NCBI GenBank assembly: GCA_003248075.1
Contig: QJYK01000282.1
Span: 1 to 37,335 of the forward strand
Reading direction: 5' to 3'
DNA from: Gemmatimonadota bacterium
GTDB lineage: Bacteria > Gemmatimonadota > Gemmatimonadetes > Longimicrobiales > Gaopeijiaceae
Length of the DNA: 37,335 bases
Below, piece after piece: positions 1 through 37,335 of the stretch. How positions within the stretch are numbered: position 1 is the stretch's first letter; every line of letters starts with the position of its first letter. The notes under the pieces are model-generated. The model did no database searches and had not been told where the DNA came from. It saw nothing but the letters and a program-made list of their open reading frames with translations. The translations under genes were made by a program, and so were the position numbers.

Positions 1-1632
1 GCCCCGGACGCTGCGCCCTCCCACCCGCGCGAACGCAACCCGGCCGTACGTGAGCGCGGTGTCCGCGGGTGGCGTGGCGCGCAGCGCGACCAGGGAGAGG
101 TGGTCACCCTCGACCGAGCCGGTCAGGTAGGGGGTGCTCCCCTCGCGGGCCAGCGCCGAGAGGTCGCGGAGGTCACCCGTGACCGAGAGGAGATCGGATC
201 CGACGGCCACGGGGATCGCCGAGAAGCGGGCGCGCGTCCCGTCGAGCCGCACGGTCCCCGACCGGACGATCACCGGGACCCCCAGGGCGGGATGGGTGAC
301 GCGTATCGCGTCGGCGTCGATCGTCCCCGTGAACGAGAGCGCATCGGCCGCCCCGGGCGTGCCGCCGACCCGAAGGTCGACCTTCGCTCGACCCGAGAGC
401 GTGACCCCGTCCGGTAGAACGACCACCGACGCGACGCCGGCCAGGTCCGGATCGGCTCGGACGGTCAGGTCGAGGCCCCCGTCCCGTCCGAGCGTGACGG
501 TGCCTCCCACGCTTGCAGCGCCTCCGAGCACACGTCCGGACACCGCTGGCTCGACGCGACCGCCGCCGGCGAGAACGACTCGACCCTCCAGGGCATCGGC
601 CACGACGACGCCGTCCCGCGCCGAGACCCGGACACCGGACAGGGTAGTCGTGCCCGTGACCTCCGGCCGGACGTCGGGGCCCAGATCCCCGCGGACGGTG
701 AGCTCGGCCGACAGCGTCCCCGAAGCGGTTCCCCCGAGGCGGGCCTGCAGCGAGTCGGGCAGGGCCGGGAGCACCCGCTCGATGGGAAGGTCTCGCAGCG
801 TCGCCTCGAGGGCGAGCCGGCGGACGGGCTCCTTGAGATCGCCCACGCTCCCTCCCAGGGCGAAGGCGATTCCCTCGACCGAGAGTGTGCCCTCGCGAAT
901 CGACAGCTGCTCGAAATCGTCCCCGGTCTCCACGTCGAACGAGAGCGCCGCCTGCGTCGGGTCGGGAAGCAGCGTGCGCCCGGCCCGGACCAGGAGCACG
1001 GAGGCCTGGGATCGACCTGCCAGCAGCCACCGCCCACCGGGTTCGTGTCGCACCGAGCTCTCCGCGGTGGCCTCCGAAACCCTGGCTTCCAGCGAGTCAC
1101 GGGCGCTCGCGTACGAGAGTCGTCCGCCCTCCACTCGGATGTCGCGCAGCTCGAGTGTCAGCTGGTGGTCCCCGGGCCCAGGCGGGCCGGTGCGGGACTC
1201 CTCGGACGCGGGGGACATGTCGCCGAAGTTCGTTTGACCGTCCGGCCCGACCCGTAGGTTGACGACCGGGTCCATGACGGCGATCCGGTCCACCCGCACC
1301 TCCCTTCGGAGCAGCGGCAGGAGGCGCACCTTGAGCGCCACCGTGCCCACGCTCGCGAGAGACTCGGCGAGCCCCGTCGGGTCGGAAACGACGACCTCGC
1401 TGAGGCGCACCTCGAACGGAACCAGGCGGACGTGAGCCGTTCCGATTTCTACGTCGCGGTTGGCCGCTGCCGCGAGGCGGGGCTGCACCCAGTCCGCGAG
1501 CCTGGTGGGGTCCAGGAGTCGGCTGAGGGCGAACACCGTGCCGAGGTATCCGAGTCCGAGGGCGGCCGCGACGGCCAGCAGGCGTCGGGGCCAGCGGCGT
1601 GGAACCGGTCGTTCAGGGTCGTGTCGCTGCAT
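1..1632 (-). CDS. AsmA-like membrane-anchored protein, 3' end cut by window
   Basis: The frame is open from an ATG at 1632 to the window edge, 544 codons without a stop. A basic N-terminus (about residues 1-18) is followed by one hydrophobic segment (about 18-36), then a long beta-rich region with many D/G/V/L repeats. The stretch at about residues 118-132 contains NLRVGPDGQTNFGDM, resembling the 'dG.sNw' motif of AsmA-family proteins, and the region before it (DVEIGTAHVRLVPFEVRLSEV) matches the AsmA start. The family is a set of inner-membrane-anchored periplasmic proteins linked to phospholipid transport and outer-membrane assembly; the role here is inferred from the family. No clear Shine-Dalgarno is seen before the ATG. 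The C-terminus lies outside the window. The 124 bases separating it from the peptidase gene upstream hold nothing recognisable. Confidence 0.82.
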   Translation of the reverse strand, partial: MQRHDPERPVPRRWPRRLLAVAAALGLGYLGTVFALSRLLDPTRLADWVQPRLAAAANRDVEIGTAHVRLVPFEVRLSEVVVSDPTGLAESLASVGTVALKVRLLPLLRREVRVDRIAVMDPVVNLRVGPDGQTNFGDMSPASEESRTGPPGPGDHQLTLELRDIRVEGGRLSYASARDSLEARVSEATAESSVRHEPGGRWLLAGRSQASVLLVRAGRTLLPDPTQAALSFDVETGDDFEQLSIREGTLSVEGIAFALGGSVGDLKEPVRRLALEATLRDLPIERVLPALPDSLQARLGGTASGTLSAELTVRGDLGPDVRPEVTGTTTLSGVRVSARDGVVVADALEGRVVLAGGGRVEPAVSGRVLGGAASVGGTVTLGRDGGLDLTVRADPDLAGVASVVVLPDGVTLSGRAKVDLRVGGTPGAADALSFTGTIDADAIRVTHPALGVPVIVRSGTVRLDGTRARFSAIPVAVGSDLLSVTGDLRDLSALAREGSTPYLTGSVEGDHLSLVALRATPPADTALTYGRVAFARVGGRSVRG

Positions 1633-1756
1633 GGCGTGGGAGATCCGTGGATGTCCGACTCCCGGGGTGATACCCGTCTCCCCCGCCTCGGGTCGCAAGA
1701 TGGGTGCCGCGGGGGCGACCCCGTACCCGCGAGTCCCGCATGGGGTGGGCGCTTCC

Positions 1757-4492
1757 CTAGGAGACGACCTTGGTCTTGCCGGCCTCTTTGCCCTTGTGCA
1801 GGAACGGTACGCCCTCCTGCATCCAATCCGGGGCCTCGACTCCCTTCAGGTGGTGGTCGAAGAACTGTTTCATCCGGACCTGGAAGTCCTTCTGGTTCGC
1901 CTTCTTGGACAGGTGGTGGGGTTCCTCGGGGTAGGAGAGGAGGATGACCTCCTTACCCAGGCGCCGCGCCGCCGTATACAGCTCCAGCCCCTGATTCCAG
2001 TCGACGGCACCATCGGCCGTCCCGTGCAGGATGAGGAACGGTGTGCGGATGCTGGGCGCGTGGTGCACGGGCGATTGGCTGACCCAACGCTCGAAGTCAT
2101 CCCACGGCTGGTCCCCCATGCGGCCCTGGCTCCACTGCAGGATCGGACCGTTCTGCACGCCCGACGACTTGTACAGGATGTTGTTCATGCTCATCAGGTT
2201 CGTGAGTGGGGCTCCTGTCACGATCGCGGCGAACATGTCGGTCTGGGTGAGGATGAAGGAAGTCTCGTAGCCGCCCCAGGAATGGCCTTGCAGACCGATG
2301 CGCTGGGGATCCGCGTAGCCGAGCTCGATCACCCTACGCGCGGCGGCCGTGACATCGTCCAAGGCGGAGCTCCCCGGATAGCCGTCGTCATAGACGATAT
2401 CCGGCATGAGCACCAGGTATCCGTTGCTCGCGTACATGGACATGTGCGGCCGATCGTCGTACACGGGCTGGCTGAACTCGTGGTGCCGCTGGCTCATCTT
2501 CTCATAGAAGTACACGATCATCGGATACCTTCGTCCCTCCTGATATCCGGCAGGCAGCGTGAGCGTGGCTTGCAGGTCATGACCGCGCTCGTCGGTGTAA
2601 TCGACCAGGACCCGCCGTCCCCAGGCGAAGTCCGCCAGCTGTGGGTTGGCGTCGGTCACGCGTTTCGGGCTGCGCAGCCGTCCATCCGCGACCCAGTAGT
2701 CGGGGAAGGTCTCGAAGGTCTGACGGGTGAAGACGACACGGTCCGCATCCCGTGCCTTCGCCAGGTCGTCCACCATCTCGTCCCCGAACAGCAGCGCCTC
2801 GGGGTCGCGCCCCGGGCGCGCACGGAAGTATCCCGACTTCTTCGTCCACTCCGCATAGGCGCTCAGGACGGCATCGGCCGGTTTCACCCAATCGGCCTCC
2901 CGGTCCAGACGCTGGACGCGGAAGCGGATCTGCTCCCGCTCCCCCATCCCTCCGGTCAGCGACGTGGCGGGGCCCCCGGCCAGCGGCACCACCCACACGT
3001 CCCATTTGGTGTCGAGAAGGATCTGACCGTCCTGGGTCCAGCCGCCGAGCCCATACACGGGGTGCTCCGCGATGCGGTCGAAGTCGCGGTCGATGAAGTC
3101 GATCCCCGTCTCTTTCGTGAGGTCGACCGTTCGCAACGTCGCGAGGTCCGTGGCGCGGACCGACCCGTCCTTCACGTACACGAACCACCTCCCGTCGGGA
3201 GAGGCTCCGACGGGGCGTCGCACGGCCGGCGCGATGGGACGCGTCTCCCCGGTGGACGGGTCGACGCGGACGTAGTCGGCTCTGCCCCCGTCCTCCAGAA
3301 CGTCCCCGCGGTATGGTGCGTCGGCTCGGCCGATCGCCCAGCGACCGTCTTCGGTCAGGTCCGCCCGCGGCATATCCTCGGTGGCGAGCCGCACGAACCG
3401 CCCCGATTCGAGGTTGTAGACGGATGCGAACGTGTATCGACGGTCGGCATCGGCCTGGACCATCTGTTGCGACTGCAGCCGATCGTCCGCCCAGTGCCAG
3501 ACGTCCACATTCGCCGTCTCTTCGCCGTCGCCGTCCTGGTCCGCCGCGTCTTCTTGCTCCTTGATTCCGACCACGACCCGGTCGCCCGGCTCGGTCCAGT
3601 GGGTCGGTGCCAGCTCGGAGAGCACGAACCCGGGAGGGAATCGGGCGTCGGCGGTCGGGTCGTACGTCGTGACCTCGGGCTCCGGGCCATCGACGCCCCG
3701 TGCCACCACCAGTTGGTTCGCCCTACGCGCCCTCCCCTCGGGAACGGTCCCGCGCAGGGCGGCCACGTCGCTGCCGGCCTTGCTCCAGACCAGATCCTCG
3801 AAGCGTGCCTCGCCGGTCGACAGGGAACGGACGCGCCCCTCCGCGGCGGCCACGACGTAGAGCCCGTTGCCGGCCATGCCGTCGGCATCCACCAGGTAGG
3901 CCAGGTAGGCTCCGGTCTCATCGAACGCGAACTCGACGACATTCCCGAACCCGAGGACCGTGCCCGCGCGCAGGTCACGGAGCAGGAGGTCGGATCCGGT
4001 GTGCTCCGACTGCGCGTCCAGGCGGTCGTGGTGCACCGCCAGCAAACGACCGTCGTCCGAGAACGCGAAGCCTCGGACCCCGGCCTCCTCGCGGCTCTCG
4101 CCGGTGCTCAGGTCGCGGAGCACGAGCGTGCGTGGAACCGGCTTACGATCCTTGCGCAGCTTTTGCGCCTCGACCTCCGGCGGCGAGGTCAGGAAAGCCG
4201 CCCAACGACCGTCGGAGGAGAACTCCGCAGCAGAACCGTTGGTAGCGTCGAAGGTCTCGTCGCCGTCGAGCTGCCGCAGGCGCAGCGTCGCGTCGCCGTC
4301 GTTCGGACGGAGCAGGTAGCCGAGCCAGGCCCCGTCCGGCGAAAGCGTAACCTGGGTGATACGGTTCCAGACGCCGTAGTCCTCGAGCGCCAGCGGGCGT
4401 TTCTCCTGCGCGACCACCGCCACCGGAAGGATGGTCGCGGCCAAGGCGAGGGTCGGGAGGAACCGGGTGCGGCGACGCGCGTCGATGGACAT
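1757..4492 (-). CDS. Exported S9-family prolyl oligopeptidase-type serine peptidase
   Basis: A 911-residue protein with an N-terminal signal peptide (RRR then a hydrophobic stretch ending VAVVAQ). A WD40-like beta-propeller covers about residues 35-600 and an alpha/beta hydrolase domain the last 250 or so. The catalytic triad is visible: Ser about 738 in GHSWGGYE, Asp about 827 in HGTADGAVDW, His about 859 in YPEEPHHL. Family S9 enzymes cleave short peptides; the signal peptide places this one in the periplasm or outside. The ATG at 4492 has GAGGG just upstream. In-frame starts at 4510 and 4552 are possible, and the 4510 ATG has CATGAT six bases before it, so a leaderless start there cannot be excluded. 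The gene lies 76 bases downstream of the FG-GAP gene and may be cotranscribed with it. Confidence 0.93.
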   Translation of the reverse strand: MSIDARRRTRFLPTLALAATILPVAVVAQEKRPLALEDYGVWNRITQVTLSPDGAWLGYLLRPNDGDATLRLRQLDGDETFDATNGSAAEFSSDGRWAAFLTSPPEVEAQKLRKDRKPVPRTLVLRDLSTGESREEAGVRGFAFSDDGRLLAVHHDRLDAQSEHTGSDLLLRDLRAGTVLGFGNVVEFAFDETGAYLAYLVDADGMAGNGLYVVAAAEGRVRSLSTGEARFEDLVWSKAGSDVAALRGTVPEGRARRANQLVVARGVDGPEPEVTTYDPTADARFPPGFVLSELAPTHWTEPGDRVVVGIKEQEDAADQDGDGEETANVDVWHWADDRLQSQQMVQADADRRYTFASVYNLESGRFVRLATEDMPRADLTEDGRWAIGRADAPYRGDVLEDGGRADYVRVDPSTGETRPIAPAVRRPVGASPDGRWFVYVKDGSVRATDLATLRTVDLTKETGIDFIDRDFDRIAEHPVYGLGGWTQDGQILLDTKWDVWVVPLAGGPATSLTGGMGEREQIRFRVQRLDREADWVKPADAVLSAYAEWTKKSGYFRARPGRDPEALLFGDEMVDDLAKARDADRVVFTRQTFETFPDYWVADGRLRSPKRVTDANPQLADFAWGRRVLVDYTDERGHDLQATLTLPAGYQEGRRYPMIVYFYEKMSQRHHEFSQPVYDDRPHMSMYASNGYLVLMPDIVYDDGYPGSSALDDVTAAARRVIELGYADPQRIGLQGHSWGGYETSFILTQTDMFAAIVTGAPLTNLMSMNNILYKSSGVQNGPILQWSQGRMGDQPWDDFERWVSQSPVHHAPSIRTPFLILHGTADGAVDWNQGLELYTAARRLGKEVILLSYPEEPHHLSKKANQKDFQVRMKQFFDHHLKGVEAPDWMQEGVPFLHKGKEAGKTKVVS

Positions 4493-4568
4493 GAAACCCT
4501 CGGTCGGCATGGGTGGATCATGCATCCTGTCCGCCACGACCGGGGCGCACAAGGTGTCCCCGAGCCGA

Positions 4569-6125
4569 TCAGCCGACCAGGTTGCCCGCGTCGTCTATGC
4601 GCAACGAGAGAACGCGACCGCGCTCGGCCAGCGGGTCCACGCCCTCCACGCGAGTCTCCCGCCGCACGCCCGTGACCACGGTGGTCACCACGACGTCCAC
4701 GGGCTGGGCGCTCGGAAGGCCGAAGTGGACCGGGAGATCGCTCTGTGCGTCGTATCCGGAGCCGGAGTCGACCAACCGGGTCGCGATCAGCTGATCCGTT
4801 CCTGCGGCGTAGACGCGCACTTCGGCCCCGGGGCGCGCGGCACGGCCGGCCGCGTCCAGGACCCGAATCTGAAGGGAGTGACCGACGAACTCGGGCCGAA
4901 GCAGGTTCTGGAATACCAGGTGCATGCCGGTCTCGCCGGCTCCGACCAGGCTCAGGTCGAGGTCGCCGTCCATGTCGTAGTCCAGCCACGTGGCGCCGTG
5001 GTCCGATTCTGCCGCGAGCAGCACCTCTGGGGTCACGTCGTAGAAACGCCCATCGTCCTGCCGAAAGAGGTAGTCACGGTAGCTCCGCCCCCCCGTGATC
5101 GTGCCGTTCACGTAGACGTCCAGATCGCCGTCGTGATCGAAGTCCGCTAAAGCGCAGGTGTCGTAGCGTCCGTCGATGGCCAGCCCGAGGTCGCGGGCGA
5201 GCTCCCTGAAGACGGCCCGGCCGTCCCGGACCGTGCCGCGCAGGAGTCCGTTGGGCCCGTAGTTCGCCGTGAAAACGTCGAAGAACCCGTCGCCGTCGTA
5301 GTCCGCGACACAAGGCCGCACCGTTCCCTGATCCGCGTTGCCGAGCGCTCTGCCACCGGCCGCCAGATCGGTCCCGGCCGCCGCATCGACGAAGCCGTCA
5401 GCACCCTGAAGCCAGAGTCCGTTGGCATCCCCGTCCATGTTGGCCACGATGACGTCCAGCAGACCGTTGCGGTCAGCGTCGAACCAGACCGCGCCCACCG
5501 TACGCCGGGGATCGTCGACACCCAGCGCGGCCGCTACGTCGGAGAAGGTCCCGCCGTCGTTTCGGTAGAGGCGGTTGGCTGCGTTGCGCAGGGCCAGGAA
5601 CAGGTCCAGATCACCGTCACCGTCGAAGTCGACCCAGGACGCCTGGCGCGTGGCACCGTCCGCGAGCGACAAGCCGACCTCCCCCGACACCTCGCGGAAT
5701 CCCTCGCCGCCCTCGTTGCGCCAGAGGGCGGTGACCGGCGCATGGCCGGCGTAACCCAGAAACAGGTCGGGATCCCCGTCCGCGTCGAAGTCACCCCAAG
5801 CAGATGTCCGGACGGCACGCTCGACCTCCAGGCCCATCTGGGCTGCCACGTCCCGGAACCCTTCCGCGAGGTCGTTGCGGTACAGCCGACTCGACGATCC
5901 GTTGAACCCCACGAAGCGATCCGGGTCACCGTCGCCGTCGAAGTCGGCCCACGCGTCCGTCAACGCGCCCCCGGCGGCGAAGAGCTCGGTGAACACCGGC
6001 GCGAATACCGGTTGCCGTCCACGCGCCTCGTCGCCGGTGAACAGGGCGCGAGCCAGGATCGCCAACGCCATCACGAGGACGACGAACCCCACCGCTCGTG
6101 CGGTGGGAGCCGCTCTACCGGCCAT
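4569..6125 (-). CDS. FG-GAP/VCBS repeat protein with C-terminal ASPIC/UnbV domain
   Basis: A 518-residue protein with an N-terminal hydrophobic segment (about residues 10-30, signal peptide or anchor). Seven calcium-binding-like repeats of the DxDxDGxxD type follow (for example DFDGDGDPD, DFDADGDPD, DYDGDGFFD, DYDMDGDLD), as in integrin-alpha-like FG-GAP/VCBS propellers. The last 110 residues (from about LLRPEFVGHSLQIRVLDAAG) match the ASPIC/UnbV domain found with such repeats in CRTAC1-like proteins. The likely location is the cell surface or periplasm; the substrate or partner is unknown. The ATG at 6125 is 16 bases after the stop of the FAH-type gene, so the two probably form one operon. 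A longer upstream in-frame extension overlaps that gene and looks artificial. Confidence 0.9.
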   Translation of the reverse strand: MAGRAAPTARAVGFVVLVMALAILARALFTGDEARGRQPVFAPVFTELFAAGGALTDAWADFDGDGDPDRFVGFNGSSSRLYRNDLAEGFRDVAAQMGLEVERAVRTSAWGDFDADGDPDLFLGYAGHAPVTALWRNEGGEGFREVSGEVGLSLADGATRQASWVDFDGDGDLDLFLALRNAANRLYRNDGGTFSDVAAALGVDDPRRTVGAVWFDADRNGLLDVIVANMDGDANGLWLQGADGFVDAAAGTDLAAGGRALGNADQGTVRPCVADYDGDGFFDVFTANYGPNGLLRGTVRDGRAVFRELARDLGLAIDGRYDTCALADFDHDGDLDVYVNGTITGGRSYRDYLFRQDDGRFYDVTPEVLLAAESDHGATWLDYDMDGDLDLSLVGAGETGMHLVFQNLLRPEFVGHSLQIRVLDAAGRAARPGAEVRVYAAGTDQLIATRLVDSGSGYDAQSDLPVHFGLPSAQPVDVVVTTVVTGVRRETRVEGVDPLAERGRVLSLRIDDAGNLVG

Positions 6126-6141
6126 CAGATGGAGCGCCCCA

Positions 6142-6972
6142 TCAGCGCCGTCGGACCGTGTTGCGCAGGACTCCCACTCCCTCGACCTCGACCTCGACCA
6201 CGTCACCCGACTGAAGCGCTCGCGTCTGCTGTGGGGTTCCCGTGAAGATCAGGTCCCCGGGTTCGAGCGTGACGTAGCGGCTCACGTAGCTCACGATGGT
6301 CGCGGTTCCGAAGATCAGGTCGGAGGTCCGCTCGTGCTGGCGCACCTCACCGTTGACCCGGGTCTCGACGAGCACATTGTCCGGATCGAGGCCCCGCGCG
6401 ATCGCCGGTCCGACCGGTCCGAACGTGTCGGAAGACTTGGCGCGGAACCACTGCAGGTCCGCCGCCTGCCAATCCCGCTCGGACACGTCGTTCCCGGCCG
6501 TGATCCCGAAGATGCAGGCGGGCGCCTCGCTCTCGGTGACGTCGCTGCACGTGCGGCCGATCACCAGTACCATCTCCCCCTCGTAATGGAGGTTTGCGGC
6601 GTCCTTCGGGGCGACGATGTCCGCGCCGCTGCCGACCAGCGATGTCGGATACTTCGCGAACAGGCCGGGATAGGCTGCGACCGGCCGCTCCCCGAGGTGG
6701 CTTCGGTAGTTCAGGCCGACCGCGATCACCTTCTTCGCGTCGGTGGGCGGGAGGAGCGTGACGGCGGCCAGGTCGATCCAGCGGTCCGTCGGCCGGTGCG
6801 CGCCGAAAAGGTCCCCCTCGATCTCCCGAATCCGTTCGCCCTCCAGGACGCCATAGGAGGTTCGCCCGTCCAATTGGTAGCGGACGAACTTCACGGGCCC
6901 GGCGGGTTCCTGGGCGGTCGCGCCGCTTGCGGCGATGAGCATCGCGGCGGTGGCGCAGAGGATCGTTCGCAT
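6142..6972 (-). CDS. FAH-family (fumarylacetoacetate hydrolase fold) protein with a signal peptide
   Basis: A 276-residue protein. Residues 1-20 form a signal peptide (MRTILCATAAMLIAASGATA, then QEP). The FAH domain follows with its known landmarks: GLNYRSH (86-92), metal ligands in HYEGEMVLVIG (Glu131, Glu133) and TAGNDVSERDWQ (Asp162), KSSDTFGPVGP (179-189) and the C-terminal FTGTPQQTRALQSGDVVEVEVEG region. Family members hydrolyse, decarboxylate or isomerise beta-diketo or 2-oxo acids with a divalent metal. The usual members are cytosolic, so the export signal is unusual. The start is secure: GGGAGG lies a few bases upstream of the ATG. It is the first gene of the minus-strand group and diverges from the FAD oxidoreductase gene. 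The substrate cannot be told from sequence. Confidence 0.9.
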   Translation of the reverse strand: MRTILCATAAMLIAASGATAQEPAGPVKFVRYQLDGRTSYGVLEGERIREIEGDLFGAHRPTDRWIDLAAVTLLPPTDAKKVIAVGLNYRSHLGERPVAAYPGLFAKYPTSLVGSGADIVAPKDAANLHYEGEMVLVIGRTCSDVTESEAPACIFGITAGNDVSERDWQAADLQWFRAKSSDTFGPVGPAIARGLDPDNVLVETRVNGEVRQHERTSDLIFGTATIVSYVSRYVTLEPGDLIFTGTPQQTRALQSGDVVEVEVEGVGVLRNTVRRR

Positions 6973-7124
6973 GAGACCTCCCGTAATGGGTTCGGGGAGA
7001 TGCTGCGCCGTGCGGGCAATCCCGGCAAGGGATCGACGTGGACCGACGGCTCCGGGGACACGATCTTGCGGCAGCTCGACCGGGGCCGGGGGCCGTGGCG
7101 ACAGGATCCGGATCGGAGATCGCG

Positions 7125-8300
7125 TTGAAGAGTGAAAGCCATGATGTCGTGATCGTGGGAGGCGGGGTGATGGGGTGCACCACCGCGCTGGAGCTAGCGC
7201 GGCGCGGTGCTTCGGTAGCGGTGGTAGAGAAGGGCGCTCCCGCTTCCGGATCCACCGGGCGCTCCTCGGCGATCGTCCGCCAACACTATTCCAACGAGAT
7301 CACGGCGCGGATGGCTCGCTACGGGCTCGAGGTCTTCACGGATTTCGAGGATCGGGTCGGCGGTCCTTGCGGCTTCGATCCGTGCGGATTCCTCGTCCTC
7401 GTTCCGGCCGCCGACGAGGCCGGCCTGCGTGCGAACGTCGCGCTCCAGCGGTCGGTGGGGATCGACACGCGCGTCCTGGATCCCGACGAGATTGGCGAAG
7501 TCCTTCCGGGCGTGGCCGCCGCCGACCTCGTGGCAGCCGCGTGGGAGCCAGGTGCCGGCTATGCGGACCCCCACCTGACCACGTCCAGCGTCCTGGCCGC
7601 CGCGAGACGACTGGGTGCACGCATCCACGTCAACCGAGAGGTCACCGGCGTCCGGTTCCGAGGTGGGCGCGTCGCCGGCGTGGACACGCCTCGAGGGCCG
7701 ATCCACGCCGGGGCCGTGGTGAACTGCGCCGGCCCCTGGGGAGCCCGCGTCGCCGCGATGGCCGGACTCCGGGTGCCGATCGATCCGTGCCGGGCACAGC
7801 TCGCGGTTTTTGCCAGGCCCGAGGGGCAGCGAGGCCGGCACCCGGTGGTGCTCGACTTCGTCCACGCCTCCTACTTTCGACCGGAGACCGGCGGGCTCAT
7901 GCTGGTCGGCTTGATCGATCCCTCGGAGGCGGAGGACGTGGTCGACCCCGACGACTATGCGGAGCACACGGACGAGGGCTACGAGCTGGTGGTCGGGGAG
8001 CGCTGGATCCAGCGATGCCCCGGAATGGAGGCCGCCCAGCCCCGCCGCGGCTACGCCGGCCTTTACGCCATCACTCCGGACTGGCACCCGGTCATCGACG
8101 AGGTCCCGGCCGGGAGCGGCCATTTCGTGTGCTCCGGGTTCTCCGGGCACGGCTTCAAGCTCTCCCCCGCGGTCGGGCTCATGACGGCCCAGATGATCCT
8201 GGGCGAGGCGCCGACGTTCGACCCCCGCGTTTTTCGGCTCTCGCGCTGGTCCGAGGGGCAGCCTGTGCGGGGCCGCTACGAGTACAGCATCACCGGCTGA
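7125..8300 (+). CDS. DAO-family FAD-dependent oxidoreductase (sarcosine/glycine oxidase-like)
   Basis: A 391-residue protein. An N-terminal dinucleotide-binding motif VVIVGGGVMGCTTALELARRG (residues about 8-28) is followed by the E of VVEKG for ribose binding. GSTGRSSAIVRQHYSNE resembles the loop of sarcosine oxidase beta-type enzymes. The C-terminal motif ITPDWHPVIDEVP...GHFVCSGFSGHGFKLSPAVG is the usual second FAD-contact region of DAO-family amine oxidases. It likely oxidises a secondary or primary amine or amino acid using FAD; the substrate is unknown. I place the start at the TTG at 7125, which has GGAG seven bases upstream and starts the protein just before the FAD motif. A GTG at 7095 and an ATG at 7038 are in-frame alternatives with weaker signals. 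It diverges from the FAH-type gene. Confidence 0.9.
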   Translation: MKSESHDVVIVGGGVMGCTTALELARRGASVAVVEKGAPASGSTGRSSAIVRQHYSNEITARMARYGLEVFTDFEDRVGGPCGFDPCGFLVLVPAADEAGLRANVALQRSVGIDTRVLDPDEIGEVLPGVAAADLVAAAWEPGAGYADPHLTTSSVLAAARRLGARIHVNREVTGVRFRGGRVAGVDTPRGPIHAGAVVNCAGPWGARVAAMAGLRVPIDPCRAQLAVFARPEGQRGRHPVVLDFVHASYFRPETGGLMLVGLIDPSEAEDVVDPDDYAEHTDEGYELVVGERWIQRCPGMEAAQPRRGYAGLYAITPDWHPVIDEVPAGSGHFVCSGFSGHGFKLSPAVGLMTAQMILGEAPTFDPRVFRLSRWSEGQPVRGRYEYSITG

Positions 8301-8309
8301 GGCCGGGGA

Positions 8310-8873
8310 TCAGACCCGGTCGAGCACCCTCTGGACGAAGTCCAAGAGCTGCGTCTCGACCCACGAGAACGCGAGCCGGTCCAGCGGGACCTCGGCCATC
8401 GGGATCACGACCTCCGGCTTGGCGCCCACCCAGTATGAGGTTCGCACCCGGGTCGCCTGCCGCTCGAGGACGAGCTGGAACGTGGCCAGGATGCGCGACT
8501 CCGAGGGGTCCAGGAGGCCGGGTCGCGGCCAGATCAGCACTCTGACCGTGGGCGTGGGGAGGTCCAGGAGGTCCTGCACGGTGGTGTAGTGACGGGACGC
8601 CTCCAACCTCCTGGCGAAGCGTTGGAACCCGGGGACGACGACCCTGCGGAGGAACTCGGATGGGTGGGTCGAGGGGTCCGGCACCGGCGTGTCCATCTCG
8701 GAAATGCCGGCGTCCGCCCAGTTCTGGCTTTCTGGCTCGGGCTCGGTCGACGGTGCGTCCCCCTCCGGCTCGAGGGCCGCCCGGGGGCCCGGGCGCGGAG
8801 CCCCGGCGAGTCCCCGCTCCGCCGACCACGGGTCGAACACGAAGAGCCGCTCGTCGGGGCCTGGGGCTTCCAT
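8310..8873 (-). CDS. Protein of unknown function, paralogue of the gene just upstream
   Basis: A 187-residue protein that I do not recognise. The first 60 residues are acidic, rich in Pro, Glu and Ser, and look disordered. From about residue 70 it becomes ordered: FLRRVVVPGFQRFARRLEA, then PTVRVLIWPRPG, then a strand-like TFQLVLE, ending WVETQLLDFVQRVLDRV. These blocks line up with YLRRFAIHAARNVAERLQS, PSIRIHLWPKTG, TTFELMW and WVREQLIVFVRDTLERR of the upstream neighbour, so the two are ancient tandem duplicates. There is no signal peptide or membrane helix, so it is probably cytosolic. The start follows the neighbour's stop by 14 bases with GAGG nearby, so they are probably one operon. It ends 9 bases from the stop of the convergent oxidoreductase gene. 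Confidence 0.75.
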   Translation of the reverse strand: MEAPGPDERLFVFDPWSAERGLAGAPRPGPRAALEPEGDAPSTEPEPESQNWADAGISEMDTPVPDPSTHPSEFLRRVVVPGFQRFARRLEASRHYTTVQDLLDLPTPTVRVLIWPRPGLLDPSESRILATFQLVLERQATRVRTSYWVGAKPEVVIPMAEVPLDRLAFSWVETQLLDFVQRVLDRV

Positions 8874-8887
8874 CTTGCCGAACCTCG

Positions 8888-9412
8888 TCAGCGGCGCTCG
8901 AGCGTATCGCGCACGAAGACGATCAGCTGCTCACGCACCCAGGTTTCGTCCAGCACGCCGGGGCGGGCGGAACCCTGGTGTTGGAGCTGGTCGAGTCCCT
9001 CGGATGTCCACCGGCGGGCGCACAGCGCATCCGGGTCCGGGTCGCCCCACATCAGCTCGAAGGTGGTGCGTCGCTCTTCCTCGGCCTCCGCCTCCATCGG
9101 GCCCGTCTTGGGCCAGAGGTGGATGCGGATGCTGGGAGGATAGGCGTCCAGAAACTCCTGATGCACCACCCGATGCCCTGCCGATTGGAGGCGCTCCGCC
9201 ACGTTGCGCGCGGCGTGGATCGCGAAGCGACGCAAGTAATCTGCCCCTTTCTTGCGCGCCGCCTCCAGTCTGATGGCGCGTTCGACCTGGCGGCGCGTTT
9301 CATCCTGCTTGCGGCGCTCGTAGTCCGACAGCAAGAACTCGAGACGGTCTGCCTGATTGTCCAGCATTCTGTTCGACTTACGATTCCCTGGGGTGGAAAC
9401 AGATGTAGTCAT
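8888..9412 (-). CDS. Protein of unknown function, first of a tandem paralogous pair
   Basis: A 174-residue protein that I do not recognise. An N-terminal charged helix (about residues 18-55, rich in Arg, Lys, Glu and Gln) is probably coiled-coil. The shared module follows: YLRRFAIHAARNVAERLQS, HRVVHQEFLDAYPPSIRIHLWPKTG, an acidic stretch, TTFELMWGDPDPD and the terminal helix WVREQLIVFVRDTLERR. The same order of blocks is in the downstream gene. No membrane segments or signal peptide are seen. The ATG at 9412 has GGTGAG upstream; an internal ATG at 9367 is a possible alternative. It lies 120 bases downstream of the aminotransferase on the same strand. That gap holds a short GGGGA/TCCCC hairpin and GC-rich runs but no gene. 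Confidence 0.72.
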   Translation of the reverse strand: MTTSVSTPGNRKSNRMLDNQADRLEFLLSDYERRKQDETRRQVERAIRLEAARKKGADYLRRFAIHAARNVAERLQSAGHRVVHQEFLDAYPPSIRIHLWPKTGPMEAEAEEERRTTFELMWGDPDPDALCARRWTSEGLDQLQHQGSARPGVLDETWVREQLIVFVRDTLERR

Positions 9413-9532
9413 CTCAAATATCTCACCGCGTCGTGCGGGCCTCCAAGGGTTTTGTTCCCCGGGGGGAGTCCGTCCTACGGCCGCAGGTGCTCGAACCCGG
9501 GGAACCGTCCCCAGCCCCGGCGAGATCCGAGC

Positions 9533-10633
9533 TCAGCCGGCGGCTCGCCGGAGCGCGCCGCCGAGCGCGTCCAGGCCCGCCTCGAGCACATCCCGGTGCC
9601 CACTCACCGAGACGCGGAAGTGCCCCGGGCATCCAAAGTAACGCCCCGGCGTCACGCCCACCCCGAACTCGTTGCGCGCCATGTCCACGAATGGGCCCGA
9701 GTCCACGGTCCCGAGCAGCCGGAGCAGGGCCACGGATGCGCCCGGCGGCTCGCCCCAATGCAGCTGCGCCGCGTGCTCGCGAACGAAGGCCTTCAGGAGC
9801 TCGGTATTCGCCGCGACGATACCGCGCGCCCGCTGGAGCAGGGATTCGATATGTGCGAACGCCAGGGTCCCCAAGGTCTCCGATGGCACCGACCCGACCC
9901 CGTCCACCACGTCGCGTACCCTGCGCGCCCGTTCGGCGACCTCGGGATCGGCGAGCATCCAACCGACGCGCAGCCCGGCCAGGCCGAAGGTCTTGGTCAG
10001 GCTGTTCACCGAGATGAATTCGTCACCGAGGCCGGCCGCTGGCCTGGTATCCACGGCAGGGAGGATCTCGAGGTAGACCTCGTCGACCAGGACGTGCGCG
10101 CCCACCTGGGCGGCAACGGCCCCCACGTCGCGAAGGACCTCTGGCGGGGTGTAGACGCCACTGGGGTTGTGGAGATTCGTGAGCACCACGACGCGCGTAC
10201 GGGATCCGAGAGCCGCGCGTACGGCGCTCGGGTCGAGGCGAAAGCCCTGGTCCCAGGGTCGGGCGAACGTCCGGACCTCGGCGCCGAGCAGCCTGGCCGC
10301 GCCGGCCTGGGGATCGTACCCGGGCCATTCAACCAGAACCTCGTCGCCGGGACGTACGAGCGCGGCGAGGGCGAGGTACGTGGCACCCGCCGCCCCGGTA
10401 GCGGTCGCCACCCGATCGGTGCCCACGCCATACCTCGCCGCGATGGCGTCGATCAGCGGCGGATATCCGTCGTCATTCCCGGTATACAGCACGAGCGCGT
10501 CGCGCGCGCCTTGGAGCTCGTCGAGCGAGCACGGGAGCAGGTTGCTGCCCGACAGATCCCACCGGGCCGGCTCGTGGTGCTTCGCCCAGGTCATGTACGG
10601 GGCCCAGGTCCCGGGCCAAGCGCGGTCGTGCAT
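9533..10633 (-). CDS. PLP-dependent aminotransferase, class I/II
   Basis: A 366-residue protein of fold-type I. The PLP lysine is Lys214 in SLTKTFGLAGLRVGW. Other cofactor contacts are Asn156 in NLHNPSG and Asp184/Tyr187 in DEVYLEI, and Arg222 follows in GLRVGW. The carboxylate-binding Arg near the C-terminus is in FRVSVSGH. The layout resembles histidinol-phosphate or aromatic aminotransferase-like enzymes, but the N-terminus (WAKHHEPARWDLSGSNLLP) fits a less characterised subgroup; the substrate is unknown. It is cytosolic. The ATG at 10633 was chosen because residues upstream of it in the open frame have no family similarity and overlap the divergent M20 gene's upstream region. Confidence 0.92.
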   Translation of the reverse strand: MHDRAWPGTWAPYMTWAKHHEPARWDLSGSNLLPCSLDELQGARDALVLYTGNDDGYPPLIDAIAARYGVGTDRVATATGAAGATYLALAALVRPGDEVLVEWPGYDPQAGAARLLGAEVRTFARPWDQGFRLDPSAVRAALGSRTRVVVLTNLHNPSGVYTPPEVLRDVGAVAAQVGAHVLVDEVYLEILPAVDTRPAAGLGDEFISVNSLTKTFGLAGLRVGWMLADPEVAERARRVRDVVDGVGSVPSETLGTLAFAHIESLLQRARGIVAANTELLKAFVREHAAQLHWGEPPGASVALLRLLGTVDSGPFVDMARNEFGVGVTPGRYFGCPGHFRVSVSGHRDVLEAGLDALGGALRRAAG

Positions 10634-10706
10634 GGATGGATCCGCTGCGGTTTCGAGGTCAAGGATGCTAGCGGCCGCCGGGTTTCCGCGCACCCTCGGT
10701 GCTCCG

Positions 10707-10712
10707 TATCTT
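10707..10712 (+). promoter_or_regulatory. -10-like TATCTT upstream of the M20 gene
   Basis: TATCTT lies 45 bases before the ATG, which leaves room for a leader of about 39 bases with its Shine-Dalgarno. The same hexamer precedes the NamZ gene at 25008. The -35 candidate 18 bases upstream (TTTCCG) is weak. Confidence 0.35.
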
Positions 10713-10757
10713 GGCCCCCGTTTCGAAGCGGACCTGAGCAACCCGGAGCAAGGACCC

Positions 10758-12203
10758 ATGAAGACCCGCCCCGTCTCGGCGCAGACTGTGACCGCCGCCG
10801 CAGCGGTCCTGGCCATTTCGATCGTGCCGGCGCCTATGACCGCGCAGTCCCAGCCCCCCGACGAATACCGCACGCTCGCACGCTCGATCTTCGCCGAGCT
10901 GATCGAGATCAACACCACCAACTCCGAGCGGGGCGATAACACGGTGGCGGCGCGGGCGATGGCCCGGCGCCTCCTGGAGGCGGGCTTCGCGGAGGAGGAC
11001 GTGCACGTGCTGGTTCCCGGGGACGCGCCGACCAAGGGTAACCTGGTCGCCCGCTACCGGGGACGCCAAAGCGGATTGAAGCCGATCCTGCTGCTGGCCC
11101 ACATCGACGTGGTCGAGGCGCTGCCGCAGGACTGGAGTCCGGACATCCCTCCCTTCGAGTTTCTCGAGCGCGAAGGCTACTACTACGGGCGGGGCGTCAC
11201 CGACGACAAGGACGAGGCCGCAATCCATGTCGCCAACCTGATCCGGTGGAAGCGGGAGGGCTTCGTTCCCGACCGGGACATCATCGTCGCCCTCACCGCC
11301 GACGAGGAAGGTGGACCGCGCAACGGTGTCCAGTTCCTGCTCGAGGAGCACCGTGACCTCATCGACGCGGCCTACGCGCTCAACGAAGGTGGCGGTGGCA
11401 TGGAGAAGGACGGCCGCAAGATCTCCAACAACGTGCAAGCTTCCGAGAAGAAGTTCCTGAACTTCTCCTTCACCGCCACCAACCCGGGAGGGCACTCGTC
11501 CCTGCCGGTGCGTAAGAACGCGATCTACGACCTCGCCCATGCGCTCGAGGCCGTCCAGGGGCACGATTTCCCGGTCATGCTCAACGAGGTCACCGAGGCC
11601 TTCTTTTCCCGTTCGGCGGATCTGGTCGGAGGCGACATGGGCGAGGCCATGCGCCGGATCACCGCCAACCCGACCGATGCGCAAGCGGTCGCCGTGCTTT
11701 CTCGCGAGCCGGGCTACAACTCGCGCCTGCGCACGACGTGCGTGGCGACGCTGCTCTCCGGTGGCCACGCCTCCAACGCCCTTCCTCAGCTCGCCACGGC
11801 GAACGTCAACTGCCGGATCCTCCCGGATCACGACCCCGATGAGGTCCAGCGCACGCTGCAGGGGCTGGCCGCCCCGTTCGACGTCACGGTGGAGCCGGCG
11901 GGGAGCGCGACTCCCAGCCCGCCGTCGCCCCTCACGGACGACGTGTTGGGCCCGATCGAGCGTATCACCGGTCAGATGTGGCCGGGGGTGAAGGTCCTTC
12001 CCGTGATGAGCACGGGGGCCACAGACGGGCTCTACCTCCGTCGCGAGGGGATCCCGGTCTACGGAGTCAGCGGTCTGTTCGGCGACATGGACGACGTGCG
12101 GGCGCACGGACAGGACGAGCGAATCCGGATCGACAGCTTCTATGAGGGAATGGAGTTCCTGTTCCGGCTGGTGTCGGCGCTCGCTGGGGGTGGCATCGCC
12201 TGA
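10758..12203 (+). CDS. Exported M20-family zinc peptidase
   Basis: A 481-residue protein with a signal peptide (residues 1-30, ending PMTAQ). Zinc and catalytic residues are visible: His115 and Asp117 in LLLAHIDVVEA, Asp149/150 in GVTDDKDEA, Glu183 and Glu184 in TADEEGG. A later conserved region STGATDGLYLRREGIPVYGVSG is typical of the family. M20 enzymes remove single amino acids or split dipeptides; this one would act in the periplasm. The ATG at 10758 is preceded by GGAG and AAGGA. A long in-frame extension upstream is not real: it runs antisense through the aminotransferase. A -10-like TATCTT lies at 10707-10712. It converges on the ADOP permease with a 19-base gap. Confidence 0.93.
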   Translation: MKTRPVSAQTVTAAAAVLAISIVPAPMTAQSQPPDEYRTLARSIFAELIEINTTNSERGDNTVAARAMARRLLEAGFAEEDVHVLVPGDAPTKGNLVARYRGRQSGLKPILLLAHIDVVEALPQDWSPDIPPFEFLEREGYYYGRGVTDDKDEAAIHVANLIRWKREGFVPDRDIIVALTADEEGGPRNGVQFLLEEHRDLIDAAYALNEGGGGMEKDGRKISNNVQASEKKFLNFSFTATNPGGHSSLPVRKNAIYDLAHALEAVQGHDFPVMLNEVTEAFFSRSADLVGGDMGEAMRRITANPTDAQAVAVLSREPGYNSRLRTTCVATLLSGGHASNALPQLATANVNCRILPDHDPDEVQRTLQGLAAPFDVTVEPAGSATPSPPSPLTDDVLGPIERITGQMWPGVKVLPVMSTGATDGLYLRREGIPVYGVSGLFGDMDDVRAHGQDERIRIDSFYEGMEFLFRLVSALAGGGIA

Positions 12204-12222
12204 TCCGCGCTCGCGTTCGGTG

Positions 12223-14889
12223 TCACTCGGCGCGCATCGCCACCACCGGGTCGACGCGCGTCGCACGCCACGCGGGCACCAGGCTGGCCGCGAGCCCCAC
12301 CGCTACGAGGATGCCCGCCACGGAAGCGAGCACCCCAGGGTCTCTCGCGCCGATCCCGTAGAGCTGGCTCGAGAGAACCCCGGACAGGGCCAGGGCGCCT
12401 GCGAGGCCCAGGACGAGGCCGGCGAGCACGAGTCGTAACCCGTCGCCGAGGATCATCGTACGCACGTCGCCCCGGTCCGCGCCCAGCGCCATGCGGATGC
12501 CCACCTCTCCCTGGCGCTGCGTGACCGCATAGGCCAGAACGCCGTACACGCCGACGGAGGCGAGCAGGAGCGCGACCACCCCGAACAGGGACAGGAGCAG
12601 CGTCGAGAATCGATCGCGCGACCGTGCCCCCGCCAACACGTCCCCCATGGTGCGCACGTCCGTGAGCGCGACGGTGGGACTCAGCTCGCCGAGGGCGCCG
12701 CGCATGTCGGCGACCAGCGCGCCCGGGTCACCGACATGGCGCACCACCAACGTGCGCCGGCGCAGGGACGACTGCAGGCCCGGAAAGTAGATGGCGGGCG
12801 CCACGTCTGCGCGAAGTCCGTCGTACTTGACGTCCTTCACGACGCCCACGATCTCCCATTCCGTCTTGTTGAGGGCGCCGAGGGGCCCGAAGCGGAATCC
12901 CATCCCCACGAAGCGCTCCCCGATCGGATCCTCGCCCTGCATGTATCGGCGCACCCACGCTTCGTTCACCACCGCCACGCCGGGGAGGTCGAGGCGGTCC
13001 CGCTCGTCGAACACCCTGCCTGACAGCACGGGGGTCCGGAGCGCCTCGAAGAAGCCCGCGGCGACCGGCCTCAGGAACGCCCTGGGCTCGAGTTCGGGGG
13101 GGAACTCCCGCTCCGCCATCGCGAAGGGCTCCGTGTAGTCCAGCGCCTCTCCCAGCGGGAGGGTCGCCGCGTCCCCTACGGCGGTGACACCGGGGAGGAC
13201 GGCGATGCGCTGGCGGAGTCGGTCGTAGAAGTCGATGACCGCGGTGTCGTTCGGTGCCACGGTCGTCGGCAGGTCGAGTTCCGCCGTGAGCACACCGTCC
13301 GCCTGGAAGCCCGTGTCCACCTCGCGGAGGTTCGAGAACGAGCGCACCAGGAGACCCGCTCCGACCACCAGCATGAGCGCGAGCGCCAGCTGACCCACCA
13401 CGAAGGCGTTCTGCATGCGGTGTCCACCTGCCGAGCGCGTGGAGCGCGTTCCGTCCCGGATCGCCGAGTGGATGTCCGCGAGCACGAGGCGCGCGATGGG
13501 CGCCAGCCCGAAGAGAACGCCGGTCACCACGCTCACGACCAGGACGACCGCGAGAACACCGCCGTCGAGGTCGATCGCGCCCTCGCGGGGGAGCGTGACG
13601 GGTGCGACCGCCAACAGCCCGCGCACGCCCAGCCATCCCAACCCGAGCCCGAGAACCGCGCCGCCGCCGGAGAGGAGCAGACTCTCCGTGAGGAGCTGCC
13701 GTACGAGCCGCCAGCGTCCCGCGCCGAACGCGGTGCGCACGGCGATCTCGCGGGCGCGCGCCTCCGAGCGAGAGAGCAGCAGGTTGGCCACGTTCGCGCA
13801 CGCGATCAGGAGGACGAGCCCGGTCGCCGTGAGCAACACGAGGAGAGCGGCGCGGGTGTCTCCTACCAGCTCGTCCTTGAGGCTGGTGACCGTGACCGTC
13901 CATCCCCGGTTCGTCCTGGGGTTCTCCTGCTCGATGCGACCGGCGAGCGCGACCATGTCCGCCCCCGCCGCTTCAATCGTACTGTGCTCCGAGAGACGCC
14001 CCACCGCGCTCATCCAGCGAGCGAATCGGCTCTGGATCTGCATGGGCCAGGTCATGTTGATCCAGAGATCCGCCGAGGCCGGGAAGGTATGCTCTGGCCG
14101 GACCACGCCGACCACTTCCATCGGCTCCCCGTCCAGCGTGATCGTCCGGCCCACGATCGAGGGATCGGCGCCGAAGCGCCGCTCCCAGAAGCCGTACGCG
14201 AGGATCGCGACGGCGGCGGAGCCCGGACCCTCGTCGGAGCGGAACGTCCGCCCGACCAGCGGCAAGGCGCCCAGCGTCTCGAAATAGTCCTCCGTGGTGT
14301 ACACGATGTTCACGCGCGTGGGATTGCCGTCGTTCTCCGTGACGGTGCCCGTCGTCGGCCAATACGCGGACATGGCATCGAAGGTCGCGTTCCCGTTTCG
14401 CCAATCGTCGAAGTCCATGGGCGAGACCATGTACTTCTGCTGGTTCTGCTCGTCGTTGCGCGTGAAGAGAAGCATGAGCTCGTCGGGCTCTTCGAACGGG
14501 AGAGGCTCGAGCAGCACCGACTTGACCACCGTGTAGATCGCCGTGTTGGCGCCGATGCCCAGCGCCAGGGTGACGACCGCCACGATGGTGAAAAGAGGGT
14601 TCTTGGCGAGCATCCGGAGACCGAACTTCACGTCCTGCATGCCGTCCTCCACGAGTCGTGTGCCCCGGGAATCCCGGGTCTGCTCCCGATATCGATCCTC
14701 CCCGCCGAATCGGACCCGCGCCACGCGGTGCGCTTCGGTCCGTGCAAGGCCCTCGCGCCTCAGGCGCTCCTCCTCCATCTCCAGGTGGAAGCTCAGCTCG
14801 TCCTGGATGTCCCGGTCCGCGCGATCCGGGTCGAAGAGCCCCCGCAGGCGGAGGCCCAGCCCCCGCAGCCGGTCGAAGAGCGGCTCCAT
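12223..14889 (-). CDS. ADOP-type ABC transporter permease (MacB/FtsX-like), first cassette
   Basis: An 888-residue protein. Residues about 15-75 form the permease-prefix domain (DIQDELSFHLEMEEERLRREG). A transmembrane helix (about 95-120, TIVAVVTLALGIGANTAIY) leads into a MacB-like periplasmic domain, then an FtsX block of three helices (around LLVLLTATGLVLLIACANVANLLL). A second periplasmic domain and a second FtsX block end in the RATRVDPVVAMRAE tail. This duplicated architecture with no adjacent ATPase gene is the 'acidobacterial duplicated orphan permease' type; substrates are unknown for most. The ATG at 14889 lies 11 bases after the stop of the PadR gene, so both form one operon and PadR probably controls it. 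Confidence 0.94.
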   Translation of the reverse strand: MEPLFDRLRGLGLRLRGLFDPDRADRDIQDELSFHLEMEEERLRREGLARTEAHRVARVRFGGEDRYREQTRDSRGTRLVEDGMQDVKFGLRMLAKNPLFTIVAVVTLALGIGANTAIYTVVKSVLLEPLPFEEPDELMLLFTRNDEQNQQKYMVSPMDFDDWRNGNATFDAMSAYWPTTGTVTENDGNPTRVNIVYTTEDYFETLGALPLVGRTFRSDEGPGSAAVAILAYGFWERRFGADPSIVGRTITLDGEPMEVVGVVRPEHTFPASADLWINMTWPMQIQSRFARWMSAVGRLSEHSTIEAAGADMVALAGRIEQENPRTNRGWTVTVTSLKDELVGDTRAALLVLLTATGLVLLIACANVANLLLSRSEARAREIAVRTAFGAGRWRLVRQLLTESLLLSGGGAVLGLGLGWLGVRGLLAVAPVTLPREGAIDLDGGVLAVVLVVSVVTGVLFGLAPIARLVLADIHSAIRDGTRSTRSAGGHRMQNAFVVGQLALALMLVVGAGLLVRSFSNLREVDTGFQADGVLTAELDLPTTVAPNDTAVIDFYDRLRQRIAVLPGVTAVGDAATLPLGEALDYTEPFAMAEREFPPELEPRAFLRPVAAGFFEALRTPVLSGRVFDERDRLDLPGVAVVNEAWVRRYMQGEDPIGERFVGMGFRFGPLGALNKTEWEIVGVVKDVKYDGLRADVAPAIYFPGLQSSLRRRTLVVRHVGDPGALVADMRGALGELSPTVALTDVRTMGDVLAGARSRDRFSTLLLSLFGVVALLLASVGVYGVLAYAVTQRQGEVGIRMALGADRGDVRTMILGDGLRLVLAGLVLGLAGALALSGVLSSQLYGIGARDPGVLASVAGILVAVGLAASLVPAWRATRVDPVVAMRAE

Positions 14890-14900
14890 CGGTGGGTTTC

Positions 14901-15236
14901 TCAGGTGGCGTGGAGGATGCGGCCCACGGCGCCGGTGAAGAGGTCCCACTGCGCGTGCTCCTCGCCGAGCTGTCGTAGCCCTAGGGCGGTGAGGCGGTAG
15001 AACTTGGCCCGGCGGTTGTTCTCGGAGACGCCCCATTCGGAGCGGATCCAACCCTTGTGCTCGAGCCGATGGAGCGCCGGGTACAGGGATCCCTGGTTCA
15101 CCTGGAGGACCTGTTCCGAGAGCTGCTGGATCCGAACGGCCACCCCCCAACCGTGCATCGGCTCCCCGACCTGGAGGGTCTTGAGGATCAGCATCTCCAG
15201 GGTTCCCTGCAGGAGGTCGGCCCGGGCCTGCGTCAT
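14901..15236 (-). CDS. PadR-family transcriptional regulator, first cassette
   Basis: A 111-residue protein with the PadR winged helix: LLQGTLEMLILKTLQ (helix 1), MHGWGVAVRIQQLSE, the recognition-helix region QVNQGSLYPALHRLEHKGWIRSEWG and the wing NNRRAKFYRLTALGLRQL. The C-terminal dimerisation helix is short, as in PadR subfamily s2-like regulators linked to ADOP permeases. It is likely a repressor of its own operon with the permease 11 bases downstream. An imperfect 20-bp inverted repeat at 15242-15290, immediately upstream of the start codon, is the probable operator. The protein is closely similar to the second PadR of this window. Confidence 0.94.
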   Translation of the reverse strand: MTQARADLLQGTLEMLILKTLQVGEPMHGWGVAVRIQQLSEQVLQVNQGSLYPALHRLEHKGWIRSEWGVSENNRRAKFYRLTALGLRQLGEEHAQWDLFTGAVGRILHAT

Positions 15237-15241
15237 GGCTT

Positions 15242-15290
15242 CTCCTAGACTGTCGACAAGAAGGCGTTTCTCTTGTAGACGCTCTAGGAG
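15242..15290. promoter_or_regulatory. Inverted repeat upstream of padR, probable PadR operator
   Basis: The left arm CTCCTAGACTGTCGACAAGA (15242-15261) and right arm TCTTGTAGACGCTCTAGGAG (15271-15290) pair at 17 of 20 positions around a 9-base spacer. The right edge of the padR start codon is only 5 bases away. The repeat is too long to be chance and sits where an autoregulatory site is expected. It shares the YGACAA/TTGTNG core with the repeat before the second padR. Confidence 0.6.
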
Positions 15291-15363
15291 TCGAAAAGGT
15301 TGCAGCCGGGTCGGGCCGGCAGCCCCTGGCTCTCGGGTTGGCGTACCCCCCGCAGCTGCGCCT

Positions 15364-15936
15364 TCAGCGCCCGCGTCTCGGGAAGAGCCAGCCGCGGCGC
15401 ACCGCGCGCGGCTCGTCCACGATCACGAAGGAATCGGGCGCGTTCCGATCGACGGTCCGGACGTACGGCGCCACCTGGCGCCGCGGGATCACCGAGCACA
15501 GCACCTCCACGGCTCCATCACGTCCGCGCCCGTCCAGCTCGGTCACACCGAAGCCACCCTCGCGGAGCGATCCGGCCAGGGCCGCTCCCCCGCTCTTCAC
15601 CATGGTCCACACCGTGGCGAGCCCGAGTGCCAGACGCTCCTCGATGAGGAGCCCGACCACGTTTCCGGTGGCAAAGCCCCCGGCGTAGCCCACGACGTGC
15701 CATGGGCTCGTGAGGTTCTGCACGACGGTGCCCACGGCGAACACCCAGATCATGACCTCGAAGAAGCCGATGAGAGGGACCAGCAGCTTCGCATTGCGCA
15801 CGATAAGCAGGGTTCGCACGGTGGCCATCGAGACGTCGGTCACGCGCAGGAAGAAGATCACGATCGGACCGATGGGGCCGGCTAGGAGTTCCGGGAGCAT
15901 GGATCGAGGCGGTCGGGTGGTGGTGTGGGAAGCCAA
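15364..15936 (-). CDS. UPF0316 membrane protein (DUF5698 + DUF2179)
   Basis: A protein of up to 190 residues. Three transmembrane helices lie at about residues 14-35, 50-70 and 80-98 (VIFFLRVTDVSMATVRTLLI, LVPLIGFFEVMIWVFAVGTV, VGYAGGFATGNVVGLLIEER). The soluble C-terminal DUF2179 domain includes FGVTELDGRGRDGAVEVLCSVIPRR. The pattern RVTDVS.ATVRT and GFATGNVVG is diagnostic of UPF0316; the function is unknown in all bacteria. The start could be TTG at 15936, which has GGGGGAG seven bases upstream, or ATG at 15900 (MLPELL), which has no Shine-Dalgarno but matches the usual family N-terminus better. It stands alone between PadR and the M49 peptidase on the same strand. Confidence 0.88.
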   Translation of the reverse strand: MASHTTTRPPRSMLPELLAGPIGPIVIFFLRVTDVSMATVRTLLIVRNAKLLVPLIGFFEVMIWVFAVGTVVQNLTSPWHVVGYAGGFATGNVVGLLIEERLALGLATVWTMVKSGGAALAGSLREGGFGVTELDGRGRDGAVEVLCSVIPRRQVAPYVRTVDRNAPDSFVIVDEPRAVRRGWLFPRRGR

Positions 15937-16008
15937 TGAGACACTCCCCCGGCGCCAGGCCGGGGGAGCGGGTACGACTCGGTCCCGCGTGTGCGACGCG
16001 GAACCGCG

Positions 16009-17664
16009 CTACATGCCGAACAACACCGACGGTCCCTGCTCGAACACGATGTCGCGCGGTATGCCGAGCATGTCGAGCCGGTCGAGGTCGGCCTGAAGCG
16101 CCGGCGGCACCACTCCCTGCTCGCTCATCAGGCGATCGACGCCCTCGTAGTCGCCGTCACCCTGCAGTTGGAGGATGCGCGCGCTCAGCGCGTCGACCGC
16201 GCGTCCCATCGCGTCGAAGTCGACCCGGTAGCGGCCGGTGCCCGGGTCGCGGGTGAACGCCCCCATGTCCTGGAAGAAATTGAAGCGAACCATGTTCGCG
16301 CGGCCGTGGGCGCTGGACGCGCCGAATCGGACGGATCGGAAGATGCCGGCCAGGAACGTCACGTAGTGATCCTCGATGCTTCCCTCTGTCAGCTCGCCAC
16401 CCTCGAAGAGCTGGGTGACCATGTAGAGGCCCACGACGTCCGCCTTGCCCTCTTCCATCGGCGAGGCATGCTCCATCAGCGCCTCGCGTACCGTCCCCGT
16501 TCCCTCGATCGTGTTCTTGATGCCCAGGCCGTGCGCGACCTCGTGGAACATCGTGTTGGCGAAGAACGCGTCGAAGGTCACGTGCGCACGCTGGTCGGCG
16601 TCGATCAGCTCGTCGGCGATCGGCACCATGATGCGGTCGAACTTGGCCCGCATCGCATTCTTGAGCTGGAGCCGTCGGGTTCCCTTCGCGAGCTGCACCT
16701 GCTCGTCGTTGGGTAGGTTGATCGCGATGGTCTTCGAGCCGGCGTTGGCCTGACCCGCGTAGTAGACGACGTCGTAGGCATTGAGCTCCGCGTCGGTGCC
16801 CGGCGTCTCTGACTTGTAGCGCGGGTCGACCGGAAGTCCGTCCTGCAGGCTCGGCAGGAGCGAGGCGAAGCGAGCCAGACGCGCGCTCCACGCCATGTCC
16901 TTGAGCAGGACGTATCCTTCGTGTGCCGTCTTGTAGCCGAAGAGCTGGTCCTCGTAGGTCTCGATCGGTCCGATCACGACGTCGATCGTGTTGTCCTTCA
17001 TGTCGAGCCATGCCATGTCGGAGGCCCGGTAGTCGTCCGTCTCCAGCGCGTCAGCCCGCAGGCGCAGATAGCGGGCCAGCGCCGCGTTCTCGGCCAGGTC
17101 CGCCGCTGCCCGTAGCTTGTCCGCGGCAGCGTGGTGCTGCGCTGCGAAAGCCTGGTGGTAGGGCTCGGCGACGAGCTTGCCCGCCTGGTCTCGGCGAACG
17201 AGGGTGTACAGGCTCGTGAGCGACGGATCGGCTCCTGCGGCCGCCTCGAGCTCCTCCTTGGTCATGTCGGCTGGGTACAGGTTGGCGCCGGCGGGCTTCG
17301 CGCCGACGCCCGGCAGGAACGGGCGGTCGCCCCGGAGTCGATCCCAGGGCCCGTAGTTGATCTCCACGAAGCGCCGCGCCACCCGATCGTCGTCGGCGAG
17401 GGCGAGCGCGGCGGCCTTGTCGCCGAAGGCCTCGATCCAGTAGGCATCGTCCATCGGCTGCATCGCGTCCAGGAGCAGGCGCACAACCTGCCGGTCGTCT
17501 GCAGAAAGGTGTGCGACGTCGGCGTCGAGCCGCACGGTCGCGTACTCGTCGACGTACTTCTGCATCTCGGAGCCTTCCGGGTTGGCCGGAGCCTCATCGG
17601 CGCCGCCGCAGGCCGCGGCGAGAGCCAAGACCGCCAAGGCGCCAGGGGCTTTCAGGCGGACCAT
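16009..17664 (-). CDS. M49-type (dipeptidyl peptidase III-like) zinc peptidase, lipoprotein
   Basis: A 551-residue protein. A lipoprotein signal ends in LAAAC with Cys19 as lipidation site. The zinc motif is HEVAH at 374-378 and the second zinc motif EEGKAD at 404-409, spaced as in the M49 family. Typical M49 enzymes have the longer HEXXGH; a shorter HEXXH form is known in some bacterial members. DPP III removes dipeptides from the N-terminus of short peptides; here it would act in the periplasm, tethered to a membrane. It is a full-length gene with an ATG at 17664. The upstream 163 bases separate it from the divergent small lipoprotein gene and must carry both promoters. Confidence 0.88.
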   Translation of the reverse strand: MVRLKAPGALAVLALAAACGGADEAPANPEGSEMQKYVDEYATVRLDADVAHLSADDRQVVRLLLDAMQPMDDAYWIEAFGDKAAALALADDDRVARRFVEINYGPWDRLRGDRPFLPGVGAKPAGANLYPADMTKEELEAAAGADPSLTSLYTLVRRDQAGKLVAEPYHQAFAAQHHAAADKLRAAADLAENAALARYLRLRADALETDDYRASDMAWLDMKDNTIDVVIGPIETYEDQLFGYKTAHEGYVLLKDMAWSARLARFASLLPSLQDGLPVDPRYKSETPGTDAELNAYDVVYYAGQANAGSKTIAINLPNDEQVQLAKGTRRLQLKNAMRAKFDRIMVPIADELIDADQRAHVTFDAFFANTMFHEVAHGLGIKNTIEGTGTVREALMEHASPMEEGKADVVGLYMVTQLFEGGELTEGSIEDHYVTFLAGIFRSVRFGASSAHGRANMVRFNFFQDMGAFTRDPGTGRYRVDFDAMGRAVDALSARILQLQGDGDYEGVDRLMSEQGVVPPALQADLDRLDMLGIPRDIVFEQGPSVLFGM

Positions 17665-17742
17665 CGGGTGTTCCTCCCGATCAGGAAGTCATGGGGGGTG
17701 CAAGGAAGGTGGAAACGACCGCCGCGCAGCGCCAGGCGGGCT

Positions 17743-17758
17743 GGGCATACGGCTTGCA
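17743..17758 (+). promoter_or_regulatory. Possible sigma-54-type promoter for the small Ig-like lipoprotein
   Basis: GGGCAT, then five bases, then TTGCA resembles the -24/-12 consensus TGGCAC-N5-TTGCA, with the key GG and GC separated by ten bases. It lies 70 bases before the ATG at 17828. There is no associated activator gene in the window, so this is only a pattern match. Confidence 0.3.
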
Positions 17759-17827
17759 ACCCCAGGACCGGGACGGTCCGGCACCCCCGCCGGCCCGGTC
17801 GACGTTGGCCCAGACGAGAGGTGAACG

Positions 17828-18217
17828 ATGGCTCGATGGACCCTGGCCCTGGCGATCTCTTGCGTACTGGCCGCCTGCGACTCTGAGCCGTTCGTGCCGG
17901 ACGGTCAGCCGACGCAGGGTGCGGTCGCTCGGGTCGAGTTGAGCGTCGCCGGCGCCGAAATGACCCCGGGGGACACCGCGATCGCGACGGCCAAGGCGTA
18001 CTCGGCCCGGGGCGACGAGGTGGCCTTCCTGTCCTTCGAGTGGCAGCTGACCGACTCGAGCGTTGTCAACGTGGAGGCGGCGAGCCCGTCGGTCACCGCA
18101 AAGGTCACGGCGATCGCCGTGGGGACGTCGGCCCTGACGGCCCGGGTCGGCGGGGTGGCTTCGACTGCAGTGCTCCTCACGGTGGTGGAGCCGGACAGCA
18201 CCGACACCGGATCCTGA
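17828..18217 (+). CDS. Small lipoprotein with bacterial Ig-like (BIG2) domain
   Basis: A 129-residue protein. The signal peptide ends in the lipobox LAAC with Cys17. Residues about 33-118 form one Ig-like domain of BIG2 type: VARVELSVAGAEMTPGDTAIATAKAYSARGDEV, then the W of FEWQLTDSSVVNV, and the closing TALTARVGGVASTAVLLTV. This is a single beta-sandwich on the cell surface or in the periplasm; the partner is unknown. The start is well supported by AGAGGTGA four bases or so before the ATG. It is divergent from the M49 gene and 123 bases upstream of the second padR. Confidence 0.83.
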   Translation: MARWTLALAISCVLAACDSEPFVPDGQPTQGAVARVELSVAGAEMTPGDTAIATAKAYSARGDEVAFLSFEWQLTDSSVVNVEAASPSVTAKVTAIAVGTSALTARVGGVASTAVLLTVVEPDSTDTGS

Positions 18218-18260
18218 CAGGAAGTCCGAGGGCCCGAACGCATCCAACCTTTCGCCGCGT

Positions 18261-18293
18261 ATTGTCGTCTATCATACTATGACATTCGACAAT
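18261..18293. promoter_or_regulatory. Inverted repeat upstream of the second padR, probable operator
   Basis: Two 16-base arms (18261-18276 and 18278-18293) pair at 13 of 16 positions around a single central base. The outer seven bases, ATTGTCG and CGACAAT, are perfect. The surrounding DNA is GC-rich but this stretch is AT-rich, as for a promoter. It ends 47 bases before the padR ATG. Confidence 0.55.
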
Positions 18294-18340
18294 TGCGCCC
18301 GCCCACGCGGCAGGGCTCCCTCCCTCCTCTAGGCCCATCG

Positions 18341-18670
18341 ATGACCGCGCGGGCGGACCTTCTCCAGGGCAGTCTGGACCTCCTCATTCTCAAGACGCTG
18401 GACTTGGAGCCACTGCACGGATGGGCGGTCTCGAAGCGCATCCAGCTCCTCTCGCGGGGCGTCCTGGAGGTGAATCAGGGGTCCCTGTATCCGGCGCTGT
18501 ACCGGCTCCGGGACCGTGGACTCATCGAGTCGGATTGGGGCGAGTCCGACGAGGGGCGTCGCGTGAAGGTGTACAGCCTGACGCCAACGGGCCGGGCGGC
18601 TCTCGAGCGTGAGCGCGAAGGGTGGAGGCTGTTCTCGGCGGCAGTGGAGGCGATTCTCGCGACCGGTTGA
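18341..18670 (+). CDS. PadR-family transcriptional regulator, second cassette
   Basis: A 109-residue protein. It has the same winged-helix blocks as the first PadR: ADLLQGSLDLLILKTLD, LHGWAVSKRIQLLSRGVLEV, NQGSLYPALYRLRDRGLIESDWG and RRVKVYSLTPTGRAAL. It probably represses itself and the permease gene that begins 11 bases downstream. The ATG at 18341 matches the start of the paralogue. A TTG at 18293 would add 16 residues but falls inside the inverted repeat, so it is less likely. No strong Shine-Dalgarno is seen. Confidence 0.93.
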   Translation: MTARADLLQGSLDLLILKTLDLEPLHGWAVSKRIQLLSRGVLEVNQGSLYPALYRLRDRGLIESDWGESDEGRRVKVYSLTPTGRAALEREREGWRLFSAAVEAILATG

Positions 18671-18681
18671 GGGATGCGGCG

Positions 18682-21321
18682 ATGCGTTGGTGGAGCTGGG
18701 TGGGAAGGCGGGTGGAAGTGCTGCTGCGCAAGAAGGCGGCGGAGGACGAGCTCGACGACGAGATCCGTTTCCATCTGGAGATGGAGATCCGCGAGCACGT
18801 TCGCGCCGGCGTCGAGCCCGTCGAGGCCAGACGTCGGGCACTGGTGTCATTCGGTGGGGTGGAGCGATTCAAGGAGGAGGTGAGGGACGTGAGGGGAGCA
18901 CGCTGGCTCGACGACCTGAGGCAAGATGCCTCGTTGGCAATTCGCTCGTTTCCTCGGCAACCGGCCTTTCTGCTCGCTGTCCTCCTCACGCTGGGGATCG
19001 GGATCGGGGGCAACGTCGCGATGTTCGCGGTGTTCGAAGCGTCGATGTTCTCCGCGTTGCCCTTCCAGGACCCCGACCGACTGGTCATGGGACGCTCGAC
19101 GTTCAACGACGGCGAGCGCCTCGGACCCGTGGTCTCCGGATACGACTACTTCGACTACCGCGAGCAGTCCTCCACGCTCACGAGCCTCGGGGCGATCGCC
19201 CCGTTTCCCCAGCGGGTCACGGTACGACGCGGATTCGAGGCAGAGCGGGCGGACGCGGTATGGGTGTCCACGGACTTCTTCGAGGCGCTGGGCGTCTCGC
19301 CGGTCGCGGGACGCACTTTCCGGGCGGCGGAGGGAGAACCCGGCAGCCCACCCGTGGCGATTCTCGAGCAGGGATACTGGCAGCGCAGCTTCGGGGGTGA
19401 CCGGTCCGTGGTCGGAGGCACGCTCACTCTGAACGGGACGTCCTACACGGTCATCGGCGTCATGCCGGCGACGGCCCGCTTCGTCGTCGACGCCGACGTG
19501 TGGCTGCCCATCCACCGCGGCGAGTCCTGGGCCGGGAGCCGCAGCGCCCACAACTTCCTGCTGGTCGGTCGACTGGCACCCGGTGTCGATGTCGCCTCGG
19601 CGCAGGCCGAGGTGGACGGAATCTCGAACCGGCTCGCGGCCGCCTTTCCGGAGAGCAACCGGGGGAAGGGCCTGCTGCTGACCCGGCTACGGGACACGCT
19701 CGTCGAGTCGTACCGGTCCACGTTGGCGCTTCTGGGCGGAGCGGTGCTGCTCCTTCTGGTGGTGGCGTGCGCCAACGTGGCAGGACTCCTTCTGGCGCGG
19801 GGAAGCGCGCGCCGGGGTGAGCTGGCCGTGCGTGCAGTCATGGGAGCGGACGGAGGCAGACTCGCCAGGCAGCTCATGACCGAGAACGCCATCCTGGCCC
19901 TCGGTGCCGGGGCGCTGGGACTCCTGCTTGCGGCGGGGATCGAGCGGGGCATCCTGGCCTTCGTCTCCATGGATCGGATCGGGGACCTCGAGCCGGGACT
20001 CTCGCCGGTGGCGGTCCTCTTCGCCTTCGCGCTTTCGCTCGCCACCGTCGCCCTCTTCGGCGCGGTACCGTCGCTCGGGGCCGCTCGACGCCCGCCGGCC
20101 GAGGATCTGCGCAGCGGGGGACGGGTCTCATCGGGGCGTCGAGCCGCCCGACTCCGTGGGGGACTCGTGGTCGGCCAGGTCGCCTTCACCGTGGTGCTGC
20201 TCTCGGTGGCAGGCCTCCTCCTACGCAGCCTGGAGATGCTCCGCTCGGTGGAGCTCGGCTTCGACGCGGACGACCTCCTCACGGCCGAGGTCGACCTACC
20301 GGCCTCCGAGTACACCCGCGACGCGCGCATCGCGTTCTACGAGGCGCTGCGTGATCGGGTCCAGACCTTGCCCGGTGTGACGTCGGTGGCGTTGGCCAGC
20401 CAGCTCCCGGTCCGGGACCCGGGGAACAATTGGGGCCTCGGCATCCCGGGCGAGATGGAGGGCGCGGATGGAGAGAAGCTGCTGGCCCATCAGCGGACCG
20501 TGATGCCGGGGTATTTCGAAGCGATGGGGATACCGTTGCTGAGGGGACGCGACGTCGAGCCCTCTGATCGCTCCGAGGAGCTCCCCGCGATCGTGCTCGC
20601 GGAGTCGGCGGCGCGGTCCCTGTTCGGGGAAGAGGATCCTCTCGGACGGATCGTGGGCGTCGACGGCTCGAATGGGCCGAGACCTCATCAGGTGGTCGGC
20701 GTGGTGGGCGACGTGGTCCTGGACGACCCGTATGCCGGGACGCCGCCGGCGATGTACTACGCGTTCCACCAGGTGGCACCCACGCGCATGCGCCTGGCCG
20801 TGCACTTCCGGGAAGGATCCGATCGGCTGGCGGCGGAGATCCGGCAAGCCCTGCGTGCACTGGACCCGGGGGTGCCGCTCGACGGCGTCGAGACCATGAC
20901 CTCGGTGCTGTCGCGCAGGGAGTCGGCGCAGCGGGCGCTGGCCGTGCTCGTGGGCGCATTCGCCGTTGTCGCCGTGCTGCTCGCTGCCGTGGGCCTGTAC
21001 GGGGTCCTCGCCTATCAGGTCTCGCGCCGGGTGCGGGAGGTGGGGGTCCGCATGGCGCTCGGGGCGTCGGCGTCCGCCGTCACCGGTGCCGTGGTTCGCG
21101 GCGGCTTGGCCCTCGTGGCAGGAGGCCTCGTCCTCGGGTTCCCGGCTGCACTCGTCGCCGGACGACTCGTGCGCGCCTCTCTGTTCGGGATCCAGGGGTG
21201 GGATCCCACGACCTTCGCGGCCGTGGGGCTGCTCCTGTGCGGGGTCGGGGCATTGGCTTGCTCACTGCCCGCCCGGAGGGCGGCACGCATCGATCCGACG
21301 GAGGCCTTCCGGGCCGACTAG
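18682..21321 (+). CDS. ADOP-type ABC transporter permease, second cassette
   Basis: An 879-residue protein with the same plan as the first ADOP. The prefix domain (ELDDEIRFHLEMEIREHVRAG) is followed by a first helix (FLLAVLLTLGIGIGGNVAMF), a MacB-like periplasmic domain, an FtsX helix block (LLGGAVLLLLVVACANVAGLLLA), a second periplasmic domain, a second FtsX block and the tail RRAARIDPTEAFRAD. The two ADOP proteins are clearly diverged, so this is not a recent duplication. No ATPase gene is nearby. The ATG at 18682 has GAGGG upstream; a longer open frame would overlap padR. It is cotranscribed with padR. Confidence 0.94.
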   Translation: MRWWSWVGRRVEVLLRKKAAEDELDDEIRFHLEMEIREHVRAGVEPVEARRRALVSFGGVERFKEEVRDVRGARWLDDLRQDASLAIRSFPRQPAFLLAVLLTLGIGIGGNVAMFAVFEASMFSALPFQDPDRLVMGRSTFNDGERLGPVVSGYDYFDYREQSSTLTSLGAIAPFPQRVTVRRGFEAERADAVWVSTDFFEALGVSPVAGRTFRAAEGEPGSPPVAILEQGYWQRSFGGDRSVVGGTLTLNGTSYTVIGVMPATARFVVDADVWLPIHRGESWAGSRSAHNFLLVGRLAPGVDVASAQAEVDGISNRLAAAFPESNRGKGLLLTRLRDTLVESYRSTLALLGGAVLLLLVVACANVAGLLLARGSARRGELAVRAVMGADGGRLARQLMTENAILALGAGALGLLLAAGIERGILAFVSMDRIGDLEPGLSPVAVLFAFALSLATVALFGAVPSLGAARRPPAEDLRSGGRVSSGRRAARLRGGLVVGQVAFTVVLLSVAGLLLRSLEMLRSVELGFDADDLLTAEVDLPASEYTRDARIAFYEALRDRVQTLPGVTSVALASQLPVRDPGNNWGLGIPGEMEGADGEKLLAHQRTVMPGYFEAMGIPLLRGRDVEPSDRSEELPAIVLAESAARSLFGEEDPLGRIVGVDGSNGPRPHQVVGVVGDVVLDDPYAGTPPAMYYAFHQVAPTRMRLAVHFREGSDRLAAEIRQALRALDPGVPLDGVETMTSVLSRRESAQRALAVLVGAFAVVAVLLAAVGLYGVLAYQVSRRVREVGVRMALGASASAVTGAVVRGGLALVAGGLVLGFPAALVAGRLVRASLFGIQGWDPTTFAAVGLLLCGVGALACSLPARRAARIDPTEAFRAD

Positions 21322-21414
21322 AGAAGCTCTGGACAGGCGGGACGCCGCGCTGACGGCCCTCTCGACCGGACGGCCTCCAACGAAGCGGCCTTGGACGGGA
21401 CGGTCGCGGTTCGC

Positions 21415-21420
21415 TACCCT
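21415..21420 (+). promoter_or_regulatory. -10 element of a probable leaderless promoter for the serine hydrolase
   Basis: TACCCT sits six bases before the ATG at 21427, and TTGGAC at 21391-21396 is a -35 candidate with an 18-base spacer. There is no Shine-Dalgarno. Transcription would start at or next to the A of the ATG. Confidence 0.45.
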
Positions 21421-21426
21421 CGCGGC

Positions 21427-22614
21427 ATGACGAAATCAGGCGGAGGCCGTTCGGGGCTTGCGCACGCACGGCTAGCCGCGGCCGTTGCGGCGTCGCTCGC
21501 ACTCGTGTGCGCAGGTCCGGCCGCGGCCCAGGCTCCAGGCCTCGAGGCGCGGCTCCAGGCCCGAATCGACTCCTTGGCGCTCCCGGCCAGCGTGCCCGGC
21601 ATCACGCTGGGCGTGGCGCTTCCGGACGGGCGCGTGATCGGCCTGGCCGCCGGCATGTCCGACACCGCACGCGGCATCCCGATGACGCCCGCGGCGAAGA
21701 TGCTCCAGGGCAGCGTGGGCAAGACCTACTTCGGGGCGGTGGCGCTCCAGCTCGTGGGCGAGGGCCGCCTCGTGCTCGACGCCCGGGTGGCGGACCAGCT
21801 GGACGGCGTAGCCTGGTTCCGGCGGCTGCCGAATGCCCGAAGCGTCACGCTCCGCCAGCTCATGACGCACACGAGCGGCATCGTCCGGTACGAGACCAGC
21901 CCCGGCTTCCTCGCCGATCTCGGCGCGGACCCCATGCGCACGTTCACGCCGGAACAACGTCTCAGGTACCTCTTCGACCTCGAGCCGCCCTTCGCGCCCG
22001 GCGAGGGGTGGGAGTACTCGGACTCGAACTACATCCTGGTGGCGATGCTCGTCGAGCGCGCCACCGGACGGCCGGCCTACGACGAGATCCGACGTCGCTA
22101 CCTGGATCCCCTCGGGCTCGACGACACCGTGGCTTCCGACCGACCGGACATCCCGGGCCTGGCGCAGGGGTACGCCGGTGCGGGAAACCCCTTCGGCGGA
22201 TCCGACGAGATGCTGGTCGGCGGGCGCCTCGCGATCAACCCGCAATTCGAGTGGGGCGGTGGGGGGTTCGCCTCCACCGCGGCCGATCTGGCACGCTGGA
22301 CGCGCGAGGTTCAGGAGGGGAGAGCCTTCGAGGCGCGACTCCTCGACGAATTCCGCGCGGGACCGCGGGCGCCACTGGGCCCAGGCGCGCGATACGGACT
22401 GGGCGTGATTCTGTTGGAGCTGTCGTCCGGCCCCGCCTGGGGCCATTCGGGGTTCATGCCCGGCTATCGAACCGAGGCGTACTACTTCCCGGAGGGGGCG
22501 TTCGCGCTGGCGCTGCAGGTGAACACCAGCGCGCCGGGCGCGCTGCCCACGCCGCCCCTGCGCATGCTCGACGGGCTCGCGGCGATCGCGCTCGAGGAGA
22601 TCGGGAGGCGCTGA
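21427..22614 (+). CDS. Serine hydrolase of the beta-lactamase class C family
   Basis: A 395-residue protein with a signal peptide (about residues 1-34, ending AAAQ). The nucleophile motif SxxK is Ser96-Val-Gly-Lys99. The second motif is YSDSNY, with Asp in place of the Asn of the classical YSN. The third motif is HSG in WGHSGFMPGY. Proteins of this group include esterases, D-aminopeptidases and penicillin-binding proteins; true antibiotic resistance cannot be inferred. It acts in the periplasm. The ATG at 21427 was chosen over one at 21391 because the signal peptide begins there. It converges on the DUF5916 gene with 22 bases between the stops. Confidence 0.91.
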   Translation: MTKSGGGRSGLAHARLAAAVAASLALVCAGPAAAQAPGLEARLQARIDSLALPASVPGITLGVALPDGRVIGLAAGMSDTARGIPMTPAAKMLQGSVGKTYFGAVALQLVGEGRLVLDARVADQLDGVAWFRRLPNARSVTLRQLMTHTSGIVRYETSPGFLADLGADPMRTFTPEQRLRYLFDLEPPFAPGEGWEYSDSNYILVAMLVERATGRPAYDEIRRRYLDPLGLDDTVASDRPDIPGLAQGYAGAGNPFGGSDEMLVGGRLAINPQFEWGGGGFASTAADLARWTREVQEGRAFEARLLDEFRAGPRAPLGPGARYGLGVILLELSSGPAWGHSGFMPGYRTEAYYFPEGAFALALQVNTSAPGALPTPPLRMLDGLAAIALEEIGRR

Positions 22615-22636
22615 CCCGGGCCGGATCGGCTTGCCC

Positions 22637-24889
22637 TCAGAACGAGAAGAGCTTGGTGACCTTGAGCGTCAGGCCGCGCTCCAGGATCGGTTCCGGGACC
22701 GCGGTGGCGAGAGAGCGCCGCTCGGTGTAGACCAGGAAGAGATCCGACAGGGGCGCGTGGATGAGGTTGAAGCGCACGTTCGTGATCAGCTCCTCGGTGG
22801 CCTCGTTGTATTGCACGAACCCCATCAGGAAGGTGCGCACGTCCCGCGCCCATCGGACCCGGGCGCTGTAGAGGTCGGCGGTGAACGCGTGCCCGGCGAG
22901 CTCGAGATCGTTGTGCTGGACGCCAACGTCCAGGGTCAGGCCGGGTGTCGGTCGGAACCGCGTGGACGCCGCGAGCGAGATCCGGGTGCCGTCGTAGAAG
23001 TCGCCCCCGCCCACGGAGAGGGTTCCCGACAGCATGTGGCTCCCCGAGAGCACGTAGCTCGCCTGTCCCTCTCGCCAATCGTATCGGCCGGGGGAGACGA
23101 GGGCGCCGGCGATCGGGGTCTGCTCGAACAGACGCTCCACCCTGTCCGAGGCGGACACGGTGAGCATGCCGCCATCGGTGAACAGGACCGCGAACGTCGG
23201 CGTGATCTCGCGGGTCTCAAGCGTGCCCTCGAGGTTCGTGTAGAAATCCACGTCGACGTATGGATTCAGCTCGAAGATCGTGCCACTGGAGATTTGCGGA
23301 TGAGCGCCGACCGTCGTGAAGTAGCGCCTCACCCCGACCCGGTCGACGAAGCCCAGCCCCGGATTGAAGTCGTCGCCGATGTGCTTGGCCAGGAAGGAGA
23401 TGTCCCAGACTGGGCCCCGCCATGCCGCCTGTAGCATGCCTGCGTCGCGGCTGTCGCCGGTGGGTGTAGCCTCTTCCGTATGTGCCGCGTAGGCGGAGAC
23501 GACCAGCTTGCCCAGGACCGTGAAATTGCCGTCGACGCCGAACGAGCGGTTGTAGCCGTCGAGGCCTGATCCGGTCTGCTCCCGATTCACGAGCATGACG
23601 CCCAGGTTGGAGGTGGATCCCACGAGCGCCTTGAGACGCGCGACCGCGAAGTTCTCGGCAGGGAACGGGTCTCCGCCGCCGAGGGCCTCTGCCGAGCGGG
23701 TCTGCATGTCGATCAGGCCGATCTCGAGACGGTCTCCGAGCTTGCCGGTCAGGCGGGCGCCCCCGGAGATGTCGATGGGCGTGCGGTCCGGAGAGAGCCC
23801 GATACGCCTCGAGTGGTAGAGCTTGAAGTTCCGCGCGGACGACCCGGTCCTGTAGTTTCGGATCGTGACGTCCTGGAATGAGAAGATCCCCTCGTTCTCG
23901 AGGAAGAAGTCCCTCTTTTCCGGGAAGAACAGGCTGAACCGCGAGAGGTTCACCTGCTCTGCGTCCACCTCGACCTGCGAGAAGTCCGTCCGCGTCGTCA
24001 GGTCGAGGGTGAGGCGGGGCGTCAGTCCCCATTTCACGTCGAGTCCGGCGTCCCCGGCGTTTCCCGGGTCCACGGGGTTGGTCCCCGAGACGCGGCTCCC
24101 CAGCACGTAGGGCTTCACCCAGAGGTTCCGGTTCGTGCGCAGATCCCGCAGTCCTGTCAGCGTGCCGGCCAACGAGAACTTGTACAGCTTGTACTGACGC
24201 TCCGTGGGAGCCCAGTTGGACTCCTCGTTCAGGTGACGGATCCGCCGGGAGAAGGACAGGCCCCAGACCTGCTCCCCACGGATCGGGTTGTAACGGAGCG
24301 TGCTGAAGGGGATCGCCATCTCCACGGTCCAGCGATCCGCGCCGACGGACGTGCGCACGTCGACCACGCCCTCCCAGGCAAGCACGACGTCACGTTGGTC
24401 GTTGAAGACCTGGGCGTCCCAGATGGCTCCTGCAGGGTTGATCGCGAACAGGAATCCGTTCTGTCGATCGTGGTACGTGTCGAGGCCTACGCCCAGAATG
24501 TCCGAGTCGTGGGTCGCGAAGTCCTGCTCGAGCCCCGGCACGATGAGCTTCTCGGGCTCGGCCTCGTACATGGTAGCGCCGATGTACAGGCGATCCGCGT
24601 CATACAGGACGCGGACGACAGTGCGTTCGCTCGCCGGGTAGCCGGGGGATGGCTGGACCTGGATGAAGTCGGTCGTGGTCGAATCGGCTCCGGACCACGC
24701 CGCCTCGTCCAGGAGGCCGTCGACGCGGATGGGGTCGTTCACCCTCACGGCCCGGAGCGAGGGACGCGGGATGAGCGTCGGATCGACCGGGTAGCCGCTG
24801 CCGTTGGCCCTGCCCAGCGCCTGAGCCCAGGTGGGGGGCGGGACGAGCAGCATCGCCGCGACCACCGGCATCAGCCTCCATCCAGGCAT
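22637..24889 (-). CDS. DUF5916 outer-membrane beta-barrel with N-terminal CBM9-like domain
   Basis: A 750-residue protein with a signal peptide ending PTWAQ. The CBM9-like domain begins at about residue 45 (RVNDPIRVDGLLDEAAW; VRVLYDADRLYIGATMYE; VEMAIPFSTLRY). The DUF5916 barrel follows, with the signature VNLSRFSLFFPEKRDFFLENEGIF. The protein ends in Phe (KVTKLFSF), the usual signal for outer-membrane barrel assembly. The family is common in Bacteroidota, Gemmatimonadota and Acidobacteriota; the substrate is unknown. The ATG at 24889 has GGAG eight bases upstream; a GTG at 24898 is an alternative. It diverges from the NamZ gene across 131 bases. Confidence 0.93.
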   Translation of the reverse strand: MPGWRLMPVVAAMLLVPPPTWAQALGRANGSGYPVDPTLIPRPSLRAVRVNDPIRVDGLLDEAAWSGADSTTTDFIQVQPSPGYPASERTVVRVLYDADRLYIGATMYEAEPEKLIVPGLEQDFATHDSDILGVGLDTYHDRQNGFLFAINPAGAIWDAQVFNDQRDVVLAWEGVVDVRTSVGADRWTVEMAIPFSTLRYNPIRGEQVWGLSFSRRIRHLNEESNWAPTERQYKLYKFSLAGTLTGLRDLRTNRNLWVKPYVLGSRVSGTNPVDPGNAGDAGLDVKWGLTPRLTLDLTTRTDFSQVEVDAEQVNLSRFSLFFPEKRDFFLENEGIFSFQDVTIRNYRTGSSARNFKLYHSRRIGLSPDRTPIDISGGARLTGKLGDRLEIGLIDMQTRSAEALGGGDPFPAENFAVARLKALVGSTSNLGVMLVNREQTGSGLDGYNRSFGVDGNFTVLGKLVVSAYAAHTEEATPTGDSRDAGMLQAAWRGPVWDISFLAKHIGDDFNPGLGFVDRVGVRRYFTTVGAHPQISSGTIFELNPYVDVDFYTNLEGTLETREITPTFAVLFTDGGMLTVSASDRVERLFEQTPIAGALVSPGRYDWREGQASYVLSGSHMLSGTLSVGGGDFYDGTRISLAASTRFRPTPGLTLDVGVQHNDLELAGHAFTADLYSARVRWARDVRTFLMGFVQYNEATEELITNVRFNLIHAPLSDLFLVYTERRSLATAVPEPILERGLTLKVTKLFSF

Positions 24890-25007
24890 CTGTTTCACTC
24901 CGCATCAAGGGCACGAAGACGGGTCGTCGACCACGGTTCCCAGGACACGCGGCCCGCGCCGAGCGCTGCGGCCCCGCCGTCGCGCTCGCGAACCGACACG
25001 GCGACGC

Positions 25008-25013
25008 TATCTT
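25008..25013 (+). promoter_or_regulatory. -10 element of a probable leaderless promoter for namZ
   Basis: TATCTT ends seven bases before the ATG at 25021 and there is no Shine-Dalgarno between them. A matching -35 is not obvious. The same hexamer lies upstream of the M20 gene. Confidence 0.4.
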
Positions 25014-25020
25014 CCGCGCC

Positions 25021-26256
25021 ATGCCCACGACAGCCCCGGTACGTACCGGCCTCGAGCGCCTTCTCTCCGTGGAACGGGGCGGACACCTGAAGGGGGCGCG
25101 GTGCGGACTGATCCTGCACCCCGCATCGGTCACCCGGGAGCTCACCCTCGCGGCCGATGCCCTGCTCGGCGCCGGGTTCCACGTGAGCACGCTCTTCGGG
25201 CCTCAGCACGGGGCCCGCGGCGAGAAGCAGGACAACATGATCGAATCGGTCCACTACCGCGACGCGCGGACGGGCCTGACCGTCCATTCCCTTTACAGCG
25301 AGGTGCGAAAGCCCACCCCGGAGATGCTCGTGGGCCTCGACGCGCTTCTCTTCGACCTTCAGGACGTGGGGGTACGGGTCTACACGTTCGTGTGGACCAT
25401 GGCGCTCGCCATGGAAGCCTGCGCGGAGGCCGGGGTGACCTTCGTCGTCCTCGACCGTCCGAACCCTTTGGGCGGGAATGTCATGGAGGGCGATGTCCTC
25501 CATGAGGCGTTCCGCTCATTCGTCGGCCTCCATCCCGTCCCCCTGCGCCACGCCCTCACCGCCGGAGAGCTCGCCCGTTGGCTCCGCGGGGCGCGCGGGA
25601 TCGACTGCGAGCTGGAGGTGATTCCCCTGGACGGGTGGAACCGCACCGCGACGTGGGCGGATACGGGGCTCCCGTGGGTGATGCCCTCACCCAACCTGCC
25701 CACCCCGGATTCGTGTGCCGTCTACCCGGGAATGGTCCTGATGGAAGGTACCAACCTCTCCGAGGGCCGCGGCACGACCCGACCGTTCGAGCTTGTGGGG
25801 GCCCCGTGGCTCGATCCGTTTGCTCTGGTGGCCTCGGTGGCCCCGGAGGATCACCCGGGACTCGCGCTCCGACCGTGCTGGTTCGAGCCCACGTTCCAGA
25901 AGCATGCCGGCGTCCGTTGTGGGGGTGTGCAGCTCCACGTCCTGGAGCCCCGTGCGGTCCGGTCCGTGCGCACGGCTGTCGCGCTGTTGTGCGCCGTCCG
26001 GGCGCAGGCACCCGCGGACTTCGCGTGGAGGCCGCCTCCGTACGAGTACGAGGAGCGGCTCATGCCCATCGACATCCTCTGGGGCCACGAGGGTTTGCGC
26101 ACCGCCGTGGATCGCGGGGCGACCGTGGACGAGATTCTAGAGGGAGTCGAGTCCCGCTCGCGTACCTTCCTGGAGCAGGCTCGTCCCCATCTCCTCTACG
26201 GGGAGTCGACAGGTGGCTCGACCGCGGCCGTCACGCCGAAGGCCAGCTCCAGGTAG
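25021..26256 (+). CDS. namZ: DUF1343 / NamZ-type exo-beta-N-acetylmuramidase
   Basis: A 411-residue protein matching DUF1343 over its full length. Landmarks are GLILHPASVTRE, LFGPQHGARGEKQDNM, SLYSEVRKPTPEML, the acidic DALLFDLQDVGVRVYTFVWTM, VVLDRPNPLGG, MPSPNLPTPDSCAVYPG and EGTNLSEGRGTTRPFELVGAPW. The Bacillus subtilis founder (YbbC, NamZ) removes N-acetylmuramic acid from the non-reducing end of peptidoglycan fragments. This copy has no visible signal peptide, so it may act in the cytosol on recycled fragments, or a start further upstream may be missing. The 3' end overlaps the convergent TetR gene by 61 bases. The ATG is probably leaderless. Confidence 0.9.
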   Translation: MPTTAPVRTGLERLLSVERGGHLKGARCGLILHPASVTRELTLAADALLGAGFHVSTLFGPQHGARGEKQDNMIESVHYRDARTGLTVHSLYSEVRKPTPEMLVGLDALLFDLQDVGVRVYTFVWTMALAMEACAEAGVTFVVLDRPNPLGGNVMEGDVLHEAFRSFVGLHPVPLRHALTAGELARWLRGARGIDCELEVIPLDGWNRTATWADTGLPWVMPSPNLPTPDSCAVYPGMVLMEGTNLSEGRGTTRPFELVGAPWLDPFALVASVAPEDHPGLALRPCWFEPTFQKHAGVRCGGVQLHVLEPRAVRSVRTAVALLCAVRAQAPADFAWRPPPYEYEERLMPIDILWGHEGLRTAVDRGATVDEILEGVESRSRTFLEQARPHLLYGESTGGSTAAVTPKASSR

Positions 26257-26876
26257 TTTCGATACTCCAGGAGGTGCCTGGCGAGGACGGACGGGTCCCT
26301 CTTGACGCGCGCCAGGATCAGGGCGCCCTCGAAGACCGTGTATGCGAGGTCGGCCAGCGTGTCGGCGTCGGTGTCGACACGGATGGCGTGCCGATCCATG
26401 GCCTGTCGGATCTTCCCCCCGACGCGCTCCCGCCAGTAGGCGACCGCCTCCCCGATGAGATCCGTGGTGGATTCGTCGAAGAGCCCGGCCTCGTACGAGA
26501 AGGAGGCGAACAGGCAGCCCCTGGCGGGGTTGTCCGCCGCCTCCAGCATCTCGATGTACAGGCCGAAGAATACGAGGAGCTGCTCCAGCGGATCGCGCGC
26601 GAGACGCTCCGCCCGCTCCATGAAGGCGTCGGTGATCGCCCGGTCCTCGTGAGCGTGTCGGACCAGCAGCTCCCGCGCGAGCTCGTCCTTCGTAGGGAAG
26701 TGATAGAAGAACGTCCCTCTGCTGATGCCGGCTCCGACCAGGATGTCCTCGATCGACGTCCCGGCGAATCCTCGCTGCAGCACGAGCGCGTGCGCCGTGT
26801 CGAGGATCTTCGTGTGAGTCACGCTCCCGTCCCTGGGCAACGGCTTCTCCGGTTTCAGGGTTCCGGCACGAAACAT
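26196..26876 (-). CDS. TetR-family transcriptional regulator
   Basis: A 226-residue protein. The N-terminal helix-turn-helix is clear: ILDTAHALVLQRGFAGTSIEDILVGAGISRGTFFYHFPTKDELARELL (residues about 24-71). The ligand-binding domain follows, with the C-terminal region typical of the AcrR/NemR-like group. It faces the TPR gene at 27033. An imperfect palindrome TACCGATTGGTA (26876-26887) touches its own start codon, and a similar sequence lies at the transcription start of the TPR gene, so it probably represses both. Its last 61 bases overlap the 3' end of namZ on the other strand. Confidence 0.93.
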   Translation of the reverse strand: MFRAGTLKPEKPLPRDGSVTHTKILDTAHALVLQRGFAGTSIEDILVGAGISRGTFFYHFPTKDELARELLVRHAHEDRAITDAFMERAERLARDPLEQLLVFFGLYIEMLEAADNPARGCLFASFSYEAGLFDESTTDLIGEAVAYWRERVGGKIRQAMDRHAIRVDTDADTLADLAYTVFEGALILARVKRDPSVLARHLLEYRNYLELAFGVTAAVEPPVDSP

Positions 26877-26887
26877 ACCGATTGGTA
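26876..26887. promoter_or_regulatory. TetR operator candidate 1, at the tetR start codon
   Basis: TACCGATTGGTA is an imperfect palindrome with 10 of 12 positions symmetric. It overlaps the first base of the tetR start codon on the minus strand. It matches candidate 2 at 9 of 12 positions when that site is read on the minus strand. Confidence 0.5.
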
Positions 26888-26958
26888 GAACAATTGGAAA
26901 CGCCCGGGAGAATGTTGCCTACGTCGCACGCGCTAAACTCGATATTCATCCATGGGTG

Positions 26959-26988
26959 TTGACATGTAGGCAGGTCTCGTTCTAGGAT
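26959..26988 (+). promoter_or_regulatory. Sigma-70-type promoter of the TPR gene
   Basis: A perfect -35 TTGACA (26959-26964) is followed after 18 bases by the -10 TAGGAT (26983-26988). Transcription would start near 26995, inside the second TetR operator candidate. The stretch is markedly AT-richer than its surroundings. A Shine-Dalgarno-like GGAG occurs before the ATG at 27033. Confidence 0.65.
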
Positions 26989-26997
26989 ATTTAGACT

Positions 26998-27009
26998 GAC
27001 TGATCGGTA
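26998..27009. promoter_or_regulatory. TetR operator candidate 2, over the TPR gene transcription start
   Basis: GACTGATCGGTA, read on the minus strand TACCGATCAGTC, shares TACCGAT and the following GT with candidate 1. It begins 10 bases after the -10 hexamer, where a bound repressor would block initiation. The flanking ACTGACTGATCGGT resembles known TetR-family sites. Confidence 0.55.
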
Positions 27010-27032
27010 TAGATAACCTGGAGAGAGAGAGC

Positions 27033-28700
27033 ATGATCTCGTCCTACCGTCCCGGCATCGTCCTGGCCGTCGCGCTACTCCTCGGGGGCACGGGCCGGGC
27101 TGCATCACAAAGCCACGGTCACGATCACACGGGGGCAGCCCCGGATGGGCAGTCGCTGCCGCTCCGTTCGGATCTCGGGAGACACCACCGCACCATCACG
27201 ACCGGGTCGGAGATGGCCCAGGCGTATTTCGATCAGGGCCTCAGGCTCCAGTACGCGTTCAACCACGCCGACGCCATGCGCTCCTACGAGGAGGCCCTCA
27301 GAAGGGATCCGCGTTGTGCCATGTGCTGGTGGGGAATCGCATTGGCCTCCGGTCACAACATCAACGCCCCCATGACCGACGAGGAGGCCAGCCGGGCCTA
27401 CCGGGCATCGCGCGAAGCGTTGAGTCTTTCCTCGGTGGCTTCGAGCGACACCGAGCGGGCGCTCATCGCGGCGCTCGCCGAGCGGTACGCTCCCGAGCCG
27501 GGGGAGAGCCGAGCCGCGCTGGACTCCGCCTATGCCCGGGCCATGGCCGGCCTCGCGGAGGTGTACCCGGACGACTCCGATATCCTGACGCTCTACGGGG
27601 CGGCGCTGATGAACCTGAGTCCGTGGAACTACTGGGACGGAGCCTGGGCTCACCGGACACCGCGCGAGGGCACACAACACATCTTGGACGTCCTGCGGGG
27701 GGCACTCGCCATCGCGCCGGACAATCCGGGGGCCTGCCACTACCTCATCCATCTGGTGGAGGCCGCTCGGCCCGAGCAGGCGGTGGACTGCGCGGACCGC
27801 CTGGCGGCGCTGATGCCCGGCGCCGGCCACATCGTGCACATGCCAGGCCACATCTACATCCGCGTCGGTCGCTACGCGGACGCAGTGCGGCAGAACGAGC
27901 ACGCCGTGCACGCGGACGAATCGCTCATGATGGACATGGGTTCGATGAATTCGCTCTACACGGGTGCGTACTACCCGCACAACTATCACTTTCTCGCCTT
28001 CGCCGCGACCATGGCGGGCATGAGCGAGAAGGCACTCGAGGCGTCACGGGCCGTGGCTCCCAAGGTGCCACCGGATGTCGCCCGGGACGTCTACTGGATC
28101 CAGAATGCGGTGGTCCTTCCTCAGCTCACGTTGCTCACGTTCGGACGCTGGGAGGAAGTCCTTGCGGAGCCCTCGCCCCCGGCCGAGCTCCTCCAGGCAT
28201 CGATCCTTTCGCAGTACGCGCGAGGAACCGCCATGGCTGCACTTGGACGCTTCGACCAGGCCCACCAGATCCTCGACGAGATCACCGAACGGGCCGCTCG
28301 CGTAGGTGGGGAGCCGGCGATGAACCCCGTGCCGCACATCTCACCGCTCGTGCTGGCGGGAGAGATCGCGCTTCGTACCGGCGACGCGTCAGCGGCGGTG
28401 GAGCGTTTCGCCGCGGCCGTCGCCATCGAGGATGCGCTGCTGTATGACGAGCCGCCTCTGTGGTACTACCCGATTCGCCAGTCCCTCGGTCGAGCGCTCC
28501 TGGAAGCCGGCCGCGCCCGGGAGGCGGAGGGCGCCTATCGTGCGGACCTCGACAAGTTCCCGGAGAATGGTTGGTCGCTCCTGGGGCTGACGCTCAGCCT
28601 CGAGGCCCAGGGGAAGGAAGCGGAGGCGGCGTCGGTGCGGGTACGCTTCGAGCGGGCCTGGGCGTCCGCCGACGTCAGGCCGACAGGATCGCGGTTCTGA
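27033..28700 (+). CDS. Exported tetratricopeptide-repeat protein
   Basis: A 555-residue protein. A signal peptide (about residues 1-26) is followed by a short His-rich segment (SHGHDH). TPR-like helical pairs run through the rest, for example AYFDQGLRLQYAFNHADAMRSYEEALRRDP and the C-terminal ALLEAGRAREAEGAYRADLDKFPENGW. A strongly conserved block HIVHMPGHIYIRVGRYADAVRQNEHAVHAD (residues about 269-298) marks a family of uncharacterised exported TPR proteins. The role is probably protein-protein interaction in the periplasm. The gene is driven by a strong promoter with a TetR operator at the start site, so it is probably inducible by a small molecule sensed by TetR. GGAG lies upstream of the ATG. 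Confidence 0.9.
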   Translation: MISSYRPGIVLAVALLLGGTGRAASQSHGHDHTGAAPDGQSLPLRSDLGRHHRTITTGSEMAQAYFDQGLRLQYAFNHADAMRSYEEALRRDPRCAMCWWGIALASGHNINAPMTDEEASRAYRASREALSLSSVASSDTERALIAALAERYAPEPGESRAALDSAYARAMAGLAEVYPDDSDILTLYGAALMNLSPWNYWDGAWAHRTPREGTQHILDVLRGALAIAPDNPGACHYLIHLVEAARPEQAVDCADRLAALMPGAGHIVHMPGHIYIRVGRYADAVRQNEHAVHADESLMMDMGSMNSLYTGAYYPHNYHFLAFAATMAGMSEKALEASRAVAPKVPPDVARDVYWIQNAVVLPQLTLLTFGRWEEVLAEPSPPAELLQASILSQYARGTAMAALGRFDQAHQILDEITERAARVGGEPAMNPVPHISPLVLAGEIALRTGDASAAVERFAAAVAIEDALLYDEPPLWYYPIRQSLGRALLEAGRAREAEGAYRADLDKFPENGWSLLGLTLSLEAQGKEAEAASVRVRFERAWASADVRPTGSRF

Positions 28701-28706
28701 TGCCCG

Positions 28707-28745
28707 CGTGTGGGGGGGAGGGCCGCCGGCCCAACCCCCCTCACG
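28707..28745. terminator. Bidirectional hairpin between convergent genes
   Basis: The gap between the TPR stop and the convergent lipoprotein stop is filled by a long hairpin. CGTG pairs with CACG, GGGGGG with CCCCCC and GGGCC with GGCCC around a GCC loop, 15 pairs in all with one mismatch and one small internal loop. There is no T-tract on either side. It probably terminates both transcripts. Confidence 0.55.
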
Positions 28746-29144
28746 TCATCGACAGCCGGCCGATTCCGAGGGCTGGGAGGCGATCTGGAGCTCGAGCCGG
28801 TCGCCCGGGTCGACCCTGAGGCGCTCCGTGTAGCAGCGGTCCCCCGCCAGGAGGTCGAACTCGAGTCGGAGGTCTTCAGACATGGTCCAGGGCAGGACGA
28901 AGACCTCCTCGCGCTTTCCGATGACGACCCCGAGGCGCCGGCGCCGTCCGTCCTGGATTAGGGCCCAGACCGTGGCGTCACTGAAGTTCAGGTTGATGAC
29001 GCGGATCTCGATCTCCATGCGCTCGGCGGGGTCCTGGCTGAACGGGTTGGGCGATCCGGACCCGGAACCGCTCGCGCAGGCGGTCGCCAGGACGGCCAAG
29101 GCGACCGTGCCCCATGCGTTCACTCGGGGGTTCCTGTTTCCCAT
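28746..29144 (-). CDS. Small lipoprotein, second of a tandem paralogous pair
   Basis: A 132-residue protein. The lipobox TACA places the lipidated Cys at about residue 23. A Gly/Ser-rich linker follows, then one beta-rich domain of about 85 residues starting ERMEIEIRVINLNFSDATVWAL and ending RLRVDPGDRLELQIAS. Every block has a counterpart in the gene upstream (see 29169-29570). The family is unknown to me. The ATG at 29144 has GGAGAG five bases upstream, and the gap to the upstream stop is 24 bases, so they form one operon. The gene is convergent with the TPR gene and ends at the shared hairpin. Confidence 0.8.
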   Translation of the reverse strand: MGNRNPRVNAWGTVALAVLATACASGSGSGSPNPFSQDPAERMEIEIRVINLNFSDATVWALIQDGRRRRLGVVIGKREEVFVLPWTMSEDLRLEFDLLAGDRCYTERLRVDPGDRLELQIASQPSESAGCR

Positions 29145-29168
29145 GGCCTCTCTCCCGTTCTTCTCGTC

Positions 29169-29570
29169 TCAGGTTTTCCCGGAGATGCACAGCGAGGCGT
29201 AGAGCTCCGTAGGGATGCGAACCCACACGCGGTCACCGGGATCCACGTGCATGGGGCGGACCGAGCACGACCCTCCTCCGACGAGGTGGATCTCGAATTC
29301 GAGAGGGACGGAGAAGCTCCACCTGAGGGTGAAATCCTTGTCCGACTTTCCCGTCACCTCCCCGAGGCGCACGCGCTCCCCGCCGCGTACCGCATGGACC
29401 GTCGCGTCGTTGAAGTTCTGGTTCTCCACCCTGATGCGGATGCGCTCCTGTGTGCGACTTCCGCCGGCGAACGGGCTCCGTGCCTCGCTGCGGCCGAAGC
29501 AGCCGGCCACGGACGACGCGAGCAGCGCGGCCAGCAAGACACGGGCGAGGGAACGGACGGGTACGCTCAC
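29169..29570 (-). CDS. Small lipoprotein, first of a tandem paralogous pair
   Basis: A 133-residue protein. The signal ends in the lipobox VAGC with Cys24. The domain runs from ERIRIRVENQNFNDATVHAV through LGEVTGKSDKDFTLRW and LEFEIHLVGGGSC to MHVDPGDRVWVRIPTE. The shared pattern NxNFxDATVxA...RLGxVxGK...LEFxxxxxGxxC...VDPGDRxxxxI with the downstream gene shows tandem duplication. It is probably exposed in the periplasm or on the outer membrane. The start is a GTG at 29570 with a near-ideal AGGAG seven bases before it. A -10-like TATTGT lies at 29600-29605 on the same strand. Confidence 0.82.
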   Translation of the reverse strand: MSVPVRSLARVLLAALLASSVAGCFGRSEARSPFAGGSRTQERIRIRVENQNFNDATVHAVRGGERVRLGEVTGKSDKDFTLRWSFSVPLEFEIHLVGGGSCSVRPMHVDPGDRVWVRIPTELYASLCISGKT

Positions 29571-29766
29571 TGGGCTCTCCTGACAGGGTCGGCGCCGCTA
29601 CAATACCCGCACCTGCGATCCGCGATCCGGGGCCGCGGCACCCCGTGCGGATTTGCCCAAGTCGCGCGGAACCCCGATCATCTCGCGCGCCGATGACCGG
29701 CCCACCGTCCCACGGCGATCCTCGGCCCGCCGGGGGGTTCGAGGTCCACGAGCTCGGAGACCTGCA

Positions 29767-32016
29767 ATGTTGCGCCACAGTAGGATACGTCGGGCAGCCC
29801 CGATTCTCACCGCCACCGTGCTGATCGGCTCGGCCCCGACGCAGTCGTCCGACGACACCCTGCTCGGCTTCACCGCCGAAGGCTCGCGGGCGCAGCGCGA
29901 TCTCGAGCGGCGCTTCGACGAGCGCTTGGACGCAGGGAACCTCCGGGAGCGCCTCCGATACCTGACGCGGCATCCCAACCACATCGGGTCGCCGGGCGGG
30001 AAGGAGAACGCGGAGTGGATCGCCGCTCAGTTCCGGGCCTGGGGTTTCGACACGCGGATCGAGGAGTACCGAGTGCTCTTCCCGACTCCTCGCGAGCGCG
30101 TGGTCGAGGTCGTCTCACCGAGTCGGGTGCGCTTGAAGCTCGAGGAGCCGACGGTGAGCGAGGACGCGACCTCGGGAGTCAAGCGCGACCGGCTTCCGTC
30201 CTACAACGCGTACTCGGCCGACGGTGACGTGGAAGGGGAGGTCGTGTACGTCAACTACGGCATCCCGTCGGACTACGACGAGCTGGCGCGCCGCGGCATC
30301 GACGTCAGGGGAAAGGTCGTGCTGGCGCGTTATGGCGGCTCGTGGCGGGGCATCAAGCCCAAGGCGGCTGCGGAGCGTGGGGCGATCGCCTGCCTGATCT
30401 ACTCCGACCCACGGGACGACGGGTACTTCCAGGGCGACGTGTATCCCGAAGGGGCGTACCGCATGGAGCAGGGCGTCCAGCGCGGCTCCGTGGCCGACAT
30501 GCCCCAGTACCCGGGGGACCCGCTCACGCCCGGGGTCGGCGCTACGCCGGAGGCCCGCCGGCTCGATCGCGACGAGGCACCGACGATCATGAAGATCCCG
30601 GTGCTTCCCATCTCCTATGGAGATGCACGTCCCATCCTTGAGGCCATGTCAGGGCCTGTGGCGCCGCAGGCGTGGCGTGGCGCGCTGCCTTTGACCTACC
30701 ATCTCGGGCCGGGACCCGCTCGCGTTCACGTGAAGCTCGCGTTCGACTGGAACCTGGTTCCTGCCTACGACGTGATCGCCTCACTCGAAGGGTCCACGTA
30801 CCCCGACGAGTGGGTCGTGCGCGGCAACCACATGGACGGCTGGACCTTCGGTGCAGGCGATCCGCTGTCGGGCATGGTCGCGCTCATGGAGGAGGCGAAG
30901 GCGATCGGCGAGCTCACGGCGACCGGCTGGCGGCCCAAGCGGACCATCGTCTTCGCCGGCTGGGACGGGGAGGAGCCGGGGCTCCTGGGATCGACCGAGT
31001 GGGCGGAGGACCACGGGCCCGAGCTTCGGGACAAGGCGGTCGCCTACCTGAACTCGGATGGCAACGGCCGAGGCTTCCTGTCGGTCGAGGGGTCGCACCA
31101 GCTCGAGCGCTTCGTCAACCAGATCGGTGCAGACGTGACCGACCCGGAGACGGGGGTGACGGCGCTCGCGCGCGTGAAGGCGCTCATGGCCGTTCGGGGC
31201 GCGCCGGCCCCCACCGGCGATCTGACGATCTCCCCCCTGGGGTCGGGCTCGGACTACACGCCCTTCCTCCAGCATCTGGGCATCGCCTCGCTGAACATCG
31301 GCTATGGAGGCGAGGGTGGCGGCGGCTCGTACCACTCGATCTTCGACTCGTTCGACCACTATACCCGCTTCGGAGACCCCACCTTCGAGTACGGGATCAT
31401 GCTCGCGAAGACCGGCGGCCGCGCCACGCTCAGGCTGGCGGAGGCGGACGTGCTTCCGTACCGGTTCACGAGCCTTTCGGAAGCGATCGACCGTTACCTG
31501 GGGGAGGTGGCGGAGCTCGCCGACCGGATGCGGACGGATACCGAGCGGCAGCACCGACTGCTCGACACGCGCGCGTACGAGCTGGCGGCGGACCCGACGG
31601 AGACGTGGGTTCCGCCCGCGCGGAAGGAGCCGGTGCCTCACCTGAACTTCGCGCCGCTCGAGAACGCGGCGGATCGACTCGGCGATGCGGCGAAGGCATA
31701 CGACGCCGAGCTCGCGGAGCGGATGGAACCGAACGGAGTGGACCCGGCGACGGCCCGGAGGCTGAACGAGCTGCTCCAGGGCATGGAACAGCGTCTCACC
31801 CGGGAGGACGGACTGCCCCGCCGCCCCTGGTTCCGTCACCAGATCTATGCGCCCGGCTTCTGGACGGGGTACGGCGTCAAGACGCTTCCCGGCGTGCGGG
31901 AGGCCGTCGAAGAGCGGGATTGGGGGACGTTCGATCTGTTCGTGCGGGAGATCGCCGCGGCCCTGGACCGGCTCAGCGACGGGCTGGAAGAAGCGAGTCG
32001 GATGCTGGGTGGCTGA
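29767..32016 (+). CDS. M28B peptidase, glutamate carboxypeptidase II-like
   Basis: A 749-residue protein with an N-terminal signal (about residues 1-26). It has the full GCPII/PSMA plan: a PA domain about 140-290 (GEVVYVNYG, GKVVLARYGG, RGAIACLIYSDP), the zinc-peptidase domain, and a helical dimerisation domain at the C-terminus. Zinc ligands are His355 (NHMDGW), Asp365 (GAGDPLSGM), Glu402/403 (DGEEPGLLGS), Asp431 (SDGNGRG) and His523 (SYHSIFDSFDHY). Family members cleave C-terminal residues such as glutamate or release N-terminal residues. The ATG at 29767 has GGAG eight bases upstream. Longer in-frame starts lack signal-like sequence. It converges on the selenoprotein gene. Confidence 0.94.
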   Translation: MLRHSRIRRAAPILTATVLIGSAPTQSSDDTLLGFTAEGSRAQRDLERRFDERLDAGNLRERLRYLTRHPNHIGSPGGKENAEWIAAQFRAWGFDTRIEEYRVLFPTPRERVVEVVSPSRVRLKLEEPTVSEDATSGVKRDRLPSYNAYSADGDVEGEVVYVNYGIPSDYDELARRGIDVRGKVVLARYGGSWRGIKPKAAAERGAIACLIYSDPRDDGYFQGDVYPEGAYRMEQGVQRGSVADMPQYPGDPLTPGVGATPEARRLDRDEAPTIMKIPVLPISYGDARPILEAMSGPVAPQAWRGALPLTYHLGPGPARVHVKLAFDWNLVPAYDVIASLEGSTYPDEWVVRGNHMDGWTFGAGDPLSGMVALMEEAKAIGELTATGWRPKRTIVFAGWDGEEPGLLGSTEWAEDHGPELRDKAVAYLNSDGNGRGFLSVEGSHQLERFVNQIGADVTDPETGVTALARVKALMAVRGAPAPTGDLTISPLGSGSDYTPFLQHLGIASLNIGYGGEGGGGSYHSIFDSFDHYTRFGDPTFEYGIMLAKTGGRATLRLAEADVLPYRFTSLSEAIDRYLGEVAELADRMRTDTERQHRLLDTRAYELAADPTETWVPPARKEPVPHLNFAPLENAADRLGDAAKAYDAELAERMEPNGVDPATARRLNELLQGMEQRLTREDGLPRRPWFRHQIYAPGFWTGYGVKTLPGVREAVEERDWGTFDLFVREIAAALDRLSDGLEEASRMLGG

Positions 32017-32046
32017 GCGGACGTCGGAGCCGCACCCCGGCCCGGC

Positions 32047-32664
32047 TCAGCCTGCCGGATCCGCGTCCGACAGCTCCGACAACGCTGCCAGGATGTCGTC
32101 GTTGGTCGGACGGATCTTGTAGTTGATCTCGATGAACTTCCAGCGCACCACGCCCTGGCGGTCGATGACGAAGACCGTCGGGTGGGGGATCGGTCGGGCC
32201 TGGGGGTCGTGTTGGTTCAGCAACCCGTAGCGCGCGATCACCGCGTGGTCCGGGTCGGAGATGAGTGGGAAGTCCAGCACACGCCCGTCCTGCTGGGCTA
32301 CCCGCTCGATCATCATGCCCTGGTGCTCGCGATCGTCGATGGACAACGCGAGGATCTCGGTCCGTTCGCGCTGTGCCGGCGTCAGGAGGTCTCTCAGCTC
32401 ACCGAGCTGACTCGCGCACCACGGTCACCAATGGCCTCGATAGAAAACGAGCACCACGTCCTTGTGGCCGCGGAACTGGGAAAGGCGGACGATGCCGTCC
32501 CCATAGGACCGCAGCGCGAAATCCGGCGCCACGTCGCCCAGCGTGACTCGCCCGGTATCGACGGGGGGGAGGTCCCGTCCGTCCATGGGTCCGAGGCGAC
32601 CCTCGGCGCCACACGCGGCCGAGGCGAGCACGGTGGCCAAGACCAGGCCGCGGATCGAGATCAC
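32047..32664 (-). CDS. Redoxin (AhpC/TSA superfamily) selenoprotein with Sec-Pro-Trp-Cys site
   Basis: The frame from the GTG at 32664 to the stop at 32047 encodes 205 residues if the TGA at 32425-32427 (codon 80) is read as selenocysteine. A signal-like N-terminus has a possible lipobox Cys18 (ASAAC). The thioredoxin-fold region begins VAPDFALRSYGDG; then FYRGHW-U-PWCASQLGELRDL, where relatives have FYRGHWCPxC. All later blocks are intact: LALSIDD, FPLISDPDHAVIARYGL, PHPTVFVIDRQGVVRWKF. So Sec80 and Cys83 form a UxxC pair. In PrxQ-like alignment Cys83 is the peroxidatic position and Sec80 the partner. Its GTG overlaps the matB stop (GTGA), with GGGAG upstream. A C-to-A mutation or sequencing error would give the same TGA, but the hairpin and intact frame argue otherwise. 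Confidence 0.85.
32394..32410 (-). promoter_or_regulatory. Bacterial SECIS-like hairpin after the TGA
   Basis: On the minus strand TCAGCTC pairs perfectly with GAGCTGA around a GGT loop. The loop begins 21 bases after the TGA, inside the 16-37 base range reported for bacterial SECIS elements, and its first base is G, as those elements require. GGT nearer the TGA can also pair with ACC beyond the hairpin to lengthen the structure with internal loops. Confidence 0.7.
32425..32427 (-). other. In-frame TGA predicted to encode selenocysteine
   Basis: The TGA is codon 80 of the redoxin gene and takes the place of the first Cys of the CPxC motif. It is the only in-frame stop between the start at 32664 and the true stop at 32047. 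It is followed by CCG TGG TGC, so the site reads U-P-W-C. Confidence 0.82.
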
Positions 32665-34163
32665 GGCATGTCTCCCGAAAAGAGGTCGCGAACGCGTGGC
32701 TTCTGCACCTTGCCCATGGCGTTCCGCGGGAAGTCGCCCACCACGAGGAACCGCCGCGGGAGCTTGTACGACGAGAGCCGGTCGACGGCCCACGTGCGCA
32801 GGTCGTCCAGGTCCAGGCCCCCGGGGGCGTCGGAGGTGACCGCCGCCGCGACCACCTCCCCCCACGTCTCGTCCGGCAGTCCCACCACCGCGCAGTCGCG
32901 CACCGCGGGATGCTGACGAAGGACGTCCTCAATCTCCAGCGCGGACAACTTGTAGCCGCCCGACTTGATGATGTCCACCGAGAGGCGCCCGAGGATGCGG
33001 TAGTAGCCGTCCTCGAGCACCGCCATGTCACCGGTGCGGAACCAGCCGTCGACGAAGGAAGCCTCCGTCACGTCGGGTCGTCGCCAGTATTCGCGGAAGA
33101 CCCCGGGACCCCGGACCTGGATCTCGCCCGGCCGTCCCTCGCCCGCGACGACGGTCCCGCCTTCGTCGACCAGTCGGATCTCGACGCCGGGAAGCGGACG
33201 TCCCACCGCGCCGGGGCGGCGCTCGCCGACGAGCGGATTCGAGAGGCCCATGCCGATCTCGGTCATCCCGTAGCGCTCGAGCAGCCGCTGCCCGGTGAGC
33301 CGCGTCCAGGTCTCGTGGACTGCGGCCGGCAATGCTGCGGAGCCGGAGACCATGAGGCGCATGGACCGAAAGCCCTCGGCCACCCGTTCCCTGCGCGCGG
33401 GCTCCATGGCCTCAAGGGCCCGGATGAGCTTGACGTAGATCGTGGGGACGGCCATGAACACCGAATACGCGCCGTCCGCGACACGGTCGAGGGTCGCGTC
33501 GAGATCGAAGGCGGGGAACGTCTCGACGGTCGCTCCCGACCACAGGGCGCAGCTGAGCACGTTCACGATACCGTGCACGTGATGCAGGGGCAGGAAGAGG
33601 GGGATGCGATCGTCGGAGCGCCATCCCCATGCGTCCACGAGGGTGGCGATCTGTGATCGGATCGTGGCGTGGGTCGACACGACCCCTTTGGGTCGGCTGG
33701 TGGTGCCGCTCGTATAGAGAATCATGGCCCGCCGGTCCTCGGACACGACGGGGAGTGGGGCGGCGGGTGCGGCGAGCGCACCTCCGACGTCGCGCAGCGG
33801 GACGCCCAGGCGTGCGCACAGAGGCTCCAGGCGCGGCCTCAGCGCCGCGGGGGCGAGCGCGGCGGTGACGTCGGCGTCGGTGAGCACGTGCTCGAGCTCG
33901 GGCTCGGTCGCCGCGGTGCTCAGGGGAACCGCGACGCCACCCGCGCGCCAGACGCCCCATTGGACCGTGACGTACGCGAAGCTCCCCGGCACCAGGAACG
34001 CGACCCGTGCCTCGCCGAGATCGCTGACTCCCCCCAACAGGGAGGAGCCCAAGGCCGCCGACGCCTCGAGCAGCTCCGCGTACGTGTACGCGCGACCCCC
34101 GTCGACGACGGCCACCGCCTCGGCATGTCCGGAGGCCCGTCGGATCAGCTCGATGCCGCTCAT
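32661..34163 (-). CDS. matB: Malonyl-CoA synthetase-like AMP-binding acyl-CoA ligase
   Basis: A 500-residue ANL-superfamily ligase. The P-loop is YTSGTTSRPKG (150-160), the A5 motif is ERYGMTEIGMGLSNP (about 296-310), the A8 hinge is GRLSVDIIKSGGYKLS and the catalytic lysine is Lys485 in NAMGKVQK. The ERYGMTEIGM.LSNP string is characteristic of MatB and ACSF3 malonyl-CoA synthetases. It would convert malonate, CoA and ATP to malonyl-CoA, AMP and pyrophosphate in the cytosol. It lies 13 bases downstream of madM, which supports malonate as substrate. Its stop overlaps the redoxin start. Assignment to malonate rather than methylmalonate is inferred from the transporter. Confidence 0.88.
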   Translation of the reverse strand: MSGIELIRRASGHAEAVAVVDGGRAYTYAELLEASAALGSSLLGGVSDLGEARVAFLVPGSFAYVTVQWGVWRAGGVAVPLSTAATEPELEHVLTDADVTAALAPAALRPRLEPLCARLGVPLRDVGGALAAPAAPLPVVSEDRRAMILYTSGTTSRPKGVVSTHATIRSQIATLVDAWGWRSDDRIPLFLPLHHVHGIVNVLSCALWSGATVETFPAFDLDATLDRVADGAYSVFMAVPTIYVKLIRALEAMEPARRERVAEGFRSMRLMVSGSAALPAAVHETWTRLTGQRLLERYGMTEIGMGLSNPLVGERRPGAVGRPLPGVEIRLVDEGGTVVAGEGRPGEIQVRGPGVFREYWRRPDVTEASFVDGWFRTGDMAVLEDGYYRILGRLSVDIIKSGGYKLSALEIEDVLRQHPAVRDCAVVGLPDETWGEVVAAAVTSDAPGGLDLDDLRTWAVDRLSSYKLPRRFLVVGDFPRNAMGKVQKPRVRDLFSGDMP

Positions 34164-34176
34164 ATCCCGTGGCGCC

Positions 34177-34950
34177 TCATCCGAAGAGGGCCCGCACGGT
34201 GACGAAGACGATCGACGGTCCGAGCAGGCACCCGAGTCCCGTATAGAAGGTGGCGGTCATCGCGCCATAGGGGACCAGCTCCGGATCAGTGGCTGCGAGT
34301 CCCCCGGCCACGCCGCTGGTCGTGCCCATCAGGCCTCCGTACACCATCGCGGAGCGAGGGTTGTCGAGGCCGATCGGCCGGGCGACGAACGGCGTGGCGG
34401 TCATGACCAGCATCGATTTGACCAACCCCGCGGCGATGCTGAGCGCGATGACCTCGGAGGAGGCACCGATCGCCGTGCCGGTGACCGGACCCACGATGTA
34501 CGTCGCCGCCCCGGCGCCGAGCGTGGTCATGCTGACCGGGTCCCGATAGCCGAACCCCCAGGCCACCGCGGCGCCGACCGCGAAGGAGGCCAGCACGCCC
34601 ACCAGGAGTGAGACCATCGCGCCGACCCCCGCCTTCCGGATCTCGTCGATGCTGACCCCGAACGCGGTGGCCACGATCGCCAGGTCGCGGATCATCGCAC
34701 CACCCATGAGGCCGACTCCCGCGAGGATCGGCACGTCCGCCAGCCCCTGGGTTCCTCCCGTGACCGTGCCCCCGACCCAGGCGAGCACGAGCCCGGTCAG
34801 GATAGCGATCGCGGACCCGTGGATCCGGCCCCCCGTGAGTCGATCCGAGACCACATAGGAGAGCCAGACGACCAAGCCCACGAACGTGAAGGCGCTCACC
34901 AGCCCGTTTCGCACGAAAACGTCGGAGAGGGTCTCCCACAGGGTGCTCAC
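34177..34950 (-). CDS. madM: Malonate transporter subunit MadM
   Basis: A 257-residue, highly hydrophobic protein with about eight or more membrane helices, matching MadM of the MadLM sodium:malonate symporter in length and motifs (FVGLVVWLSYVVSDRLTGGRIHGSAIAILTGL; LGAGAATYIVGPVTGTAIGASSEVIALSIAAG; YGGLMGTTSGVAGGLAATDPELVPYGAM). It works with MadL in the inner membrane to import malonate. The start is a GTG at 34950 with GGGAGAGGGAG upstream, and the sequence GTGA makes a 4-base overlap with the madL stop, so the two are translationally coupled. Longer upstream reading in this frame would overlap madL and is rejected. Confidence 0.92.
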   Translation of the reverse strand: MSTLWETLSDVFVRNGLVSAFTFVGLVVWLSYVVSDRLTGGRIHGSAIAILTGLVLAWVGGTVTGGTQGLADVPILAGVGLMGGAMIRDLAIVATAFGVSIDEIRKAGVGAMVSLLVGVLASFAVGAAVAWGFGYRDPVSMTTLGAGAATYIVGPVTGTAIGASSEVIALSIAAGLVKSMLVMTATPFVARPIGLDNPRSAMVYGGLMGTTSGVAGGLAATDPELVPYGAMTATFYTGLGCLLGPSIVFVTVRALFG

Positions 34951-35372
34951 GCTCCCTCTCCCGGTCCGTCGGGGTCCCGCTGCGGCGCTCCCACCCGGCT
35001 CAACGGAGGCACCAGGACGAAGCCGAGCATGACGGCGAGCACGCCGGCGAGGATCGCGGCCGGCCCTCCCGCGAGGGCTGCGACCACGTTCTGCTTGGCG
35101 GCCATGGCGACCACGACCGGGATGTAGATGGCGCTCCAGAAGAGCACGCCTCGCTCCGTGACCGGGCTCAGGCGCCCGCGCTTCCGGAGTCCGTCCGAGA
35201 GCAGGATCATGAGCAGCATCGCGATGCCGACGCCGCCCACGTTCGCCTGGACTCCGATCAGCTGGCCGATCACGTCTCCGACGAACAGCCCCGCGAGCAG
35301 GCAGCCGCACAGGAAGGCGACCCCGTAGATGACCACGGCCGACTCCGGAAGGGGTGGAAGCGTGGCAGCCAT
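34947..35372 (-). CDS. madL: Malonate transporter subunit MadL
   Basis: A 141-residue membrane protein with about four helices. The motif IYGVAFLCGCLLAGLFVGDVIGQLIGVQANVGGVGIAMLLMILLSDGLRKRG followed by GVLFWSAIYIPVVVAMAAKQNVVAAL is the signature of MadL. The length fits the family. It forms the small subunit of the MadLM symporter. The ATG at 35372 begins the operon madL-madM-matB-redoxin. The stop overlaps the GTG of madM. The C-terminus (RDPDGPGEGA) is soluble. No clear promoter is seen in the 89 bases upstream. Confidence 0.92.
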   Translation of the reverse strand: MAATLPPLPESAVVIYGVAFLCGCLLAGLFVGDVIGQLIGVQANVGGVGIAMLLMILLSDGLRKRGRLSPVTERGVLFWSAIYIPVVVAMAAKQNVVAALAGGPAAILAGVLAVMLGFVLVPPLSRVGAPQRDPDGPGEGA

Positions 35373-35421
35373 AGTCGACGGGATCGGGCGTGCGCGTCAA
35401 CTCGGGCACGTAGCGGGGCGG

Positions 35422-35440
35422 CCCGCGCTCGCCGCGCGGG
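35422..35440. terminator. GC-rich hairpin between the FMN_bind-like and mad operons
   Basis: CCCGCGC (35422-35428) and GCGCGGG (35434-35440) form a perfect 7-bp stem with a five-base loop. It begins about 20 bases after the stop of the gene at 35462 on the minus strand. No T-tract follows, so termination would be of the hairpin-only type. Confidence 0.4.
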
Positions 35441-35461
35441 TGGCAGTCGGGTTTGGAGCCC

Positions 35462-36052
35462 CTACGGGGCGTACAGCACGTCGTACAGGACCAGACCGCG
35501 ATGGACCGCCTGCGCGACCACCCCGGCCATGTAGTGCGGCATCTCCCCCAGATCCGCGGAGGTCAGTGCCGCCACCGCTGTCCGGGGATCGTCCCCCGGA
35601 CGCAATCCCCCGAAGCCGCGCATGAGTCCACTCCGCAGCGCGGCGAGCACCCACGGCTTGGTCTCCACCGTGGCCTTGGTGACGACCGCTTCACGGAGGC
35701 CGCCCTCGGGCGTCATCGAGAGTCCCACCTCGACGGGTCCGTGCTGGTTGTTGACCTGTGCGAAGAAGGTCACCCCCACCAGGTCGCCGTTGGCATCCTC
35801 ACCCAGGTAGAACTTGAATTCTTCCTCATCGGGCTCGAACCCACCCTCGGCGCGGATCCGGTCGAAATCGAATCGGCCCACGTTGACGGTGCGTACGAAA
35901 AACTGGCGTGCCCCGGGCATCGATGCGCGGATGACGTCTGCTTGCTTCTGCAGGACGACGGTCGGGGTGATGTGCCTCGGGACGGCTCCCACGAGGACGA
36001 GAAGCGCCGTTCCGGCCGAGAAGGCCGCCGGGAAGATGCGATTTCCCTTCAT
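35462..36052 (-). CDS. Exported FMN_bind-like protein
   Basis: A 196-residue protein with an N-terminal hydrophobic segment (about residues 7-24), probably a signal anchor. The rest resembles the FMN_bind domain of RnfG/NqrC-like proteins in layout: a start with QADVIRASMPGARQFF, the central strand pair GDLVGVTFFAQVNNQHGPVEVGLSMTPEGGLREAVV, then a C-terminal helix after LTSADLGEMPHYMAG. The canonical SGATxT flavinylation motif is absent, so covalent FMN is doubtful. The ATG at 36052 overlaps the stop of the upstream membrane-protein gene (ATGA). Family assignment is tentative. Confidence 0.6.
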   Translation of the reverse strand: MKGNRIFPAAFSAGTALLVLVGAVPRHITPTVVLQKQADVIRASMPGARQFFVRTVNVGRFDFDRIRAEGGFEPDEEEFKFYLGEDANGDLVGVTFFAQVNNQHGPVEVGLSMTPEGGLREAVVTKATVETKPWVLAALRSGLMRGFGGLRPGDDPRTAVAALTSADLGEMPHYMAGVVAQAVHRGLVLYDVLYAP

Positions 36053-36615
36053 TGCTCCACTCCTGCAGTCGAGGTGGCGGTCGGGATCGCGGCCCTCAGC
36101 ACGCCCAGGAAGACCGCGACGTACGCTGCGGCCATGAGCCAACCGGAGCCGATCGTGAGCCATGCGAAGCCGGGGAAGCCGGCCTTCATCAGCCACTGTC
36201 CCGAGAAGTCCAGGGCACCCGAGCCGAATGCGCCGACGATGACGGTGTTGCGCCAGGTCGCGCTCCAATCCAGGCCCAGCACCAGGAGCGTCTGCAGCGC
36301 CGCCACGATGGCGTAGATCATGATGTGGATGTGGCTGTCCTGGATCAGCAGTGCGGTGTCCACTCGATGTGATTCGCCGGACATCGAGCCCAGGTCCAGG
36401 GGCTGGGTGGAGCTCTGGCTCGCGTCGGGCAGCGCGTCCATACGCATCGACTCTCGCGGCGCGTAGGTCGCGCTGACCTGGGCGGGCGTCAGGCCCGCCC
36501 AATCCCTGACCATGAGGAATGCGAATACGTACGCGTAGCCGAGCAGGGCCATGAACAACACGGCGGCGAGGCGCACCGACGGGTCGGTGGCACGCAGGCG
36601 GTACAGACCGTTCAT
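36049..36615 (-). CDS. Membrane protein of unknown function, four predicted helices
   Basis: A 188-residue protein. The first helix (about residues 14-36) is followed by a roughly 55-residue hydrophilic loop rich in Ser, Met and Asp. Helix two starts just after DSHIHIMIYAIV (about 93-115), with helix three near 122-138 and helix four near 150-175. The two His in SHIHIM at the edge of helix two are candidate heme or metal ligands, but nothing proves this. I do not recognise the family. It overlaps the FMN_bind-like gene by four bases and follows the beta-barrel gene by 8 bases, so all three are probably one operon working across the cell envelope. Confidence 0.75.
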   Translation of the reverse strand: MNGLYRLRATDPSVRLAAVLFMALLGYAYVFAFLMVRDWAGLTPAQVSATYAPRESMRMDALPDASQSSTQPLDLGSMSGESHRVDTALLIQDSHIHIMIYAIVAALQTLLVLGLDWSATWRNTVIVGAFGSGALDFSGQWLMKAGFPGFAWLTIGSGWLMAAAYVAVFLGVLRAAIPTATSTAGVEQ

Positions 36616-36623
36616 TCCGGCTC

Positions 36624-37335
36624 CTAGAAGGTGGTCACGAGTTGGATCACGTAGCGGACGGCCGACGCATGGAACCCGTCCGAGTCCTCGTATATCGGCA
36701 CGGACGAGTGATCCAGGCGCGCTTCGGCGCGGAGCTGGAAGCGGGGGATCCGGAAGGTCGTGTGCTCCACGTTCGCGAAAATCCCCTCCTGACCCACACC
36801 GACGAAGACGGTGGGGCTGAACGTCAGCGAACGGAGCGTCTGCGACGTGCCCGTGCGCGCCCCGTCGCGGTCGCGGAAGGTCTCACCCCGGATCGTGGCG
36901 CCCAGATTGCGCCCGAGTCGACGGAATATCGTGATCGTGGCTCCCGACCAGCGCGCGTCACCGCCATTCTCCAGCACGCCGCGGTCGCCACCGAGGTTGA
37001 GCTCGCCGGCGAGGATCCAGTTGTGTTCGGGCTCCCACGCGTAGTCCACGGAGAGGAGGAATCGGTCGTGGACGTCCCCGGCCTCGCCCTCGCCGCCCAG
37101 CAGGCCGCTCACTCCCAGACTCGAGGACTCGGTCGGGATGAGCCCGAGGCGTAGGCCTCCCGTCTTCGCGTGGTTCTCGTCCATCTGGGCGTCCCAGCCG
37201 TTCCCGGCGATGCCCGTGATGTCGACCCTGGGCGTGACGGACCAGCGCCCCACGATGCCGACCATCTTGGCGGGTCGAGCGAGCTCGAAGTTGAAGCTCG
37301 ATGATGCCTGGAAGTTGAGCGGCTCGTCGTCCCGC
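36624..37335 (-). CDS. Outer-membrane beta-barrel protein, 5' end outside window
   Basis: The frame is open from the window edge to the stop at 36624; the visible part is 236 residues. It consists of alternating hydrophobic strands (for example LRLGLIPTESSSLGVSGLLGG, FLLSVDYAWEPEHNWILAGEL, TITIFRRLGRNLGATIRGE, VGQEGIFANVEHTTF) and ends in Phe (VIQLVTTF), as for proteins inserted by the Bam machinery. The beginning of the visible part (EPLNFQASSSFNFELARPAKM) shows the gene continues upstream. It looks like a porin-like barrel of 8 or more strands visible. It heads the group with the membrane protein and FMN_bind-like protein. An ATG at 37265 is internal. Confidence 0.8.
   Translation of the reverse strand, partial: RDDEPLNFQASSSFNFELARPAKMVGIVGRWSVTPRVDITGIAGNGWDAQMDENHAKTGGLRLGLIPTESSSLGVSGLLGGEGEAGDVHDRFLLSVDYAWEPEHNWILAGELNLGGDRGVLENGGDARWSGATITIFRRLGRNLGATIRGETFRDRDGARTGTSQTLRSLTFSPTVFVGVGQEGIFANVEHTTFRIPRFQLRAEARLDHSSVPIYEDSDGFHASAVRYVIQLVTTF

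Follow-up and report, generated by a model that had tools for sequence, protein, structure and literature searches.

Copper entry across the outer membrane and the handling of copper in the periplasm are, as far as we know, poorly understood outside a few Pseudomonadota. In Bordetella pertussis the cruR(bp2923)-bfrG-bp2921 operon responds to copper, and CruR heads this operon in front of an outer-membrane transporter and a four-TM protein, as described in PMC9426467. CutF-like genes are recognised in PMC9973294 by the following rules: the product is small, contains CxxxC, carries a Pro-Pro pair at most 15 residues from the C terminus and has no Pfam domain, and the next gene is at most 1000 nt away in the same orientation. 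Further marks are a Sec signal peptide, a stem-loop that masks the ribosome-binding site of the following gene, and control of that gene by copper. According to the same paper, most of the Cys-bearing CutF-like genes stand upstream of copper-homeostasis genes.

Gene arrangement and occurrence in Gemmatimonadota

The window analysed here is the whole stretch of 37,335 nt on contig QJYK01000282.1 of a Gemmatimonadota bacterium. An earlier note on this DNA had described a closely spaced trio of genes, for an outer-membrane barrel, a membrane protein with four helices and a protein resembling FMN_bind, and the three genes were found at these positions on the minus strand. It had also proposed to look at the genes upstream, outside the window, where a leader ORF was found that points to sensing of a metal, most likely copper. 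The four features are, in the order of transcription:

L004:703-1059 (contig C322, same genome), minus strand: leader ORF with TTG start, 118 aa, CGLRC, tail SPPPRT
36624..37335, minus strand: 3' part of the outer-membrane beta-barrel gene (BBP2/OmpL-like; Pfam PF07642)
36049..36615, minus strand: gene of the four-helix inner-membrane (4TM) protein with the invariant HxH H95/H97 (AlphaFold2 helices, alignment)
35462..36052, minus strand: gene of the FMN_bind-like protein with predicted RnfG/NqrC fold, which is either exported or held by an N-terminal anchor and has the invariant H27/H104 (AlphaFold2 and VIA)

The barrel stop codon is followed after an 8-base gap by the start of the membrane-protein gene, and the TGA of the latter shares bases with the ATG of the FMN_bind-like gene in an ATGA overlap, both as claimed before. 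The window barrel gene is truncated by the contig end. Its 5' end is supplied by contig C322, which is identical to the window over the final 144 bases of the latter and completes the barrel gene; the barrel start used in the following is L004:590 on the minus strand of this contig. In a genome of the same genus (G323) the full gene set is contiguous (L098). The barrel part in the window matches PF07642 (BBP2) with 71.1 bits (E 1.3e-19), above the gathering score of 26.2, and the barrel of the relative at L041 scores 88.3 bits. With this barrel, the four-helix membrane protein and an exported or anchored third protein, the description as an envelope-spanning operon was borne out.

Downstream of the trio and on the same strand the window encodes the malonate transporter subunits MadL and MadM (34177-35372, minus), followed by an ORF that by reading is AMP-binding and acyl-CoA-synthetase-like (32661-34163, minus). 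Two further features of the window were noticed. A redoxin-like gene (32047-32643, minus) is split by an in-frame TGA (32427-32425) and reads FYRGHW-U-PWC, so judged from its sequence it is likely a UxxC selenoprotein; in the window genome a tRNA-Sec was matched with 67.8 bits (cut-off 47). The genes at 28746-29144 and 29169-29570 (minus) are tandem small exported-looking paralogues, 38% identical, with NxNFxDATV and VDPGDR common to both.

A search of 298 genomes of the phylum with the membrane protein gave matches in 29, and a search of 395 genomes with alignment A1 gave matches in 38. The matches of the latter search were sorted by reading into type A (the type of the window), type B (paralogous) and divergent ones. 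Type A was found in 28 genomes and type B in 13, with 7 genomes carrying both; four genomes (G025, G051, G268, G365) have divergent or fragmentary matches alone. Within the family of the window (f1) type A is confined to the window's own genus (G000, G323). In every one of the 28 type A genomes the genes of the barrel, the membrane protein and the FMN_bind-like protein are adjacent, the third gene being truncated by a contig end in one of them (G267), and a barrel homologue is situated immediately 5' of the membrane-protein gene (28/28). Separation of the three genes in relatives, which the earlier note had regarded as evidence against its proposal, was therefore not observed. Because the trio is intact in every genome of its type, the arrangement is more than chance, and the trio is almost certainly a conserved operon.

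The genes flanking the type A trio vary among groups. Families F6 and F3 (by reading isocitrate-dehydrogenase-like and aminopeptidase-like) adjoin the trio in many f4 genomes, and neither of them was found at its flanks in the window or at L035, L037, L038, L039, L049 and L050. From this variation the operon seems to hold together as a unit. The occurrence is described within Gemmatimonadota, and wider sampling consisted of one close-relative scan of genome contigs, which gave 3 loci. A tblastn search of plasmids with two 4TM relatives gave no match, and searches of the open-licence PMC literature listed no paper that deals with the trio or with the cassette of 4TM and ApbE described below.

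The two downstream proteins and the paralogous ApbE cassette

The third protein of the trio was modelled with AlphaFold2 (23 rows, pLDDT 91.5). VIA gave a Z score of 12.5 to RnfG (9eri_G, rmsd 2.7, 144 aligned) and of 10.7 to NqrC (4xhf_C). The top 16 rows were all RnfG or NqrC with Z 12.5 to 8.9, followed by IscU-type proteins at 8.1 and lower. The best Foldseek match was also to NqrC (E 4.6e-4). According to this model there is very little doubt that the protein adopts the FMN_bind fold, as the earlier note had suspected. In sequence searches, neither the window protein nor its L041 relative matched PF04205 above the gathering score, the NCBIfam model rnfG_Methano scored 14.8 bits on the window protein and thus remained below its cut-off of 230, and a PDB sequence search gave a weak RnfG match (E 0.019). 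A profile-profile comparison of the two FMN-type alignments was collinear and not itself significant (probability 2.9%, E 0.016); the fold is settled by the fold search.

The flavinylation motif [ST]GA[ST] is general in RnfG/NqrC. It is absent in 23/23 aligned type A proteins, in agreement with what had been noticed for the window protein, and most probably the third protein carries no covalent flavin. Given this generality, its loss in type A would be a derived state. The invariant residues include H27, H104, G105, P106, E108, T125, A127, T128, E130 and W134, both histidines being present in 23/23 proteins. By a crude pattern, H27 is situated 0 to 3 residues past the nearest small-residue cleavage-like site in all 23 proteins. 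The N-termini of many of the third proteins are short enough for anchors.

For the 4TM protein the AlphaFold2 model (pLDDT 85.4) predicts long helices at residues 12-40, 87-113, 119-144 and 148-176. The histidines of the SHIHIM sequence, to which the earlier note had drawn attention, form an HxH motif (H95, H97) that is invariant in 32/32 aligned proteins (25 type A and 7 type B). The motif follows the predicted start of helix 2 (87-113) by 8-10 residues, at the point where by reading the hydrophobic stretch begins. The loop between TM1 and TM2 is long and, by reading of charges, extracytoplasmic. It is longer in type A than in type B, contains MxM or MxxM in 21/25 type A proteins versus 0/7 type B proteins, and has additional His in 24/25 type A proteins; in the window protein this loop has fewer Met than in many relatives.

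The 4TM protein matched no family above cut-off in Pfam and NCBIfam, so the unrelated known family that would have spoken against the earlier proposal did not appear. Among the membrane proteins associated with flavinylation, NapH, MsrQ, PepSY, DsbD, Rnf/Nqr and DUF4405 were all absent from Pfam searches up to E 1 with the window protein and those of L041 and L055. A PDB sequence search with the 4TM alignment gave no match. Neither structure search identified the protein: the best match of Foldseek in the PDB had an E value of 0.77, and VIA returned mostly helical bundles with Z scores of at most 8.3, below the meaningful level for helical models. Two haem-copper oxidases were also listed, with Z scores (5.8 and 5.7) that count as noise for such models.

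The type A 4TM protein is related to the 4TM protein of a cassette containing ApbE, which we term type B. In the 4TM tree types A and B are split on one branch with a support of 100/100 (midpoint root, for drawing only). The type B cassette consists of a barrel, an FMN_bind protein with the motif, the HxH 4TM protein and ApbE, in this order, and is complete in 13/13 loci from 13 genomes (L053-L062, L103-L105). At L055 the FMN_bind protein matches PF04205 with 2.1e-9 and ApbE matches PF02424 with 1.1e-58. The [ST]GA[ST] motif (SGAT-type) is present in 10/10 aligned type B FMN_bind proteins. In 21 genomes no ApbE was found near the type A trio, the stretches covered measuring between about 7 and 16 kb. 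The window genome has no type B match; its sole FMN_bind match belongs to an operon, L094, that by reading is Rnf-like, and both of its ApbE genes are located away from the trio. Among the divergent relatives, L096 has by reading the same gene order as type B. In two divergent ApbE-type loci, again by reading, two 4TM-like proteins flank FMN_bind (L097:678-3762) or a 4TM-like stretch is fused to FMN_bind (L099:53-2745). The type B 4TM protein is a candidate for a new membrane component of flavinylated electron transfer, and the cassette would extend the list of flavinylation-associated electron-transfer systems by one such component.

The leader ORF and the possible role of copper

In the short ORF 5' of the barrel, a hydrophobic stretch near the N terminus is combined with a Cys/His motif and a tail containing Pro-Pro. 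Such a leader is located upstream of the type A barrel in 28/28 cases: a filter detected it in 25/25 loci and in 2/3 further loci, and the last one (G138), with a weaker tail, was seen by eye. The same filter gave 0/10 and 0/3, that is 0/13, for the type B loci, 0/3 for the divergent loci and 0/1094 for 700-nt control stretches outside barrel-upstream regions; in a first control, which still included barrel-upstream regions, it gave 11/1210. As the filter was designed after the leaders had been seen, these counts are descriptive and constitute no test. In the window genome 112 nt separate the leader from the barrel start used. The gap is 34 to 146 nt in 24/25 loci, and at L035, where the start is uncertain, it is 262 nt.

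The leader of the window genome agrees with the CutF-like rules in size, CxxxC, PP, downstream gene and lack of a Pfam domain, as these are set out in PMC9973294. It had no Pfam match at E 10. CxxxC is present in 10/25 leaders, and the remaining 15 have CxC with HH. The putative Sec signal, a hydrophobic stretch near the N terminus, was judged by a hydropathy rule. Family searches (Pfam and NCBIfam) with sets of eight and of four leaders gave nothing above cut-off. An assignment to DUF2946 (PF11162) was considered and rejected, as this family was absent among the matches of the eight leaders up to E 10, a search in which the HMMER filters discard most matches above about 0.1. With regard to a possible stem-loop over the ribosome-binding site of the barrel gene, the RNA evidence is weak: folding z-scores for 24 loci ranged from -3.66 to +1.03. 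The leader end paired modestly better with the ribosome-binding region of its own barrel than in swapped pairings (p 0.024; 0.005 after shifting one start codon; kinship ignored in both), and it was the best-pairing window in only 5/24 loci. Upstream of the leader on contig C322 a divergent gene (L004:1193-2593, plus) is by reading flavin-monooxygenase-like. From its sequence features the leader is probably a metal-responsive CutF-like element.

Cys-bearing CutF-like leaders stand mostly before copper-homeostasis genes, CruR provides a precedent, and there are His/Met features specific to type A. Therefore a copper-responsive operon is the best reading of the locus. Stated in full, the four genes would form a metal-responsive, most likely copper-responsive, envelope operon that is a paralogue of the ApbE-associated flavinylated electron-transfer cassette of the same phylum, and we give this explanation about an even chance. 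Copper is somewhat to be preferred over another metal on the basis of the sequences. Against this reading speak the leaders' lack of a family match, the 15/25 leaders with CxC and HH in place of CxxxC, the weak RNA evidence, the lower Met content of the loop in the window protein and the missing enrichment of NosZ described below. In the mechanism that we propose, the nascent leader would bind copper via its Cys/His motif and pause at the Pro-Pro tail, and this pausing would control how the barrel gene and those following it are expressed. The barrel may admit copper or a copper ligand across the outer membrane, and the RnfG-fold protein and the His/Met-bearing 4TM protein may bind or reduce copper and hand it on.

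Of the two roles that the earlier note had guessed at, electron transfer or transport, the first leads to the main rival explanation. The operon could encode an electron-transfer chain without covalent flavin that copper merely regulates; the 4TM protein would be a small cytochrome or a quinol-oxidising protein, with HxH as haem ligands and perhaps as a dimer, the RnfG-fold protein would hold non-covalent FMN or another redox cofactor, and the barrel would lead to an extracellular acceptor. The paralogous cassette, in which ApbE and a motif-bearing FMN_bind protein ([ST]GA[ST], 10/10 aligned) lie beside a related 4TM protein, makes a redox ancestry likely. Moreover, according to PMC11334425, apbE clusters contain DUF4405, a membrane protein that binds haem, and FezC, a ferrosome cytochrome related to it, may do so in dimeric form. 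Type A, however, has neither the flavinylation motif nor an ApbE nearby, and the two invariant histidines are two residues apart on a single helix, by reading near the membrane edge. The 4TM protein had no HMM match to DUF4405 or the other listed membrane electron carriers, and the haem-copper oxidases in the VIA list are at noise level. We consider this chain with a non-covalent cofactor rather unlikely, at about one half of the weight given to the copper-responsive operon.

The same parts could also answer an excess of copper, keeping it from the cytoplasm or moving it outward. Many Cys-bearing CutF-like leaders indeed sit before RND efflux genes or a copper oxidase, according to PMC9973294. 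In the conserved set here, reading and family searches of some of the neighbours brought to light no RND pump, P-type ATPase or multicopper oxidase. We know of no export route that consists of a lone barrel without a periplasmic adaptor. Such a detoxification operon appears improbable. A hair less probable still is a reading in which the upstream gene encodes just a metal-binding protein of the periplasm, while the trio, an ordinary porin plus accessories, is not related to metals. The latter would fit a leader without Pfam match above cut-off and the weak RNA evidence, but the leader, with its Cys/His motif, its Pro-Pro ending and a gap that is short in most loci, is present in 28/28 cases and is missing from the paralogous cassette.

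Within the copper-responsive reading, we favour uptake or delivery over export, as no pump or ATPase was recognised in the conserved set and the operon of CruR contains an outer-membrane transporter; the chance of uptake or delivery rather than detoxification is roughly balanced. The copper enzyme NosZ is encoded in 6/6 genomes of the window's subgroup (G000, G323, G209, G221, G008, G049). A link across all carriers was not supported, as NosZ is not enriched among them (7/28 type A genomes versus 126/390 overall).

Every ingredient of the operon has a known relative. A more far-reaching and tentative possibility, which we regard as doubtful, is a new copper-acquisition or copper-redox system across both membranes in which a flavinylated electron-transfer scaffold was re-used. 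Covalent flavin and ApbE would have been dropped, copper ligands gained, and a CutF-like nascent-chain sensor would have taken control. Candidate ligands are the HxH and the Met/His loop of the 4TM protein, and H27, which may be likened to amino-terminal copper sites. The compact set (leader, barrel, 4TM and RnfG-fold protein) and its flavin-type paralogue, which share some genomes, would offer a way to examine how a flavin electron carrier may become a metal handler.

Comparison with known systems

The cruR-bfrG-bp2921 operon differs from the locus described here in several components (PMC9426467). BfrG of B. pertussis is a TonB-dependent barrel, whereas the barrel here belongs to BBP2; bp2921 is a PepSY_TM protein, whereas the 4TM protein belongs to no known family; the RnfG-fold protein is additional here; and the leaders here have no DUF2946 match. 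Compared with CutF of Rhodobacter capsulatus (PMC9973294), the gene downstream of the leader is not a multicopper oxidase; the leaders here are CutF-like in sequence and may have a stem-loop.

The third protein resembles RnfG and NqrC in its predicted fold across the whole range of VIA matches to them (Z 12.5 to 8.9). It differs from them in lacking [ST]GA[ST] and a Pfam match and in having the invariant H27 and H104. With the ApbE-flavinylated clusters (Meheust et al. 2021, PMC8238504; PMC11334425) type B shares ApbE and a motif-bearing FMN_bind protein, and its 4TM protein occupies the place of their membrane component. The HxH 4TM protein differs in matching by HMM none of the classes named for these clusters, and type A has neither ApbE nor the motif.
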